Source of the DNA: Prevotella sp.
Lineage (GTDB): Bacteria; Bacteroidota; Bacteroidia; Bacteroidales; Bacteroidaceae
Length of the DNA: 64,000 nt
NCBI GenBank assembly: GCA_017462915.1
Contig: JAFTQG010000044.1
Location: forward strand, 1-64,000
Direction of reading: 5' to 3'
The notes under the pieces are model-generated. The model worked only from the letters and a program-made list of their open reading frames with translations, searched no databases and was not told the origin of the DNA. Within the stretch, counting starts at the first letter, position 1; each line of letters begins with the position of its first letter. This document shows, one piece after another, positions 1-64,000 of this stretch. The position numbers and the translations under genes were made by a program.

Positions 1-5
1 CATGC

Positions 6-70
6 GAGAGGTGACACTTCTCTATGTAAAAGGTGACCCTTTGCCATGCAAAGGTGACCCTCGGGAATGT
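6..70. repeat. 22-bp-period palindrome array A (3 units)
   Basis: Three units of the form GGTGACA/GGTGACC begin at 10, 32 and 53, so the steps are 22 and 21 bp. The flanks are A-rich to the left and CTTT-like to the right, as in the four other arrays of this window. The right flank of unit 2 (CCTTTGC, 38-44) pairs with the left flank of unit 3 (GCAAAGG, 48-54). The array sits just past the 3' end of the HAD phosphatase gene and may extend beyond the window edge. Function is unknown. Confidence 0.7.
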
Positions 71-128
71 ATCATGTGCCTATAGTTATATCATCGGCAA
101 CGATGTCGGCGTAAAATGACGTTTCACG

Positions 129-566
129 TCAGAACTGCCACCATTTCTTCTTGGGCTTATATATAGGGTCTTGCTGTAGAGAACTGCTCTGCGCTGTCTC
201 GAAGATGATATCGTTATAAGTCTTGTTTTCCTTAATCATCCGGTATATCGTACCCCAGTCGGGGAGGCCTCCGATGTTTCTGTCGTCGATGAACATATCC
301 ACTTTTAGCTTACGCGAATAGATGTCGTTGTTCTCGCGCTCTTCTTCCGGATAGTCTCTGTTTATCGCCCAAAACTCAAGACCGCGCTCCTTACACCATT
401 TCACAGCATCGTCAAGGAGCTGTCCCTCACGTACTGTCCATAGAATCAGCCGGTGCTTCTCGGCGATAAGCATTTTCAGAGTCTCTATAGCAAAGGGCTG
501 TTCTTCACCTATCTCAGGATATTTGTGTGTTACGATTGTTCCGTCAAAATCTATAGCTATTGTCAT
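129..566 (-). CDS. BT0820-type HAD-superfamily phosphatase
   Basis: A 145-residue protein of the compact HAD hydrolase superfamily. Motif I is DFDGT (nucleophile Asp6 and acid/base Asp8). Thr44 in ILWTVREG fits motif II, and the acidic pair Asp94-Asp95 in FIDDRN fits motif IV. This short cap-less form is common in Bacteroidetes and is usually called BT0820 family hydrolase; its substrate is not established. The ATG at 566 is the only sensible start because the catalytic strand begins at once. It reads away from a repeat element that ends 46 bp upstream of the start codon, so its promoter lies close to or inside that element. It appears monocistronic within the window. Confidence 0.85.
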   Translation of the reverse strand: MTIAIDFDGTIVTHKYPEIGEEQPFAIETLKMLIAEKHRLILWTVREGQLLDDAVKWCKERGLEFWAINRDYPEEERENNDIYSRKLKVDMFIDDRNIGGLPDWGTIYRMIKENKTYNDIIFETAQSSSLQQDPIYKPKKKWWQF

Positions 567-612
567 ATATGTTGTTTTTTTTTGAATAGTGGTCTGGCGT
601 AATTCCTGTTTG

Positions 613-901
613 ATAAGTAAGTGAATAAAATTAATGTATGATATAAGGCGCAGTTGTTTTTGAGATGTTTTCCGTCTTGGAACGAAGGAACATAGCGGGC
701 TATGTGACTGAGTACAAAGGCGAAAACAGCCGAAAAGAACAAACTGATGTCGTTTGGTGGTTTAGTCGTTTAGTGGTTAGTGTTGTTGCTGACAACAAAA
801 TAACCAAACAACAAAATAACCAAACAACCAATTTATGCATACAAGATTTTACTACTCATTTCGTTATAGATTGTATCGTTTAATTTTGTTTACTTACTTA
901 T
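613..901 (-). mobile_element. MITE-like element, copy 1 (with internal insertion)
   Basis: The ends are ATAAGTAAGT (613-622) and ACTTACTTAT (892-901). Between them the sequence matches, in reverse orientation, the two other copies at 45709-45909 and 48558-48752. Shared blocks include the sub-palindrome around AGCGGGCT and the GAGATGTTTT block. This copy is 289 bp rather than ~200 because about 90 bp have been inserted near 745-832. The insert has a G/T-rich arm followed by two exact copies of a 16-base A/C-rich unit (796-811 and 812-827). No transposase is encoded. The 72-codon open frame inside it is not credible as a gene. Confidence 0.75.
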
Positions 902-905
902 TAAA

Positions 906-950
906 AATAAAGGTGTCCCTCTACATTTACTGTTGTATAGGGACACATTG
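906..950 (-). terminator. Intrinsic terminator of the polysaccharide operon
   Basis: GTGTCCCT (913-920) pairs with AGGGACAC (939-946). On the minus strand the stem is followed by a T-rich run. It lies just past the stop codon of the tyrosine autokinase. Confidence 0.65.
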
Positions 951-969
951 TTGATATTATTGTCAGTGA

Positions 970-3465
970 TTATTGCTTCACGGAATCATCATTCATGCTA
1001 CTGTAATGGCTGTTTGCATAGTTGCCGTAGTTCTTGTAGTTACCGTATCTGCCGTATCTTCCATACTTTCCGTATTTGCCATACTTTCCATATCCGTATG
1101 TATAACTGTGTGTCTTCTTTGTGAAGTCTATACTGTTGATAACTATAGAGATATTGTTCAGCTTCTTTTCTGTTGCCAGCTGATTGATGTATGAGATGGA
1201 GTTCTTTGGAGTGTAGTCGGCGCGGCAGATGCAGAGTGTTGCATTTGCTAAGCGGGCTATGCTGAGTGTATCTGTGACAATGCCGAACGGAGGTGTATCG
1301 ATGATGATGTAGTCATACATGTTTTTAAGGTGTTCGAAGACCTCATCAAGGACCTCCCTTGTCACGAGTTCTGCAGGGTTCGGTGGGATAGGGCCGGCAA
1401 AAAGGACATCCAGATTCTTGTTTGCTCCGGAGTTCACTATATTGCTCCTTACATCCTGCTCGCTCACTGTATCCCTGGTGAGCAGCGGTGTGATGCCATG
1501 TATCCTGTCATTCACTCCGAAGAGCTCGGCGAGGCGAGGCTTGCGGACGTCAAGTCCTACGATGATAATCTTTTTGCCGAGCAGCGCAAGGCTTATGGCA
1601 AGATTAGAGGCGATGAATGTCTTGCCTTCTCCTGCTGTACTTGATGTTACCATGATGACTTTCTCTGTCTCCTTCATGGTAAAGAGTACGTTTGTTCGCA
1701 GACTTCGGAAGACCTCCGTAATCATGTTGTTCGTGTTTTCATGCACGACGATGCCCGACTTGGACTTCACGGTCTCGCTTGCCACCGGGACATCTCCTGA
1801 TATAGGAATCTTTGTCATCTTCTCCACATCATCACGTCCTTCGATCTTGTAGCGCATGAGCTGTATAAGAACGAATATACCCAAAGGAATGGCGATGCCA
1901 AGTACAAGAGCCATAAGCATTATCGTATTATCTTTTGGCGCAATCTTACCTACAAGGCTTGGTTCATCGATGATCTTTCCTTTGTTCACAGTAGCGGCAA
2001 GTGATATAGAGTTTTCCTCGCGCTTTTGGAGGAGCATGAGGTAGAGTCCAGAGCTGACTTCCTGCTGTCTGCCTATCCTGTTGAGAATGCGCTCCTGGCT
2101 TGGCGACTCCTGAACACGGGTGTTGTATTTCGCGAGCTGTGACTTGATGGCATCACGTTGGATATACAGGTTTTTTCTTGCCTGTGTTATAGCTTTATTG
2201 ATGCTTGCTGTGAGAGTGTTGAGCTGCTCAGTGAAAGGTGTCACGGTTGGACTGTTCTCACTTGCAGTGCGCATAAGACGGCTGCGCTCCAGTGCTATCT
2301 GGTTGTATTGGCTGATGAGTGTTGAAGCCGTAGGATCGGTAAGTCCGACATTGGACGGTAATGTCTGGTACTTGTTTTGTGGCATGGCCATATAGTCCTT
2401 GATACCGTCAAGCAAGGCAATCTGTGTATTCATGTCTGCCAGTTGCTGGTCGTAGGTGCTGGTATGTGCCATAGCGTCTGCAGCATTGGCCTGAACCTCA
2501 AAGACTTGGCTTTTGCGTTTGAAAGCTTCAAGCTGGCTCTCTGTCTCTCCAAGTTCGGAGCTGATTTTCTCCAGACGGTTGTTGATGAATTCTTCTGTGC
2601 GTATAGCTATGGTGTTCTTGTCCGCATTGGCTTCTTCATTATAGCTTTTCACCAATTGGTTGAGATAGTCCAAGGCCCTGTCAGGAATTTCATCGTTGAT
2701 TGTTATCAATGCAATTGATGTTGCTTTGGTTGTTGGTGCAACGCTTATCTTGCCGGCATAGACATCTGCAATGTTCTTTGGAGGGTTTATTGTTACATAT
2801 AATGTCTTGCCCTTCTCAAGATTCCATAGGTGTTTTGGGTTGGCAGAAATCTTGATATTGCCAGCAGCGGTGGAGAGATGTGCCGGGAGGGTTGTGACCG
2901 TGGTGTTTATCTTGTATTGACCTGGTGCACCGTTCTTGTCTGTAGCGGCATATTGGCCCGTGATGTTGTATTTCCCGTTTTGATAGTTTATTTCCATCAT
3001 AATGGGTGATTTCAACTTCTCAAGAGATGCTTCATCAAGGTCTGCGATAAGCGGCTGTGTACCATATATAAGCTGGTCTTTTATCTTCCCCTCAATCTTG
3101 TATGTTGTATACAGCTTGAGTTTCTTGACAGCGTCAAGTGCAATGGAATGGGATGCTATGATTTCCATTTCGTTGCTTATGCCGCTTGAATTTGTCATTA
3201 TGCCGAGATTCTCGGCCTCAAGCAATGCATCACCTGAAGACTTGCCTTTATTGTCTTGTATGAATATCTTTGTGATGGCTTGGTATGTCGGTGTAGTATA
3301 TCTGACGTATGCTATGCTGACAGCCATACAGAATACGACTGACAGTACAAACCATTTCCAGTTAAGTATAAATATGGATAATATAAATTGCAAGTTAAAC
3401 GTGGAATTCTCCTCTGTCTCTGTTGCAATATTATTTACAGGGTTTTGTAATGTATTCTCTTCCAT
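970..3465 (-). CDS. Polysaccharide chain-length/export tyrosine autokinase (Wzc-type)
   Basis: An 831-residue inner-membrane BY-kinase that controls length and export of surface polysaccharide together with a Wza outer-membrane protein. The N-terminal Wzz domain has a membrane segment at about residues 36-56. A long periplasmic region with coiled coil follows, then a second membrane segment near 515-540, then a cytoplasmic ATPase domain. That domain has a Walker A (SSTAGEGKT), an A' motif (VGLDVRKP) and a Walker B (YIIIDTPP). The last ~45 residues hold 12 tyrosines in a (G-K/R/N-Y) repeat, the expected autophosphorylation cluster. It is the last gene of a leftward operon, 33 bp after rfbA. 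The matching wza lies at 31.1 kb. Confidence 0.93.
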   Translation of the reverse strand: MEENTLQNPVNNIATETEENSTFNLQFILSIFILNWKWFVLSVVFCMAVSIAYVRYTTPTYQAITKIFIQDNKGKSSGDALLEAENLGIMTNSSGISNEMEIIASHSIALDAVKKLKLYTTYKIEGKIKDQLIYGTQPLIADLDEASLEKLKSPIMMEINYQNGKYNITGQYAATDKNGAPGQYKINTTVTTLPAHLSTAAGNIKISANPKHLWNLEKGKTLYVTINPPKNIADVYAGKISVAPTTKATSIALITINDEIPDRALDYLNQLVKSYNEEANADKNTIAIRTEEFINNRLEKISSELGETESQLEAFKRKSQVFEVQANAADAMAHTSTYDQQLADMNTQIALLDGIKDYMAMPQNKYQTLPSNVGLTDPTASTLISQYNQIALERSRLMRTASENSPTVTPFTEQLNTLTASINKAITQARKNLYIQRDAIKSQLAKYNTRVQESPSQERILNRIGRQQEVSSGLYLMLLQKREENSISLAATVNKGKIIDEPSLVGKIAPKDNTIMLMALVLGIAIPLGIFVLIQLMRYKIEGRDDVEKMTKIPISGDVPVASETVKSKSGIVVHENTNNMITEVFRSLRTNVLFTMKETEKVIMVTSSTAGEGKTFIASNLAISLALLGKKIIIVGLDVRKPRLAELFGVNDRIHGITPLLTRDTVSEQDVRSNIVNSGANKNLDVLFAGPIPPNPAELVTREVLDEVFEHLKNMYDYIIIDTPPFGIVTDTLSIARLANATLCICRADYTPKNSISYINQLATEKKLNNISIVINSIDFTKKTHSYTYGYGKYGKYGKYGRYGRYGNYKNYGNYANSHYSSMNDDSVKQ

Positions 3466-3498
3466 TTTTTTATTGAATATATTTAGATGGTGGCATCT

Positions 3499-4371
3499 CT
3501 ATTTGAGCAGATTCAGAAGATACTTGCCATAGTCGTTTTTTGCCATAGGAGAGGCTACTTTGCGGAGAGTATCAGCAGTGATCCAGTTGTTGCGGAATGC
3601 TATTTCTTCCAGACATGCTATTTTCAGACCTTGACGTTTTTCTATCACTTCGATGAACGTGGATGCTTCCGCCAGAGAGTCGTGTGTGCCGGTGTCAAGC
3701 CATGCGAATCCGCGTGGAAGAGTCTGTACTTTAAGTGATTTCCTGTCAAGATACGTTTGATTGACGGTCGTTATTTCAAGTTCTCCACGTGCTGACGGCT
3801 TGATGTTCTTTGCTATTTCCACAACGGAGTTAGGATAGAAATACAGACCTACGACAGCATAGTTTGACTTCGGCTTCACCGGCTTCTCCTCTATAGAAAG
3901 ACAGTTGCCTTCTGCGTCGAACTCCGCTACGCCATACCGCTCAGGATCATTTACCCAATATCCGAATACTGTAGCATTGCCGTCTTGCTCGGCGTTAAGC
4001 ACACTTTGTTTCAAAACGCTTGTAAAACCTGTACCATGGAAGATGTTGTCACCAAGTACAAGGCAGACACTGTCATTGCCGATGAATTTCTCGCCTATAA
4101 TGAATGCCTGTGCAAGGCCGTCTGGTGAAGGCTGTTCTGCATAGGTGAACTCAACTCCTATATCGTGACCATCGCCAAGGAGGCGCTTGAATCCAGGAAG
4201 GTCGTGAGGTGTGGAGATGATAAGTATCTCGCGGATACCGGCATTCATCAATACCGATACAGGATAATAAATCATCGGTTTGTCAAAAATGGGAATCAAT
4301 TGCTTGCTGATGCCTTTTGTAATAGGATAGAGGCGTGTGCCGGATCCTCCGGCCAATACAATACCTTTCAT
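3499..4371 (-). CDS. rfbA: Glucose-1-phosphate thymidylyltransferase
   Basis: A 290-residue nucleotidyltransferase that makes dTDP-glucose from dTTP and glucose 1-phosphate, the first step of the dTDP-rhamnose pathway. The N-terminal signature [17 protein letters not shown] and the following KPMIYYP block are diagnostic, and the length is normal for RmlA/RfbA. It lies between the initiating sugar transferase and the tyrosine autokinase on the same strand, so it supplies activated sugar for that polysaccharide. rfbB and rfbD are not in the window, and rfbC is 14 kb away at 18.7 kb. Confidence 0.95.
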
Positions 4372-4426
4372 ATGAGTGTGTATAATATTATTGTATTATT
4401 ATTATCTATTTGAAATACTTGTTGGA

Positions 4427-5860
4427 TTAATATGCGTGTTTATCTGGGTGTATTACAGACCATGCTGTGCGGAATATGATTTCCATGTCAAGCTTGAAAG
4501 ACCAATTCTCGTTGTACCAGATATCTCTTTTCACACGTTCTTCCATCTGCCAAAGCTCCTTGGTCTCACCACGGAATCCTGTCACTTGTGCCCATCCTGT
4601 TATTCCGGGTTTTGAGAAGTGGCGCACCATATATTTTGAGATGGCGGCAGAGTACATTTCCGTATGCAGAAGCATGTGCGGACGGGGGCCGACAATGCTC
4701 ATGTCGCCTTTCAGTACATTGAGGAACTGTGGTAACTCATCAATGTTCGTCTTGCGCATGAAATCTCCAAAAGCAAATTTCCTCGGGTCGTTCTTGGATG
4801 CCTGGAGTCGGTCTGCGTCTTTGTTGACGTGCATGGAACGGAACTTATACAGCAAGAATGTCTTGCCGTTCATGCCTGTGCGTTCCTGCTTGAAGAACAG
4901 GGGACCTGGACTCTGTATCTTGATGAATACCCAGACGATAGGTATTATTGGCAATAGGAATATGCATGCGATGGAAGAGAACACTATGTCAAATATACGC
5001 TTGGCAATCCTGTTGTCTATACGGTTTATGCTGTTCGTGTGGTTAGTGAACAATGTATAATCGCCGAAAGGTATAGGAGAAAGGTTCAGACTCAAGTTCG
5101 AGTATATACGTGGTACCAGATAGAATTGGATGACGTGCTTGTCACAATAACGTATGATATCGTTGATGTCCTCTCTGTCTTCTGTATCATCTGTGGACAG
5201 GGAGCACATTATCATATCAGGCGTAATGGGATCCTTACCGTCTCTCATATCCTGCACCAATCCGCTTCTTGTTCCGAGCTTTTCGAATATCTCTGGAGCT
5301 GATTGTATCTCATTATTGCTGTAATATCCCTTAACGTCATAACCTATGGAGGATATTTCTTTCATCTGAAGATAGATGTCAAGGTTGGCAGGGTCACTGC
5401 CGATGAAAACCACGGAACGAAGGTTGTGGCCTGAACGACGTATCTTGTTGAGCAACATGCGCTCGATGAAACGTGCGAGAATTGTTGCGGAGAAATATAT
5501 TATGGCGTATGATAGTGAGAAGCCAATGATGTGGTCAGGCCTGTCAAGGACGATATGCAGTATGATTATAAGAGCAAGGGCTTGTACTAATGTCAGGCGG
5601 AATATGCGAAGTATGACACTTGTGATGTTGATGCGTCTCGCATGGATTATGGTTTTGTAAAAAGACAGACTTATGATGGCTGCCATTGTTATATAAAATG
5701 CTCCCTTGACGGGGCTTGCCAGGATTCCTTGTGGAATCATGATGCCGTCAATGTTGAGGAGACACCAATAAGTTAGGTTCGCCAAAACAATATCCATTAA
5801 TGTAATGGCAATCAAAACCATTATGCTGCTGTTTGAATGAACTCTGTCGAAATTAGCCAT
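4427..5860 (-). CDS. Undecaprenyl-phosphate glucose phosphotransferase (WcaJ-type)
   Basis: A 477-residue polyprenyl glycosylphosphotransferase that transfers a phosphosugar to undecaprenyl phosphate and so starts exopolysaccharide repeat synthesis. The N-terminal half has about four or five membrane segments and a nucleotide-binding-like stretch. The C-terminal catalytic domain carries the KRIFDI block, the SPGPLFFKQERTG motif, DELPQF and VGPRPHM. I chose the ATG at 5860. The longer frame to 5890 begins with TTG and would overlap the -7 box TAAATTTG at 5895-5888. It is the first gene of the leftward operon with rfbA and the autokinase. Confidence 0.9.
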   Translation of the reverse strand: MANFDRVHSNSSIMVLIAITLMDIVLANLTYWCLLNIDGIMIPQGILASPVKGAFYITMAAIISLSFYKTIIHARRINITSVILRIFRLTLVQALALIIILHIVLDRPDHIIGFSLSYAIIYFSATILARFIERMLLNKIRRSGHNLRSVVFIGSDPANLDIYLQMKEISSIGYDVKGYYSNNEIQSAPEIFEKLGTRSGLVQDMRDGKDPITPDMIMCSLSTDDTEDREDINDIIRYCDKHVIQFYLVPRIYSNLSLNLSPIPFGDYTLFTNHTNSINRIDNRIAKRIFDIVFSSIACIFLLPIIPIVWVFIKIQSPGPLFFKQERTGMNGKTFLLYKFRSMHVNKDADRLQASKNDPRKFAFGDFMRKTNIDELPQFLNVLKGDMSIVGPRPHMLLHTEMYSAAISKYMVRHFSKPGITGWAQVTGFRGETKELWQMEERVKRDIWYNENWSFKLDMEIIFRTAWSVIHPDKHAY

Positions 5861-5887
5861 GCCTTTGTTTGTTGTGAATATTCTGTG

Positions 5888-5895
5888 CAAATTTA
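5888..5895 (-). promoter_or_regulatory. -7 box for the polysaccharide operon
   Basis: TAAATTTG on the minus strand fits the Bacteroidetes TAnnTTTG -7 element. It lies 28 bp upstream of the chosen ATG at 5860. No good -33 TTTG is seen, so only the -7 element is supported. Confidence 0.45.
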
Positions 5896-5956
5896 CACAA
5901 AAAAAGAGAAATGCACAAACTTTTTGGGTGGCATTTTGACGAAATGCGTTCTTTTT

Positions 5957-5988
5957 CTTGTGTAATCCATAAAAAATGACTAATTTTG
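5957..5988 (+). promoter_or_regulatory. Promoter of the 6.0 kb gene
   Basis: CTTG (5957-5960), a 20-base spacer, then TAATTTTG (5981-5988), 31 bp before the ATG. It fits the Bacteroidetes sigma consensus except for the first base of the -33 box. Confidence 0.55.
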
Positions 5989-6019
5989 CTCTCGAATTTT
6001 AACTATCAAAGATATAGAA

Positions 6020-6634
6020 ATGGGATTTTTAGATAATTTATTCGGAAGGAAACACAAGGATAAAGAACCTGGAATAGAGGACTTCATGACCCTGATAAGG
6101 GTTTATTTCCAGGCTTCTATAGCTACAAATGTGGGCATAACAAATCTTGCCATGCTTCCGGATCTTAGGGTTTTCAAATCTACACTCAAGATTGCAACTG
6201 TAAACAACAAACTCGGTGTAGGTGAGCGCACACGTTGTCGCAAGATGCTTGCTGACATGTATGGCTTGGAAGATGACTTTTATAAAGAGATAGACCAAAG
6301 TGTGAAGAAGAACTGCCGTAAGATGCAGGATGTTCAGGTATACTTTGTGCAGTTCCAGACATTCACGCAGGAGCTGATGATGCTTCTGGGCAATATCATG
6401 AAGTTCAAGCTACGTCTTCCTTCGTTCTTCAAGGGGACGTTGCGTACTATGACGGAAAAGACTGTTAATGATATCTTTAACAAGAATGATTATGACAATC
6501 CTGCAACCATGAAGACTGTGATGGATCTCCGCGCCCTTTCAAAGAGGTTGGGCTTCTCAGAACAGTGGGTTGCAGACTTCGCATACCAGCTTATCATGCT
6601 TGCAAAGAAAGAGCCAGCCGTGAAGGAAAAATAA
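6020..6634 (+). CDS. Conserved Bacteroidales protein of unknown function
   Basis: A 204-residue soluble, mostly helical protein with no signal peptide, membrane segment or recognisable catalytic motif. It begins with MGFLDNLFGRK, a short amphipathic start seen in many small cytoplasmic proteins, and is basic at its C-terminus. A promoter-like pair lies directly upstream. A second -7 box (TAATTTTG, 6686-6693) lies between it and the next gene, so it may be transcribed alone ahead of the zapA-rny operon. I do not recognise the family and assign no function. Confidence 0.7.
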   Translation: MGFLDNLFGRKHKDKEPGIEDFMTLIRVYFQASIATNVGITNLAMLPDLRVFKSTLKIATVNNKLGVGERTRCRKMLADMYGLEDDFYKEIDQSVKKNCRKMQDVQVYFVQFQTFTQELMMLLGNIMKFKLRLPSFFKGTLRTMTEKTVNDIFNKNDYDNPATMKTVMDLRALSKRLGFSEQWVADFAYQLIMLAKKEPAVKEK

Positions 6635-6714
6635 AAAAATAGTTAAACTTTCCCGTGTTAGTAAGTTGGTCTCATGTTAAATGACTAATTTTGCAAAAAT
6701 AAATATTTATCTGT

Positions 6715-7020
6715 ATGACATGTTCTGAGAAGGATATCCAAGATTTTTCTTTACTCATAAGACAGTTGCTGCTCAAGTATAAAGAGACGCGACAGGAACT
6801 TCGTGAAGTAAAGAAACTGCTTGCCGCTCAGGAAAAATCCGTCAAGGATATGGAGATGCTTGCCACTGCCTCAATGCATGACTATGACATGCTGAAGGCA
6901 GCGCGTATCATGGAAATCGGGGATGGGGACTTGGAGGCAGCACGCAAGCATGTCAACAAGCTTATCCGTGATGTCGACAGATGCATAACTCTACTTACAG
7001 AGCAACAAGACGGCCTCTGA
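6715..7020 (+). CDS. Small coiled-coil protein upstream of zapA
   Basis: A 101-residue, highly charged helical protein. Residues about 10-50 read as a coiled coil (KETRQELREVKKLLAAQE). It has no membrane segment. The start at 6715 is ATG and lies 21 bp after a -7 box TAATTTTG (6686-6693). It ends 20 bp before the zapA start, so the two are probably cotranscribed. Position next to zapA and its coiled coil suggest a role with cell-division factors, perhaps like ZapB, but that is inference from context only. Confidence 0.65.
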   Translation: MTCSEKDIQDFSLLIRQLLLKYKETRQELREVKKLLAAQEKSVKDMEMLATASMHDYDMLKAARIMEIGDGDLEAARKHVNKLIRDVDRCITLLTEQQDGL

Positions 7021-7039
7021 TAAATCATTGAGGAAGATT

Positions 7040-7339
7040 ATGGCTGAAGAGAAAAAACTTAATATAAGATTGCATATATACGATACAGACATGGCGGTGA
7101 AGATTGACCGTCAGGAGGAGGAAATGTATCGTCACCTTGCTTCGCTTATAACAGAAGTGGTAGGCAGCTATACAAGTTACTACAAGGGACTGAAGAGTGA
7201 GAAGGAGATACTCTATATGGCTCTTGTAGATATAGCCCTTCGTTATGAGCGTGAGGCAAAGCGCAATGATGTTACGCCATTCTCGGATGCCATTAAGAAA
7301 CTTTCTTTGGAGATTGATGAGGCACTGAAGGATGAGTAA
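7040..7339 (+). CDS. zapA: Cell division protein ZapA
   Basis: A 99-residue protein of the ZapA family, which bundles FtsZ filaments at mid-cell. It has the usual small N-terminal domain (LNIRLHIYDTDMAVKI) followed by a long C-terminal helix for dimer coiled coil. The ATG at 7040 is preferred over an in-frame TTG at 7028. A GAGGAAG stretch precedes the ATG by four bases, unusual in this genome where such sites are rare. rny follows after 37 bp, a gene order commonly seen in Bacteroidetes. Confidence 0.85.
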   Translation: MAEEKKLNIRLHIYDTDMAVKIDRQEEEMYRHLASLITEVVGSYTSYYKGLKSEKEILYMALVDIALRYEREAKRNDVTPFSDAIKKLSLEIDEALKDE

Positions 7340-7376
7340 CGTCGATTTTATTTAATCTTATATACATTAATTACAT

Positions 7377-8915
7377 ATGCTAATTCCAATTATTATAACA
7401 GCTGTTGCCGCATTGATTGTGGGAACAAGCGTGGGATACATCATTTTCCGATATGTCTTGAAAGGCAAGTATGGCGAGATGATTGCCACTGCCGAGAAAG
7501 AGGCGGAAGTAATGAAGGAGAAGAAACTCCTTGAAGTAAAGGCGAAATTCCTGAACAAGAAGAATGAACTTGAAAAGGAGTCACAGCACAGAAACCAGAA
7601 GCTCCAGCAGAGCGAACAGCGTGTACGTCAGCGTGAGCAGGAACTGAACAAGCACCAAAGTGAGCTTAACCGCAAGAGCCAGGAGCTTGAAAACGAGTCG
7701 AAGAAACTTGACAATGAGCGTAATCTTATTGCTGCCAAGACAGAAGAGCTTCAGAAGATGGAAGAGCAGGAACTGCATAAACTGGAGCAGATATCCGGTC
7801 TTTCTGCTGACGAGGCGAAAGCACGTCTTGTGGAGACTCTGAAGGACAAGGCACGTCTTGATGCACAGGCATATATCAATGACATTGTTGAGGAAGCTAA
7901 ACTCAATGCCAATCAGCAGGCACGCAAGATTGTTATCCAGACTATCCAGCGTACAGCCACAGAAACGGCTATTGAAAACAGTGTTTCTGTCTTCCATATT
8001 GATAATGACGAGGTAAAGGGCCGTATCATCGGACGTGAGGGTCGTAATATCCGTGCACTTGAAGCTGCTTGTGGTGTTGAAATCGTGGTTGATGATACGC
8101 CAGAGGCTATTGTTATCTCCGCTTTCGATCCTATCCGCCGTGAGATTTGCCGACTTGCACTGCATCAGCTCGTCGCTGACGGTCGAATACATCCGGCGCG
8201 TATCGAGGAAGTTGTAGCAAAGGTCAAGAAACAGCTTGACAATGAAATCATAGAGACAGGTAAGCGTACGACAATAGACCTTGGCATCCATGGTCTGCAT
8301 CCTGAGCTTGTACGTATCGTTGGTAAGATGAAGTATCGCTCTTCTTACGGCCAGAATCTGTTGCAGCATGCCCGTGAGACAGCCAATTTGTGTGCCGTTA
8401 TGGCAAGCGAGCTGGGACTTAATCCTAAGAAAGCCAAGCGTGCAGGTCTTCTCCATGATATAGGCAAGGTGCCTGATGAGGAGAATGAAATGCCACACGC
8501 TCTTTATGGTGCAAAGGTAGCGGAGAAGTATAAGGAGAAACCGGATATCTGCAATGCTATTGGTGCCCACCATGATGAGATGGAGATGCAGACGCTTCTC
8601 GCTCCGATTGTACAGGTCTGTGATGCAATATCCGGAGCTCGTCCTGGTGCCCGTCGCGAGATAGTCGAGGCTTACATCAAACGTCTTAATGACCTTGAGG
8701 CAATAGCTATGTCTTATCCAGGTGTGACGAAGACGTATGCTATTCAGGCTGGTCGAGAGCTCCGTGTCATTGTCGGTGCAGACAAGATGACTGACGCAGA
8801 GACAGAGGCTTTATCTGGAGAGATTGCAAACAAGATTCAGACAGAGATGACATATCCTGGACAGGTGAAGATTACAGTCATCCGTGAGACGCGCTCTGTT
8901 GCTTACGCAAAATAA
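7377..8915 (+). CDS. rny: Ribonuclease Y
   Basis: A 512-residue membrane-anchored endoribonuclease that begins mRNA decay. It has an N-terminal membrane segment (about residues 2-24), a long coiled coil to about 170, a KH RNA-binding domain with [15 protein letters not shown] (about 212-226), and an HD domain with [13 protein letters not shown] and LLHDIGKV containing the metal-binding His-Asp. Length matches the family. It is the last gene of the zapA operon, and a strong terminator follows at 8950. Confidence 0.96.
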
Positions 8916-8949
8916 TACGAAGGGCTGTAGCTCGTTTATATAAAAATAA

Positions 8950-8998
8950 GATGCAGGGATTTATCCGGTTATCGGATAAGTTCCTGCATCTTTTGTTT
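8950..8998 (+). terminator. Terminator after rny
   Basis: GATGCAGG (8950-8957) pairs with CCTGCATC (8983-8990). An inner stem TTATCCG/CGGATAA (8961-8967 and 8973-8979) extends it, and TTTTGTTTT follows. Confidence 0.8.
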
Positions 8999-8999
8999 T

Positions 9000-9179
9000 A
9001 ACCCAAATCGGTCGAGGTATTTGTTTTGTGGTCGTAAATGTAATTTACAGACTGACAGGGAGTTGTAAACTCAAATTTCTAATGACCGCCATTAGAAGCT
9101 TGAACTTTCAATATGCTTGGTTTCAGCACGTTACAAGAAACACCACGAAAATGGGATTTTCTAATGACCGATTTGGGTT
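9000..9179. mobile_element. MITE-like element with 14-bp perfect inverted ends
   Basis: AACCCAAATCGGTC (9000-9013) is the exact reverse complement of GACCGATTTGGGTT (9166-9179), giving a 180-bp unit. Inside are a 13-base direct repeat TTTCTAATGACCG (9077-9089 and 9158-9170) and several small hairpins, for example CTAATG/CATTAG at about 9080-9095. There is no open frame of note and no second copy in the window. It fills the space between the rny terminator and the 9279 hairpin. It could be a non-autonomous transposable element or a structured RNA. Confidence 0.5.
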
Positions 9180-9278
9180 TAATCAGGTACTTTGCTATTA
9201 GTCCTTAGCCGCACTATAATACATATAAATCAAGTGTGGTTATATATATAATGGTCTAATATGTGTGGTCTGTATCAG

Positions 9279-9330
9279 ATATGCGAAGGGCTTGGAAATA
9301 ATTTCCAAGCCCTTCGCATATTTATGTGTG
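9279..9330. terminator. Perfect 21-bp hairpin, bidirectional terminator
   Basis: A 21-base arm (9279-9299) and its exact complement (9301-9321) are separated by one base. It stands between convergent genes rny (+) and the DUF4301 gene (-), and is T-rich on the + side. Confidence 0.75.
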
Positions 9331-9369
9331 TTGTTTTTATTTGTAGTTCTTATTTACACTGTTGAGGAT

Positions 9370-10887
9370 TTACTGATGCTGTTCACGGAGCAGGTCGTTG
9401 ACGGTCTTTACAGGATTGAATGTGCCGAGTGGTACTTCAACGAAGATGGTGTTCCAGACGGACATCGCTCCGTTCCACAATCCAGGAAGCTCGAGAGCCT
9501 GCAGCTCCTTGCCGTTCTTTGACTTTGATGAGATGAATCCAGTTGTACGGTCTACATAATCAGGAAGGTTGAAAGCATTGCCCTTGTAGTCTTTCACTGC
9601 ACATACAAGGTCAACAGGGTTGAAATGTGTGCCCTCAGAGAAATACTTCATATACTGTTCATTCTTCTTGTCTATCTGGCTTGATTCCAAAATCTGGAGA
9701 GAATATGTACCGTCCTGATTATAAGCGAGGAACGGACCACCACCTGGTTCGCCGACATTCTTCACCATTCCTGCAACACGCATAGGGCGGTTAAGTTTTT
9801 TACGGAGATAGATAACCAAGTCGGCATCTTCAGGTTCCTTGATATCCGTTTTGCGGCAGCAGAGCTCATTCTGTACGAATTTTACAATCTCGATGAGCTT
9901 GTCGTGGTCATACTTTCCGGAATCAAGCAGTTCGAGATATTGGAAAGCCTGTTTCTGCAATGTCACAAGTACACCGGCAATTACCTGCTTCCATTCTGTT
10001 GTCTCTGGCTTCAAGCGGTCAGGAACGACATTGTCTATATTCTTCACGAAGATGATATCAGCACTGATGTCATTGAGGTTCTCTATAAGAGCTCCGTGAC
10101 CGCCTGGGCGGAACAGCAATGTTCCGTCTTCATTACGGAATGGAGTGCCGTCAGGGTTTGCGGCAACAGTGTCTGTTGAAGGCTTCTGCTCAGAGAATGA
10201 GATGTCGTATGTTATACCATATTTATTAGCGTAATAATCTGCTTTATCCGCAACTTTCTGCTTGAAGAATGCAAGATGCTCACTGGATACGGTAAAGTGT
10301 ACATTAGCCTCGCCGTTAGATGCAGCGTACAACGCGCCTTCTACCAGATGCTCCTCCATAGGAGTGCGTGCTCCTTCTTCATATTTATGGAAGAGCAACA
10401 TGCCTTTTGGCAACTGGCCGTAATTCAGACCATCTTTTGCAAGCATTCCTTTTGCAACAGACTTGTAATCTCCCTCTGCAATAAGCTCTTTCACTCCCTT
10501 GCCTTTCTGTTCTTTGAGGAGTGCGTCAAGAGCATCATAGAATGCGAAATGCTCGATATTGTCGAAATATTTCTTTTCAAAGTCCGTTGTCGGTACATCA
10601 TATTCTGCATCAACGAATGCGAACATGTCTTTGAACATTCTTGACGCGGCACCAGAGGCAGGCACGAACTTTACGATTTTCTTACCCTCGGCCTTGTAGT
10701 CGTCCCAAGCCTTTACATAGGTCTTCACTTCCTCTGCAGATGGAGCGACAATGCCTTTGCCGATTACTGCTGACCCTTCAAGTTTGAGGAATGGGAAACC
10801 GGTCTTGAATTCTCCAAGCTGTTGCTCGAGTTTCTCAGGTGTGATACCTTTGGCAGCGAGTTGCTGCAGATCTTTTTCTGATAACAT
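9370..10887 (-). CDS. DUF4301 family protein
   Basis: A 505-residue cytoplasmic protein of the Bacteroidetes-restricted DUF4301 family. I recognise the N-terminal pattern (SEKDLQQLAAKGI, then PFLKL) and the strongly conserved GGHGALIENLNDI and GEPGGGPFLAY blocks. The glycine-rich patches and FVPASGAASRMFK near the start suggest a nucleotide-sugar or phosphate-binding fold, but no activity is established that I can state. A -7 box TAATTTTG lies at 11018-11011, about 124 bp upstream. The gene is monocistronic, with terminator hairpins at its 3' side. Confidence 0.85.
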   Translation of the reverse strand: MLSEKDLQQLAAKGITPEKLEQQLGEFKTGFPFLKLEGSAVIGKGIVAPSAEEVKTYVKAWDDYKAEGKKIVKFVPASGAASRMFKDMFAFVDAEYDVPTTDFEKKYFDNIEHFAFYDALDALLKEQKGKGVKELIAEGDYKSVAKGMLAKDGLNYGQLPKGMLLFHKYEEGARTPMEEHLVEGALYAASNGEANVHFTVSSEHLAFFKQKVADKADYYANKYGITYDISFSEQKPSTDTVAANPDGTPFRNEDGTLLFRPGGHGALIENLNDISADIIFVKNIDNVVPDRLKPETTEWKQVIAGVLVTLQKQAFQYLELLDSGKYDHDKLIEIVKFVQNELCCRKTDIKEPEDADLVIYLRKKLNRPMRVAGMVKNVGEPGGGPFLAYNQDGTYSLQILESSQIDKKNEQYMKYFSEGTHFNPVDLVCAVKDYKGNAFNLPDYVDRTTGFISSKSKNGKELQALELPGLWNGAMSVWNTIFVEVPLGTFNPVKTVNDLLREQHQ

Positions 10888-11010
10888 AGTTTGTAGATTT
10901 ATAGTTCAATTTGGTATTACAATATCAACGGAATGTCGTAGACTGAAAAAACGTAAAAATGGATTGCTACGTTTTTTACAGGCGTGTCATAGTTGGTTTT
11001 ATAGTTGCTA

Positions 11011-11089
11011 CAAAATTAGTGAATTTATTTTAAATCAAAAAAGAAATAATGAAAAAATATACAGGTGATAACAAATTTTATTATTTTTG
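11011..11089. promoter_or_regulatory. Divergent -7 boxes between DUF4301 and RSH genes
   Basis: The 328-bp gap from 10888 to 11215 holds TAATTTTG on the minus strand (11018-11011) facing the DUF4301 gene, and TATTTTTG on the plus strand (11082-11089) facing the RelA/SpoT gene. Neither has a clear TTTG at -33. Otherwise I see only AT-rich sequence. Confidence 0.4.
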
Positions 11090-11215
11090 TAGCGCAAACA
11101 CAAACGCATGAAGATGTACTGGATTTTTTCTGTGGCATGATAAGGCGTAGTTCGATGACTGCCGAGGGGAATGAAAGGAATTTTTTTATAGGACAATCTT
11201 AAATAAGTGAATGTT

Positions 11216-13474
11216 ATGGAGGAAAAACCATTGTTTACGGACATGGAGCGACAGGAGACTGCCCGTCTTTTTGAACAGTTGAAAGAGAAGACCAGCGGTT
11301 TTCTTCACTCCGATGACGAGCATAACATACGTCAGCAGATCTTACAATCTTTGGAAAATGGCGAGATGGAACGCGATGTCTTTCATCTCAATCCCGTCTT
11401 ACACGCATTGCAGACGGCTGTCATAGCTATTGACGAGATAGGACTGAAGCGTGACGGCGTCATAGCTATCATGCTTTACCGGAGCGTCATTGACGGTCAT
11501 GTCACCTATGAGGATATTTCCTGCAAGTATGGTGCTGGTGTGGCAGACATCATAAGTGGGATTGTTAGAGTACAATCCCTTTACGAGAAGACACCGACAA
11601 TAGAGTCAGAGAATTTCCGCAATCTCCTGCTCTCTTTTGCGGAGGATATGCGTGTAATACTTGTGATGATTGCCGACAGGGTGAATCTAATGCGTAACCT
11701 CAAGTACTGTCCTGATGACAAGGCAAGGCAGAAAGCCGCAGAAGAGGCCAATTATCTTTATGCACCTTTGGCACATAAACTCGGCCTATACAAGTTGAAA
11801 TCCGAACTTGAGGACTTGTCTCTGAAGTTTCTTGATAACGAAGCGTACTATCATATCAAGGAAAAACTTAACGAGACGAAGAAGAAACGTGACGCATATA
11901 TCCAGCAGTTCATTGTGCCTATCCAGAAGAAGTTGGAAGCTCAGGGACTGAAATTCCATATCAAGGGCAGGACAAAGTCCATACACTCTATATGGCAGAA
12001 GATGAAAAAGCAGAAATGTCCGTTTGAGGGGGTGTATGACTTGTTTGCCATAAGGATTATCCTTGATTCCGAACCGAAAAAGGAGTATATGGAGTGTTGG
12101 CAGGTATACAGTATCATAACTGATATGTATCAGCCAAATCCAAAACGTCTTCGCGACTGGCTTTCCGTACCAAAGTCTAATGGATACGAATCCCTGCACA
12201 TAACGGTTCTTGGTCCAGAGAACAAGTGGGTGGAAGTGCAGATTCGTACGGAGCGTATGGACGACATTGCAGAGCACGGTCTTGCTGCCCACTGGCGCTA
12301 CAAAGGTGTTAAAGAGGGCGGAGGCATGGATGAATGGCTTGCCTCGATACGTGCTGCCATGGAAGCCGGCAATGATTTGGAGGTAATGGATTCTTTCCAG
12401 AAATCATTGAAAGATGAAGAAATCTATGTTTTCACTCCAAAGGGTGATCTCTTCAAATTGGCGGCAGGAGCTACAGTGCTTGATTTTGCCTTCTGCATCC
12501 ACTCCAAGGTCGGTTGTCATTGCACAGGAGCAAAGGTCAACGGCAGAGTGCAGAACATGCGTTACGAACTGCATTCGGGAGACCAGGTGCAGATTGTCAC
12601 AAACGTGCAGCAACGTCCTAAGCGTGAATGGCTTCAGATAGCACATACCTCACGCGCTAAATCAAAGATAAGGCTTGCACTGAAGGAGACAACTGTCAAG
12701 GAAATTGCCATAACGAAGGAAATGGTGGAACGTAGGCTGAAGAACAGGAAACTGGACTTTGACGAAGCCATTATACAGCAGTTGGTGAAAAAACTTGGAT
12801 TGAAAGAAGTTGCGGAGTTTTATCGTCAAGTGGGCGAAGGACTTATCGACATGCAGGATGTCATAGAGAAGTATGCTCTTCTGAAATCTCCAAAACCTGT
12901 GCAGGCGTCTTTGACCAGCGAGGAGCGTGCAGACCCGGACCATCGCTCCGCGGCAGATTTCAGGTTGACAGATGATCTTATGGCTGGAGCTGCCTCCTGC
13001 AAACACGGTGTTGGTGGCTCACGCTCGGATGTCCTTGTCATAGACCAGAGCCAGAAAGACCTTGACTATGTCCTTGCCAGCTGTTGCCATCCGATATATG
13101 GAGACGATGTTTTCGGCTTCGTCACTGTATCCGGCGGCATAAAGGTCCATCGTTGCGATTGTCCCAATGCTCCTGAGTTGCGTCGCCGTTTCGGATACCG
13201 TATCGTCGAGGCGCAGTGGAGTGGCAAGGGGCGTGGACAATATGCCATCACGTTGCGTATCATAGGCAACGACGACATTGGTATTGTGTCGAATATAACA
13301 TCCGTCATCTCCAAGGATGAGCGTATCATGATGCGCTCAATCAATATTGATTCCCGTGACGGCCTGTTTGCAGGAACCCTTGTTGTCAATGTCGATGATA
13401 CAAGTCGCCTTGAACAGTTGATAAAGAAACTCCGTACTGTCAAGGGAGTAAAACAGGTGAGCAGAGTGCTGTGA
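11216..13474 (+). CDS. RelA/SpoT homologue, (p)ppGpp synthetase with degenerate hydrolase site
   Basis: A 752-residue long RSH protein. Order: HD-fold hydrolase region (about 55-190), synthetase (about 230-380; GRTKSIHSIWQKM, YDLFAIRI, VPKSNGYESLH, VQIRTERMDDIAEHGLAAHW), TGS (about 405-465; IYVFTPKGDLFKL), helical and Cys-rich region (CCHPIYGDDVFGFV), and a C-terminal ACT domain. In the hydrolase region, where active enzymes have His-Asp (HDVVED), this protein has Tyr-Arg (YRSVID, residues 88-93), while the earlier His63 is kept. It is therefore probably a synthetase without hydrolase activity. The ATG at 11216 is chosen over a GTG nine bases upstream. A terminator follows. Confidence 0.92.
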   Translation: MEEKPLFTDMERQETARLFEQLKEKTSGFLHSDDEHNIRQQILQSLENGEMERDVFHLNPVLHALQTAVIAIDEIGLKRDGVIAIMLYRSVIDGHVTYEDISCKYGAGVADIISGIVRVQSLYEKTPTIESENFRNLLLSFAEDMRVILVMIADRVNLMRNLKYCPDDKARQKAAEEANYLYAPLAHKLGLYKLKSELEDLSLKFLDNEAYYHIKEKLNETKKKRDAYIQQFIVPIQKKLEAQGLKFHIKGRTKSIHSIWQKMKKQKCPFEGVYDLFAIRIILDSEPKKEYMECWQVYSIITDMYQPNPKRLRDWLSVPKSNGYESLHITVLGPENKWVEVQIRTERMDDIAEHGLAAHWRYKGVKEGGGMDEWLASIRAAMEAGNDLEVMDSFQKSLKDEEIYVFTPKGDLFKLAAGATVLDFAFCIHSKVGCHCTGAKVNGRVQNMRYELHSGDQVQIVTNVQQRPKREWLQIAHTSRAKSKIRLALKETTVKEIAITKEMVERRLKNRKLDFDEAIIQQLVKKLGLKEVAEFYRQVGEGLIDMQDVIEKYALLKSPKPVQASLTSEERADPDHRSAADFRLTDDLMAGAASCKHGVGGSRSDVLVIDQSQKDLDYVLASCCHPIYGDDVFGFVTVSGGIKVHRCDCPNAPELRRRFGYRIVEAQWSGKGRGQYAITLRIIGNDDIGIVSNITSVISKDERIMMRSINIDSRDGLFAGTLVVNVDDTSRLEQLIKKLRTVKGVKQVSRVL

Positions 13475-13524
13475 CGTTGCTTTTCTGATAGATGGCATTG
13501 CATGTATGCCGACTTACATATTAT

Positions 13525-13583
13525 ATAAGTGGTGCTTAACATCCTTCGGTCATGATGGAATGTTGAGCACCACTTATCGTTTT
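13525..13583 (+). terminator. Terminator after the RSH gene
   Basis: ATAAGTGGTGCT (13525-13536) pairs with AGCACCACTTAT (13566-13577), and the stem continues inward through AACAT/ATGTT. CGTTTTT follows. Confidence 0.8.
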
Positions 13584-13604
13584 TGCGTTAGATGGTGTGA
13601 TATT

Positions 13605-14111
13605 TTATTCCGTGCGGAATACGATGTGAGGCATGTCGACTCCCCGATAATGTTTTATTATAGAGTCGATAGGAGTCATTCCTATACGTAGTGCCACTCT
13701 CTGTGAAGCGGTATTCGTGTCCCGAATGATAGAATATAATGCTTTGAAATGGAGGGTGTTGATTCCATATTTCCGGCACGCTATTGCCGCTTCTGTGGCA
13801 TAACCGTTATGCCAATGTCTATATGCCAGCAGATAACCTATTTCCGGGACTTTGGCAGTTTTATATTCCTGCATCGTAATGCCACATTGACCTATCATCT
13901 CATCGGTATCTTTGAGAAAAAGTCCCCATAGACCAAATCCGTATTCCTTATAGCGTAGCATCTGTTTCATCATCCACTCCATAGTCTCTTCTGCATTAAA
14001 AGCTCCATTATAGGCATACATTACATTTTCATCCTGCAAAATAGAGGACAGGGAATTAATGTCGGAAAGATTCATTTCACGCATCTGCAATCTTGCGGTT
14101 TCTAAAATCAT
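13605..14111 (-). CDS. GNAT-family N-acetyltransferase (RimJ-like)
   Basis: A 168-residue acetyltransferase of the RimJ/RimL-type GNAT branch, which transfers acetyl from acetyl-CoA to an amine. It has the usual start MILETARLQMREM, the IGQCGIT strand, the IGYLLAYRHWHNGYATEA block that forms the acetyl-CoA pyrophosphate loop, and the late NTASQRVALRIGM motif. I chose the ATG at 14111 because the longer frame needs a GTG at 14123 and adds four atypical residues. The substrate cannot be predicted. It stands alone between two terminators. Confidence 0.85.
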   Translation of the reverse strand: MILETARLQMREMNLSDINSLSSILQDENVMYAYNGAFNAEETMEWMMKQMLRYKEYGFGLWGLFLKDTDEMIGQCGITMQEYKTAKVPEIGYLLAYRHWHNGYATEAAIACRKYGINTLHFKALYSIIRDTNTASQRVALRIGMTPIDSIIKHYRGVDMPHIVFRTE

Positions 14112-14178
14112 GGTATGTTTCACGATACTTTTCTTGTTTTATTCCTTTATTCCAGTATTTGATAAAGTAGAAAAACTG

Positions 14179-14221
14179 AAGAATGTGTCGTTCGTGAATG
14201 ATTTGCGAACGACACATTCTT
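14179..14221 (-). terminator. Terminator of the PorE-like gene cluster
   Basis: A perfect 16-bp stem (14179-14194 with 14206-14221) and 11-base loop, followed on the minus strand by CAGTTTTTC. It lies 125 bp past the OmpA-family gene. A weaker AGCCCTT/AAGGGCT pair lies between them (about 14277-14327). Confidence 0.75.
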
Positions 14222-14345
14222 CTTTGATAATCAATAGAGTGTAGTATCGAGGCTTATGCCTCTTAATTCTTCTTATAGCCCTTTACAGTGTACATGCGTT
14301 TTAAGTTATGTAGATTCTGAAGGGCTTTCTTCCGAGAGGGTAGGG

Positions 14346-16403
14346 TCACTGGATATCGAAAAATTCAAACTCTGTACTGTTTTCTTCCTTAACCTGTTTC
14401 TTCGGCAGAGGCTTCAGCTTGCCCTGCTCGTCAAACATGCCGTATGTCGTGCGGAGGACGATGAACTCTGTTCTGCGGTTCAGCTGGTTGGCTATCTCCT
14501 GCTGGTCTTTCGGGAGCTTCTCTATGAACTCCTGTGTCAGTATGTCATTCTCTTTCAGCCACTTGTATGTCTCCGTGAGCTTCTTGCGTATGGTCTTCGG
14601 CTTCTCCTTTCCGTATCCGCGAGGAGTGAGGCGGTCGGCGGCGATGCCTTTCGATTTAAGGTACGAACATACAGACTCAGCACGTTTCTGTGACAGCGTT
14701 TTGTTGTATGCAGCCGAACCTCGGTAGTCGCAATGGGCTGACAACTCTATCGTTATGTTCGGATTCTCGTTGAGCAAGTCCACAAGTTTGTCAAGGGCTT
14801 CGGTCGATTCCGGTGTCAAGGTAGCCTTGTCAAACTCATAGTTTATGTTGTTGATGAGGGTCGGTATACCGATATTCGGCAGTGGGAACTGCAGTGTATA
14901 TTCTTCCGATTCTTCCACTTTCTGTACACGAAGTTCCTCTTTGTGATTGAGGAATCCAGGACATGTTGCGAGGAAAATGTAGTCTACATCAGGGTTAATC
15001 TTCTGCTCGAATGAACCGTCACCTTTCACACTGAGCTTCAGGTTAGTACCGTCATTGCCCACCATGTACACAAGAGCTTTCGGCAGTTCATACCCGTCAC
15101 TCTCGTATACCCATCCCTTTACGGTCTGGATTATTTCCGGATTCTCAAAAGAGTATATCTTGTCCCATCCGCGTCCGAGGTCAGCTCTGTTGGAAGAGAA
15201 GTATCCTTTGTTGAGCAATCCTTCGAATGTCATGCCGAAATCGTCACCGTTGGAGTTCAAAGGGTATCCCGGATGCTCTATCTTCAGTTTGCCGTTGCTG
15301 TCTGCTGTGGCATAATAGATGTCCAGTCCTCCCATTCCCGGCAGTCCGTCGGAAGAGAAATAGAAGTCGCCGTTCGGGCGGAATGTCGGGAACATCTCGT
15401 TTCCAGGAGTGTTTATCTGTGGTCCGAGATTCTCCACACCGCCAAAGCCTGCTGCCGTGATGCGTGTGCGCCAGATGTCCAGTCCTCCCATTCCGCCAGG
15501 CATGTCGCTCACGAAATACAGCCAGTTGCCGTCAGGAGATATGGCGGGGTGGGCAAAACTTGAAAGTGTATCCTTTGTCAGTTCGACGACAGTGGCCTTT
15601 CCCCATGCCGCATCTGCGCGGTTTGACTTGGCAATCTGTGCGTATCGCGGATATTGGCCGTCATTGAGACACTGTGTGATGTACATCTCCCTGCCGTCGG
15701 TGGAGAAGGCACATGCACCTTCATCATATTCGGTATTAAGGCCGCCTGTCACAGGTTCCGGCCGCGACCATTTCCCTTTGTCGTCTTTCTGTGAGACGAA
15801 TATGTCACCGGCCTTTGTACCCGTTATGCCGCTCAGCTCGTTTCCCTCGGCGTCATTGCGTGTTGAGGTGAAATATAGCTGGTCGTGCTGGTCGCCTGCG
15901 AGCATCGGAGAGAAATCTGCGCGTCGCGAATTGAAGATATCCTGCTTCTTTACAATGTATCGGGAGCCCTCTTTTTTCCATTGTTGGGCCATCTTTGCAG
16001 ATATCAGACCGTTCTTTGCGAGGACATTGTCCGGCATGGAGTCGAGGACCAGCTGGAGTTCTGTTGCGGCGTTTTTGTAGTCTCCGATTTTCAGCATCTG
16101 TCTGCCGAGATTCAGGCGGTCTTCAATCGTCGCCGTATTGTATCTCACCGCATTGCGGTAGGCTCCCACAGCTTTCTGCGAAGCGTTGATGCGCTCGTAG
16201 CAGTGGGCCATCTTCAGTGCGAGCATACCACGCTTCTCACGTTCCTTGGCAGGAGTCTTGGAATAAGCTTTCTTGAACTGTTCCCCTGCGTCATAGTATT
16301 CGCCAAGGGCGAGATACGCCTCGCCCTTCTTTATGTTGTTGTCTATTCCGCAGGAGGAGAACAGCAACAATGATAACAAAATGATATGAATCCTATTCCT
16401 CAT
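14346..16403 (-). CDS. OmpA-family TPR/beta-propeller lipoprotein (PorE-like)
   Basis: A 685-residue outer-membrane lipoprotein. The signal peptide ends in the lipobox FSSC (Cys18). Then come TPR-like helices (about 20-140), a WD40-like beta-propeller of the PD40 type with repeated PAISPDG, FYFSSDG and GMGGLDI motifs (about 170-430), a carboxypeptidase-regulatory-like domain, and a C-terminal OmpA peptidoglycan-binding domain (INYEFDKATLTPES, then LSAHCDYRGS). This domain order matches PorE of the type IX secretion system. That assignment is by architecture; no other Por genes are in the window. The start is ATG 16403 or 16409, and both overlap the end of the upstream FHA gene. Confidence 0.85.
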   Translation of the reverse strand: MRNRIHIILLSLLLFSSCGIDNNIKKGEAYLALGEYYDAGEQFKKAYSKTPAKEREKRGMLALKMAHCYERINASQKAVGAYRNAVRYNTATIEDRLNLGRQMLKIGDYKNAATELQLVLDSMPDNVLAKNGLISAKMAQQWKKEGSRYIVKKQDIFNSRRADFSPMLAGDQHDQLYFTSTRNDAEGNELSGITGTKAGDIFVSQKDDKGKWSRPEPVTGGLNTEYDEGACAFSTDGREMYITQCLNDGQYPRYAQIAKSNRADAAWGKATVVELTKDTLSSFAHPAISPDGNWLYFVSDMPGGMGGLDIWRTRITAAGFGGVENLGPQINTPGNEMFPTFRPNGDFYFSSDGLPGMGGLDIYYATADSNGKLKIEHPGYPLNSNGDDFGMTFEGLLNKGYFSSNRADLGRGWDKIYSFENPEIIQTVKGWVYESDGYELPKALVYMVGNDGTNLKLSVKGDGSFEQKINPDVDYIFLATCPGFLNHKEELRVQKVEESEEYTLQFPLPNIGIPTLINNINYEFDKATLTPESTEALDKLVDLLNENPNITIELSAHCDYRGSAAYNKTLSQKRAESVCSYLKSKGIAADRLTPRGYGKEKPKTIRKKLTETYKWLKENDILTQEFIEKLPKDQQEIANQLNRRTEFIVLRTTYGMFDEQGKLKPLPKKQVKEENSTEFEFFDIQ

Positions 16404-16923
16404 TGTCATTGATGTGAAGAATAATGCTTGTGGCACCGCATGTGAACAGTGTACCATGATCTATTACGCGCCGTTCCCTGTCGCCGAGAATCTCGTTGTC
16501 GACGAATGTGCCGGTATTCGACGGTCCGTCGCGCAGTATGTATTTCAAGTCACCTCTCTTGTTGCGGGAGATGTTCAGGACGCAGTGATGCAGGTCCATG
16601 GACGGGTCGCTGGTCTCCACAGGACAGTTGACATCGTTGCCTTTGGAATACTTTCCTATGGTGTTGTCACCCAGGTGGAGCGGTATCACCTGTCTGTAGC
16701 CGAAGACGTTCTCTATGACATGCAGGGAACCGTATTCTGTCTGCTCCGCATCTTCTTCGGGATTGGCGTCACGCTGTGTCTTGTGTATTTTCGACACGCC
16801 CATACGGATGGCAAACTGTTTGCCACACTCGGAACACTGGAAGACAAGCTGCTGGCCGTTTTCGTATTTCGTTTCGTCAAAGATTATGTAATTATCGCAT
16901 TTTGGGCAACGTACGCGCTTCAT
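16393..16923 (-). CDS. Zinc-ribbon and FHA-domain protein
   Basis: A 176-residue cytoplasmic protein with an N-terminal zinc ribbon (CPKC near residue 5 and CSEC about 30 residues later) and a C-terminal FHA phosphothreonine-binding domain (IGKYSKGNDV, DPSMDLHHCVL, DGPSNTGTFVDN). I start it at ATG 16923 because the ribbon begins there; the frame upstream is not family-like. Its stop overlaps the start of the PorE-like gene by 11 bp or more, so the two are translationally coupled. Its role is probably phospho-signalling linked to the envelope cluster, which is inference. Confidence 0.82.
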   Translation of the reverse strand: MKRVRCPKCDNYIIFDETKYENGQQLVFQCSECGKQFAIRMGVSKIHKTQRDANPEEDAEQTEYGSLHVIENVFGYRQVIPLHLGDNTIGKYSKGNDVNCPVETSDPSMDLHHCVLNISRNKRGDLKYILRDGPSNTGTFVDNEILGDRERRVIDHGTLFTCGATSIILHINDNEE

Positions 16924-17062
16924 GTGAATATCTTGTTTGGTTATTGTGAAAACAGTTTCAAACTGACGGATAGGCTGGCGGATGTCGTGGTAAATCCTGT
17001 CCAAGTGTATCAAAAAAGGTCTCTCGCACTGCAAAAGGACGTCCCAAACTGGCTGTGAGGCC

Positions 17063-18151
17063 TTAGAACTCCATTACCCAGCCGTCTGTGAAATGCTCTG
17101 ACTTGCTGCGGAGATTACGCAGGGAATCCATAGCCTCTTTCTCTGAAGCGAAGCGGCCATAGATGACTTTCGCTCCATTTCCACGTACCATTGTCTCTGC
17201 CTTGCCGAAGCCTTGGCCTTTCAGTCGCTTTACAAAATCATTGGCATTGGTCTCCGTTACTTTGCTGGCAAGGACAATGCTGAAGAAATGAGGCGCGGTC
17301 TCAGGTTCGGCAACAGTGTCTGGATGCTGTTCCGCCGGCATGGTGTCGGCCACCGTTTCCTTTGCCACAGGCTTTGCCTTCTGGAATATGATGTTCTTCT
17401 TGGCTGTGTCAGCGGCGCGCATCTGCTCGGGCAGGATGTTGTACAGTATGCCTGTGTCCATATAACTCTCCGATACGGCAGGCTTGTATGTCTGGCCGAT
17501 AGGGAGCGAGAAGATGAGCAATGCAAGGATTGTCGCGGCTATGGTGCCGACATACTTGATGGTGCTGACGCGTATGGAGATGGTGCGCTCCTCGTTGTCG
17601 CTGACGTGCTCGTCGTCTTCCGCATTTGTGGTGCTGGCACTCTGTGTGACAGCCAGTTGCGGAACAGGCTTAGGCTCCTGACGTGTGATGGCGGCAGGAG
17701 TGGCTGCTGTCTTGTCGGATATCGCTGTGGTGACAAGCGGAGTTATGTCTACAGTGTTGAGACCGTAAAGCGAAGGCGTGAGTATGCCTGCTTCGCAAGG
17801 CTCGAATTCAATCTTTCCGCTGGTGTTGAGGGTTAGCACTCCGATATCGTTGAGTTCACATTTTCCATCGTTGCGTATCTTCTGTTGCAGTTCGGTCACC
17901 TCTTCCTCTATACGGCGTAAGGCTTCTGGGTAGCTGATGTCGTATGCCTCTATATATGATTGCGCGAGGAGAGAGTCGTTTATCTGCAGTTGGGCGTTGA
18001 AGCCAAGCTGTCGCAAAGGTGGTAGAAAAGACTGGGTCTCAGTGTCATATCGTGCACAGACGTGATGAGCCATAAAGCCACCAAGCCCAGGGACAATGAC
18101 ACAGTCGTTGTCCAGGAGAAGTATTTCTATATGTCTATCCAGTCTGATCAC
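17063..18151 (-). CDS. HU-CCDC81-like and SPOR-domain protein
   Basis: A 362-residue single-pass membrane protein. Residues about 1-60 and 65-140 resemble the paired bacterial HU-CCDC81 domains of Bacteroidetes (RHIEILLLDNDCVIVPGLGGF; later LNDIGVLTLN). A membrane segment sits near 205-225 (VGTIAATILALLIFSLPIG). A linker follows, then a C-terminal SPOR domain (FFSIVLASKV to the end) that binds denuded peptidoglycan. The start is GTG at 18151. A minus-strand -7 box TACTTTTG lies at 18190-18183. It heads the leftward envelope cluster with the FHA and PorE-like genes, 139 bp ahead of the FHA gene. Confidence 0.82.
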   Translation of the reverse strand: MIRLDRHIEILLLDNDCVIVPGLGGFMAHHVCARYDTETQSFLPPLRQLGFNAQLQINDSLLAQSYIEAYDISYPEALRRIEEEVTELQQKIRNDGKCELNDIGVLTLNTSGKIEFEPCEAGILTPSLYGLNTVDITPLVTTAISDKTAATPAAITRQEPKPVPQLAVTQSASTTNAEDDEHVSDNEERTISIRVSTIKYVGTIAATILALLIFSLPIGQTYKPAVSESYMDTGILYNILPEQMRAADTAKKNIIFQKAKPVAKETVADTMPAEQHPDTVAEPETAPHFFSIVLASKVTETNANDFVKRLKGQGFGKAETMVRGNGAKVIYGRFASEKEAMDSLRNLRSKSEHFTDGWVMEF

Positions 18152-18377
18152 GTTGAAATTTGTGGGAAATAGATTGCGAGTGCAAAAGTAATAAAAATTG
18201 TTTAATTCCGCAAATAATCGGCAATAGTTTTTTGTTTTTTATATCCATTAAATCTATTTTTCAGGCTTCAGGATATGGGTGAGTTTTATGGTTAAATTTG
18301 GTAAAATTAACCAAAAGTAGGCAAACTCGGTGCCGTTTCTGTCTGATTATCGGGCAGTTTGTATACGTTATCACAGT

Positions 18378-18459
18378 GAGAGGTCACGTTTTATGTGGTT
18401 TTTCACTGTGTTTTTACGGATAAAAGGTCACCTTTTCCATCGCGAAAGGTTACCTTTTA
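18378..18459. repeat. 22-bp-period palindrome array B (4 units)
   Basis: Units start at 18382 (GGTCACG), 18404 (degenerate CACTGTG), 18426 (GGTCACC) and 18448 (GGTTACC), each exactly 22 bp apart. Flanks are A-rich on the left and TTTT on the right. The array lies in the 553-bp gap between the divergent HU/SPOR gene and rfbC, about 170 bp upstream of the rfbC promoter. The rest of the gap holds the two promoters and AT-rich sequence. Confidence 0.8.
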
Positions 18460-18631
18460 GCCTGTTTGCCGTAACGTATTATTGCCTATGAAAATGTAAC
18501 TTACAGAAAGACAGGTGGTTGGTGAATGTGTGTAAATTTGGGAAATTCACGCTTGAAATGCGCTGCGAAGGAAATATTCAATTCTCACAGGGCAATAAAT
18601 GCTTGAGTTTTCTATAAAAATGTTCAAAATA

Positions 18632-18663
18632 GTTGCGTACGTAAAATAAAAAAGGTAACTTTG
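18632..18663 (+). promoter_or_regulatory. Promoter of rfbC
   Basis: GTTG (18632-18635), a 20-base spacer and TAACTTTG (18656-18663), 41 bp upstream of the rfbC ATG. Confidence 0.55.
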
Positions 18664-18704
18664 CAAGAGAATTGACAGTGTATTCAATATAATATCAACC
18701 TACC

Positions 18705-19256
18705 ATGGAGTATATAAAGACTGCAATAGAAGGCGTATATATCATTCAGCCAAAAGTGTTTAATGACCAGCGCGGATATTTCTTCGAGTCATTCCGCCAG
18801 TCGGATTTCGATGCTAATGTCGGTGGTCATACGGAGTTCATTCAGGACAACGAGTCGAAATCAAGCTATGGTGTTCTCCGCGGACTTCATTACCAGAAGG
18901 GCGAGTTCTCTCAGGCAAAGCTTGTCCGTGTGATAAAGGGTCGCGTGCTTGACGTTGCCGTTGACATCCGCAAAGGGTCACCGACGTTCGGCAAATATGT
19001 CATGGTGGAACTTAGCGGTGACAACAAGACGCAGTTCTTTATACCGAGAGGTTTCGCACATGGTTTCCTTGTGCTTAGCGACGAGGCTGTCTTTACATAT
19101 AAGGTGGACAATGTCTATGCACCGCAGAGTGAGGCGAGCATCCGCTTCGACGACCCTGACATTAATATCGAGTGGCCTATCGACGCGAAGGATATCCTTA
19201 CCAGCGAGAAGGACATGAAAGCAAAATGGCTTAAGGACGCAGAAGTCTTTGAGTGA
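18705..19256 (+). CDS. rfbC: dTDP-4-dehydrorhamnose 3,5-epimerase
   Basis: A 183-residue cupin enzyme of the dTDP-rhamnose pathway. It shows the family start (GVYIIQPKVFNDQRGYFFESF), the catalytic His in LRGLHYQ, the DVAVDIRKGSPTFGKY strand pair and the PRGFAHGFLVLSDEAVFTYKV block. Length is normal. It is separated from rfbA (3.5 kb) by more than 14 kb and has its own promoter. The next gene, a lipoprotein, follows after 86 bp on the same strand. Confidence 0.95.
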   Translation: MEYIKTAIEGVYIIQPKVFNDQRGYFFESFRQSDFDANVGGHTEFIQDNESKSSYGVLRGLHYQKGEFSQAKLVRVIKGRVLDVAVDIRKGSPTFGKYVMVELSGDNKTQFFIPRGFAHGFLVLSDEAVFTYKVDNVYAPQSEASIRFDDPDINIEWPIDAKDILTSEKDMKAKWLKDAEVFE

Positions 19257-19342
19257 GAGAGTATGGCGGTTGCTACCCGTACCCGTCTGCTTCATGGATG
19301 CAGGGGATAGTGGACTCTGTCCTGTAGCGTGAAGACAGTATT

Positions 19343-20164
19343 GTGAACTGTAAATTATGTTTCCAAGCCGTGCGTAAGATATTCTTTTTCATTATTTCCG
19401 GTCTGCTGTCGGTGTCGTGTTACGATGCCGCAAAGGACGGTGTAGCTGTCCTTGAAGAAGACAAGGAGGCAAAGGCTCTTCTGCAGGGCGTGTGGACAAG
19501 TGACGATGATGGGGAGGTGACGATGATGGTCAAAGGCGACAGCATTGTCTATGCAGACTCGATGCTGTCTCCGGTGTATTTCGCTATTATCGGCGACACC
19601 CTTGTGCTTCGCGGAAGCAGTGAGGCGCGATATGCCATAACAAAGCAGACGGAGCATCTTTTCTATTTCGAGAATCATAACGGCGATGCCGTGCATCTAT
19701 GCAAGTCGGAAAATCCTGAAGACAAGTATATCTTTGACGGTCGTCAGCCGGTGACGCTCAACCAGCGTCAGCTGATAAAGCGCGACTCCATCGTGGGAAG
19801 CGGCGAAGACAGATACCATGTGTATGTCCAGATAAACCCTTCGACATACAAGGTCGTAAGGTCTTCGTACAATGATGACGGTATGCTTGTCGAAAATGTC
19901 TATTACGACAATATAATAAATGTGTGTGTCTACAAGGGGGCGCAACGGCTTTTCTCTGCGGATGTACACAAGCAGGATTTCAGGAAGTATGTCCCGGACT
20001 CGTATCTTCAGCAGTCTGTTCTGAGCGATATAGAGATAGACGGTGTCGCAAGGGAGGGAGTAGAGATGACGGCTTCTGTATGCGTGCCGGATTCTCCGAC
20101 ATCTTACAAGATAAAGATGTTCATCTCCAAGGACGGAAAACTGACAATGAAAGTCCAGGAATAG
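19343..20164 (+). CDS. Putative lipoprotein of unknown function
   Basis: A 273-residue exported protein with GTG start at 19343. No in-frame ATG precedes the signal sequence. The leader (VRKIFFFIISGLLSVSCYDA) is a lipoprotein signal with lipobox VSC (Cys near residue 26). The mature part is beta-rich with repeated short strands (GVWTSDDDGEVTMMV, YFAIIGDTLVL), which resembles lipocalin-like or META-like extracytoplasmic folds, but I do not recognise a family. A terminator follows at 20201. Confidence 0.7.
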   Translation: MNCKLCFQAVRKIFFFIISGLLSVSCYDAAKDGVAVLEEDKEAKALLQGVWTSDDDGEVTMMVKGDSIVYADSMLSPVYFAIIGDTLVLRGSSEARYAITKQTEHLFYFENHNGDAVHLCKSENPEDKYIFDGRQPVTLNQRQLIKRDSIVGSGEDRYHVYVQINPSTYKVVRSSYNDDGMLVENVYYDNIINVCVYKGAQRLFSADVHKQDFRKYVPDSYLQQSVLSDIEIDGVAREGVEMTASVCVPDSPTSYKIKMFISKDGKLTMKVQE

Positions 20165-20200
20165 TGACTTTCAGAATGATGTAAAGCATGACAAACAATA

Positions 20201-20238
20201 CAGGAAAGGGTCTTCTGACAGGCACTTTCCTGTTTTCT
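20201..20238 (+). terminator. Terminator after the 19.3 kb lipoprotein gene
   Basis: CAGGAAAG (20201-20208) pairs with CTTTCCTG (20225-20232), followed by TTTTCTT. Confidence 0.7.
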
Positions 20239-20254
20239 TATTATAAAAATGTAA

Positions 20255-20520
20255 TCAAGGGATTTGCTTAAGGGAAAGAAAAATGGGCCGTACTGTGATT
20301 GTGATGAAAACTCCTTGGTATAGGTAGAGTGCCTTGTACCTTTGTAATCCACCGGCTCTTGATATGGCTTGGAGCAGGACAGAGGTGAGGTTTGAAGGAC
20401 AAGTCTCGACAGTGACCTCGCGATAACCGGCTCCGTTGTGGCCCGCCATTGAGTACACGCGTTCTCAGTTTTCTTAGATTATTTGATGAGTTCCCCGATC
20501 TAACCAGTACGACCCAAGTG
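20255..20520. other. GC-richer unexplained intergenic stretch (small ORF or RNA)
   Basis: Between the 20201 terminator and the aspS promoter lies about 200 bp clearly richer in G+C than the AT-rich sequence around it. On the minus strand it holds an intact 67-codon frame (20255-20458). On the plus strand it can form short stems, such as GAGGT (about 20379) with ACCTC (about 20414). It has no promoter box I can defend. It may be a small conserved gene, a structured RNA or a gene remnant; I cannot decide. Confidence 0.25.
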
Positions 20521-20567
20521 CAAAATTACAACATTTTTCTCTTATCACAAATAAAAACAATGGAAAT

Positions 20568-20599
20568 TTTGATTATTCCATAAATTTTTCTTAATTTTG
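20568..20599 (+). promoter_or_regulatory. Promoter of aspS
   Basis: TTTG (20568-20571), a 20-base spacer and TAATTTTG (20592-20599), a full match to the Bacteroidetes consensus, 37 bp before the ATG. Confidence 0.8.
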
Positions 20600-20636
20600 C
20601 ATTCCGTAAACAAATATACATTATTAATATATAAAG

Positions 20637-22394
20637 ATGTACAGAACAAATACCTGCGGTGAACTCCGCATAGAGAATGTAGGTCAGACTGTGACGCTCG
20701 CCGGATGGGTGCAGGGCGTGCACAACCTTGGCGCTTTGATTTTCGTTGATCTCCGTGACCGTTACGGTATCACACAGTTGGCGTTCAGTGATGATGCCCC
20801 AGAGGAACTACGCGAGAAGGCAGGACATCTTGGACGTGAATATGTCGTTCAGGCAACGGGCGTTGTAGCCGAGCGCTACTCCAAGAATTCCAAGTTAGCG
20901 ACAGGAGACATCGAGATTGTTGTCTCCGAACTGAATATCGTCAGCGAAAGCCAGACACCTCCATTCACGATAGAGGACAACACCGACGGTGGTGACGAAC
21001 TGAGGATGAAGTATCGTTACCTTGACTTGCGCCGTTCTTGTGTACGCAAGAATCTCGAGTTGCGTCACCGCATGGCCATCATCATACGTAATTTCCTTGA
21101 CTCACGTGACTTCATAGAGGTGGAAACCCCGATACTCATAGGTTCTACGCCTGAGGGCGCACGCGACTTTGTCGTGCCTTCACGAATGAATCCGGGACAG
21201 TTCTATGCGCTTCCACAGTCCCCTCAGACTCTCAAGCAGCTGCTTATGGTCTCCGGTTTTGACCGTTATTTCCAGATAGCCAAGTGCTTCCGTGACGAGG
21301 ATCTTCGTGCTGACCGCCAGCCGGAGTTCACACAGATAGACTGTGAGATGTCTTTTGTAGATCAGGAAGATGTCATCACACTCTTTGAGGATATGGCACG
21401 CTCGCTCTTCAAGGAGATACGAGGCGTGGAACTTCCTGCCAAATTGCGCCAGATGACATGGCATGAGGCTATGGAGAAGTATGGTTCCGATAAGCCGGAC
21501 CTTCGTTTCGGTATGGAATTTCAGGAGCTCAAGGATGCTTTCCCTGCAGGACAGTTTGCAGTATTTGACTCTGCTAACTATATCGGCGGTATTGTTGCGG
21601 AAGGCTGTGCAAGCTATACGCGCAAGCAACTTGACCAGCTGACGGAGTTTGTCAAGTCGCAGCAGGTCGGAGCAAAGGGACTTGTATACATCAAACTGAA
21701 TGCTGACGGCACGATAAAGTCTTCTATAGACAAGTTCTATACTCCAGAGCAGATACAGGCTGTAGCCGACAGATGTGGAGCAAAGAAGGGTGACCTGATA
21801 CTTATCCTCAGCGGTGAGCAGCCTAACAAGACACGTGTGCAGCTCTGTGCCCTCCGTCTTGAGATGGGCAAGCGCCTCGGTCTGATGGACAAGGACAGGT
21901 TCGAGTGTCTGTGGATTGTCGATTTCCCTCTCTTCGAATGGAGTGAAGAGGAGCAGCGTCTGATGTCTACACACCATCCGTTCACCATGCCTAATCCTGA
22001 TGATATTCCGTTGCTGGACACTGACCCTGCAAAGGTTCGTGCCAAGGCATACGACTTTGTCTGCAACGGCATAGAAGTAGGAGGCGGCTCGCTTCGTATA
22101 CACGACGGCAAGTTGCAGGCAAAGATGTTTGAAGTCCTCGGCTTCACTCCGGAGAAGGCCATGCAACAGTTCGGCTTCCTCATCAATGCGTTTAAGTATG
22201 GAGCACCTCCACATGCAGGACTTGCTTTCGGCTTCGACCGTTTTGTGAGCATAATGGCAGGTTTGGATTCCATACGTGATGTCATAGCATTCCCTAAAAA
22301 CAACAGCGGACGTGACACGATGCTTGATGCACCAGGCTTCCTTGACCAGAAGCAACTTGATGAATTGCAACTGAAATTGGACCTGAAGGACTGA
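20637..22394 (+). CDS. aspS: Aspartyl-tRNA synthetase
   Basis: A 585-residue class II synthetase that charges tRNA-Asp. It has the N-terminal OB-fold anticodon-binding domain (to about 110), class II motif 1 and 2 regions ([23 protein letters not shown]), the bacterial GAD insertion (about 290-410), and motif 3 ([13 protein letters not shown]). The length fits the bacterial form with the insertion. It has a strong own promoter. The next gene follows after 180 bp with its own promoter. Confidence 0.97.
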
Positions 22395-22492
22395 ATCCTT
22401 GATATTTAGCAATCGTGTCCTTTGATGTTTGTCAATAAAAAAGCCGGTCTACTGTCAATGTGACAAAACTTCCTGAAATATTGCACTTTTCT

Positions 22493-22524
22493 GTTGCTTG
22501 TATCGGAAATAATGTTTACCTTTG
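22493..22524 (+). promoter_or_regulatory. Promoter of the winged-helix gene
   Basis: GTTG (22493-22496), a 20-base spacer and TACCTTTG (22517-22524), 52 bp before the ATG at 22577. Confidence 0.6.
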
Positions 22525-22576
22525 CATCATAGTTACGAAAAGAGACTTATATATAAATATTTTTCAGGTACATATT

Positions 22577-22903
22577 ATGGCAGAAAAGAAAACAGCCACT
22601 GCAACAACAAAGACAGCGGCAACAACAAAGGCAGCTGTGAAAGCTGCACCGGTGAAGAAAGCTTGTGCAACAAAGAAGGCTTGTGCGACAAAGACAGCCA
22701 AGACTGTTGATATGACAGTGGAGAATATCGGCTTCCGTGCAGGTGATGTTTATCAGACACTTGCAAGCGAGGCACAGCCAATGACAGTTGCACAGATAGC
22801 CAAGACTGCAAAAATCAGTGAGATAGAAGTGCTCATGGGTGCAGGATGGCTGATGAAAGAGGGTAAGGTGTGTGCAGCAGCAGACAAGCTCGTCCTCGCA
22901 TAA
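22577..22903 (+). CDS. Winged-helix (DUF2582-like) protein with Ala/Lys-rich tail
   Basis: A 108-residue protein. Residues about 1-45 are a low-complexity Ala/Lys/Thr stretch that includes two CATKKA/CATKTA repeats, like histone or HU tails. Residues about 48-108 form a small winged helix (NIGFRAGDVYQTLASEAQPMTVAQIAKTAKISEIEVLMGAGWLMKEGKV), as in DUF2582. This suggests a DNA-binding, nucleoid-associated role, which is inference. The ATG at 22577 is used because the frame upstream runs back through the -7 box at 22517-22524. Confidence 0.75.
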   Translation: MAEKKTATATTKTAATTKAAVKAAPVKKACATKKACATKTAKTVDMTVENIGFRAGDVYQTLASEAQPMTVAQIAKTAKISEIEVLMGAGWLMKEGKVCAAADKLVLA

Positions 22904-22923
22904 TCAAGGGAATGACTTGAGGC

Positions 22924-23004
22924 GTGGGAGAATATCAATAGCTCTCCCGCGATGATAATAAAAGGAGTTCTACCGGTCCGTTACAAGACAGGCAGAACTC
23001 CTTT
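22924..23004 (+). terminator. Tandem hairpins after the winged-helix gene
   Basis: A GGGAG/CTCCC hairpin (about 22926-22949) is followed by AAAGGAGTTCT (22961-22971) pairing with AGAACTCCTTT (22994-23004). There is no long T run, so termination strength is uncertain. Confidence 0.5.
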
Positions 23005-23086
23005 CGGTCTTTGGCAGGATAGTTATGCTTGTATGCAGACGTTGTCTTGCCTGTTGATAGCAATAGAATACATATTTATATATCGT

Positions 23087-23434
23087 TTGGCAGACTACAG
23101 TAAGGACATAACGGATTTGTTGTTAAGGTTTCCGGAAGGATTGCCTTTAAGGAAGATTGTTAGGCATGTGTATAATGCCCACAACACTTTCTTTGATACC
23201 ATCTCGTTGGAAGATGTCAGTCGTGATGTCGCTTCTTATCTTCAACGGCGGAGCAAGACACCGGAATCTCCTATAGAACATGCCGGGACGCGTGGCTTTT
23301 ATCGGCTGAATCCTGATTCTGGAGAGTCTCGACAATTGATGCTTCAGTTTCAGGAACAGCAGGAAGAGTCTGTCGAGGAACAGCCTGAGAGCCCTACAGA
23401 GAATCCCCTTGACCTGTTTGATGGCTTTTTCTGA
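23087..23434 (+). CDS. Conserved Bacteroidetes protein of unknown function
   Basis: A 115-residue acidic protein. The conserved core is LADYSKDITDLLLRFPEGLPLRKIVRHVYN, then TRGFYRLNP, ending in a Glu/Pro-rich tail and DLFDGFF. I place the start at TTG 23087 (read as Met-Ala-Asp-Tyr). The open frame extends back to 22952, but that would cross the hairpins at 22924-23004 and gives a sequence unlike the rest. I know similar proteins only as uncharacterised Bacteroidetes families. The next gene has its own -7 box (TACCTTTG, 23500-23507). Confidence 0.65.
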   Translation: MADYSKDITDLLLRFPEGLPLRKIVRHVYNAHNTFFDTISLEDVSRDVASYLQRRSKTPESPIEHAGTRGFYRLNPDSGESRQLMLQFQEQQEESVEEQPESPTENPLDLFDGFF

Positions 23435-23540
23435 CGGAAAGACTTGCTTGTCAGGAATATACATATACAGAAACACTCGGGATATTGATGAAAAATGTGT
23501 ACCTTTGATGTCTGAATGATAATTTCACCTCTTATATATT

Positions 23541-24596
23541 ATGAATAACAACCATCTTGTGATTATGGCAGGCGGTGTAGGCAGCCGCTTTTGGCCGATG
23601 AGTACAGAAGAGACGCCGAAGCAGTTCATTGATGTGCTTGGCGTAGGAAAGTCATTGTTGCAGCTCACCATGCAACGCTTTAATGGTATATGTGCCCCGG
23701 AGAATGTGTGGGTCGTGACAAATGCCGCTTATGTAGAGAAGGTTCATGAGCAGTTGCCCGAGATACCTCGCGGTAATATTCTCAGTGAGCCATGTCGCCG
23801 CAATACGGCTCCATGTATCTGTTATGTCAGCTGGCGTATAAAGGCAAAGGATCCGAAGGCCAATATCGTCGTGACTCCAAGTGACCATATCGTCACAGAT
23901 ACGCAGGAGTTCCAGCGTGTCATAAAGTCTGCCTTGCTGTTTACAAGTGAGAGTGATGCCATAGTCACTCTCGGAATGAAGCCGACACGTCCGGAGACTG
24001 GTTATGGATATATACAGGCAGACTTGTCTTCAAATACAGTGCGCAATAAGGAAATCTTCGCAGTAGAGCAGTTCCGTGAGAAGCCGGATCTTGCTACAGC
24101 CAAAGAGTATGTCAAGCATAACAATTATTTCTGGAATGCCGGAATCTTCGTATGGAGTGTATCGACTATCATAACGGCGTTCCGTCTGTATGCTCCGACT
24201 ATCAACCGTATCTTTGAAGGTTTGGAGAATGTCTATGGAACGGATAAGGAACAAGCTATGATAGACAAGGCTTATCCTGAATGTGAAAGCATTTCCGTTG
24301 ATTATGCCATCATGGAGAATGCGGAGGAGATATATGTACAGCCTTCCGATTTCGGATGGAGTGACCTCGGGACATGGGGCTCACTGTGGACTCTCAGCAA
24401 GCGTGATGTCAACGGTAATGGATGTATTGGAGACAATATCCGCATGATAGACTCGCATGACTGTATCGTGCATACTGCTGAAGAGAAACAGGTTGTAATC
24501 CAGGGGCTTGACGGTTATATTGTTGCAGAGAAAGACAATACATTGCTTATCTGCAAGCTTTCTGAGGAACAGCGTATAAAGAATTTCCACGATTGA
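23541..24596 (+). CDS. manC: Mannose-1-phosphate guanylyltransferase
   Basis: A 351-residue nucleotidyltransferase that makes GDP-mannose from GTP and mannose 1-phosphate. It has the signature VIMAGGVGSRFWPMSTEETPKQF, the PSDHIV active-site segment, the FREKPD motif, GIFVWS and the SVDYAIME/FGWSDLGTWGS region. It lacks the C-terminal phosphomannose isomerase domain, so it is the short single-function form. It probably supplies GDP-mannose or GDP-fucose for surface glycans, although no other gene of that pathway is adjacent. A strong bidirectional terminator follows. Confidence 0.93.
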   Translation: MNNNHLVIMAGGVGSRFWPMSTEETPKQFIDVLGVGKSLLQLTMQRFNGICAPENVWVVTNAAYVEKVHEQLPEIPRGNILSEPCRRNTAPCICYVSWRIKAKDPKANIVVTPSDHIVTDTQEFQRVIKSALLFTSESDAIVTLGMKPTRPETGYGYIQADLSSNTVRNKEIFAVEQFREKPDLATAKEYVKHNNYFWNAGIFVWSVSTIITAFRLYAPTINRIFEGLENVYGTDKEQAMIDKAYPECESISVDYAIMENAEEIYVQPSDFGWSDLGTWGSLWTLSKRDVNGNGCIGDNIRMIDSHDCIVHTAEEKQVVIQGLDGYIVAEKDNTLLICKLSEEQRIKNFHD

Positions 24597-24633
24597 TACG
24601 TTTAGTAGTCTCTCTTTGAGGCAAATGAATATA

Positions 24634-24673
24634 AGCGAGGCAGGCATTCAAAAACTTGAATGCCTGCCTCGCT
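24634..24673. terminator. Bidirectional terminator between manC and radA
   Basis: A perfect 18-bp stem (24634-24651 with 24656-24673) and 4-base loop between convergent genes. Confidence 0.85.
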
Positions 24674-24753
24674 GTTTCTGTTCGGATGGATTTATTGTTG
24701 TTAAGGTCGCTTCTCGCAAGTCAACCCGTAATCAGTTTTTGTTTCAGAATCGG

Positions 24754-26132
24754 TTATCCGAAGAGTAGTTTCAGAGCCTCTTCCACTTTGCGTACGGGAT
24801 GAATGCTGATATGGAAGCGTTTTGTATTCATTCCTGTTGCATTGTTTTTCGGGATAATGATGTCGGTAAATCCGAGTTTCTCTGCCTCGGCAATTCGTTG
24901 CTCAATACGGTTTACGGGACGTACCTCACCAGACAGGCCTACTTCTCCGCACATGCACCATCCTGATTCAACAGGGATGTCAATGTTGCTTGATATGACT
25001 GCGGCAAGAATAGATAGATCCATAGCCATGTCTGTTACACGCAACCCACCTGCGATGTTGATGAAAACGTCCTTTTGTATGAGTTTGAAGCCGACACGTT
25101 TTCAAGGACAGCGAGTAGCATGTTCAGCCTGCGCTGGTCAAAACCTGTAGCAGAACGCTGCGGAGTGCCATAAGCCGCTGTGGATACAAGTGCCTGTGTC
25201 TCGACAAGGAACGGCCGCACGCCTTCTATTGCTGCCGAGATGGTGAGCCCGGACATACCTTCCCTGTCCTGTGTGAGGAGAAGTTCGGAGGGATTGCTTA
25301 CTTGTCTCAAGCCGGTCTGCTGCATTTCGTATATGCCAAGCTCGGAAGTTGAACCGAAACGGTTCTTTATAGAGCGCAGGATACGGTACATGTGATGTTG
25401 GTCACCCTCAAACTGTATGACGGTGTCAACTATATGTTCCAGAATCTTTGGACCGGCGATAGAACCGTCTTTCGTGATGTGTCCGATAAGGATTATCGGT
25501 GTGCCGCTTGTCTTTGCATATCTGAGCAGTGCGGCAGCGCATTCGCGTACTTGTGTCAGAGAGCCTGGAGAACTGTCTACATCATCAGTGGCGATGGTCT
25601 GTATGGAATCAATAATCACAAGCTCAGGACGGGTATCGTTCATGATACTGAGAATGTTCTCTAAAGAGTTCTCGCATATAATGTCTATATTCTCATTGCT
25701 TTCATTGCATCCACCCTTCAGTCTTTCAGCACGCATTTTCAACTGATGTGCACTTTCCTCTCCACTGACATACAGGATACGGATATCGCTGAGATTCAAT
25801 ATAGTCTGTAATGTCAGCGTGGACTTCCCTATGCCAGGCTCTCCTCCGAGAAGGACGATGCACCCTTTTACCAGTCCGCCGCCAAGTACACGGTTGAGTT
25901 CATTGTCGTGCATGTCAAGGCGCGGCTCGTCCTTTGTGGTAATCTCACGTAGCTTCTGTGTCCTTGGGACATTCCTTTGTCCCATGGCAGTCAGTGTGGC
26001 CTTTGTCGATTTGCCGGCTATGCGTATTTCGCGGAATGTGTTCCACTGCCCGCAACTTGGGCATTTGCCGAGCCATTTTGATGATTCCTGTCCGCAGTTG
26101 GAGCAGACGTATGCAGTCTTTTCTTTTGCCAT
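24754..26132 (-). pseudogene. radA: DNA repair protein RadA, interrupted by a one-base frameshift
   Basis: The two parts of a single RadA/Sms protein lie in different frames: residues 1-~344 in the frame from ATG 26132, and the last ~110 residues in the frame ending at 24754. The first part has the zinc finger (CSNC, CPSC), Walker A GGEPGIGKSTL and the RadA motif KNRFGSTSE; the second is the end of the Lon-like domain. The break falls in a run of four T on the plus strand (25099-25102). Restoring one base gives VLEKRVGFKLIQKDVF and joins the frames. As read, translation would end about 20 residues later. This is either a true mutation or a sequencing error. Its start overlaps the nth stop by one base (TAATG). 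Confidence 0.9.
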
Positions 26133-26767
26133 TATTCTGTTTTAGAAGGACATAGTCCTGATATTGGGCATTTCTCGCAGTGCGCCTTTCGTGCTGTGCA
26201 TATATATCTGCCATGCAGGAGCAGCCAATGGTGGGCGCGTGACAACATCTCCGATGGAATGAGCTTCACCAGTTCACGCTCCACTTTCTCAGGGGAGTCA
26301 GCCTTTTTCGTTACCAGACCGAGTCTGTGGCTTACACGGAAAACATGTGTGTCGACAGGCATTGCCGCTTGATTGAATGCCACTGCCAGCATGACATTTG
26401 CCGTTTTCCGTCCTACGCCAGGAAGAGTCTGGAGGGCATCGAAATCACTTGGCACCTCTCCGCCGAAGTCATTGACGAGCTTTCTTGCAAGCTGTACAAG
26501 ATGTGTTGACTTCGCATTCGGATAACTTACGCTCGATACATATTCAAACACCTCCTCAGCATCAGCTTTTGCCATCTCCTGTGGAGTAGGGAAGCGTCTG
26601 AACAGTTCCGGCGTTACCATATTCACTCGCTTGTCAGTGCATTGTGCACTGAGAACGACAGCGCACAGCAACTGGAACACTGAACCGAACTCCAGTTCGG
26701 TGGTGATATCCGGTTGCTGTGCGCTGAAATATTCAAGTATGCGCTCTGTGCGCTCCTTTTTCGTCAT
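26132..26767 (-). CDS. nth: Endonuclease III
   Basis: A 211-residue bifunctional DNA glycosylase/AP lyase for oxidised pyrimidines. It has the helix-hairpin-helix LQTLPGVGRKTANV with the catalytic Lys, the catalytic Asp in PVDTHVFRVSHR, and the C-terminal 4Fe-4S cluster motif with spacing Cys-x6-Cys-x2-Cys-x5-Cys. It is the middle gene of a leftward operon. The TAATG one-base overlaps with ompH upstream and radA downstream indicate translational coupling. Confidence 0.96.
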   Translation of the reverse strand: MTKKERTERILEYFSAQQPDITTELEFGSVFQLLCAVVLSAQCTDKRVNMVTPELFRRFPTPQEMAKADAEEVFEYVSSVSYPNAKSTHLVQLARKLVNDFGGEVPSDFDALQTLPGVGRKTANVMLAVAFNQAAMPVDTHVFRVSHRLGLVTKKADSPEKVERELVKLIPSEMLSRAHHWLLLHGRYICTARKAHCEKCPISGLCPSKTE

Positions 26768-27378
26768 TATTTCTTCTTATCCTGTTTCTTGGTAGCAGGA
26801 GCAGGCTTGTAAGCCTTGTTGAGACCTGCAATGACCTCGTTTGTTACATCGTATGCCTTGTCAGCATAAAGCAGGTTGTCTCCTGACTTTGAGAAGATGA
26901 TTGAGTATTTCTTTTCCTTGTTATACTTCTTCAGATAATTGGCAATGGAGTCATGGAGAGCGATATTATATTTCTCCTGCTCCTGCTGGAACTCAGTGCC
27001 GAGACGCTGCTGGAGAGCCTGAAGGTCAGCATTCTGCTTCTGCAGACCAGCCTGTATAGCCTCTGCCTGTTCGCGTGTGTATGCGTTCTGCTGGATTTTC
27101 TGCTGGAAATTGTTTGCGGCAGTCTGGAGAGCCTGTCCTTTCTGCTGGATGGTGGCCTCGATGTTCTGCCCTTTCTTTGTAAGAATCTGTGTATAGTCTT
27201 TGCAGAACTGGTATTGTGTCATGATGGAGTCCACCTCGACATAGGCTATCTTGAGTTCTGCCGGTGCATTCTGTGCAGGAGCGGCAGCCTCATCTGCGTT
27301 CTTTGACTTGTCACAAGCTGTCAGTGATACAGCGGCGAAGGCAGCTATGGCTGCTGCGCGGAAGATGTTCTTGTTCAT
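26767..27378 (-). CDS. OmpH/Skp-family periplasmic chaperone, predicted lipoprotein
   Basis: A 203-residue protein of the OmpH/Skp family, which holds outer-membrane proteins in the periplasm. The signal region (AAAIAAFAAVSLTAC) ends in a lipobox, so it may be lipid-anchored rather than free like E. coli Skp. The body is the usual long coiled coil rich in Gln, Ala and Lys (about 75-150), flanked by the short strands IAYVEVDSI and YSIIFSKSGDNLLYAD that form the trimer base. It is the first gene of the ompH-nth-radA operon. Confidence 0.88.
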   Translation of the reverse strand: MNKNIFRAAAIAAFAAVSLTACDKSKNADEAAAPAQNAPAELKIAYVEVDSIMTQYQFCKDYTQILTKKGQNIEATIQQKGQALQTAANNFQQKIQQNAYTREQAEAIQAGLQKQNADLQALQQRLGTEFQQEQEKYNIALHDSIANYLKKYNKEKKYSIIFSKSGDNLLYADKAYDVTNEVIAGLNKAYKPAPATKKQDKKK

Positions 27379-27435
27379 TGTTGTTTATAAAGTTTTTTTG
27401 TTTCTTTTGTTTTTGTCTTTATATCGTTTTTGGGC

Positions 27436-27654
27436 TTATTGCTTTTTATGTAGCTTCTTGCTGACACGTGCGGCACGCTCCCTGTCTTCCTTGTCCTGAT
27501 CCATGACGCAGTGTATGCCTCTGTCTTTCATGGCTTGGGAGTCATGGATATGTATTGATGACATTTCTCCGTTTGGCTTCAGCAATACCTTTATTCCGAT
27601 AAATGCCAAGCCAATAGCAATAATTAACACCGAAAGTAATAGAGTTTCAATCAT
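27436..27654 (-). CDS. Small single-pass membrane protein
   Basis: A 72-residue protein with one N-terminal membrane segment (about residues 3-25, LLLSVLIIAIGLAFIGIKVLL) and a charged cytoplasmic tail (RGIHCVMDQDKEDRERAARVSKK). Small proteins of this type are widespread in Bacteroidetes and uncharacterised. A minus-strand -7 box TAATTTTG lies at 27702-27695, 41 bp upstream. It precedes ompH by 57 bp and may be cotranscribed with it. Confidence 0.7.
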   Translation of the reverse strand: MIETLLLSVLIIAIGLAFIGIKVLLKPNGEMSSIHIHDSQAMKDRGIHCVMDQDKEDRERAARVSKKLHKKQ

Positions 27655-27660
27655 TTTTCG

Positions 27661-27702
27661 TATCTTTGCAACGCATTTATGAAATATTCAAGTGCAAAAT
27701 TA
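27661..27702. promoter_or_regulatory. Divergent -7 boxes for the small membrane protein and pepD
   Basis: TATCTTTG on plus (27661-27668) faces pepD. TAATTTTG on minus (27702-27695) faces the small membrane protein. No clear -33 boxes are seen. Confidence 0.45.
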
Positions 27703-27742
27703 GTAAAAAAAGTTCATATAACCTTATTAAATATCCTAAATA

Positions 27743-29191
27743 ATGACTAAAAATGAATTAAAACCACAAATCGTGTTTGACGAGTTCGCAAAAATCAACA
27801 GAATACCGCGTCCGTCAAAGCATGAGGAGAAAATCATAGAGTATCTGAAGCGTGTCGGCGAGGAGCTTGGCCTGCCTACAAAAGTCGATGAAACAGGCAA
27901 CGTCATCATATCAAAGCCAGCTACTCCTGATTATGAAGACAAACCGACGGTTATCCTGCAGTCACACATGGACATGGTCTGCGAGAGTCTTGCCGGCAAG
28001 GAAATGGATTTCGAGAATGACCCGATAGAGACTTTTGTTGACGGGGAATGGCTGAAGGCCGACCGTACAACCCTTGGAGCTGATGACGGTATCGGTGTGG
28101 CAATGGAGCTTGCGCTGTTGCGTTCGGATGACATAGAGCATGGTCCTGTGGAGTGTGTATTCACACGCGATGAAGAGACGGGACTTACAGGTGCTATGGG
28201 CATCAAGGAAGGCTTCATGACAGGTGATTACCTTATCAATCTCGATTCTGAGGATGAAGGTCAGTTCTTCATTTCATGCGCTGGCGGCATAGGTACGACA
28301 GCGGTCTTCAAATACGACAGGGAGGAAATCGGCAGCGATTTCTTCTTTGTAGAGGCAGAGGTGAAAGGTCTGCTTGGAGGTCATTCCGGCGACGATATAA
28401 ACAAGAAACGCGCCAATTCGATAAAGCTCATGGCCCGTTTCCTGTACAAGGAAATGCAGAAGATGCCGATTCGTCTTGCTGTCTTTGACGGCGGAAAGGC
28501 ACACAATGCTATTCCGCGTGACTGCAAGGCCATCTTCGCCGTTCCTGTATCAAAGAAAGAAGAAGTAAAAGTCGACTGGAATGTCTATGCTTCTGAGGTG
28601 GCAGACGAATATCATGTTACGGAGCATGGAATAGAGATGCTTATGGGCTCTGCCGAGGCGCGTCCGGTCATTGCTGCCGAGGTGTCTGACCGTATCATAC
28701 GTTGCCTGCAGGCCATTGACAATGGTGTCTTTGCAATGTGTCAGGACGAGGAGTTGTCGTGGCTTGTAGAGACATCAAGCAATCTTGCAAGTGTACGTAC
28801 GCAAGACCATGAAATGGAGATTGTTACATCACAGCGTTCTTGTGTCATGACTCAGCGTGACAACATTGCTGCTACAGTAAAGGCTTGCTTCGAACTTGCC
28901 GGTGCGGAAGTGGAACAGGGCGACGGTTATCCGGCTTGGCAGCCGCGTGCCAATTCACATCTTGTAGACGTCACTGCCGAGACATACCGTAAGCTGTTCG
29001 GCAGAGAACCGAAGATTCTGGGAATCCATGCCGGCCTTGAATGTGGCCTGTTTGCCGAGCGTTATCCAAACCTTGATATGGTAAGTATGGGTCCTACGCT
29101 CCGCGGCGTGCATTCTCCAGATGAGAAGCTCCATATCCCATCAGTACAGATGGTATGGGATCATCTGCTTGAAATCCTGAAGAATATCTAA
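27743..29191 (+). CDS. pepD: Aminoacyl-histidine dipeptidase (PepD, M20 family)
   Basis: A 482-residue cytosolic metallodipeptidase that cleaves Xaa-His and other dipeptides. Zinc ligands and catalytic residues are visible in QSHMDMV (His, Asp), TLGADDGIGVAM (bridging Asp), TRDEETGLTGAMG (general base Glu and ligand Glu), and INLDSED. The dimerisation lid domain is inserted at about 205-375, and the last zinc His is in GPTLRGVHSPDE. Length matches PepD. It stands alone, followed by a terminator. Confidence 0.94.
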   Translation: MTKNELKPQIVFDEFAKINRIPRPSKHEEKIIEYLKRVGEELGLPTKVDETGNVIISKPATPDYEDKPTVILQSHMDMVCESLAGKEMDFENDPIETFVDGEWLKADRTTLGADDGIGVAMELALLRSDDIEHGPVECVFTRDEETGLTGAMGIKEGFMTGDYLINLDSEDEGQFFISCAGGIGTTAVFKYDREEIGSDFFFVEAEVKGLLGGHSGDDINKKRANSIKLMARFLYKEMQKMPIRLAVFDGGKAHNAIPRDCKAIFAVPVSKKEEVKVDWNVYASEVADEYHVTEHGIEMLMGSAEARPVIAAEVSDRIIRCLQAIDNGVFAMCQDEELSWLVETSSNLASVRTQDHEMEIVTSQRSCVMTQRDNIAATVKACFELAGAEVEQGDGYPAWQPRANSHLVDVTAETYRKLFGREPKILGIHAGLECGLFAERYPNLDMVSMGPTLRGVHSPDEKLHIPSVQMVWDHLLEILKNI

Positions 29192-29201
29192 AGCCAATAT
29201 T

Positions 29202-29254
29202 ACGGAGATGCGGAAATGCCGTGCCTTGTGCACGCTTTCTGTGTCTCCGTTTTT
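29202..29254 (+). terminator. Terminator after pepD
   Basis: ACGGAGA (29202-29208) pairs with TCTCCGT (29244-29250) around an inner GTGC-rich stem, followed by TTTTT. Confidence 0.65.
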
Positions 29255-29335
29255 GTTGCTTAGGCAGTTTTGTTAATACATTTCTCCTTGTTAGGGGAAA
29301 TGTACAAGTCTTATTTTTATATTAATACTGAATAA

Positions 29336-30799
29336 TTGAATAAGCGGAAAATCATATTTTCATTATCACTGCTGTTCTTTGTCTGTCTCGACTCCCTTGC
29401 CATCGGTTATCCAAAACGCGAGGTGAGGGCCGTATGGCTTACGACCATAGGCGGACTTGACTGGCCTCATTCTTATTCGCAGTCGGAGCGCAGTATGGCA
29501 AAACAGCAGGAAGAACTGAGGGAAATCCTTGACAAACTGCAGCGTGCAAACATCAATACCGTATTGATTCAGACACGCATACGTGCTACGAGCCTGTTCG
29601 CTACGACGGCAGATTCCGGCAATGAGCCCTGGGATGGTTGTCTTTCTGGCTTTCCGGGAAAGTCCCCGGGTTATGATGCGCTTGCCTTTGCTGTGGAAGA
29701 ATGCCATCGCCGAGGTATGGAGTGCCATGCGTGGGTCGTGGCAATTCCTGTGGGAAAGTGGAACGATACGGGCTGCCAGCATCTCCGCAAGACTTTGCCG
29801 AGGATAGTGTACAGGATAGGACAGGAAGGATATATGCGTCCAGAGGATTCCCGTACGGCAGTGTATCTGGCACGCTATTGTGCCGATATAGCCCGTCGAT
29901 ATGATGTCGATGGTATCAGTCTCGATTACATCCGTTATCCGGAGGCGCAGAAAAGGCTTCCTCCAGCTGATGTCGGAAGAGCGAATATCACGCGTATAGT
30001 GAAGGCTGTGCACGACTCGGTGAAGGCCATAAAGCCATGGGTGAAGCTCAGTTGCTCGCCGGTAGGCAAGCATGATGACACCAGACGGTACTGGAGCCGT
30101 GGATGGAATGCGCGGAGCCGCGTGTTGCAGGATGCGAAGGAATGGATGCGTCTTGGATACATGGACCAGGAATACCCAATGATGTATTTCCGTGGGGATA
30201 ATTTCTATCCGTTTGCTGTCGACTGGATAGAGGGCTGTCACGGCAAGGCGATGGTTCCTGGGCTGGGCATATATATGCTCCATCCGCGTGAAAGCAACTG
30301 GAGTCTGGACGATATAACCCGTGAATTGCATGTCCTTCGTCATGAAGGCGCAGGATTTTGCATGTTCCGCTCAAAGTTCTTCACAGACAATGTCAAGGGA
30401 ATTTATGATTTTGTCAGTCAGAGTTTTTGCCGTTATCCGGCCTTGACACCTGTCATGTACGGATACAGGAATGACAGTATAGTAGTACCGGAAGACCTTG
30501 ATGTAAGACGTTCCATGGACGGTGCGACTATCAGTTGGAGTTCTTGTGGAGACGATATAGTGTATAATATATATGTATCAGAAAATTATCCTGTAGATGT
30601 GAATCGTGCTGAAAACCTGCTGTGCGCCCGCAGAAACGAGACTTCTGTAGTGATAGGTAAGGCGATGAACTTGTATTTTGCTGTCACGGCAATGGACCGT
30701 TATGGCAATGAAAGCAAGCCATGTCAGGAAGAATATGCGGAATATCAGAAAGAAATGAAGCCGGGATGGTATTGGGTGACTCATCCTTTGGGCAGATGA
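29336..30799 (+). CDS. Glycosyl-hydrolase-like family 10 (GHL10/DUF187) exported protein
   Basis: A 487-residue secreted protein with TTG start at 29336; no ATG precedes the signal peptide (IIFSLSLLFFVCLDSLA). The catalytic TIM-barrel region begins with REVRAVWLTTIGGLDWPHS. It continues through GMECHAWVV, VDGISLDYIRYPE (the conserved Asp likely acts in catalysis), KLSCSPVGK and GYMDQEYPMMYFR. The C-terminal ~100 residues look like a fibronectin type III module (ISWSSCGDDIVYNIYVSENYP). This is the GHL10 family seen next to peptidoglycan or surface-glycan genes; its substrate is unproven. Confidence 0.85.
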   Translation: MNKRKIIFSLSLLFFVCLDSLAIGYPKREVRAVWLTTIGGLDWPHSYSQSERSMAKQQEELREILDKLQRANINTVLIQTRIRATSLFATTADSGNEPWDGCLSGFPGKSPGYDALAFAVEECHRRGMECHAWVVAIPVGKWNDTGCQHLRKTLPRIVYRIGQEGYMRPEDSRTAVYLARYCADIARRYDVDGISLDYIRYPEAQKRLPPADVGRANITRIVKAVHDSVKAIKPWVKLSCSPVGKHDDTRRYWSRGWNARSRVLQDAKEWMRLGYMDQEYPMMYFRGDNFYPFAVDWIEGCHGKAMVPGLGIYMLHPRESNWSLDDITRELHVLRHEGAGFCMFRSKFFTDNVKGIYDFVSQSFCRYPALTPVMYGYRNDSIVVPEDLDVRRSMDGATISWSSCGDDIVYNIYVSENYPVDVNRAENLLCARRNETSVVIGKAMNLYFAVTAMDRYGNESKPCQEEYAEYQKEMKPGWYWVTHPLGR

Positions 30800-30917
30800 A
30801 TCACGCTGTCCTTGACAGATATTACAGTCTTAGCATGATTATGCGGACGATATATGGAGTCTATCGTTCTTTCTCTCTGTAACATCTTGATTTTTATGAC
30901 GTTCGGACAGGTATCGT

Positions 30918-30999
30918 GAAAGGTCACCTTTCGGGCGGCTAAACATCACCCTTTACCGAGTCAAGTGTCACCTTCCTACATATAAAAGGTGACACTTGA
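30918..30999. repeat. 22-bp-period palindrome array C (4 units)
   Basis: Units start at 30922 (GGTCACC), 30944 (CATCACC), 30966 (TGTCACC) and 30988 (GGTGACA), all exactly 22 bp apart. Units 3 and 4 are exact reverse complements over 14 bases (30961-30974 and 30986-30999), including their departures from the consensus. The array lies in the 323-bp gap between the GHL10 gene and wza, about 70 bp upstream of the wza -33 box. The rest of the gap is AT-rich. Confidence 0.85.
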
Positions 31000-31069
31000 C
31001 AGATTGGAGGCTTACCGCTTTGTTTTACTGTCATTAAATATGTGTGTTATATACTTTTCTTTTGAAAAG

Positions 31070-31101
31070 TTTGGATGTTATTTCAAAAATTATTATCTTT
31101 G
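31070..31101 (+). promoter_or_regulatory. Promoter of wza
   Basis: TTTG (31070-31073), a 20-base spacer and TATCTTTG (31094-31101), 21 bp before the ATG at 31123. It excludes the upstream in-frame ATG at 31075 as the start. Confidence 0.8.
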
Positions 31102-31122
31102 CAGAAAATTTTTACTTTACAT

Positions 31123-31884
31123 ATGAAAAAAATATATCAGATTCTCTATATTGCGATGGCTATCGTTATGCTTGCCAGCTGTGGCTCGTCCAAGGATGTT
31201 GTCTATTTCCAGAATGCTGACGAGATTAGTGTTGAAGCGTCACGCATGTTGTATGACGCAAAGATAATGCCGAAAGACCAGTTGACTATATTCATCCACA
31301 CCACAGACCCGCAGGCCTCTGCTCCGTTTAATGTCTCGGCGTCCGCTCCTCAAGGGGTAGGGTATCTTGTCGACAATGAAGGAAATATTGATTTTCCTGT
31401 TTTGGGAAAGCTTCATGTTGGTGGTATGACAAGAACACAGTGTCAGGAGATGATTGCAGGCAGGCTGAAGCCGTATCTTGCTGAAGGTGAGAACCCGATG
31501 GTGACGGTTGGAATGTCCAGTTATCGTGTGACAGTCCTTGGAGAAGTGTCAAGTCCGCAGGTGGTTCCTGTTACGACGGAGAAGATGAGTATCCTTGAGG
31601 CGATAGCTACTGCTGGCGACCTTACTATTTACGGAAAGCGTGACAATGTATTGCTTATAAGGGAAAAGGAGACGGGCGAGAAGGAGATGCACAGGCTTAA
31701 TCTTACGGATGCAAATCTCATCAATTCCCCTTATTACTATCTGCAGCAGAATGATGTCGTTTATGTAGAACCAAATAAGGCGAAGGCGAAAAACGCATCT
31801 ATAAGCACCTCCACAACAATATGGCTGTCAATCGCCTCAACATTGCTCTCCATGACATCAGTTATAATAAGTATTGCAAAATGA
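31123..31884 (+). CDS. Polysaccharide export outer-membrane lipoprotein (Wza-type)
   Basis: A 253-residue lipoprotein: signal peptide with lipobox MLASC (Cys20), polysaccharide biosynthesis/export domain (MPKDQLTIFIHTTDPQASAPFNV), SLBB-type soluble ligand-binding beta-grasp domains (YRVTVLGEVSSPQVVPV, then EKMSILEAIATAGDLT), and a C-terminal hydrophobic helix (about 230-250). It forms the outer-membrane channel through which polysaccharide leaves the cell. In most clusters it adjoins the autokinase; here that gene is 28 kb away. Terminator at 31888. Confidence 0.92.
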   Translation: MKKIYQILYIAMAIVMLASCGSSKDVVYFQNADEISVEASRMLYDAKIMPKDQLTIFIHTTDPQASAPFNVSASAPQGVGYLVDNEGNIDFPVLGKLHVGGMTRTQCQEMIAGRLKPYLAEGENPMVTVGMSSYRVTVLGEVSSPQVVPVTTEKMSILEAIATAGDLTIYGKRDNVLLIREKETGEKEMHRLNLTDANLINSPYYYLQQNDVVYVEPNKAKAKNASISTSTTIWLSIASTLLSMTSVIISIAK

Positions 31885-31887
31885 TAA

Positions 31888-31924
31888 AAAGAGATACAGG
31901 TGTTTCCTGTATCTCTTTAATTTC
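31888..31924 (+). terminator. Terminator after wza
   Basis: AAAGAGATACAGG (31888-31900) pairs with CCTGTATCTCTTT (31906-31918), followed by AATTT. Confidence 0.8.
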
Positions 31925-32012
31925 ATAAAAAACAATGCTTGGCTTTCATGTGAAAGGGATATGCATTACATAAGATAAACAAAAAACACAAACTATAACA
32001 GAAGAGAAGAAT

Positions 32013-33875
32013 ATGTGCGGTATTGTAGGTTACATAGGTAAGCGCCAGGCTTATCCTATTCTTATTAAAGGACTCAAAAGACTTGAGTATCGTGGTTATG
32101 ACAGTGCAGGTGTTGCACTGATTAATGAAAACGGAGAACTCGGTGTGTATAAGGCGAAAGGCAAGGTCTCCGGTCTGGAGGCTGTGGCGGAAAAAGGTGA
32201 CACTACAGGTTGCATAGGCATAGCCCATACACGCTGGGCTACACACGGTGTGCCGAGCGAGGCCAATGCCCACCCTCATGTATCACAGTCAGGCCATCTC
32301 ACACTTGTGCATAATGGTATCATAGAGAATTATGCTACCCTGCGTGAACAACTTATGGAACGTGGCTATCAGTTCAAGAGCGAGACGGATACCGAAGTTC
32401 TTGTACAGCTGATAGATTATATCATGACGACGAATGACGTCAATCTTGCAACTGCTGTACGTGGCGCATTGAATCAGGTGTTCGGTGCGTATGCCATCGC
32501 GGTCATTGACAGTCGTCATCCAGAGCAGTTGGTGGCAGCAAGAAAGTCATCTCCTTTGGCAGTAGGTGTAGTGGAAGACAATTCAGAGTTCTTCCTTGCA
32601 TCAGACGCTTCTCCTATAGCAGAATATACAATGCAGATTGTGTATCTTAATGATGAGGAGATGGCAATAATGGAGTGTGGCAAACCTCTGCAGGTCTTCA
32701 AACTTAACGGAGAGGCTACGGATGCTGTAGTCAAGGAGGTTGATGTGGATCTGTCCATGCTTGATCACGAAGGTTTCCCACATTTCATGTTGAAGGAAAT
32801 ATTCGACCAGCCTAACGTCCTCAAGGACTGTATGCGTGGCAGGCTCATAGAGTCACCTTATTCCCATCAGCCGGAAGTGCTTCTCTCGGCTGTGAAGAAT
32901 CATCGTCGTGAACTTCTGCAGGCGAAGCGTATTGTCATTGTATCATGTGGCACATCATGGCATGCGGGACTGATAGGCAAACAACTTATAGAGCATTTCT
33001 GCCGTGTCCCGGTAGAAGTGGCTTATGCTTCCGAATTCCGTTATTCTGACCCTGTCATTGAGCCTAATGATGTGGTGATGGCAATATCACAATCTGGAGA
33101 GACAGCTGACACATTAGCAGCCATCAGGCAGGCGAAGGAGAAAGGTGCTCTTATTTTCGGTATAGTCAATAGTGTAGGTTCAAGTATCGCGCGTGAGTCT
33201 GACACTGGCACATATATCCATGTCGGACCGGAAATCGGTGTCGCGTCTACGAAAGCGTTTACAGGTCAGCTTGTCGTACTCACGATGATAGCACTGGCTC
33301 TTGGAATGGCAAAAGGTACCGTTCAGCAGGAAGAATATGAGGAGACAATCAACGAACTTGTTGCAATACCTGAAAAGATAGAGAAGATTCTCGAGCAGAA
33401 TGCCAAGATACAGGCTTTGTCACAGAAGTTCACTTATGCACACAATTTCCTCTATCTTGGTCGCGCATGGAATTATCCGGTAGCTCTTGAGGGAGCCTTG
33501 AAGCTCAAGGAGATTTCTTATATCCATGCAGAGGGTTATCCTGCTGCGGAAATGAAGCATGGACCAATAGCCTTGATAGATGCAGAGATGCCTGTCGTAT
33601 TCATAGCGACACATCATACTCTATATCAGAAAAACATTTCCAACATGCAGGAGGTGATATCCCGCCAGGGACATATCATTGCTATAGTTACGGAAGGCGA
33701 TGAGGAGATAAAGAAGATGGTTGATGAAGTTATCGAGATACCAACTACACTTGCATGTCTTGCCCCTCTGCTTAGTGTAATCCCATTGCAGTTGCTGTCA
33801 TATCATGTTGCCGTAGCAAAGGGACTGAATGTCGACCAGCCACGTAACCTTGCAAAGTCGGTCACTGTAGAGTAG
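32013..33875 (+). CDS. glmS: Glucosamine--fructose-6-phosphate aminotransferase (isomerizing)
   Basis: A 620-residue enzyme that makes glucosamine 6-phosphate from fructose 6-phosphate and glutamine, the entry step to peptidoglycan and LPS amino sugars. The N-terminal glutaminase begins MCGIVGYIG with catalytic Cys2 after Met removal; HTRWATHG is conserved. Two SIS domains follow (VSCGTSWHAGLIGK, SQSGETADTLAA and later FLYLGRAWNYPVALEGALKLKEISY), ending with the usual NLAKSVTVE. Length is normal. It is not in an operon with glmU or glmM. I see no glmS-type ribozyme upstream. Confidence 0.97.
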   Translation: MCGIVGYIGKRQAYPILIKGLKRLEYRGYDSAGVALINENGELGVYKAKGKVSGLEAVAEKGDTTGCIGIAHTRWATHGVPSEANAHPHVSQSGHLTLVHNGIIENYATLREQLMERGYQFKSETDTEVLVQLIDYIMTTNDVNLATAVRGALNQVFGAYAIAVIDSRHPEQLVAARKSSPLAVGVVEDNSEFFLASDASPIAEYTMQIVYLNDEEMAIMECGKPLQVFKLNGEATDAVVKEVDVDLSMLDHEGFPHFMLKEIFDQPNVLKDCMRGRLIESPYSHQPEVLLSAVKNHRRELLQAKRIVIVSCGTSWHAGLIGKQLIEHFCRVPVEVAYASEFRYSDPVIEPNDVVMAISQSGETADTLAAIRQAKEKGALIFGIVNSVGSSIARESDTGTYIHVGPEIGVASTKAFTGQLVVLTMIALALGMAKGTVQQEEYEETINELVAIPEKIEKILEQNAKIQALSQKFTYAHNFLYLGRAWNYPVALEGALKLKEISYIHAEGYPAAEMKHGPIALIDAEMPVVFIATHHTLYQKNISNMQEVISRQGHIIAIVTEGDEEIKKMVDEVIEIPTTLACLAPLLSVIPLQLLSYHVAVAKGLNVDQPRNLAKSVTVE

Positions 33876-34006
33876 CAATGTTTTGGAATCAGGGGAGTCT
33901 TGGTGTAGATGAGATATCATAAGCATCCGTATAGATTTCCGTTCATGAATCCTGATTCTGCTGATGAGATAAACAGAAGATGTTCTTTTACACGTATAGA
34001 TAGTAA

Positions 34007-35128
34007 ATGAAAGATGTAACACTCGTCCTTCAGGACGGCACGAAGTTTCACGGCAAATCATTCGGTTACGAGAAGCCTGTTGCCGGTGAGGTTGTTTTCA
34101 ATACTGCGATGATGGGATATCCGGAGTCTCTTACGGATCCGTCGTATGCAGGCCAGATGATGGTTCTTACATACCCATTGGTAGGAAATTATGGTGTCCC
34201 GGCTTTCTCCTTCGAGGATAATGGTATCCCTGTATTTATGGAGAGCGACAAGATATACGCTGTGGCGCTTATAGTGTCGGACTACAGTGAAAAATATTGC
34301 CATTGGAATGCCAAGGAGAGTCTTGCCGACTGGCTTAAACGTGAGAAGGTGCCGGGAATAACAGGCATTGATACGCGAGAACTGACAAAGGTCTTGCGCG
34401 AACAGGGTGTGATGATGGGTAAGCTCGTCTTTGATGACGCTCAGGATGACATACCGGAAGCCGAATATGAAGTGGTGAATTTTGTGGATAAGGTTTCCTG
34501 CAAGGAAATAATCCATTATCCAGCAGCGAATGTTGAGAATCCTGCTGAGGCAAAGACTGTTGTCCTTGTCGATTGTGGCGTGAAGGCAAATATAATAAGG
34601 TGTCTCATAAACCGTGGCGTGAATGTCGTAAGAGTGCCTTGGAATCATGATTTCACGGAGATGGAGTTCGACGGACTTTTCCTTGCCAATGGTCCTGGAA
34701 ATCCAGACATGTGCTCTGACGCTGTGGAGAATATAAGGAAGTTCATGAGCCTTGAAAGCTGTAAGGCAGACAGCGATATTCGTCCGATTATGGGTATTTG
34801 TATGGGAAATCAACTGCTGTCAAAGGCTGCTGGAGCAACGATATACAAGTTGAAATACGGTCATCGCTCGCACAACCAGCCAGTGCGCATGGTCGGCACG
34901 GAGACTTGTTTCGTTACTTCACAGAATCATGGATATGCCGTTGACTCAAAGACACTTGGTGCTGATTGGGAACCACTTTTTGTCAATATGAACGGCGGCT
35001 CCAACGAGGGAATCAGACACAAGAAATATCCTTGGTTCTCTGCCCAGTTCCATCCTGAAGCATGTTCTGGTCCTGTAGATACGGAGTTCATGTTCGATAA
35101 GTTTGTTGAACTGCTTTGCAGAAAGTGA
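34007..35128 (+). CDS. carA: Carbamoyl-phosphate synthase small subunit
   Basis: A 373-residue glutaminase subunit that passes ammonia to CarB. The N-terminal half is the CPSase small-chain domain (LVLQDGTKFHGKSFGYEKPVAGEVVFNTAMMGYPESLTDPSYAGQ). The C-terminal half is a class I glutamine amidotransferase with nucleophile Cys in MGICMGNQLL and the His-x-Glu pair in FHPEACSGP. It is followed by carB after 51 bp, rpe and a transporter, all on the same strand, which forms a pyrimidine/arginine precursor operon. Confidence 0.96.
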   Translation: MKDVTLVLQDGTKFHGKSFGYEKPVAGEVVFNTAMMGYPESLTDPSYAGQMMVLTYPLVGNYGVPAFSFEDNGIPVFMESDKIYAVALIVSDYSEKYCHWNAKESLADWLKREKVPGITGIDTRELTKVLREQGVMMGKLVFDDAQDDIPEAEYEVVNFVDKVSCKEIIHYPAANVENPAEAKTVVLVDCGVKANIIRCLINRGVNVVRVPWNHDFTEMEFDGLFLANGPGNPDMCSDAVENIRKFMSLESCKADSDIRPIMGICMGNQLLSKAAGATIYKLKYGHRSHNQPVRMVGTETCFVTSQNHGYAVDSKTLGADWEPLFVNMNGGSNEGIRHKKYPWFSAQFHPEACSGPVDTEFMFDKFVELLCRK

Positions 35129-35179
35129 TATCATCCTGTTATAAAAGACATTGACACCTGATAATTCATTATTTGGAAA

Positions 35180-38100
35180 ATGGTTGATAAAGATATAAAG
35201 AAGGTATTGCTCCTTGGTTCAGGAGCTCTGAAGATTGGTGAGGCAGGTGAGTTTGACTATTCAGGTTCGCAAGCCCTGAAAGCTCTTCGTGAAGAAGGCG
35301 TGAAGACTGTGCTTATCAATCCAAACATCGCCACGGTACAGACATCAGAAGGTGTTGCAGACCAGATATATTTCCTTCCTGTGCAGCCGTATTTTGTGGA
35401 GCGTGTGATAGAGAAGGAACGTCCTGACGGTATCCTCCTTGCTTTTGGCGGTCAGACAGCTCTCAACTGTGGTGTGGAACTCTACAAGAGCGGTGTCCTC
35501 GAAAAGTATAATGTCCGTGTGTTGGGCACTCCTGTGCAGGCCATCATTGATACGGAAGACCGTGAATTGTTTGTAAAGAAACTTGACGAAATCAATGTCA
35601 AGACTATCAAGTCGCAGGCTTGCGACAATATAGAAGATGCACGCAAGGCAGCTGCCGAATTGGGGTATCCTGTCATTATTCGTGCGGCTTACGCCCTTGG
35701 AGGTTTGGGTTCCGGCTTTTGTGACAACGAGGAAGAGCTCAATACCCTTGCAGAAAAAGCATTTTCTTTCTCTCCACAGGTTCTTGTGGAGAAGTCTTTG
35801 AAGGGATGGAAGGAAATAGAATATGAGGTAGTGCGTGACCGATACAATAACTGTATTACTGTCTGCAATATGGAGAATTTTGACCCGTTGGGCATCCATA
35901 CTGGAGAATCCATCGTCATCGCTCCGTCGCAGACTCTGACAAACTCGGAGTATCACAAGTTGCGTGCCCTCGCCATAAAGATTATCCGCCATATCGGTAT
36001 CGTCGGTGAGTGTAATGTGCAGTATGCCTTTGATCCGCAGTCAGAGGATTACCGTGTTATCGAGGTCAATGCACGTCTTTCGCGTTCTTCGGCTCTTGCC
36101 TCGAAAGCAACAGGTTATCCTCTCGCCTTTGTAGCTGCAAAGCTCGGAATGGGATATGGCTTGTTTGAACTCAAGAACTCTGTCACGAAGACGACATCGG
36201 CATTCTTCGAGCCGGCACTTGATTATGTCGTTTGTAAGATTCCACGCTGGGACCTTTCCAAGTTCCGTGGAGTTGACAAGGAACTTGGTTCGTCGATGAA
36301 GTCTGTTGGAGAGGTAATGGCCATAGGCCGTAATTTCGAGGAGGCGATACAGAAAGGTCTGCGCATGATAGGCCAGTCTATGCATGGCTTTGTGGAAAAC
36401 AGAGAACTTGAGGTAGCTGATGTAGAGACGGCACTGAAAGAACCGACAGACAAGCGTATCTTTGTCATAGCAAAGGCTATGCAGCGCAAGATATATAATG
36501 TGGAGCAGATTCATGAGATTACAAAGATTGACAAGTGGTTTCTTGAGAAGCTTCAGCATATTGTGGACATAGATACACAGCTGCGCCATTGTACGTCGGT
36601 CAATGTCCTTGACAAGGAGCTCTTGCGTACCGCAAAGATATATGGCTTTACCGATTTCCAGATAGCACGCGCTGTCGGGCTTGACAAGGAAATGGGCAAT
36701 ATGCACAAGGCGCTCCTTGTCGTGCGTTCCCTGCGTAAGTCATATAATATCCTGCCTGTCGTAAAGCAGATAGACACTCTTGCCGCAGAATATCCAGCAC
36801 ATACCAACTATCTGTATATGACATATTCCGGTACAGGAAGTACGGAAAAGCCGGCTCATGACATACAGTTTGAAAGAGACAACAAGACCGTAATAGTCCT
36901 TGGCTCTGGAGCTTATCGCATAGGTTCTTCTGTAGAGTTTGACTGGTGTGGCGTACAGGCTCTCAACACTATCCGTAAAAGCGGTTACCGTTCGGTGATG
37001 ATAAATTATAATCCGGAGACCGTATCTACAGACTATGATATGTGTGACCGTCTTTATTTTGACGAGTTGACATTCGAGCGTGTGATGGATATCATCGAGC
37101 TTGAGTCGCCTCACGGAGTCGTTGTCTCTACTGGTGGTCAGATACCGAATAATCTTGCGATGAAGCTCGATAAGGAGAATGTTCCTATTCTCGGTACATC
37201 GGCAAAGGATATTGATAACTGCGAGGACCGTGCCCAGTTCTCTTCTATGCTTACACGGATAGGAGTCGACCAGCCGGAATGGTCTGCATTGACAAGCATG
37301 GATGACATCAACGTCTTTATAGACAGAGTTGGTTTCCCTGTCCTTGTCCGCCCCTCCTATGTGCTCTCGGGAGCGGCTATGAATGTCTGCTCAAACCGTG
37401 AGGAACTTGAGCGTTTCCTGCAGCTTGCCGCAAATGTGTCTACAGAACATCCTGTAGTGGTATCCAAGTTCATAGAACATGCCAAGGAGATAGACTTTGA
37501 CGGTGTGGCAAAGGATGGTGAGATAATCGCATACGCCATATCTGAACATGTGGAGTTTGCAGGCGTGCATTCCGGCGATGCGACATTGCAGTTCCCTCCT
37601 CAGAAACTGTATGTAGAGACAGTGCGCCGTATCAAGCGTATTACCAAGCAGATAGCACGTGAACTGCATATTTCTGGCCCGTTCAACTGCCAGTATATGG
37701 CAAAGGACAATGACATCCTTGTCATAGAGACTAATCTCCGTGCCAGCCGTTCGTTCCCATTTGTATCCAAGGTGCTGAAGCTGAACTTTATAGACCTTGC
37801 TACAAAGATAATGCTCAATGTGCCGTTTGAGAAACCGTCCAAGACGCTCTTTGACCTTGACTATGTAGGCATAAAGTCAAGCCAGTTCTCTTTCAACCGC
37901 CTGCAGGGCTCAGACCCGGTATTGGGCGTGGATATGGCTTCAACAGGAGAGGTCGGATGTATAGGAGATGATACATCCTGTGCACTATTGAAGGCAATGC
38001 TTTCCGTTGGCCACCGCATTCCGCAGAAGACGGTTCTTCTCTCTACCGGTGCCACGAAGCAGAAGGCAGAGATGCTTGATGCCGCACATGAGCTGATAGA

Positions 38101-38431
38101 ACACGGCTATGTGCTTTATGCTACAGGCGGAACGCATAAGTTCTTGAGTGAGAATGGTGTTGAGAATATCGAAGTATTCTGGCCTTCTGATGAAGGAAAG
38201 TACCCTCAGGCTCTCGAGATGCTTCATGAGAAGAAGATAAATATGGTAGTCAATATCCCGAAGAACCATACGGCGCGTGAACTTGACAATGGCTATAAGA
38301 TTCGTCGTGCGGCAATAGACTTGAATATTCCGCTTATCACGAATTCACGGCTTGCAAGTGCATTCATACATGCATTCTGCACAATGCCGATAAAAGATAT
38401 CGCTATAAAATCCTGGTCTGAATATAAGTAA
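35180..38431 (+). CDS. carB: Carbamoyl-phosphate synthase large subunit
   Basis: A 1083-residue ATP-dependent enzyme that makes carbamoyl phosphate from bicarbonate, ammonia and two ATP. Two homologous ATP-grasp halves are clear: the first opens with [24 protein letters not shown], and the second opens near residue 570 with [24 protein letters not shown]. Each has its [23 protein letters not shown] or [17 protein letters not shown] block. A C-terminal MGS-like allosteric domain (about 940-1083) ends the chain. Its stop overlaps the rpe start by one base (TAATG), so the two are coupled. Confidence 0.97.
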   Translation: [1083 protein letters not shown]

Positions 38432-39093
38432 TGGCAATAGTTTCTCCTTCGTTGCTTGCAGCGGATTTTCTCCATCTGGAGAAAGACATAGAGATGATAA
38501 ACCGCAGTGAAGCGGACTGGCTTCATCTGGATATCATGGATGGTATGTTTGTCCCAAATATATCATTCGGTTTCAGTGTGCTTGATGCGATAGTCAAGGT
38601 TCTCAAGAAACCTATGGATGTGCATTATATGACCATGCATCCTGAAGACTATATTGAGAGGACGGCATGTCTTGGAGCGATGTCCATGAATTTTCATGTC
38701 GAGGCATGTGGTGAGCGGACGGCAGATGTTATCCGCCGTATCCATGATGCCGGGATGAAGGCTGCTGTGACAATCAGCCCGGATACTCCTGTTGAGGCTG
38801 TCCGTCCATATATAAATGATGTGGAGATGGTTCTTGTGATGAGCGTCTATCCCGGTTTCGGCGGTCAGAAATTCATTGAGGCAACGATAGAACGTGTACA
38901 TGCTCTAAGACGTATGATTGCAGAGTGCGGCAGCAAGGCACTTATAGAGGTAGATGGAGGTGTCGATGCTTCGACAGCTCCACGCCTTGTCGAGGCAGGC
39001 TGTGATGCCCTTGTCTCTGGCTCGTATATCTTCAGAGCACAGGAGCCTCTTGAAACAATAGAATCACTAAAATCACTAAAACGACTAACTTAA
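38431..39093 (+). CDS. rpe: Ribulose-phosphate 3-epimerase
   Basis: A 220-residue TIM-barrel enzyme that interconverts ribulose 5-phosphate and xylulose 5-phosphate. It shows the family blocks SPSLLAADFLHL, DWLHLDIMDGMFVPNISFG, DVHYMTMHPEDYI, VLVMSVYPGFGGQKFI and EVDGGVDASTAPRLVEAGCDALVSGSYIF, with catalytic Asp residues and metal-binding His visible. The last ~10 residues (SLKSLKRLT) are encoded by a near-tandem run of AATCACTAAA units, so the 3' end has drifted into simple repeat. It overlaps carB by one base and precedes a transporter by 16 bp. Confidence 0.95.
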   Translation: MAIVSPSLLAADFLHLEKDIEMINRSEADWLHLDIMDGMFVPNISFGFSVLDAIVKVLKKPMDVHYMTMHPEDYIERTACLGAMSMNFHVEACGERTADVIRRIHDAGMKAAVTISPDTPVEAVRPYINDVEMVLVMSVYPGFGGQKFIEATIERVHALRRMIAECGSKALIEVDGGVDASTAPRLVEAGCDALVSGSYIFRAQEPLETIESLKSLKRLT

Positions 39094-39109
39094 TAAATCT
39101 TTTAATACT

Positions 39110-40390
39110 ATGAATCTAAAAGTTCGTCTTACCATTATGAACTTCCTGGAGTTTGCTGTCTGGGGAGCATATCTTACAAGTATGGGCACATATCTGGCCA
39201 ATGCAGGTTTCGGTTCCATAATAGGATGGTTTTATTCTATTCAGGGAATCGTGAGTATCTTCATGCCAGGAATAATGGGAGTTGTCGCTGACCGTTGGGT
39301 ACAGGCTCAGCGTCTTCTCTCCCTGTGTCATCTTGTTGCTGGAGCCTTCATGGCTGCTGCTGGCATATACGGACTGAATGAGGGGTGTGATATCAGCATA
39401 CTCTTCACATTATATTCAGTTAGTGTAGCTTTCTTCATGCCGACATTGGCGTTGTCCAATTCCGTAGCGTTCAATGCCTTGACAAAGGCTGGTATGGACA
39501 CTGTCAAGGATTTTCCTCCTATCCGTGTCTTCGGAACGATCGGTTTCATCTGTACGATGTGGCTTGTTGATATCTGCGGTTTCCAGCCTACAAGCCAGCA
39601 GTTTGTCGTTTCCGGTGCACTGAGTCTTGCCCTCGCAGCATATTCCCTCACCCTTCCAACCGTACCTACAAAGGTTGTGGACGGGACAAGTGCCGATTCT
39701 GAGACACTCGTGCAGAAGCTTGGCCTTGACGCTATACAGCTTTTCAAGAAAAAGGAAATGGCGATATTTTTCATATTCTCCATGTTCCTTGGTGTCAGTC
39801 TTCAGATAACAAACGGATATGCAAATCCTTATATCACATCATTCCAAGGCATTGCGGAGTTTGCTGACACGTTCGGTGCACAGCATGCCAATATACTTAT
39901 CTCCCTTTCCCAGATAAGCGAGACTTGCTGCATCTTGTTCATACCGTTCTTCCTGAAGCGTTTTGGCATAAAGAATGTCATGATGATAGCCATGGGAGCG
40001 TGGGTTCTTCGTTTCGGTCTATTCGGTACAGGAGACCCGGGCATGGGCGTTTGGATGTTCATACTCAGTTGTATCGTATATGGTGTAGCGTTTGATTTCT
40101 TCAACATTTCCGGTGCATTGTTCGTGGACAAGAGCACAAACTCCGAGATACGCTCCTCTGCACAGGGACTGTTCATGATCATGACAAACGGGCTTGGCGC
40201 TACTATCGGTACGCTTTCAGCGCAGGCGATTGTCAATGAATTCGTATTCAGTCAGCCAGAGAATGTACAACTGGACGGTTGGCGCACATGTTGGTTTATC
40301 TTTGCAGGCTATGCCTTAGTCGTGCTTGTACTGTTTGCCATAATCTTCCGTCCGAAGAATCATGAATCAGTCGATGCCGATAAGGCGTAA
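39110..40390 (+). CDS. Nucleoside:H+ symporter (NupG/XapB-like MFS)
   Basis: A 426-residue membrane protein with about 12 transmembrane segments, of the nucleoside:H+ symporter branch of the major facilitator superfamily. Recognisable parts are the start MNFLEFAVWGAYLTSMGTYL, the VVADRWVQAQRLL loop after segment 2, the PPIRVFGTIGFICTMWLVD block and GLFMIMTNGLGATIG. It ends the carA-carB-rpe operon and would import nucleosides, consistent with a pyrimidine-linked operon. The exact substrate is inferred from family. A small GACAATG/CATTGTC hairpin follows at 40395-40422. Confidence 0.85.
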   Translation: MNLKVRLTIMNFLEFAVWGAYLTSMGTYLANAGFGSIIGWFYSIQGIVSIFMPGIMGVVADRWVQAQRLLSLCHLVAGAFMAAAGIYGLNEGCDISILFTLYSVSVAFFMPTLALSNSVAFNALTKAGMDTVKDFPPIRVFGTIGFICTMWLVDICGFQPTSQQFVVSGALSLALAAYSLTLPTVPTKVVDGTSADSETLVQKLGLDAIQLFKKKEMAIFFIFSMFLGVSLQITNGYANPYITSFQGIAEFADTFGAQHANILISLSQISETCCILFIPFFLKRFGIKNVMMIAMGAWVLRFGLFGTGDPGMGVWMFILSCIVYGVAFDFFNISGALFVDKSTNSEIRSSAQGLFMIMTNGLGATIGTLSAQAIVNEFVFSQPENVQLDGWRTCWFIFAGYALVVLVLFAIIFRPKNHESVDADKA

Positions 40391-40455
40391 ATGTGACAAT
40401 GAAGGATTCTGTATACATTGTCTTATGGTATATTGATTAACAGAAACATTTGTTT

Positions 40456-41004
40456 ATGCAGGATAAAGTTGAATTGAAAGTACATAGTGTCTCTGAGATT
40501 GTCGGTAATTCAGAGGTAGGCATTGTTGTATTAATGGATAAGGATGAGATGATGCAGATAGCCATTGTCTGCGACAAGGCGATGAAGGAGACGCTGCACA
40601 TGCATATATCCAAGCAGAAGGTTTGCAACACGATGCTGGCCGATGTCCTTGCCAATATACTCCTCAATCAGGTAGGCTATAAGTGCGAACTTATAATAAA
40701 CGATATTGTCGACGGCGTATATAAGGCGATGATTGTCAATACCGAGACCTATCAACCAGTATCTCTTCGTGCGTCAGATGCAATACTCATGCACATCATT
40801 ACCAAGACACCTATATATGCCACCATGCAGTTGATGAAACGGCAGGCTGTACCTGTCACAGCTGGCAGCATATCCATGGCTCTTCCTTACAATGCCTTGT
40901 CGGACAAGATGTTGCAGGATGCCATGAAAAGTGCCGTGGAACAGGAAAAGTACGAGATGGCCTCTGCCATCCGTGACGAACTCAAGAAGAGGGGCAAGCT
41001 ATAG
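40456..41004 (+). CDS. Bifunctional nuclease family protein (DUF151) with UVR-like tail
   Basis: A 182-residue protein. Residues about 1-130 are the DUF151 bifunctional nuclease domain (VGIVVLMDKDEMMQIAIVCD, SVSLRASDAILMHIITKTPIYA). The last ~40 residues (EKYEMASAIRDELKKRGKL) match a UvrB/UvrC interaction (UVR) motif. The family includes proteins with reported DNase/RNase activity in plants, but the bacterial role is uncertain. The ATG at 40456 is preferred to the TTG two codons upstream. The UVR tail hints at a link with DNA repair or protein quality control. Confidence 0.85.
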   Translation: MQDKVELKVHSVSEIVGNSEVGIVVLMDKDEMMQIAIVCDKAMKETLHMHISKQKVCNTMLADVLANILLNQVGYKCELIINDIVDGVYKAMIVNTETYQPVSLRASDAILMHIITKTPIYATMQLMKRQAVPVTAGSISMALPYNALSDKMLQDAMKSAVEQEKYEMASAIRDELKKRGKL

Positions 41005-41013
41005 ATAGATGGT

Positions 41014-41142
41014 TTAGTGGTTCAGGGTTTTAGGTTTTTGGTTGAATACCCATAACTTTGGTTTTAGGTCTTTGGTTTTAGGTTTTTGGTTAATTACCCA
41101 CAACCTACAACCCATAACCTACAACCCATAACCTACAACCCC
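41014..41142. repeat. Mirrored G/T-rich and A/C-rich tandem repeats
   Basis: The left part has an 18-base block (GGTTTTAGG then TTTTTGGTT) twice, at 41026-41043 and 41074-41091, 48 bp apart. The right part has ACCTACAACCCATA at 41103-41116 and 41117-41130 plus a partial third copy. GGTTTTAGGTT on the left can pair with AACCTACAACC on the right, so the stretch folds as an imperfect hairpin. It fills the gap between the nuclease gene and rsmE. Confidence 0.75.
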
Positions 41143-41191
41143 AAAGGGCGTAAGCCCGACCGTAATCCCCGTACAACCGTAAAACCGTACA

Positions 41192-41932
41192 ATGAAAGAG
41201 ATTCGATTTTTTTATGCTCCTGAAGCAAAGGAGACGGAGGAGCTTCCCCAGGAGGAGGCGACACATGCTATCCGTGTCCTGCGTCTGCAGCCTGGCGATG
41301 AGATATTCCTGATGGACGGTAAAGGTGTCTTTTACCGTGCAGAGATTACTGTTGTCACAAACAAGAAATGTCTGTATCGTATCATGGAGTCCATGCCTCA
41401 AGAACCTATATGGCGTGGGCATATACATCTTGCCATTGCTCCTACAAAGATGATGGACAGGATGGAATGGATGGCGGAGAAGGCTACCGAGATTGGCTTT
41501 GACGAGATTTCTTTCTTGAAATGCCGCTTCTCCGAACGTACAAGGATACGTACCGACAGGGTAGAGAAGATAGTCGTGTCAGCAGTGAAGCAGAGCCATA
41601 AGGCATGGATGCCAGCGGTGAATGATATGCAGGATTTCAAGCATTTCATAAGCCAGCCACGTGCTGGGCGTAAATTCATCTGTCATTGTTATGAGGAAAT
41701 CCATAAAGAAGACTTTTTCAGTCTGATAACGTCTCAGGTAAACAATGAAGTTTCAGAAAATGATGACATTGTCGTGCTTGTAGGGCCGGAAGGTGACTTC
41801 AGCATCGATGAGGTCCGGATGGCTATTGACAACGGGTATCAGTCTGTGACTCTTGGCAAGAGCCGTCTGCGTACGGAAACCGCAGGTTTGCAGGCCGTAG
41901 CAATGTCTAACCTTGCGAGGAGAATCTTATAA
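41192..41932 (+). CDS. rsmE: 16S rRNA (uracil(1498)-N(3))-methyltransferase
   Basis: A 246-residue SPOUT methyltransferase that modifies U1498 in 16S rRNA. It has an N-terminal PUA-like domain (HAIRVLRLQPGDEIFLMDGKGVFY) and the C-terminal trefoil-knot SAM site (VLVGPEGDFSIDEVRMA, LGKSRLRTETAGLQAVA). Length is normal. The lipoprotein gene begins two bases after its stop and the ABC gene follows, so the three are one operon. Confidence 0.95.
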   Translation: MKEIRFFYAPEAKETEELPQEEATHAIRVLRLQPGDEIFLMDGKGVFYRAEITVVTNKKCLYRIMESMPQEPIWRGHIHLAIAPTKMMDRMEWMAEKATEIGFDEISFLKCRFSERTRIRTDRVEKIVVSAVKQSHKAWMPAVNDMQDFKHFISQPRAGRKFICHCYEEIHKEDFFSLITSQVNNEVSENDDIVVLVGPEGDFSIDEVRMAIDNGYQSVTLGKSRLRTETAGLQAVAMSNLARRIL

Positions 41933-41933
41933 A

Positions 41934-43307
41934 ATGAAGGATACAACAATGAGAAATGATATTGCTCATACCAGCATATACACCTTGCTGACAATCTGCT
42001 GTGCCGTATGCATCACGCTCCTATGCTCTTGCAGTAGTGACTACCGCAGTGCCATACCTTCCGGCTGTAAGGCTATGATGCGTGTGGATGCAGCAGACGG
42101 GACAGTAGGCAAGAAATTGTCTGCACTGGAAGATATGTTGAAGATAGGTTCTCCAGAGGAGTCTGGAATAGATTTCAGAGAGAGTATATATCTTTTTGAG
42201 TCCGTAGACGGCAGTTTCGGATTGTGTGCAAAAGTCAGCGATGAAGACCGTCTCTGTGATATCCTTTTGAAGAACAAGGCAGAGCAGGGTCCTAAGCGTC
42301 AGGGATGTCATTTCTTTGTGCTCAACGGAAACATCGTTGTCGGCTGTACATCGTCTTCCGTGCTGGCGATGGGACCGGTGATGCCTGTTGCACAGGGAGA
42401 GATGTACAACCGCATGACACGTTTCCTTCTTCAGGACGAGGAGAAATCCATGATTGCGTCACCCATGATGAATAAGCTTGAGAGCATTGATGGCGGCATG
42501 GCCATTGTGGCACAGGCAGACGCTTTGCCGGAGAAGTTCGCCGGAGTCTTCGCTCTTGGCCTGCCGAAAGGTACGGAGCTGTCACAGTGTATCGTATCCG
42601 CCAATGTTCGTTTCTCCGAGGATATGCTTCTCATCGACGCAGAACCGATGTCGTTCAACACTAATGTAGACAAGGCGCTGAAAGCCTCGTATGACGTTTT
42701 CCGTCCTGTCACCCGGAAGTATCTTCATGCTATGGAAGCCACGAGTCTTGTCGGACTCTTCGCCAATGTCGAAGGCAACAGATTCCTGCCATTGTTGCAA
42801 AGCTCCGGAAGCTTGCAGACGCTTCTTGTGGGCATTAATCAGGCAATAGACTTCAATGCCGTCATGAAGAGTATAGACGGTGATATATGCCTTACAGTCC
42901 CGGCATACGGTGCGGGACGTATGGATATCGCCATGGCGGCACAGCTCCGCGACAGGAATTTCCTCGGCGATATAGGATATTGGAAAGAGTCTGTTCCTCT
43001 CGGAGCACGCATTACAGACTGGCGGAAGGATGCCTATTGCTATTCAGATGACAGCATGACATTTTATTTCGGTGTTACGCAAGAGGAAAAGCCACAGTTT
43101 TATTCCGGCACATCCTCCGTTCTTGCCGAGCATTCCATACAGAGAGCGGGACACTCTCTGCCTGAATATGTCATGAAGAATGTGATAGGTAAGCGACTCG
43201 CCTTAGTGTTGAACATTCCGTCAGTAATTGATGGAGAGGACACTGTTGCCCCGGCAAAGTTCCTTGGCATGGGGAATGTCCGTACCATAATATATACAGT
43301 CAAGTAA
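41934..43307 (+). CDS. DUF4836-like lipoprotein
   Basis: A 457-residue exported lipoprotein. The signal peptide (YTLLTICCAVCITLLCSC) ends in a lipobox with adjacent cysteines. The mature part starts with YRSAIPSGCKAMMRVDAADG, typical of Bacteroidetes DUF4836-type proteins that have repeated low-similarity halves of mixed alpha and beta structure. I make the family call from the start and general layout only, and the function is unknown. The start codon lies two bases after the rsmE stop, with the ABC ATPase gene 10 bp beyond its own stop. Confidence 0.68.
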   Translation: MKDTTMRNDIAHTSIYTLLTICCAVCITLLCSCSSDYRSAIPSGCKAMMRVDAADGTVGKKLSALEDMLKIGSPEESGIDFRESIYLFESVDGSFGLCAKVSDEDRLCDILLKNKAEQGPKRQGCHFFVLNGNIVVGCTSSSVLAMGPVMPVAQGEMYNRMTRFLLQDEEKSMIASPMMNKLESIDGGMAIVAQADALPEKFAGVFALGLPKGTELSQCIVSANVRFSEDMLLIDAEPMSFNTNVDKALKASYDVFRPVTRKYLHAMEATSLVGLFANVEGNRFLPLLQSSGSLQTLLVGINQAIDFNAVMKSIDGDICLTVPAYGAGRMDIAMAAQLRDRNFLGDIGYWKESVPLGARITDWRKDAYCYSDDSMTFYFGVTQEEKPQFYSGTSSVLAEHSIQRAGHSLPEYVMKNVIGKRLALVLNIPSVIDGEDTVAPAKFLGMGNVRTIIYTVK

Positions 43308-43317
43308 CGTAAAGGAT

Positions 43318-43968
43318 ATGAACAAGATAACATTTGACAATGTGGTGCCGCAGGTCTTCCAGCATACAGAAGACCTTTACTCTGATGTCTGGTCAGGTCT
43401 CGTGGAATTTGAGAAAGGCAAGCTCTATCTTGTCGAGGCGGAGAGCGGCAAGGGCAAGAGCACATTCTGCAGTTACATTCTCGGTTACCGCCACGACTAC
43501 TCCGGCACAATCCGTTTTGACGGCAGGGACATCAGAGACTATAGTGTCGGCGATTGGGTAGGAGTGAGGCAACACAACATATCGCATCTGTTTCAGGAAC
43601 TAAGGCTCTTCCCTGAGCTGACGGCCATGGAAAACGTGCAGATAAAGAGAAATCTGACAGCAGTCTCCCATGCTTCCGAGGAGCAGATAAAGACTTGGTT
43701 TGACCTTCTCGGCATAGGCGACAAACTTGATGTAAAGATAGCCAGGATGTCTTTCGGCCAGCAGCAGCGCGTAGCCATGCTTCGAGCCCTTGTACAGCCT
43801 TTCGATTTCCTCCTTGTCGACGAACCGATATCCCATCTTGACGACAACAATTCGAGGATTATGGGCGAGATAATGATGGAGGAGGCACGCCGCCAGGGTG
43901 CCGCTGTCATTGTGACCTCGATAGGAAAGCACATGGACTTGCCATACGATACGATAGTAAGATTATAA
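43318..43968 (+). CDS. ABC transporter ATP-binding protein, no permease nearby
   Basis: A 216-residue single ABC ATPase domain. Walker A is EAESGKGKST, Q-loop HLFQELRLFPELTAMENV, signature RMSFGQQQR (in place of LSGGQ), Walker B FLLVDEPISHLD. The overall pattern resembles LolD/FtsE/MacB-type ATPases. The H-loop position after IVTSIG is weak. No membrane subunit is encoded on either side; the upstream partner is a lipoprotein gene. It may serve a distant permease or a lipoprotein-linked export complex. Confidence 0.85.
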   Translation: MNKITFDNVVPQVFQHTEDLYSDVWSGLVEFEKGKLYLVEAESGKGKSTFCSYILGYRHDYSGTIRFDGRDIRDYSVGDWVGVRQHNISHLFQELRLFPELTAMENVQIKRNLTAVSHASEEQIKTWFDLLGIGDKLDVKIARMSFGQQQRVAMLRALVQPFDFLLVDEPISHLDDNNSRIMGEIMMEEARRQGAAVIVTSIGKHMDLPYDTIVRL

Positions 43969-44022
43969 CGGAAGACATGTATATAATATGATTCTGTGGT
44001 ATAACTACAGCAACAATTACAC

Positions 44023-44060
44023 AAGGGAATTGTATGGTATCATTGCCATATCGTTCCCTT
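44023..44060 (+). terminator. Hairpin after the ABC ATPase gene
   Basis: AAGGGAA (44023-44029) pairs with TTCCCTT (44054-44060), and TATGG (44033-44037) with CCATA (44046-44050). A TTCTTTTA stretch follows. Confidence 0.6.
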
Positions 44061-44100
44061 AGTTCTTTTATATTGATAGCAAAAAATCCGCATATTTGGT

Positions 44101-44127
44101 CTAATTGTAAAATTGTAGGCTGAAAAT
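44101..44127 (+). repeat. Solo end of the 53.0-kb inverted-repeat element
   Basis: CTAATTGTA (44101-44109) and AGGCTGAAAAT (44117-44127) match the left end of the element at 52975-53072 in sequence and nearly in spacing. No matching right end is present nearby. Confidence 0.5.
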
Positions 44128-44155
44128 ATCTTGTTCATGAATTGGTTTTAAATCT

Positions 44156-44192
44156 AAACCCGAGACTGTTTGTATAATACAGTCTCGGGTTT
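44156..44192. terminator. Perfect 14-bp hairpin between convergent genes
   Basis: AAACCCGAGACTGT (44156-44169) pairs with ACAGTCTCGGGTTT (44179-44192), with T-rich sequence on both strands. It can end both the ABC operon and the leftward 44.2-kb gene. Confidence 0.75.
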
Positions 44193-44227
44193 ATTTTGCT
44201 CAGAAAGTATCGGAATTGGATATGGTA

Positions 44228-44590
44228 TTACTGAACAACCAGTCTGTAAGACCTCCCCTTATAGGTTTTTCCTGCACGAATGTTTACAGAAGAAGACCGT
44301 ATTGCTTTTGCAGGAATTTTAACGACCTCACTGGCTACATGCAAATCATCTATAAATACAACTACAGTTGCGTAAATATCTGATTCTTGAGGACAACTGA
44401 GACCTACAGTAAAATACTCTGTCATACCGTTAGTATCAACTGTTCCTGTGTAGCGTGATAAAGAAAACTGACATACTTGAGGTGAATCCTCTACAAAGGA
44501 TGGAGTTCCTGTGTGCTGGTTACTTGAAGCGAGAATACCAAGATTCAGAAATAAAAAGGCTAAGATAGCCATGAACGCTGTTTTTTTCAT
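44228..44590 (-). CDS. Small exported protein of unknown function
   Basis: A 120-residue protein with signal peptide (MKKTAFMAILAFLFLNLGILAS). The ATG at 44590 is used; the frame runs 13 codons further back without a signal-like start. The mature part is beta-rich (VCQFSLSRYTGTVDTNG, DIYATVVVFIDDLHVASEVVKI), possibly an immunoglobulin-like fold. It lacks a lipobox. It lies 64 bp downstream of another small exported gene on the same strand. I do not recognise it. Confidence 0.6.
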   Translation of the reverse strand: MKKTAFMAILAFLFLNLGILASSNQHTGTPSFVEDSPQVCQFSLSRYTGTVDTNGMTEYFTVGLSCPQESDIYATVVVFIDDLHVASEVVKIPAKAIRSSSVNIRAGKTYKGRSYRLVVQ

Positions 44591-44653
44591 ATACGTAGTC
44601 GCTTTAGAAGTTTGGCTGTATAATAACACAGCTTAATGCTTGGATTATAGTTC

Positions 44654-45001
44654 TTATTTTTTTGAATAAGTGGCTCCGTTGTAGTAAAGTGAGCGTCCAT
44701 TGGAATAGATTGTGATACATTCGCCATTGCCTAACTTTAGCACGTAGTTTCCGTAAGGATCTGTTTCAGAAGTAAAGCTATATTCTTTTCCTTGACCACC
44801 GACAGCAATTCTCACCCATGTACTCGTAACTTTAATGAAATTAGAGCCATTGAAGAATACTCCAGTAGGAACATTAACTGCAGCAGAAGGGAGTTCAACT
44901 GTTGTAAAAGTGGTTGAGGTTGACTTGGGGGCTGAGTTGCTGGCGATACAGGTAGAAATGCCCAATGCCATAGTGCAAACGATAGTTACAATTTTTTTCA
45001 T
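44654..45001 (-). CDS. Small exported protein of unknown function
   Basis: A 115-residue protein with a clear signal peptide (KKIVTIVCTMALGISTCIA, likely cut near residue 20). The mature ~95 residues are beta-rich with Gly, Ser and Tyr (GVFFNGSNFIKV, WVRIAVGG, YSNGRSLYYNGATYSKK). No family is recognised. It forms a small leftward group of secreted proteins with the 44.2-kb gene and the 50-residue lipoprotein at 45.2 kb. Use of TTT and TAT codons and AT content are higher than in the housekeeping genes. Confidence 0.6.
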   Translation of the reverse strand: MKKIVTIVCTMALGISTCIASNSAPKSTSTTFTTVELPSAAVNVPTGVFFNGSNFIKVTSTWVRIAVGGQGKEYSFTSETDPYGNYVLKLGNGECITIYSNGRSLYYNGATYSKK

Positions 45002-45177
45002 TTTAGTTTGGGTTTTAGTGCACCAGCCATGTGCGGATTATTATAAAAAAAGCGTTAGGCTGCTATGTTATCTTTGTGTAATTGATCTTCACAAATCACA
45101 GGATAAATATAGACGCTTTTTTTGTACAATAGGTAGCCTATTCGTAGTCAGTTTATGGGATACATGATAAACTGCTG

Positions 45178-45330
45178 TTACTTGCCATAGGACATTTCGC
45201 CAAGAGCACGACCGATAGCCGCACCTGCATCGTAGCCCTCCTGGTAACTCATATTGGAAAATGAGCCACAAGATGATAGACAAACAGTTGTTAATAAAAC
45301 TGTAAGAATGGTTAATAAGATTTTTTTCAT
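45178..45330 (-). CDS. 50-residue lipoprotein
   Basis: A short frame from ATG 45330 to TAA 45178. It starts KKILLTILTVLLTTVCLSSCG, a textbook lipoprotein signal with lipobox LSSC (Cys21). The mature peptide of 30 residues is NMSYQEGYDAGAAIGRALGE with a short end, a glycine-zipper-like stretch. A minus-strand -7 box TATCTTTG lies at 45448-45441. It fits small Bacteroidetes lipoproteins that are often missed because of size. The longer overlapping frame (45089-45334) has no such logic. Confidence 0.65.
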   Translation of the reverse strand: MKKILLTILTVLLTTVCLSSCGSFSNMSYQEGYDAGAAIGRALGEMSYGK

Positions 45331-45384
45331 ACACATTCGGTGTTTAATTGGTCTTACAGTCCAGTCGACCGATTTTTAAATGCA

Positions 45385-45551
45385 GAAGCGTGGACTGAAT
45401 TACCACATCTCCTACTGAAGGTCCTGAGAAAACCCGAATGCAAAGATATGAAAACAGCAGCCCACGCTATAGCGTGAGAACCGTCTTGTCATCTTCTTGC
45501 ATTCTTGAAAATTTCTCAGGTTTTCAGTAGCAAGATAAGCAAAAACGCTTC
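45385..45551. other. Large imperfect palindrome, possible structured RNA
   Basis: Nested matched arms are GAAGCG/CGCTTC (45385-45390 and 45546-45551), CTACTGAA/TTCAGTAG (45412-45419 and 45523-45530), CCTGAGAA/TTCTCAGG (45423-45430 and 45513-45520), and GAATGCAA/TTGCATTC (45436-45443 and 45497-45504). A perfect CACGCTATAGCGTG lies off-centre at 45463-45476. The ~170-nt interrupted long stem resembles 6S-type RNAs or a palindromic mobile element. It also spans the -7 box of the 50-residue lipoprotein gene. Confidence 0.45.
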
Positions 45552-45708
45552 TTTAATAATCTAATATGTCGTGATACTCCGAAGAATATCGTTGCAAATA
45601 TACTAATTAATTTTCAAATGCCAAAATTTTTATTCTATTTTCTGTTGGAAATCACAGAAAATAGAGTCAATAGAGTCACAGAAAGAGTCAAAGTGAAGCC
45701 TATTTATA

Positions 45709-45909
45709 ATAAGTAAGTCGCCAAAATTAAACGATAATATTTATGATAAAGCAAGCACTTACATCTTGTATGTATAAACCTTGTTCTTTTTGGTTGTTTT
45801 TGCCTTGTCTCTCAGTCACATAGCCCGCTATACTCCCTCGTTCCAAGACGAAAACATCTCAAAAATAACAAAGCTTTATACTATACATTAATTTTTGTGA
45901 CTTACTTAT
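45709..45909 (+). mobile_element. MITE-like element, copy 2
   Basis: 201 bp bounded by ATAAGTAAGTC (45709-45719) and its complement GACTTACTTAT (45899-45909). The inverted ends extend further with mismatches (CCAAAATTAA and TTAATTTTTG). It is nearly identical along its length to copy 3 at 48558-48752 and similar to copy 1. It includes an internal CATAGCCCGCTAT palindrome near 45819-45831. It has no coding capacity. It lies 36 bp before array D. Confidence 0.8.
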
Positions 45910-45940
45910 TTATTTTCGGTGATGTAAGTCCCTTTGCATC

Positions 45941-46020
45941 AAAGTGTGACCTTTCATATTATAAAGTGTCACATTTTATAATATGAAGGGTTACCTTTTG
46001 CAAGTCAAAAGGTAACCCTC
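45941..46020. repeat. 22-bp-period palindrome array D (4 units)
   Basis: Units start at 45945 (TGTGACC), 45967 (TGTCACA), 45989 (GGTTACC) and 46011 (GGTAACC), each 22 bp apart. Units 3 and 4 form a perfect 14-base inverted pair (AGGGTTACCTTTTG with CAAAAGGTAACCCT). It lies in the 876-bp gene-poor gap before gluQ. That gap also holds the 45385 palindrome and MITE copy 2; from 46021 to 46206 I see nothing further. Confidence 0.85.
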
Positions 46021-46206
46021 GTTTCTCGCTGAGAATCAACATGTTTGATGTAAAATATCCCTTCGGTTGCAGAAATCGCATTTTCAGCCATCATTTTTGG
46101 CCGCATTTTGCATTATATCTTATCGTGACTTAACCGATGCAAATTTCTTGGGAATATCCCATAGGTCTCATGTCGGTATTTCTCCATTTGCGGAATGGCA
46201 TCGTGG

Positions 46207-47118
46207 TTATGGTGTATACGGCTCTGTCATGACGACATCATCGTGAGGTATCTTGTCCCACGAGAAGAGCGGGATGAGCTCTTTTGCGGAGATCTTCTCG
46301 GGACGGTCTGTCAGGCCGGCATGGAAGGCGAGGTGTCCGATGACCTGCTCTGGGGAACATGTGTCACGAATGCACCCCATGTCAAGGCTCTTGTCGCGCT
46401 TTGAGAGTCTCTGCCGCGAGGTGTTGCATAGGAGGGGGACATGGCAGAAGGATGGAGGGGTGAAGCCCAGCAGGCGGTGGAGATACTGCTGCTGGGGTAC
46501 GGAGAGGAGGAGGTCGCGTCCTCTGACTATCTCGGTGATGCCCATGAGCGCGTCGTCCACGACGACAGCGAGCTGGTAGGCCCATGCGCCGTCGCCTCTG
46601 CGGAGGATGAAGTCGCCGCATTGGTTTGCAAGATGGACGGCGTGGTCACCGTAGTGGCGGTCTCGGAATGTGAGGGTCTTGTCAGGCACGGCAAGTCTTG
46701 TAGACCTCACGGCGCGGAGACTACCTTCACGGTGGAGGCTGATGTCGCGGAGACGTTGCGAGAGGGTGTGCACAGTCCTGCCGTCGGACTCGTGGGGAGC
46801 CTGTGTCGCCATGATTTCGGCACGTGTGCAGTAGCAGGGGTATGTGTGCCCTCCTGCCTCGAGCCTGCGTAGCTGCTCCTCATACAGTGGGAACCGCTCG
46901 CTCTGTACATGGCGCTCGTCCCAGTCCAGACCGAGCCAGCGGAGGTCATCGTCTATCTGCTCTGCATATTTCTGTCGGGAGCGCTGGCGGTCGATGTCTT
47001 CTATCCTAAGTACGAACTCTCCTCCCTGGCTCCGTACGGAGAGCCAGGCGAGGAGGGCTGTCCAGATGTTGCCGAGATGCATACGGCCTGTTGGTGATGG
47101 CGCGAATCTTCCTTTCAT
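46207..47118 (-). CDS. gluQ: Glutamyl-Q tRNA(Asp) synthetase
   Basis: A 303-residue truncated class I synthetase that attaches glutamate to queuosine at position 34 of tRNA-Asp. It has the HIGH-like motif GRFAPSPTGRMHLGN, the RIEDID strand, a KMSKS-like LSKRDKS, and no anticodon-binding domain, which separates it from GltX. The zinc site keeps CYC (Cys-x-Cys), but the downstream Tyr and Cys of well-known members appear as His and Gln (VHTLSQ). Its start overlaps the nhaC stop (ATGA), so the two are coupled. Base composition is GC-richer than most of the window. Confidence 0.92.
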   Translation of the reverse strand: MKGRFAPSPTGRMHLGNIWTALLAWLSVRSQGGEFVLRIEDIDRQRSRQKYAEQIDDDLRWLGLDWDERHVQSERFPLYEEQLRRLEAGGHTYPCYCTRAEIMATQAPHESDGRTVHTLSQRLRDISLHREGSLRAVRSTRLAVPDKTLTFRDRHYGDHAVHLANQCGDFILRRGDGAWAYQLAVVVDDALMGITEIVRGRDLLLSVPQQQYLHRLLGFTPPSFCHVPLLCNTSRQRLSKRDKSLDMGCIRDTCSPEQVIGHLAFHAGLTDRPEKISAKELIPLFSWDKIPHDDVVMTEPYTP

Positions 47119-48533
47119 GATGCTTTTATCTCAGATTTTTTTATCTTCCAGCCCATGACCGCCTGGAAGATGGACATCAGTGGCGACAGGTAGCAGAAGA
47201 AGCAGTATGGGAGATAGGCTATGGTAGCCACTCCGAGCACAGTGGACTGGGTCATGCCGCATGTGTTCCAGGGTATGAGTACGGAGACGACCGTGGCGCT
47301 GTCTTCACATGAGCGGGAGAGGAGGCGCGGCTCGTAGCCCTGCCGGTTGTACTCCTCCTTGAACATGTTGGCGGAGAGGATGATGGATATGTACTGGTCG
47401 CCTGTCATGACGTTCATGGCTATGCCGTTGAGCACCGTGGCGGTGACGAGTCCTGCGCGTGTCCTCACCATGCGGCGGAACACTGCGTGGAGGAAACTTT
47501 TCAACATGCCGCAGGCTGTCATTGCCCCGCCGAAGACCATCGCGGAGAGGATGAGCCAGATGGTGTTGAGCATACCTGTCATGCCGTTTGTGGAGACAAG
47601 GTCGTCGAGGATCGGGATGCCGGTCTTTATGGAGGTGGACTGGCTCAGTGTGATGATGACGGACTGGAACAGCGAGCCGGATATCTGCATCAGTATGTCT
47701 CGCTGGAATATCAGCATCATGACTACAGCCATCATGGACGACGAGAACAGCACGATGAGCGGCGGCACTTTCCTGTATATGAGGTATGCCGTGGCTACGG
47801 GGACCGTAAGGAGCCATGGGGTAATCGTGAATGTACGCTCGAGGGCTCCGATGTATTGTGTCGTGTCGCTGTCGCTTGCTCCTTCCATCCACAGCCCTGC
47901 AAGGCAGAATATGGAGAGGGTGATGAGCATGGTGGGTGTCGTCGTGAGCATCATGTAGCGGATATGCTTGAACAGAGGGGTGCCCGAGACGGAGGACGCA
48001 AGGACTGTTGTATCGCTCAGGGGCGAGATCTTGTCGCCGAAGTATGCACCGGAGATTATCGCGCCTGCCGTCCATCCGTCTCCGAAGCCGAGGGCACGGC
48101 CGATGCCGAGCAGGGCGATGCCGATGGTCGCGATGGTAGTCCAGGATGAACCGGTCATCACCGAGACGACGGCACTGATGACGCAGGCGGAGGCGAGGAA
48201 GACGGCAGGATGGATGACCTGTATGCCGTAGCAGATAAGGGTGGGAACGATGCCGCTTATCATCCATGATGCCGAGAGCATACCGATGACAAGCAGGATG
48301 TAGATGGAGATGGTGGTCTCGTGTACCTTGACCTCTATGTTGTGCTCTATGGTGCTCCATTTCACTTTGCATATCCCCATGCCGAGGCATACGCACACGG
48401 CGGTGGCGCACAGCAGCGCTATCTGGGACGGACCGGCGAGCGAGTCGCTGCCGAAGACGGATATTGTCACGCTAAGCAACGCTATCAGTGTGACAAGGGG
48501 GATGGCACTGAGCCATGCAGATGGTTCTTTCAT
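47115..48533 (-). CDS. nhaC: Na+/H+ antiporter, NhaC family
   Basis: A 472-residue integral membrane protein with about 11-12 transmembrane segments of the NhaC antiporter family. Conserved parts include SVMTGSSWTTIATIGIALLGIG, GAIISGAYFGDKISPLSDTTVLASSVSGTPLFKHI, and VLIPWNTCGMTQS. It would exchange cytoplasmic Na+ for H+. Its stop overlaps gluQ by four bases. A MITE copy ends 24 bp upstream of its start codon, so its promoter lies within or beyond that element. Confidence 0.92.
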   Translation of the reverse strand: MKEPSAWLSAIPLVTLIALLSVTISVFGSDSLAGPSQIALLCATAVCVCLGMGICKVKWSTIEHNIEVKVHETTISIYILLVIGMLSASWMISGIVPTLICYGIQVIHPAVFLASACVISAVVSVMTGSSWTTIATIGIALLGIGRALGFGDGWTAGAIISGAYFGDKISPLSDTTVLASSVSGTPLFKHIRYMMLTTTPTMLITLSIFCLAGLWMEGASDSDTTQYIGALERTFTITPWLLTVPVATAYLIYRKVPPLIVLFSSSMMAVVMMLIFQRDILMQISGSLFQSVIITLSQSTSIKTGIPILDDLVSTNGMTGMLNTIWLILSAMVFGGAMTACGMLKSFLHAVFRRMVRTRAGLVTATVLNGIAMNVMTGDQYISIILSANMFKEEYNRQGYEPRLLSRSCEDSATVVSVLIPWNTCGMTQSTVLGVATIAYLPYCFFCYLSPLMSIFQAVMGWKIKKSEIKAS

Positions 48534-48557
48534 GTATGCTATATATGTGTTTATATC

Positions 48558-48752
48558 AGTAAGTCGCCAAAATTAAACGATAATATTTATGATAAAGCAA
48601 GCACTTGCATCTTGTATGTATAAACCTTGTCCTTTTTGGCTGTTTCCGCCTTGTCACTCAGTCACATAGCCCGCTATGCTCTTTCGTTTCAATACGAAAA
48701 CATCTCAAAAATAACCAAGTTTTATACTATACATTAATTTTTGTGACTTACT
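48558..48752 (+). mobile_element. MITE-like element, copy 3
   Basis: AGTAAGTC (48558-48565) and GACTTACT (48745-48752) bound a ~195-bp unit nearly identical to copy 2 and in the same orientation. An 8-base TATGTGTT occurs on both sides (48544-48551 and 48753-48760), but only the right one touches the element, so a target-site duplication is uncertain. It separates nhaC from uvrB. Confidence 0.75.
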
Positions 48753-48775
48753 TATGTGTTGTTGTTTCTACGGTT

Positions 48776-50896
48776 TTATTGCTCTTTTGGCAGAAGGTCC
48801 TGCAGGCGGAGCAGTTCGTCGCGGTACTGCGCCGCCTGTATGAAGTCGAGGTTCTTGGCGGCCTCTTTCATCATGTTGGTCGTATGCTGGATGGATTTGC
48901 GCAGTTCTGCCTCTGTCATGTTGCGCATGATAGGGTCTGCCACCATCTGGCGGTCGTCCTCGGGAAGGATGTATTTGCGCTCTGAGGGCTCAATGTATGC
49001 GCCGTCTTCGATATGCAGCTTTTTCTTCCTCTCGTCGTATGCGCTCTGGCGGGATGTCTTGGCTGTGCCCTTGACGGCATCGAAGGCCTGCTGGCGCATG
49101 GCGGAGAGTCCTCCGTCCTGTATGTCCTTGACTATCTGCTGAGGTACGATGCCGTGCTCCTCGTTATACTGCATCTGCTTGGCACGGCGGCGGGCGGTCT
49201 CGTCGATGGTGACCTGCATGGATTGCGTCATGCGGTCGGCATACATTATCACAAGTCCGTTGACGTTTCTTGCGGCGCGGCCTGCCATCTGTGTCATGCC
49301 ACGGGCGTTGCGGAGGAATCCTTCCTTGTCGGCATCAAGTATGGCGACAAGGGAGACCTCCGGAATGTCAAGTCCTTCACGCAGGAGATTGACTCCCACA
49401 AGTACGTCATAGGCTCCGGCACGAAGTTCGTTGATGATTTTTATACGGTCAAGTGTATCTACATCGGAGTGTATATAAGCCGTTGGAATATCGTGGTTTA
49501 ACAGGTATTCCGTCATCTCCTCTGCCATGCGCTTCGTGAGCGTGATGACAAGCGTCCGCTCTCCTTTCTCCCTGTGCTCGACAATCTCGTTGAGAAGGTC
49601 GTCTACCTGGTTAGCAGTAGGTCGGACCTCTATTCTCGGATCAAGGAGTCCCGTCGGACGGATGATCTGCTCAACGACAATGCCTTCTGCCTGCTCCAGC
49701 TCGTATGGGGCAGGTGTTGCGGATATATATACGACCTGCCTCGCGAGAGCCTCGAACTCCTCGAATTTCAAGGGGCGATTGTCGAAAGCGGCAGGAAGTC
49801 TGAAGGCATATTCTACAAGATTCTGCTTCCTCGACCGGTCGTTGCCGTACATCGCGTGGAGCTGAGGTATTGAGGCGTGGCTCTCGTCGATGAAGAGGAG
49901 CATGTCTTCTGGGAAGAAATCGAACAGGCAGTAGGGGCGTTGACCTGGCTCGCGACCATCGAAATACCGCGAGTAGTTCTCTATGCCGGAGCAGTGGCCC
50001 ATCTCCTTTATCATGTCGATGTCGTACTCGACACGCTCCTTGATGCGCTGGGCGCGGACAGGGTCGCCTATCTCCTCGTAGAATGTCACACGGTCCATGA
50101 GGTCGTCCTGTATGTTGCGGACGGCGATGTCTATCTGCTCTTTTGATGTCACGAAGATATTGGCAGGGTAGACCTGATATTCCTCGAAAGACTCGAGCCG
50201 CGCGAAAGTGACGGCGTCAAGTTCGGCTATGGAGTCTATCGTGTCGTCCCACATCTCGATGCGCAGGATACGCTCGGAATATGCCATGGCAACGTCTATC
50301 GTGTCGCCTTTCACGCGGAAATTGCCTCGCTCAAGGGCGATGTCGTTGCGTACATACAGAGCCTCGACAAGCTTTCTCAGCAAGTCGTTGCGGTATATCT
50401 GCATACCGCTTTTCAGCGTGATGACCGACCCCTTCATCGCGGCAGGGCCTCCCATGCCGTATATGCACGACACGGAGGCGACTACGATGACGTCACGCCT
50501 GCCTGACAGCAGTGACGACACAGCGGACAGACGCAGACGGTCGATCTCTTCATTTATGGCGAGGTCTTTCTCTATATATGTGTCGGAGGAAGGCAGATAG
50601 GCCTCAGGCTGATAATAGTCGTAGTAGGAGACGTAATACTCCACGGCATTGTCAGGGAAGAACGCCTTCATCTCCCTGTACAGCTGTGCCGCAAGGGTCT
50701 TGTTGTGTGAGAAGATGAGTGTCGGACGGTTGCATTCGGCTATGACGTTTGCCATGGTGAAGGTCTTGCCGGAACCAGTCACACCCAGCAACACTTGTGC
50801 AGGGTCGCCACGCTTTATGCCTTCTGTCAACTGGCGTATTGCTTCAGGCTGGTCGCCGGTAGGCTTGTATTCTGATGTTAGATTGAATCTGTGCAT
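48776..50896 (-). CDS. uvrB: Excinuclease ABC subunit B
   Basis: A 706-residue DNA-damage recognition helicase of nucleotide excision repair. It has Walker A LLGVTGSGKTFTMA, the beta-hairpin region YYQPEAYLPSSDTYIEKD, the DESHASIPQLHAMYNGD-like motif II segment, helicase motifs V and VI (VGVNLLREGLDIPEVSLVAILDADKEGFLR, MTQMAGRAARN), the YKRxxx-type insertion region and a C-terminal UVR motif (MMKEAAKNLDFIQAAQYRDEL). Length is slightly above the E. coli protein. A minus-strand -7 box TAATTTTG lies at 50909-50902. Confidence 0.97.
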   Translation of the reverse strand: MHRFNLTSEYKPTGDQPEAIRQLTEGIKRGDPAQVLLGVTGSGKTFTMANVIAECNRPTLIFSHNKTLAAQLYREMKAFFPDNAVEYYVSYYDYYQPEAYLPSSDTYIEKDLAINEEIDRLRLSAVSSLLSGRRDVIVVASVSCIYGMGGPAAMKGSVITLKSGMQIYRNDLLRKLVEALYVRNDIALERGNFRVKGDTIDVAMAYSERILRIEMWDDTIDSIAELDAVTFARLESFEEYQVYPANIFVTSKEQIDIAVRNIQDDLMDRVTFYEEIGDPVRAQRIKERVEYDIDMIKEMGHCSGIENYSRYFDGREPGQRPYCLFDFFPEDMLLFIDESHASIPQLHAMYGNDRSRKQNLVEYAFRLPAAFDNRPLKFEEFEALARQVVYISATPAPYELEQAEGIVVEQIIRPTGLLDPRIEVRPTANQVDDLLNEIVEHREKGERTLVITLTKRMAEEMTEYLLNHDIPTAYIHSDVDTLDRIKIINELRAGAYDVLVGVNLLREGLDIPEVSLVAILDADKEGFLRNARGMTQMAGRAARNVNGLVIMYADRMTQSMQVTIDETARRRAKQMQYNEEHGIVPQQIVKDIQDGGLSAMRQQAFDAVKGTAKTSRQSAYDERKKKLHIEDGAYIEPSERKYILPEDDRQMVADPIMRNMTEAELRKSIQHTTNMMKEAAKNLDFIQAAQYRDELLRLQDLLPKEQ

Positions 50897-50971
50897 AGAT
50901 GCAAAATTACGGAATTTTTCTGAAAGAATTGTTATAAATGATGAATAATTTGGGAAAAACGCTGCAGTTCT

Positions 50972-51002
50972 TTTGAAATATGGAAAAATATGAGTAATTT
51001 TG
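50972..51002 (+). promoter_or_regulatory. Promoter of the bamD operon
   Basis: TTTG (50972-50975), a 19-base spacer and TAATTTTG (50995-51002), a full match, 54 bp before the bamD ATG. It is divergent from the uvrB -7 box at 50909-50902. Confidence 0.8.
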
Positions 51003-51056
51003 TAGCCTAAATGTGCGCATGGATTGCCACTATTGCAGAATATTCAGTAGTAAGGA

Positions 51057-51887
51057 ATGAAAAATATTTTTGTATCGTTATTTATAGCCGTTTTGCTTAC
51101 AGGGTGTGCCAAGGAGTTCAACTCTGTATACAAGCTTTCTGACAACGAATATAAATATGAATATGCCAAGCAGTGCTTTGCTGCCGGGAAATACAATCAG
51201 GCATCGGCTTTACTTGGTGATCTCGTGACACCGATGAAGGGAACGGACAATGCAGAAGAGTCCCTTTATATGTATGCAATGTCGCTTTATAAAGGAAAGG
51301 ACTATGAGGTAGCCAATGAGGCTTTCAAGCGTTATACTACATCTTACCCTCGTGGCTCGTTTGCAGAGATGGCGTATTTTTATGCGGCAGAGAGCCTCTC
51401 CGAAAGTTCTCCAGAGCCTCGTCTTGACCAGACCCCGACACTGGCGGCTATAAAGGCTTATCAGGATTATCTTGATATCTATCCGCAGGCAGTTCGCCGC
51501 AAGGAGGCGCAGCAGCGGATGATTGCTTTGCAGGATAAGCTCGTGATGAAGGAATACCACAATGCAAAACTGTACTATAATCTGGGAACTTATTTCGGAA
51601 ATTGCCTTTCAGGCGGTTCCAACTATGAGGCGTGCATCATAACGGCCGAGAACGCCTTGAAGGATTATCCTTATATGGATATGCGTGAGGATTTCTCCTT
51701 GCTTATAATGAAGAGCAAGTTCTATCTGGCACAGCACAGCATAGAAGCAAAGAGGAACGAACGCTATCAGAATGCCGAGGATGAATGTTACGGATTCATA
51801 AACGAGTATCCGGATTCAAAGAACCGTGACATCGCAGAGCAGTTTATAACGGTCTGCAAGAAATATACTGGTAACCAGGCTCAATAG
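51057..51887 (+). CDS. bamD: Outer membrane assembly factor BamD
   Basis: A 276-residue outer-membrane lipoprotein of the BAM complex. The signal peptide ends in lipobox LLTGC (Cys17). Five TPR-like repeats follow, opening with YKYEYAKQCFAAGKYNQASALLGDLV and EESLYMYAMSLYKGKDYEVANEAFKRYTTSYPRGSFAEMAYFYAAES, the standard BamD pattern. It is followed by the omega-like subunit (66 bp) and a DUF4293 gene, a gene order typical of Bacteroidetes. Confidence 0.93.
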   Translation: MKNIFVSLFIAVLLTGCAKEFNSVYKLSDNEYKYEYAKQCFAAGKYNQASALLGDLVTPMKGTDNAEESLYMYAMSLYKGKDYEVANEAFKRYTTSYPRGSFAEMAYFYAAESLSESSPEPRLDQTPTLAAIKAYQDYLDIYPQAVRRKEAQQRMIALQDKLVMKEYHNAKLYYNLGTYFGNCLSGGSNYEACIITAENALKDYPYMDMREDFSLLIMKSKFYLAQHSIEAKRNERYQNAEDECYGFINEYPDSKNRDIAEQFITVCKKYTGNQAQ

Positions 51888-51945
51888 AGGTTTAGGTTAA
51901 GGTTAGCATTATCGTTAAGGTTAAGATAAAAGTTAGAATAAAAGA
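51888..51945 (+). repeat. GGTTAA/GGTTAG short repeats between bamD and the omega gene
   Basis: The 66-bp spacer holds repeated hexamer-like units (GGTTTAGGTTAAGGTTAG, then GTTAAGGTTAAG). It resembles the G/T arms of the repeats at 41014 and within MITE copy 1. No function is evident. Confidence 0.5.
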
Positions 51946-51953
51946 TATTATAT

Positions 51954-52289
51954 ATGGACTACAAGAAATCAAAAGCCCCTACAAACACTGTTACACGTAA
52001 CATTGTAGAACTTAGCAATGACACTGGCAACATATACGAAAGTGTTGCCATAATGGCTAAGCGTGCAAATCAGATTGCTGCAGAGATAAAGCAGGATCTG
52101 AACAAGAAACTTGCAGAGTTCTCTTCTTATAACGACTCTCTTGAAGAGGTGTTCGAGAACCGTGAGCAGATAGAGATATCACGTTATTATGAAAAATTGC
52201 CAAAACCGACCCTTCTTGCCGCCGAGGAATTTGAGCAGGGACAGGTTTATTGGCGTGACCCTTCCCGCGAGAAGGTTGAGGAGGACTGA
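51954..52289 (+). CDS. rpoZ: RNA polymerase omega-like subunit (Bacteroidetes type)
   Basis: A 111-residue protein with the Bacteroidetes omega-subunit pattern: VTRNIVELSNDTGNIYESVAIMAKRANQIAAEIKQDL, then a helical linker and an acidic end. The MAKRANQI segment corresponds to the conserved A-x-RA-x-Q(I) helix by which omega clamps the beta-prime C-terminus. It is placed in the bamD operon, with DUF4293 two bases after its stop. Confidence 0.88.
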   Translation: MDYKKSKAPTNTVTRNIVELSNDTGNIYESVAIMAKRANQIAAEIKQDLNKKLAEFSSYNDSLEEVFENREQIEISRYYEKLPKPTLLAAEEFEQGQVYWRDPSREKVEED

Positions 52290-52291
52290 TT

Positions 52292-52750
52292 ATGATTCAA
52301 CGCATACAGAGCGTATATCTCTTCCTTTCCATTGTGGCAATGGTTGTCTGTGCATGTCTGCCTGTTGCCTCAATTGCCCCAACAGGTATGGGCATCGCCT
52401 CTGATATGTATAATCTATGTATCATAGACGGTAATGACGGAAGTTTGAGCTTTGCTGTTTCTGGACTGTTCGCTCTTCTTGCTGCTGGTGTTATAACCTC
52501 TGTCATCAACATCTTCAGCTACAATAACAGAAAGGCACAGAGCAGAGATTGTCTGGTGACCATAATGCTCATGTTGCTGTGGATTGGCCTATATGCTTTT
52601 GAAGCATATACATATAACACAGAGAAAGCTACATTTGACGTTCGTTTTACAGCGTGCCTGCCGATTGTAGCCATTATCTTGCAGTGGCTTGCACGTGTTG
52701 CAATACGGAAAGACGAAAAACTTATACGTTCGATAGACAGAATAAGGTAA
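52292..52750 (+). CDS. DUF4293 family membrane protein
   Basis: A 152-residue protein with four predicted membrane segments (about 8-28, 50-68, 83-103, 115-133). It begins MIQRIQSVYLFLSIVAMVVC, which is diagnostic for the Bacteroidetes family DUF4293. It is coupled to the omega-like gene (two-base gap) and ends the bamD operon, with a terminator 140 bp further on. Function is unknown. Confidence 0.85.
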   Translation: MIQRIQSVYLFLSIVAMVVCACLPVASIAPTGMGIASDMYNLCIIDGNDGSLSFAVSGLFALLAAGVITSVINIFSYNNRKAQSRDCLVTIMLMLLWIGLYAFEAYTYNTEKATFDVRFTACLPIVAIILQWLARVAIRKDEKLIRSIDRIR

Positions 52751-52891
52751 TTCATCGGTCATTGTTGAAGGAAGGTTCTGTCTTATCATCGCCATTTGTG
52801 CATCCTGAATATTGAAAGATCTATGTATTATAGGTTGGCAATGGCCTATTATATAATAATGTAAGACATATAACGACAGTGTTTTTACATA

Positions 52892-52948
52892 AAACAGACT
52901 GTATTCCGAAGGTTTATAAACTTCTTCTGGATGCAGTCTGTTTCTTTT
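52892..52948 (+). terminator. Terminator of the bamD operon
   Basis: AAACAGACTG (52892-52901) pairs with CAGTCTGTTT (52934-52943), extended by imperfect pairing inside, then TCTTTT. Confidence 0.7.
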
Positions 52949-52958
52949 GCCTCGTTAT

Positions 52959-53072
52959 AGGCCTAATTGTAGGCCTAATTGTAAAATGTAGGCTGAAAAT
53001 GGCTGGTAAAGATGGTGTGTTTTTGGGGGCTATTGCCTTTGCATCATTTTCAGCCTGTCCTCTTACAATTAG
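52959..53072. repeat. Inverted-repeat element with tandem 12-bp lead
   Basis: AGGCCTAATTGT occurs twice in tandem (52959-52970 and 52971-52982). From 52975 a left end CTAATTGTA plus AGGCTGAAAATG (52990-53001) is matched inversely by CATTTTCAGCCT (53045-53056) and TACAATTAG (53064-53072). The ~98-bp unit has no gene and resembles a very small MITE. Its left end recurs alone at 44101-44127. Confidence 0.6.
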
Positions 53073-53127
53073 ACTCACTTTTCCCACTTTTTCTCAATAA
53101 CATTAGATACTTTCAAGGCAAAATATG

Positions 53128-53179
53128 CAGAAAGAATAGACCGCATCGGTTTTTTCCGGTGCGGTCTATTCATTTCTGC
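53128..53179. terminator. Terminator of the 53.2-kb exported protein gene
   Basis: GCAGAAA then AATAGACCGCA (53128-53145) pairs with TGCGGTCTATT then TTTCTGC (53160-53179) around a T-rich loop. It is T-rich on the minus side. Confidence 0.75.
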
Positions 53180-53228
53180 ATGTCTCACTCTACCTGTTTT
53201 CTTTTGCAAAAGTGGGGAGAGCTTTGCT

Positions 53229-53660
53229 TTATTTCTTGTAGTAAGGAGTGTTGTAAGTAAGTCTGATACCGTCACCTGTCTTTGAGAGGACGAGAGTTGT
53301 ACCATCATTGCCAATGTTGTAGATATATGCACCGTTCTCGGTTGAGACCAAATGGTAGATGACATTGAAAGTTGTTGCTATGTCAGCAAGAGCATCTTTT
53401 GATTTCATCGGGATGTCAACAGTGAGCTGACCGATCTTGTTCTTCTGCTTAACGTCCTGATAGTTTATTGAAAGGTAGATTTCCGTACCTTGGCAATTAC
53501 CTTTAAGGCAGTCTTTTGTTTCGTCATAGACATAACCCTTTGCTGAAATCTGACGTGTGATTTCCACTACGTTACCGTTCAGGTCGATACCGTCAAAATC
53601 AAAAGCGTGTGCACCGATGCTCATTATGAGTGCTGTGAGTGCAAGAAAAATCTTTTTCAT
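53229..53660 (-). CDS. Small exported protein of unknown function
   Basis: A 143-residue protein with signal peptide MKKIFLALTALIMSIGAHAF. The mature part is beta-rich and has two cysteines seven apart (CLKGNCQ has spacing Cys-x4-Cys), a possible disulfide. It ends GDGIRLTYNTPYYKK. A minus-strand -7 box TAATTTTG lies at 53710-53703. It stands alone between terminators. I do not recognise the family. Confidence 0.65.
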   Translation of the reverse strand: MKKIFLALTALIMSIGAHAFDFDGIDLNGNVVEITRQISAKGYVYDETKDCLKGNCQGTEIYLSINYQDVKQKNKIGQLTVDIPMKSKDALADIATTFNVIYHLVSTENGAYIYNIGNDGTTLVLSKTGDGIRLTYNTPYYKK

Positions 53661-53894
53661 TTTAATTACAGATAAATTTTATGTTGTTGTTGAAAACAGG
53701 TGCAAAATTACATAATATTTTAGAAAAATGTAAGTACAACCATGAAAAAGTTGTGTATATTATGATTTGTTAACGTCAGTATGTCGCAAGAAAGCGTGGA
53801 ATGTATATATTCTGTCACTTAGTTCTACTTCTCATACACCCCTGATGTGCTCATGTCTTATCGTCGTTTTTATCAATGATAGGGTATAAAATAA

Positions 53895-53922
53895 AAGGCT
53901 CTCACGAAAATGTGAGAGCCTT
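53895..53922 (-). terminator. Terminator after nifJ
   Basis: AAGGCTCTCAC (53895-53905) pairs with GTGAGAGCCTT (53912-53922), followed on the minus strand by TTTATTTTAT. Confidence 0.85.
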
Positions 53923-53938
53923 CTATTGTTATGAGAGA

Positions 53939-56900
53939 TTAGTCTTCCCAATTCTCTGCTGCCTTACGTACGTAAGTCTTGTAGCGGAGCTGAGCCATGC
54001 GCTTTGCCTCTGCAAAGAGTTCGTCAGCCTCCTGTGGGTAAGCCTTCTTCACTGAGAGGTAACGAACCTCACCGTCGAGGAAGTCCTGGAAGAGATCCCA
54101 GTTAGGCTCCTTAGAGTCAAGAGTGAATGGGTTCTTGCCCTGCTCTGCGAGCTCTGGGTTGTAACGCCACAGATGCCAGTAACCGCAAGCCACGGCACGA
54201 GCCTCCTCAGCCTGTGAGCGTCCCATGCCACCCTTAATCTTCAGACCGTGGTTGATACATGGAGCGTATGCAATCACGATAGATGGTCCATGGTAAGCCT
54301 CTGCCTCTCTGAATGCCTTGAGACACTGAGCGTTGTCAGCACCCATAGCAACCTGTGCGGCATATACGTAGCCGTATGTTGTAGCAATCATGCCGAGATC
54401 CTTCTTGCGGATACGCTTGCCCTGAGCAGCAAACTGTGCGATAGCACCGAGTGGAGTAGCCTTAGAAGCCTGACCGCCAGTGTTAGAGTAAACCTCTGTA
54501 TCGATAACGAAGATGTTAAGATCCTCACCTGATGCGAGTACGTGGTCGAGACCGCCGTAACCGATATCGTAAGAAGCACCGTCACCGCCGATAATCCACT
54601 GTGAACGCTTCACGAGGTAGTGATCCAGAGTCTTGAGCTCCTGGCATACAGGGCATCCAGCCTCTGCACCCTTTGCAATCTCAGGCTTCAGGATTTCTGC
54701 AAGACGCTTTGTCTCGTCAGCATCGTTCTGCTTCTCGATCCATTCAGCGGCAGCAGCCTGGTACTCTGCAGAGCCCATCTTCTCGTCAATAACCTTCTTG
54801 AGGAGGATTGTCACGCGCTCCTTCATCTTCTTATTACCCATTACCATACCGAGACCGAACTCGCAGAAGTCCTCGAACAGTGAGTTGTCGAATGCAGGAC
54901 CCTGTCCCTTCTCGTTTGTTGTGTAAGGTGTTGATGGGATAGAAGCTGAGTAGATAGAAGAACAGCCTGTTGCGTTTGCGATAATCTCACGGTCACCGAA
55001 GAGCTGTGAGATGAGCTTTACATAAGGAGTCTCGCCACAGCCAGAGCAAGCGCCAGAGAACTCGAAGAGTGGGGTTGCGAACTGTGAGTTCTTCGGATTT
55101 GCCTTGATGTCGATGAGGTTCTGCTTTGATACGACATTATCAATGAGATAATCCCAGTCCTTAGCAAGCTTCTTCATATCCTCTGCATCCGGGTTGTAAG
55201 GAACCATCTTGAGAGCCTTCTCGACCTCGCCAGTCTCCTTGTTCTTCTTGCCAGGACATACATCGGCACAGTTGCCGCAGCCAAGACAGTCAAGAACAGA
55301 CGGCTGGATGATGAAGTGCATACCCTTCAGAGCAGCTGGAGCCTTGATTTCCTGCATAGCAGCATCGATGCCCTGCTTCTCCTCGTCAGTGAGAGCGAAT
55401 GGACGGATAGCAGCGTGTGGACAAACGAAAGAACACTTGTTACACTGGATACAGTTGTCTACATTCCATACAGGGACGAATGCAGAAACGCCGCGCTTCT
55501 CCCAGCGTGCAGCACCGTTGTACCATGTGCCGTCTACTGTGTCGAACTTCACGAAGTCTGAAACCTTCAGGTCTGCGCCCATCTGAGCGTTGATAGGACG
55601 TACAAGTTCCTTGATGAATGCAGGAGCGTTGTCCTCCTCGACAGCGTCGTCGGCAAGTTTTGCCCAAGCTGGGTCTACGTCAAGCTTCTTGTATTCGCCG
55701 CCACGGTCAACAGCTGCATAGTTCTTGTTTACGACATCCTCACCCTTCTTTCCGTAAGACTTGACGATGAACTTCTTCATCTGCTCTACGGCGAGATCTA
55801 CAGGGATAACCTCTGTAATACGGAAGAATGCAGACTGGAGGATGGTGTTGGTACGGTTGCCAAGACCTATTTCCTGTGCAATCTTTGTAGCGTTGATGTA
55901 GTAGACTGTGATGTTCTTCTGAGCGAAGATACGCTTAACCTTGTTAGGGATGAAGTTGACAAGCTCCTCACCCTCGAAGATAGTATTGAGGAGGAATGAG
56001 CCGTTCTCACGGATACCGCGTGTAACGTCATACATGTTCAGATAAGCCTGAACGTGGCAAGCCACGAAGTTAGGTGTCGTAATCTGATATGTAGAACGGA
56101 TAGGCTCGTCGCCGAAGCGGAGGTGTGAACATGTGAAGCCGCCGGACTTCTTTGAGTCATAAGAGAAATAAGCCTGGCAGTGCTTGTCGGTGTTGTCACC
56201 GATGATCTTCACAGAGTTCTTGTTTGCACCTACAGTACCGTCAGCACCAAGACCGAAGAACTTAGCCTCGTAGATAGACTTTCCGCCGAGAGCCATCTCC
56301 TCTACTACAGGGAGAGAGGTGAATGTCACGTCGTCGACGATACCTACAGTGAAGTGGTTCTTTGGCTCTGGGAGCTCAAGGTTGTTGAATACAGAGATGA
56401 TCTTTGCAGGAGTGATGTCTGAGGAGCCGAGACCATAACGTCCGCCTACGATTACAGGGCGGTTCTCTGCGTCATAGAATGCAGACTTGACATCGAGGTA
56501 GAGAGGCTCGCCTTCTGCGCCCGGCTCCTTTGTACGGTCAAGTACGGCAATTCTCTTCACGGTCTTTGGCACAGCCTTCATCAGGTACTCTACAGAGAAT
56601 GGACGGTAGAGGTGAACAGCAACCATACCGACCTTCTTGCCTTCGCCTACGAGGTGGTCGATAGCCTCACGTGCAGCCTCTGTTGCAGAGCCCATGAGGA
56701 TAATGATGTTCTCTGCGTCAGCAGCACCATAGTAGTTGAAGTTGTGGTACTCACGGCCTGTAATCTTGGAAATCTCGCCAAGGTAGTGCTCTACTACGTC
56801 AGGGATAGCGTCGTAGTACTGGTTGCAAGCCTCACGGTGAGTGAAGAATGTCTCAGGGTTCTCGGCAGTACCGCGTGTCACAGGACGCTCTGGAGAGAGG

Positions 56901-57526
56901 GCACGGTCACGGAAGTTCTTGATATCCTCCTCGTCAACGAGTGGACGGAGATCCTCCATATCCATAACCTCAATCTTGTGATACTCGTGTGATGTACGGA
57001 AACCGTCGAAGAAGTTCACGAATGGGACGTGTGTCTTCAGTGTAGCGAGGTGAGGTACAGCAGTGAGGTCCATAACTTCCTGTACAGAACCTGAGCAGAA
57101 CATAGCGAAGCCTGTCTGACGGCAAGCGTATACATCCTGGTGGTCGCCGAAGATACAGAGCGAGTGTGATGCAAGTGTACGTGCAGATACGTCAAACACG
57201 CAAGGGAGCAGCTCACCGGCAATCTTGTACATCTTAGGAATCATCAGCAACAGACCCTGTGAAGCGGTGAATGTTGTTGTCAGCGCACCAGCCTGCAGAG
57301 AACCGTGAACGGCACCGGCAGCACCGCCCTCAGACTGCATTTCCTGTACACTTACTGTCTGACCCCATAGATTCTTACGGCCGTGGGCAGCCCAGTCGTC
57401 TGTGTGCTCCGCCATTGGAGATGACGGTGTGATAGGATAGATGGCAGCAACTTCACTGAACATGTAGCTCACGTGTGCAGCAGCCTCATTACCATCACAA
57501 GTAATGAATTTCTTTTCTTTTGCCAT
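53939..57526 (-). CDS. nifJ: Pyruvate:ferredoxin (flavodoxin) oxidoreductase
   Basis: A 1195-residue single-chain enzyme that oxidises pyruvate to acetyl-CoA and CO2 and reduces ferredoxin or flavodoxin, central to anaerobic energy metabolism. Order: N-terminal TPP pyrimidine-binding domain (ITPSSPMAEHTDDWAAHG), domain II, the gamma-like domain, a two-cluster ferredoxin domain near 680-760 (CIQCNKCSFVCPH and CLGCGNCADVCPG), a third cluster motif (CSGCGETPY), and the TPP diphosphate-binding domain (GDGASYDIGYGGLDHVLASGEDLN, SNTGGQASKATPLG). A minus-strand -7 box TATCTTTG lies at 57613-57606. It is monocistronic. Codon use is strongly biased, as expected for a highly expressed gene. Confidence 0.97.
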   Translation of the reverse strand: MAKEKKFITCDGNEAAAHVSYMFSEVAAIYPITPSSPMAEHTDDWAAHGRKNLWGQTVSVQEMQSEGGAAGAVHGSLQAGALTTTFTASQGLLLMIPKMYKIAGELLPCVFDVSARTLASHSLCIFGDHQDVYACRQTGFAMFCSGSVQEVMDLTAVPHLATLKTHVPFVNFFDGFRTSHEYHKIEVMDMEDLRPLVDEEDIKNFRDRALSPERPVTRGTAENPETFFTHREACNQYYDAIPDVVEHYLGEISKITGREYHNFNYYGAADAENIIILMGSATEAAREAIDHLVGEGKKVGMVAVHLYRPFSVEYLMKAVPKTVKRIAVLDRTKEPGAEGEPLYLDVKSAFYDAENRPVIVGGRYGLGSSDITPAKIISVFNNLELPEPKNHFTVGIVDDVTFTSLPVVEEMALGGKSIYEAKFFGLGADGTVGANKNSVKIIGDNTDKHCQAYFSYDSKKSGGFTCSHLRFGDEPIRSTYQITTPNFVACHVQAYLNMYDVTRGIRENGSFLLNTIFEGEELVNFIPNKVKRIFAQKNITVYYINATKIAQEIGLGNRTNTILQSAFFRITEVIPVDLAVEQMKKFIVKSYGKKGEDVVNKNYAAVDRGGEYKKLDVDPAWAKLADDAVEEDNAPAFIKELVRPINAQMGADLKVSDFVKFDTVDGTWYNGAARWEKRGVSAFVPVWNVDNCIQCNKCSFVCPHAAIRPFALTDEEKQGIDAAMQEIKAPAALKGMHFIIQPSVLDCLGCGNCADVCPGKKNKETGEVEKALKMVPYNPDAEDMKKLAKDWDYLIDNVVSKQNLIDIKANPKNSQFATPLFEFSGACSGCGETPYVKLISQLFGDREIIANATGCSSIYSASIPSTPYTTNEKGQGPAFDNSLFEDFCEFGLGMVMGNKKMKERVTILLKKVIDEKMGSAEYQAAAAEWIEKQNDADETKRLAEILKPEIAKGAEAGCPVCQELKTLDHYLVKRSQWIIGGDGASYDIGYGGLDHVLASGEDLNIFVIDTEVYSNTGGQASKATPLGAIAQFAAQGKRIRKKDLGMIATTYGYVYAAQVAMGADNAQCLKAFREAEAYHGPSIVIAYAPCINHGLKIKGGMGRSQAEEARAVACGYWHLWRYNPELAEQGKNPFTLDSKEPNWDLFQDFLDGEVRYLSVKKAYPQEADELFAEAKRMAQLRYKTYVRKAAENWED

Positions 57527-57800
57527 GTTTTTGTAAATAAAAGGTATATTAATGTTATATGTGCATTATCTATGTCTTTCCACTGATGTGGTTTTCTTGG
57601 CAATGCAAAGATAATAAATTATTTTTGTAAAGGAGTTTTGCGGTGCTTAATCAAATGACTAATTTTAGACATTTTAACAGATTAAGCATTTTTTATTACT
57701 TAATTTATGTCAACTTTTCTGTTTTGCTGAAATTATCATTACCTTTGCAATAGCTTGATGTCGTATATACGGCGAACGGCCAACACATGAAAGTTAGATT

Positions 57801-58889
57801 ATGACATTGCATATTTTCAATCCTGAACACGACCTTGCCCTTGCGGCAAATTCTCCCTTTTGGACAGCGCCAAAGGCTGGTGCTCGTCTTCGTCATGACC
57901 TCGGCTGGTTGCCGGTGTTATGGGCAAAGTCTGGAGATATCATCGTTGTCGGTGATGTATCCGCTTCATATTCAGATGTTTCTGCATTGGAAAAATGTCT
58001 TGGGCAGAAACGTGGGAATATGTGTTTCTGTACATTGAGTGACATATCAGTGAAGGTTCTCTCTGGCAAGATAGACCGTGTGGAGGCATGGGGATGGGAC
58101 TTGGCGGTTGTGAATCAGTTGCACAGGGCTGGCATTCCCCGTGAACTTATGCCTTCGGAGGCTTTGCTGGAGCGTCAGCGCGCCTTGTCTGACAGAGCCG
58201 TTTCGGCAAGGCTTCTTGAGCATCTTGTAAGTGAGCATGATGGTGTTTGCGGCGATGCCGTTGCTATATATAATATAAATAATGTGGACTGCCTTATGGA
58301 AAAGTGGGGCAGTGTCGTTCTGAAGTCTCCATGGAGCAGCAGTGGCAGAGGCGTAAGGACCTGGGGCGGGACATGCCCCAATACACGGCGCTGGATGGAA
58401 AAGGTCATCAGGTCTCAGGGGCACATTATGGCAGAGCGGTTTCTTGACAAGGTGGTGGACTTTGCCATGGAGTTTTATGCCGACAATGACGGTGCGGTAA
58501 GATACGAAGGGCTGTCGCTCTTTGCCACGTCCGGCGGTGCATATATTGGCAATATGCTTGCTTCTGAGGAGGAAAAGGTCAGCAGGTTGTCGGCGTATGT
58601 CCCGGTAGGGCTGCTTTGTGATGTCCGCGAAAGCATCTGCCGATGGATGGAGGACACGCTTTCCGGATGTTATGTCGGTCCGTTCGGTGTCGATATGATG
58701 ATAGTCCGCCGGCAGGAATCTGGCGGTTTCCTTCTCGACCCGTGCGTGGAAATCAATCTTCGCCGCACCATGGGACATGTCGCCCTTAGTCTCTCGACGG
58801 TCGAGTGTGTGCAGGGCATGGTGATGAAGGTGCTTTTTGATGACGGGAAATACCGTTTCCGTATTGGTCATGGGGATTGGAATATGTAG
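57801..58889 (+). CDS. Conserved Bacteroidetes protein, ATP-grasp-like
   Basis: A 362-residue cytoplasmic protein. It begins MTLHIFNPEHDLALAANSPFWTAPKAGARLRHDLG, a start I associate with an uncharacterised Bacteroidetes family. The segment VVLKSPWSSSGRGVRTWGG (about 168-186) resembles the ATP-grasp lysine and glycine-rich loop. DPCVEINLRRTMGHV near residue 315 resembles the ATP-grasp metal-binding Glu-x-Asn. So an ATP-dependent ligase fold is likely, but this is inference from motifs. A -7 box TACCTTTG lies at 57740-57747. Confidence 0.65.
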   Translation: MTLHIFNPEHDLALAANSPFWTAPKAGARLRHDLGWLPVLWAKSGDIIVVGDVSASYSDVSALEKCLGQKRGNMCFCTLSDISVKVLSGKIDRVEAWGWDLAVVNQLHRAGIPRELMPSEALLERQRALSDRAVSARLLEHLVSEHDGVCGDAVAIYNINNVDCLMEKWGSVVLKSPWSSSGRGVRTWGGTCPNTRRWMEKVIRSQGHIMAERFLDKVVDFAMEFYADNDGAVRYEGLSLFATSGGAYIGNMLASEEEKVSRLSAYVPVGLLCDVRESICRWMEDTLSGCYVGPFGVDMMIVRRQESGGFLLDPCVEINLRRTMGHVALSLSTVECVQGMVMKVLFDDGKYRFRIGHGDWNM

Positions 58890-58955
58890 AATCCTGTGTA
58901 GGGATGAGGGTGAAGACACTTTGAGAAAATAAGAAAACTCATGCGTTTTTTAGCT

Positions 58956-58991
58956 GTAAGGATTCGCGTAAAAAGTGCGAAGAGTCCTTAC
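58956..58991 (+). terminator. Hairpin after the ATP-grasp-like gene
   Basis: GTAAGGATTCGC (58956-58967) pairs with GCGAAGAGTCCTTAC (58977-58991) with one small bulge. There is no clear T run, so termination is uncertain. Confidence 0.5.
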
Positions 58992-59087
58992 TGTCATGAA
59001 AATGCGTTATTTTGCTGGTTTTGCTATATTGTTGATAGCCAGTAGGTAACGGTCGATAGTGTGCGGGTGCTTTATTGAACGTGTGGC

Positions 59088-59147
59088 GAAAGGTGACCTT
59101 TTACATCGAAAAAGGTCACCTTTTATATGACAGAAGGTTATCATTTG
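59088..59147. repeat. 22-bp-period palindrome array E (3 units)
   Basis: Units start at 59092 (GGTGACC), 59114 (GGTCACC) and 59136 (GGTTATC), each 22 bp apart. Units 1 and 2 are exact reverse complements with their AAA/TTT flanks. The array lies in the 580-bp gap between the ATP-grasp-like gene and the cyclophilin gene. The gap also holds the 58956 hairpin and the cyclophilin promoter at 59320. Confidence 0.85.
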
Positions 59148-59319
59148 TCTCCCGAATCGGCATGTTTTGCTGCCAAAACATGCTGTTTTTCTATTGAAAA
59201 CCGTATAAATATGCTTTGCAGAGTGGTGTGAATTGCCATTTGTACTCTCGGTTTCCCGATTATGATAAACAGCGCATGAGAAAACTCATGTAAATCATTT
59301 GAATTTTTCATGTCCGGAT

Positions 59320-59350
59320 TTTGATAATTCAGCAAAATCATGTATTTTTG
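59320..59350 (+). promoter_or_regulatory. Promoter of the cyclophilin gene
   Basis: TTTG (59320-59323), a 19-base spacer and TATTTTTG (59343-59350), a full match. The ATG is 119 bp downstream, so the 5' leader is long. It contains a 13-codon frame (59359-59400) that is probably not meaningful. Confidence 0.75.
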
Positions 59351-59469
59351 CAACGTATATGGAAATATGGAAGTTGTGGCAGGTGTTTGGCACACTATGA
59401 TGTCGGGTGAGACACGCATCTGCTTCTGTATGAAAATCATTATATTATGTAATATCAAATAAAATCGTG

Positions 59470-60201
59470 ATGAAAAATTTTGATTATATAGCCTCTCGGC
59501 TTCGTGCCATGCAGGCAATCGTTGCCTCCATGGTGGTCTTCATGGCATTCTCTGTCTCTGTTTCAGCCCAGAATGGTGATGACGGCAGGACACAGATAAT
59601 GATAGAGACAACAATGGGAAACATCAAGGTCGTACTGTATGACGAGACACCGCTTCACAGTAACAATTTCAAGTCGCTTGTGAACCGTGGATTCTACGAC
59701 GGCGTGCTGTTTCATAGAGTCATAAACAAGTTCATGATTCAGGCAGGAGACTCCACAAGCCGCTCTGCCAGTCCAGGAGAACTACTCGGCGATGCGACGG
59801 AACCTTATACGATTCCTGCGGAAATCCGTTATCCCGAAATCCTGCATAAACGCGGAGCACTGTGTATGGCGCGTGAAGGAGACAATGTCAATCCGCAGAG
59901 AGTTTCTTCAGCGTATCAGTTCTATATCGTGTATGGAACGCGCTTTGACGACAACATGCTTGACCGTGTGCAGGCACGTCTTGACGCGACAACGGGAGGG
60001 AGCGTCGTACTCAGTCCCGAGGTCAGGGACGTTTACAAGCGTATTGGCGGAACGCCACATCTTGACGGCCAGTATACCGTTTTCGGAGAGGTCGTCGAGG
60101 GAATCGATATCGTGAGGAATATACAATGGATTGACACAGATGCCAATGACCGTCCGCTGACTGATGTCCGCATCATCAAGGCGTATGAGGTTACGCGATA
60201 A
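59470..60201 (+). CDS. Cyclophilin-type peptidyl-prolyl cis-trans isomerase, exported
   Basis: A 243-residue protein with an N-terminal signal sequence (AIVASMVVFMAFSVSVSAQ), so it acts in the periplasm or envelope. The cyclophilin core starts TTMGNIKVVLYDETPLHSNNFKSLVNRGFYDGVLFHRVINKFMIQAGD, with catalytic Arg in FHRV. A family-specific insertion of about 45 residues (LLGDATEPYTIPAEIRYPEILHKRGALCMAR) and another near residue 170 lengthen it. The core closes with DGQYTVFGEVVEGIDIVRNI. The ATG at 59470 is used rather than the GTG one codon before. Confidence 0.92.
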   Translation: MKNFDYIASRLRAMQAIVASMVVFMAFSVSVSAQNGDDGRTQIMIETTMGNIKVVLYDETPLHSNNFKSLVNRGFYDGVLFHRVINKFMIQAGDSTSRSASPGELLGDATEPYTIPAEIRYPEILHKRGALCMAREGDNVNPQRVSSAYQFYIVYGTRFDDNMLDRVQARLDATTGGSVVLSPEVRDVYKRIGGTPHLDGQYTVFGEVVEGIDIVRNIQWIDTDANDRPLTDVRIIKAYEVTR

Positions 60202-60417
60202 ATCATAGTTTATCATGTTTGCCGTTTGCCGTTGTGGGCCATGGACGTCTGTTTTCATGCTTGGGATTTCATCGCCGCGTCAGCGTGCAGAGACTGTGAA
60301 TCTGTGATTTGTGAAATAAGAAGAGAGGATAATCGTGGATATTTTGCCTCTATGACGGGCACATGAAAATGATTAATGTTAAAAAAAAATAAATAGGAGT
60401 TCTGGCGATAATAGATG

Positions 60418-60449
60418 CTTGGCGTTCTCGTAAAAAATATGTAATTTTG
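60418..60449 (+). promoter_or_regulatory. Promoter of the rpmB operon
   Basis: CTTG (60418-60421), a 20-base spacer and TAATTTTG (60442-60449), 50 bp before the rpmB ATG. Confidence 0.65.
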
Positions 60450-60499
60450 CACTCTGTTTGGAATAAGTATCAATTAGAAACGCAAAAATTAAGATAGAA

Positions 60500-60763
60500 A
60501 TGTCTAAGATTTGTATGATTACGGGAAAGAAAGCCATGGTCGGCAATAACGTTTCCCACTCAAAGCATCGCACAAAGCGTAGCTTTGATGTGAACCTCTT
60601 CAGCAAGAAGTTCTACTATGTAGAAGAGCAGTGCTGGATTTCACTTAAGGTTAGTGCAGCTGGTCTGCGTCTGATCAACAAGATCGGTCTCGATGCGGCT
60701 CTCAAGAAGGCCGTTGCAAACGGTTATGTTGATTGGAAGGACATTAAAGTTATAGGAGAATAA
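60500..60763 (+). CDS. rpmB: 50S ribosomal protein L28
   Basis: An 87-residue large-subunit protein. It shows the family start [29 protein letters not shown] and the C-terminal [17 protein letters not shown] helix. It has no CxxC pairs, so it is the zinc-independent form. It is the first gene of a three-gene operon with rpmG and a DUF4295 gene, a Bacteroidetes arrangement. Confidence 0.96.
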
Positions 60764-60768
60764 TCAAT

Positions 60769-60957
60769 ATGGCAAAGAAAGCTAAAGGCAACAGAGTGCA
60801 GGTTATCCTCGAGTGCACTGAGATGAAGGAAAGTGGTCTTCCTGGAACAAGCCGTTACGTAACGGTGAAGAACCACAAGAACACTCCTGAGCGTATGGAG
60901 CTCAAGAAGTATAATCCAATCCTGAAGCGCATGACTGTGCATAAGGAAATTAAATAA
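60769..60957 (+). CDS. rpmG: 50S ribosomal protein L33
   Basis: A 62-residue large-subunit protein with the L33 pattern ([46 protein letters not shown]). Only one cysteine is present, so it is the zinc-free type. It follows rpmB by 5 bp. Confidence 0.95.
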
Positions 60958-60977
60958 TCCATTAAACCTATTAGACA

Positions 60978-61133
60978 ATGGCAAAGAAAGCGGTCGCAAC
61001 CCTCCACGAAGGCAAGCAGGATGGTCGCGCTTATACTAAGGTTATTAAGATGGTGAAAAGTCCTAAGACCGGTGCTTATGTTTTCGATGAGCAGATGGTC
61101 AAGAACGAGGACGTAAAGGATTTCTTTAAATAG
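60978..61133 (+). CDS. DUF4295 family small basic protein
   Basis: A 51-residue protein from ATG 60978 to TAG 61133. It begins MAKKAVATLHEGKQDGRAY, then KVIKMVKSPKTGAYVFDEQM, and ends DVKDFFK. DUF4295 proteins follow rpmB-rpmG in Bacteroidetes and are basic and ribosome-protein-like, so a ribosome-associated role is likely but inferred. A strong terminator follows at 61174. Confidence 0.88.
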   Translation: MAKKAVATLHEGKQDGRAYTKVIKMVKSPKTGAYVFDEQMVKNEDVKDFFK

Positions 61134-61173
61134 ACAAGACTTCTTTCACCGTAATTTCGAAAAGATACTTTTG

Positions 61174-61217
61174 TCCGCACAAAGTTCTGCAACGCAGAGC
61201 GTTGTGCGGATTTTTTT
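61174..61217 (+). terminator. Terminator of the rpmB operon
   Basis: TCCGCACAA (61174-61182) pairs with TTGTGCGGA (61202-61210), with an inner GTTCTGC/GCAGAGC stem and seven T following. Confidence 0.9.
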
Positions 61218-61231
61218 AATAAGACTACCGA

Positions 61232-62158
61232 TTGAATAAGTTCAAAGGACACATAGCGCTCATTGGAGCGAATATCATTTGGGGACTATATGCTCCTCTA
61301 TGCAAGGACCTGCTTAATGCACAGATTATCCCGCCGATGGTTCTTGCCGGAATAAAGACAGCCGGAGCGGCTTTGCTGTTCTGGGTTTTGTGGGCGGTGT
61401 TCAAGCTGGTATATCCTTCCCATGCCATATCTACAGAACGGATAGAGCGGGAAGATTATCCGAAGATAGTCCTTTCGTCGATGATGATTATCGCTGCCAA
61501 TCAGATATTCATCACCTTAGGATTGCAGTATGCCAGCCCTGTAGACGGCACGGTATTGTGTGGAATAACACCATTCTTCACTCTGATTCTCGGAGCTGTA
61601 TTCATGAAGCAGAGAGCCGGATGGATAAAAGGCGTCGGTGCCGCACTCGGATTTTCCGGCATGTTGCTGTTCCTGTTCGGCAGCGAGGTCAATACGGAGA
61701 TGCACGTAAGCAATCCTTTGCTCGGCGATACTCTGTTCGTCTTGAGTCAGGTCTGCGGAGCGGTCTATCTGGTGTTCTCCGGCAATATCTTGGGAAAGTA
61801 TTCACCTTTCACACTGATGAAGTGGATGTTTCTCATTTCTGCCATAAGCATGATACCGTTATATGTCCCTGAACTGCTGATGCTTGACTTTGCATGGCTG
61901 TATGCTGAAATGTCTGCCGCGATGTGGATAGAGCTGGGGTATATCATCGTCTTCGCCACATTCCTTGCCTTCCTGCTCCTTCCGGTAGGACAGAAGCATG
62001 TGTCGCCGACAACAGTAGCCATGTACAACTATCTGCAACCTGTCGTCACGGCAATATATGCCGTGATGTTCGGGCTGGCGCAGTTGAACATGCATACAAT
62101 AATAGCCACGGCGCTGATATTCATCGGCGTGTGGATAGTAAACAGAGAAAAACAATAA
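61232..62158 (+). CDS. DMT-superfamily (EamA) transporter
   Basis: A 308-residue membrane protein with about ten segments in two EamA repeats (HIALIGANIIWGLYAPLCKDLL to about 135; GDTLFVLSQVCGAVYLVFSGNIL to the end). It probably exports metabolites or amino acids; the substrate is unknown. The start is TTG at 61232, 15 bp after the rpmB operon terminator's T run; no ATG gives the full first helix. ftsY follows after 12 bp, so the two are probably cotranscribed. Confidence 0.85.
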   Translation: MNKFKGHIALIGANIIWGLYAPLCKDLLNAQIIPPMVLAGIKTAGAALLFWVLWAVFKLVYPSHAISTERIEREDYPKIVLSSMMIIAANQIFITLGLQYASPVDGTVLCGITPFFTLILGAVFMKQRAGWIKGVGAALGFSGMLLFLFGSEVNTEMHVSNPLLGDTLFVLSQVCGAVYLVFSGNILGKYSPFTLMKWMFLISAISMIPLYVPELLMLDFAWLYAEMSAAMWIELGYIIVFATFLAFLLLPVGQKHVSPTTVAMYNYLQPVVTAIYAVMFGLAQLNMHTIIATALIFIGVWIVNREKQ

Positions 62159-62170
62159 AAATCACTACCC

Positions 62171-63121
62171 ATGGGAATATTCAGTATTTTCAAGAAGAAA
62201 GAGACACTTGACAAGGGACTTGAGAAGACAAAGACCAGTGTGTTTGAGAAAATCAGCCGTGCTATTGCCGGCAAGACCACTGTCGATGACGATGTGCTTG
62301 ACGAACTTGAGGAGGTGCTCATAACATCGGATGTCGGAGTCGACACGACGCTTGAAATCATAGACCGTATACAGCAGCGTGTCGCCCGTGACAAGTATGT
62401 CTCGACCTCAGAGCTGAACGAGATTCTCCGCGAAGAGATTGCCGCACTGTTGGAGGAGAACAATACCGGCGACCTTGACGATTGGGATCTTCCTTCCGAC
62501 CATAGGCCTTATGTCATTCTCGTGGTCGGAGTGAATGGGGTAGGCAAGACGACGACAATCGGCAAGCTGGCATACCAGTTCAAGCAGGCAGGAAAGAAGG
62601 TTTATCTTGGAGCGGCAGATACATTCCGTGCCGCTGCTGTGGAGCAGATAGCCATTTGGGGTGAGCGTGTCGGCGTTCCTGTCATCAAGCAGCAGATGGG
62701 CAGCGACCCTGCATCGGTGGCATTCGACACCCTTTCTTCCGCCAAGGCGAACAATGCCGATGTGGTGATAATAGACACAGCTGGGCGTCTCCATAACAAG
62801 GTGGGGCTGATGAACGAGCTTAAGAAAATCAAGGACGTCATGAAGAAGGTCCTTCCTGAAGCTCCGGATGAGGTCATGCTCGTCCTTGACGGCTCTACTG
62901 GACAGAATGCCTTTGAGCAGGCAAAGCAGTTTGCTGCCGTTACGGAGGTCTCTTCGCTTGCCATCACCAAACTTGACGGTACGGCAAAGGGCGGAGTGGT
63001 TATCGGAATCTCCGACCAGTTGAAAGTTCCTGTGAAATATATAGGACTTGGCGAGAATATGGAAGACCTCCAGCTGTTCAACCGCAGGAACTTTGTCGAC
63101 TCTCTGTTCGGCAAGAAATAA
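62171..63121 (+). CDS. ftsY: Signal recognition particle receptor FtsY
   Basis: A 316-residue SRP-receptor GTPase that docks ribosome-SRP complexes at the inner membrane. It has a short N-terminal region (no long acidic A domain as in E. coli), the NG domain with G1 VVGVNGVGKTTTIGKLA, the DTFRAAAVEQ insertion, G3 DTAGRL, G4 TKLDGTAKGG, and the closing YIGLGENMEDLQLF. Length is normal for Bacteroidetes. It sits upstream of rimO. Confidence 0.97.
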   Translation: MGIFSIFKKKETLDKGLEKTKTSVFEKISRAIAGKTTVDDDVLDELEEVLITSDVGVDTTLEIIDRIQQRVARDKYVSTSELNEILREEIAALLEENNTGDLDDWDLPSDHRPYVILVVGVNGVGKTTTIGKLAYQFKQAGKKVYLGAADTFRAAAVEQIAIWGERVGVPVIKQQMGSDPASVAFDTLSSAKANNADVVIIDTAGRLHNKVGLMNELKKIKDVMKKVLPEAPDEVMLVLDGSTGQNAFEQAKQFAAVTEVSSLAITKLDGTAKGGVVIGISDQLKVPVKYIGLGENMEDLQLFNRRNFVDSLFGKK

Positions 63122-63195
63122 GAAACAGGGGATTGTGATTTTGGCAGGGGAAGATGTATTTTTCTTGATTTACTCCCTGAAACTGTTATACGGAT

Positions 63196-64000
63196 ATGAT
63201 AAAAGGTAGAATTGACATAATCACTATGGGATGTTCGAAGAATCTTGTTGACAGCGAGTCTTTGATGCGTCTGTTGGGGAAGAAAGGGTATGATGTACAT
63301 CACGACTCTGACAATCCCCAAGGTGAATATGTTGTAGTGAATACTTGTGGATTCATCGGAGACGCAAAGGAAGAGAGCATCAACGCCATACTGGAGCTTG
63401 CAGAGGCGAAGGCTGAAGGAGTGATAGGAAAACTCGTTGTCATGGGATGTCTCTCTGAACGGTATCTTGCTGATTTAGAGGAGTCGATACCGGAAGTGGA
63501 CAAGTATTACGGGAAGTTCGATTTCAAGGATTTTGCAGAGTCATTACCAGAAAATGAAAACATGTCCGGCAGTGTGAAGGCACGGCTCACCACAACTCCC
63601 AAGCACTATGCATACTTAAAAATCAGCGAGGGGTGTGACCGCCGTTGTGCCTACTGTGCAATACCTCTTATTACAGGCAGACACAAGAGCCGCCCTATGG
63701 AGGAGATACTTGATGAAGTCCGTCTCCTTGTAGCTAATGGTGTACGTGAGTTCAATGTCATCGCCCAGGAACTGACATACTACGGCATAGACCTGTACGG
63801 CGAGCGTCGCATAGCGCAGCTGGTAGAAGCCATAGCACACGAGAAAGGAGTGCGGTGGATACGTCTCCACTATGCATATCCTAACCAGTTCCCAATGGAA
63901 TTGCTTGAAGTGATGCGCAACAACAGTAATGTATGCAAGTATCTTGACATAGCCTTGCAGCATATCTCAGACAATATGCTCGAGCGTATGCATCGCCACA
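63196..64000 (+). CDS. rimO: Ribosomal protein S12 methylthiotransferase RimO, partial (runs off window)
   Basis: The first 268 residues of a radical-SAM enzyme that adds a methylthio group to an aspartate of ribosomal protein S12. The N-terminal UPF0004 domain has three cluster cysteines (ITMGCSKN, VNTCGFIG, VMGCLSE). The radical-SAM motif is CDRRCAYCAIP (Cys-x3-Cys-x2-Cys), with VIAQELTYYGIDLYG nearby as in RimO rather than MiaB. The frame is open to the window end. It follows ftsY by 74 bp. Confidence 0.93.
   Translation, partial: MIKGRIDIITMGCSKNLVDSESLMRLLGKKGYDVHHDSDNPQGEYVVVNTCGFIGDAKEESINAILELAEAKAEGVIGKLVVMGCLSERYLADLEESIPEVDKYYGKFDFKDFAESLPENENMSGSVKARLTTTPKHYAYLKISEGCDRRCAYCAIPLITGRHKSRPMEEILDEVRLLVANGVREFNVIAQELTYYGIDLYGERRIAQLVEAIAHEKGVRWIRLHYAYPNQFPMELLEVMRNNSNVCKYLDIALQHISDNMLERMHRH

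Follow-up and report, generated by a model that had tools for sequence, protein, structure and literature searches.

The window analysed here is a stretch of 64,000 nucleotides that begins at base 1 of its contig (C24) in the genome of a Prevotella sp., which we call G000 (other G numbers denote compared genomes, and L numbers denote fetched loci). It holds five arrays of short palindromes repeated at 22 bp, all of them between genes, as an earlier note on this DNA had proposed. The core AAAGGTNACCTTT occurs 16 times in the window at up to two mismatches, against 2.25 expected, and 16 was reached in none of 100 shuffles. The arrays and the features that adjoin them are as follows.

1..66, no strand: array A, with 13-bp cores at 7-19, 29-41 and 50-62, in steps of 22 and 21 bp
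17063..18151, minus strand: protein with HU-CCDC81 and SPOR domains, adjoining array B (given as context; a link to the arrays is not implied)
18374..18461, no strand: array B, with units centred on 18385, 18429 and 18451 and a degenerate slot centred on 18407
18705..19256, plus strand: dTDP-4-dehydrorhamnose 3,5-epimerase family, adjoining array B
30875..30909, no strand: IHF-like dyad at array C, score 21, with the GTAACATCTTGAT half strong and the other half weak
30914..31001, no strand: array C, with four units centred on 30925, 30947, 30969 and 30991
31075..31884, plus strand: polysaccharide export protein family, adjoining array C
45937..46024, no strand: array D, with four units centred on 45948, 45970, 45992 and 46014
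46017..46051, no strand: weak IHF-like dyad at array D, score 20 (random intergenic places reaching 20: 20/318)
59084..59171, no strand: array E, with units centred on 59095, 59117 and 59139 and a weak fourth slot at 59161
59467..60201, plus strand: cyclophilin family, adjoining array E

The 13-bp cores start at 18379, 18423 and 18445 in array B (with the slot at 18401 degenerate), at 30919, 30941, 30963 and 30985 in array C, at 45942, 45964, 45986 and 46008 in array D, and at 59089, 59111 and 59133 in array E. Array A is truncated at base 1 of the contig and may lack another unit. The earlier note correctly gave array C four units, but its unit starts (30922, 30944, 30966 and 30988) fall 4 bp late for the 15-bp form of the unit. 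Nor is array C the cleanest, as had been thought: its cores carry 0, 3, 3 and 2 mismatches, and arrays B and E hold two perfect units each. The same layout does recur at the four other loci, although A, B and E do not fill four slots. The gaps between arrays, 18.4, 12.5, 15.0 and 13.1 kb, agree with the 12-18 kb first estimated.

Other features of the window were recorded in passing. A homolog of the HU-CCDC81 and SPOR domain protein (17063-18151, minus strand) was matched in all 19 relatives searched, and the protein is a possible link from DNA to septum. The Bacteroidales-1 RNA (RF01693, suggested to be the 6S RNA of Bacteroidales) lies at 20280-20514 on the minus strand (81.9 bits). Positions 41056-41141 hold 7/14-bp tandem repeats, CTTTGGTTTTAGGT and ACCCATAACCTACA, of telomere-like look, and a similar repeat, GGTTTTGGGTTGT, adjoins an array on another contig (C16:64014).

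Anatomy and spacing of the arrays

Across the whole G000 assembly (2.93 Mb, 59 contigs), AAAGGTNACCTTT matches 260 sites with at most one mismatch, and the same pattern reversed matches 8. Pairs of GGTNACC at any period from 9 to 38 bp number 149 (4 in the control); a search at exactly 22 bp gave 143 (2 in the control). The excess of cores over chance and the fixed period on which the earlier note had staked its claim are thus both seen at the scale of the genome. Within 460,647 bases (16% of the assembly), the spacings between sites with up to three mismatches are 22 bp (69 pairs) and 44 bp (44 pairs), with no other spacing seen more than three times. A matrix built from 76 units and applied as four slots at 22 bp, the kind of scan that had been suggested, recovered 30 arrays from this portion, whereas its reversed sequence gave none. 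By extrapolation, a G000 genome would hold about 190 arrays.

The unit of G000 reads AAA(A/G)GGTNACC(T/C)TTT, with a free centre that is mostly C or G, and the spacer shows only a weak tendency. In 25 of the 30 arrays every slot has a positive score (C30:56305 among these only weakly), and the remaining five have a poor inner slot (two arrays) or a poor or missing end slot (three). There is no fifth unit: the slot beyond the fourth unit is negative in all 30 arrays, and the slot preceding the first unit is negative in 29 of 29, the thirtieth array touching a contig end. In one array a sixth slot scores weakly positive.

None of the 30 arrays overlaps a called gene, the calls coming from a simple codon-usage caller with a coding fraction of 72-78% that can miss genes. 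The arrays are also evenly spaced. In G000, 24 array-to-array gaps have a mean of 15.9 kb and a coefficient of variation (CV) of 0.43, compared with 0.91 for random intergenic placement, and none of 5000 random trials reached the observed value. Gaps shorter than 7.5 kb are absent where 9.1 would be expected. Pooled stretches of G274, G343, G160, G056, G209 and G293 gave a CV of 0.27 against 0.78 (0/5000 trials); this pooling took one stretch per genome and the dominant core family alone, left out matches to other families and a 21-bp repeat of G293, and included two arrays, among the five of G160, that are copies of each other. The exception is G271, where arrays lie closer together (some gaps are as short as 2.1 kb) and evenness is less clear (54/5000).

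An IHF-like dyad and the gene context

The consensus for binding of IHF is WATCAANNNNTTR. Outward of the array end, 29 sequences from four genomes define a dyad, TTTNTAA-N4-YTGATNATCAR-N4-TTACAAA, of which the central 11 columns were the selection seed and the outer TAA and TTACAAA were unselected. These flank sequences show ATCAA-N4-TTA on both halves of the dyad, the TTA at N4 being unselected. Each half reads as the IHF consensus, so the whole might suit a symmetric IHF-like dimer. The distance between end unit and dyad centre is 31 or 35 bp for 18 of 23 dyads in G271 and 23-24 bp for 4 of 6 in G343; for the eight best of G000 it varies between 22 and 60 bp. The dyad is mostly one-sided, standing on both sides in 1/23 (G271), 0/6 (G343) and 2/5 (P. 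bivia). The six dyad-bearing arrays of G343 (L254-L258, L189-L190) also have a GAAATA..TTTACA-like repeat in the same direction on both sides, at a roughly fixed distance.

At a score of at least 20, the dyad accompanies 23/40 arrays in G271 (9/307 random intergenic places), 6/7 in G343 (3/87) and 5/6 in P. bivia (12/80), counts that are partly circular because the consensus came from these genomes. G000 was absent from the matrix input, and there the dyad is weak: 8/32 arrays reach 20 (20/318 random places) and 4/32 reach 22 (0/318). In G056 it is absent at the threshold of 20 (1/7 arrays, 8/86 random intergenic places).

An IHF-like site beside palindromes invites the explanation that a global transcription regulator uses the arrays as operators or enhancers, possibly with IHF bringing an activator to promoters, as in sigma-54 systems. 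Palindromes are typical of dimeric regulators, the IHF-like site adjoins many arrays in some species, and the several core families per genome (described below) resemble paralogous regulators. Of the 27 G000 arrays with both neighbours, 8 lie in divergent and 10 in tandem gaps; however, the other 9 lie between convergent genes, where promoters are unexpected (general G000 gaps of at least 150 bp, n = 150: 27 convergent, 32 divergent, 91 tandem). The dyad side in G271 likewise bears no relation to the gene end that it faces (6/4/6/6 of 22), gene starts (12) and stops (10) being faced about equally, and even spacing would not be expected of a regulon. We regard the operator explanation as unlikely, and the even spacing and neutral gene context better suit the chromosome-organising distribution that the earlier note had put forward.

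Conservation and change of the cores among relatives

The exact single core occurs 84 times in G000; across 150 other family genomes, 9 of which belong to the genus, the count per genome is 0 to 3. In a count over 200 genomes of the genus, G000 included, the paired core was frequent in G209 (150), G293 (56), G274 (42), G227 (11) and G214 (10), the others having at most 6.

Among these close relatives, arrays do occur at matching positions, the outcome that the earlier note had looked for. Array B is kept in synteny in G209, G293 and G274, and arrays C and E recur in synteny in G274. All 26 ortholog pairs between G000 and G209 (taken to be Prevotella sp. SC0317) agree in whether they flank an array (8 in both, 18 in neither), for loci that had been fetched because they hold the pattern. 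G274 has in addition an array between homologs of the window genes 7377-8915 and 9370-10887 that is absent in G000 and G209. When arrays B, C and E are aligned, the units hold their 22-bp register amid scrambled flanks and spacers. For five orthologous arrays in G209, whose loci were partly selected for intact cores, the core arms differ at 27/280 positions and the spacers at 42/140 (p 2.9e-7), with 9/20 for centres and 143/708 for flanks. For two orthologous arrays in a G274 stretch picked by synteny, the values are 20/109 for arms and 24/56 for spacers (p 0.0014), with 7/8 for centres and 52/194 for flanks. Unit cores therefore evolve slower than spacers, and the conserved core and variable spacers described from the window alone extend to divergence between genomes. 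At a greater distance, positions are not kept: between G000 and G271, 0/34 ortholog pairs flank arrays in both genomes, and six do so on each side alone.

In other relatives the layout persists with other letters. A scan of 17 genomes for any palindrome repeated four times, at periods of 15-41, gave 49 unfiltered matches at 22 bp and at most five at any other period except 41 bp (25 matches, all in G271). The 22-bp cores found are listed below.

G056: TTTTCATGAAAA
P. bivia (taken to be G160): AAAAGGTTACCTTTT
G271: GCAAAAGCTAAGAAAACG, 383 sites versus 1
G343: AAACGGNCCGTTT, arrays spaced 12.2, 11.9, 10.7 and 21.0 kb
G135: TTTTGTACAAAA
G005: CAASTTG

Single arrays with a 23-bp period occur in G001 and G109, and related-core arrays occur in the named genomes of Palleniella muris, P. 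intestinalis, Prevotella corporis and Xylanibacter caecicola (one locus). Some genomes combine several families: in G271 there are also GGGAGRTSAYCTCCCG arrays (6 in 500 kb) and one TCAAAACACGGTCTTTTGA array, G056 has a second family of GTGCGGAGCNTCCGCAC arrays, and GTCTTATAAGAC arrays occur once in G000 and once in P. bivia. The GTCTTATAAGAC array of G000 has four units at 22 bp (contig C30 at 100640; L010:636-702) beside a gene that, by our own reading of its sequence, would encode a two-component-type AraC regulator; that of P. bivia adjoins other genes. Some small families, such as four GTCTTATAAGAC units beside a regulator gene, could be ordinary operators. Several arrays of G271 (L156-L160, L210-L229) directly adjoin series of CTCCTTACTACTT-type repeats. 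The change of core from species to species and the several families per genome, like the four-slot limit and the IHF-like dyad, go beyond what the earlier note had described.

Searches elsewhere delimit the distribution. No 22-bp array was found in 100 kb of G194, of the same genus, nor in 40 kb each of G142, G064, G053 and G146 at the threshold of the any-palindrome scan, and 20 kb each of five genomes from other families of the class held none, a sample too small to exclude them. The search for the paired core in other taxa found at least 106 stretches, 51 of which were scanned by themselves. Nocardioides, Paenibacillus, Pedobacter, a Bacilli MAG and some Bacteroidales MAGs gave single loci of tandem repeats at 22 or 11 bp whose spacers are conserved, apparently not arrays of the G000 kind. 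One MAG that is labelled Bacillota (JAMPFD; L072, L078, L085, L090, L091, L093, L113) has arrays of the Prevotella type and a protein sharing 95% identity with one of G000, and is probably mislabelled. Among 20 viral-contig matches of the paired core, 19 had no such palindromic array at 21-23 bp (three of these are AT-rich and of low complexity), and one viral contig (L131:4930-5050) has units of a different core, AAGGTAACCGATACCTT, at 22 bp with a fixed centre and variable spacers of 4-5 bp. A blastn search with one array gave two weak matches in plasmids (E 3 and 9) and none in phages.

Copying of whole arrays was seen in two genomes. Two arrays of P. bivia (38936 and 52794; L161-L165) are copies 14 kb apart, 98% identical along a segment of 257 bp that starts at the left unit and ends within the right flank, and copied arrays in G343 share 85% identity over 195 bp. 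Tn7 and Mu have 22-bp transposase-binding sites, and the arrays might similarly be non-autonomous mobile elements, with transposase-binding ends spread under target immunity. Besides the copies, the 22-bp sites, the IHF-like neighbour, the several families per genome, the common flanking repeats in G343 and the turnover of positions between distant species would fit such elements, and target immunity would explain the even spacing with its minimum gap. Against this, positions are kept in close relatives, and neither inspection by eye nor 8-mer counts revealed common ends in the sequences flanking 30 G000 arrays. Moreover, copies in G000 have common cores but unshared spacers and central bases, with cores changing slower, and an origin from transposon ends would not explain conserved cores among unshared spacers. 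We therefore think a mobile-element nature quite unlikely.

Possible function and comparison with known systems

The reading that we prefer, and hold with about even confidence from the pattern of sites, is that the arrays are platforms of a putative oligomeric DNA-binding protein that anchors chromosome loops. Four sites at a spacing of two helical turns could accommodate four dimers along a single face of the DNA: each array would bind one sequence-specific dimeric protein, the 22-bp period (about two turns) would place the dimers on the same side, and the four could assemble into an octamer or into a stack of four dimers. A protein of the HU/IHF type would be expected, in some species, to bend the adjoining DNA. 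A structural role would be in keeping with the neutral gene context, the even spacing and the slowly changing core, and the roughly 190 complexes extrapolated for G000 would serve as regularly placed anchors, folding or insulating the chromosome as loops of some 15 kb.

Relatives keep the layout and change the letters of the palindrome, which suggests a set of anchor sites organising the chromosome. A fixed geometry with changing letters would imply a protein conserved in its assembly rather than in its base contacts; its recognition surface would have changed between species and its assembly surface been kept. Several observations weigh against loop anchors: the dyad is weak and at variable distance in G000 and absent in G056, G271 is denser and less clearly even, positions are unshared with G271, one array of G274 lacks a G000 counterpart, and none was found in 100 kb of G194. 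More tentatively, and with less confidence than for the arrays of G000, chromosomes of Bacteroidaceae (at least of many Prevotella) may be punctuated by evenly spaced four-dimer loop anchors or insulators, whose recognition would turn over fast between species, as that of PRDM9 does in mammals, under a fixed geometry, with several paralogous anchor proteins of different cores per genome. If true, a major gut and oral lineage would have a chromosome-wide, regularly spaced protein-binding system, and the spacing of loop domains becomes testable at known coordinates. The puzzle is how some 190 arrays, by extrapolation, hold one core in a species and another in its relatives with the 22-bp four-slot geometry constant.

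Candidate proteins were sought among known families. Lrp/AsnC was not supported, as its recognition helix is identical across species with different cores: SRAAIHQRVQ in one paralog (G000, G056, G160, G293 and G005) and SGAAIHQRIQ in another (G000, G056, G293 and G343), in a comparison that left out 10 of 24 rows. Genes for YbaB/EbfC and SpoVG were found in 0/13 and 0/11 genomes, respectively, and these proteins were likewise set aside. A Noc-like ParB paralog was not supported either: 8 of 10 genomes have one ParB_N match, so array bearers have no such paralog in common. A ParB alignment was read with the G000 row left out.

Chromosome-wide dispersal, palindromes and an intergenic location are also what sites of nucleoid occlusion or segregation would show, functionally like Noc/NBS, SlmA/SBS or matS. 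Against such sites stand the single ParB_N match just described and the lack of a clear origin-terminus trend in the complete genome of G271, where array counts in 25 stretches give rho -0.29 (p 0.16). Units occur in both orientations across these stretches, which rules out a replichore polarity, and the link to replication raised in the earlier note is not borne out. An occlusion or segregation role has, in our judgement, a low probability, similar to that of mobile elements. The systems built on matS/MatP, NBS/Noc and SBS/SlmA have mostly single sites, one core per group and one organising protein. The arrays are like them in being short palindromes dispersed over the chromosome, and unlike them in forming arrays whose core differs between species.

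Of described systems, those most alike in kind are BIME-1 elements of enterobacteria and a MITE of Porphyromonas gingivalis. BIME-1 (RIB) consists of extragenic palindromes in composite arrays with an IHF site, and a role in chromosome organisation has been proposed (PMC2817692). As described there, the likeness lies in extragenic palindromic repeats in high copy, in arrays, with an IHF-like site; the 22-bp period, the four-slot limit, the conservation of the core only and the even spacing of the G000 arrays set ours apart from that description. Y1 transposases (PF01797) are present in G160, G271, G343 and G194, and each of the two G271 genes (L312, L315) lies no more than about 1.3 kb from a 22-bp array, which in one case belongs to the main family and in the other has another core; no 22-bp array was found near the six copies of G160, G343 and G194. 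Y1 transposases were not found in G000, G209, G293, G274 and G056, where arrays are frequent, and this absence in 5/9 genomes does not support a RAYT transposase as mobiliser. No GTAG or CGTC tag is apparent at the palindrome foot in the G000 unit matrix. That RAYT transposases spread the arrays as REP/BIME-like repeats, some of them IHF-binding as in BIME-1, is very improbable: regular arrays of palindromes with an IHF-like site, many copies, species-specific cores and the Y1 genes of four of nine genomes would fit, but copies have cores rather than whole repeats in common, and the known RAYT mechanism is already contradicted in G000 by the absence of a Y1 transposase.

Within Bacteroidales, the BrickBuilt MITE of Porphyromonas gingivalis is an intergenic 23-nt tandem repeat described with 19 copies, a leader and a tail, and no spacers (PMC4596501). 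On that description it shares with our arrays a similar period, an intergenic location and a Bacteroidales host, and differs from the G000 arrays in that these have variable spacers and no common leader or tail that we could see. Among the open-access papers listed by our literature searches, none was seen to describe such arrays, and the word Prevotella is absent from the main text of two surveys of extragenic palindromes, of 2025 (PMC12306157) and 2013 (PMC3733652).

Two further systems resemble the arrays in their geometry. Plasmid iterons, for example those of the R6K gamma origin, are 22-bp direct repeats at one origin beside an IHF site. The arrays likewise combine 22-bp repeats with an IHF-like site, and unlike iterons they are palindromes at an estimated 190 chromosomal places. 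In operators of Lrp/AsnC octamers, as in the arrays, four palindromic sites suit four dimers; the recognition helix of the shared paralogs, however, is constant while the cores differ. Taken together, these comparisons suggest that the arrays join the dispersed protein-binding sites of bacterial chromosomes as an apparently undescribed variant.
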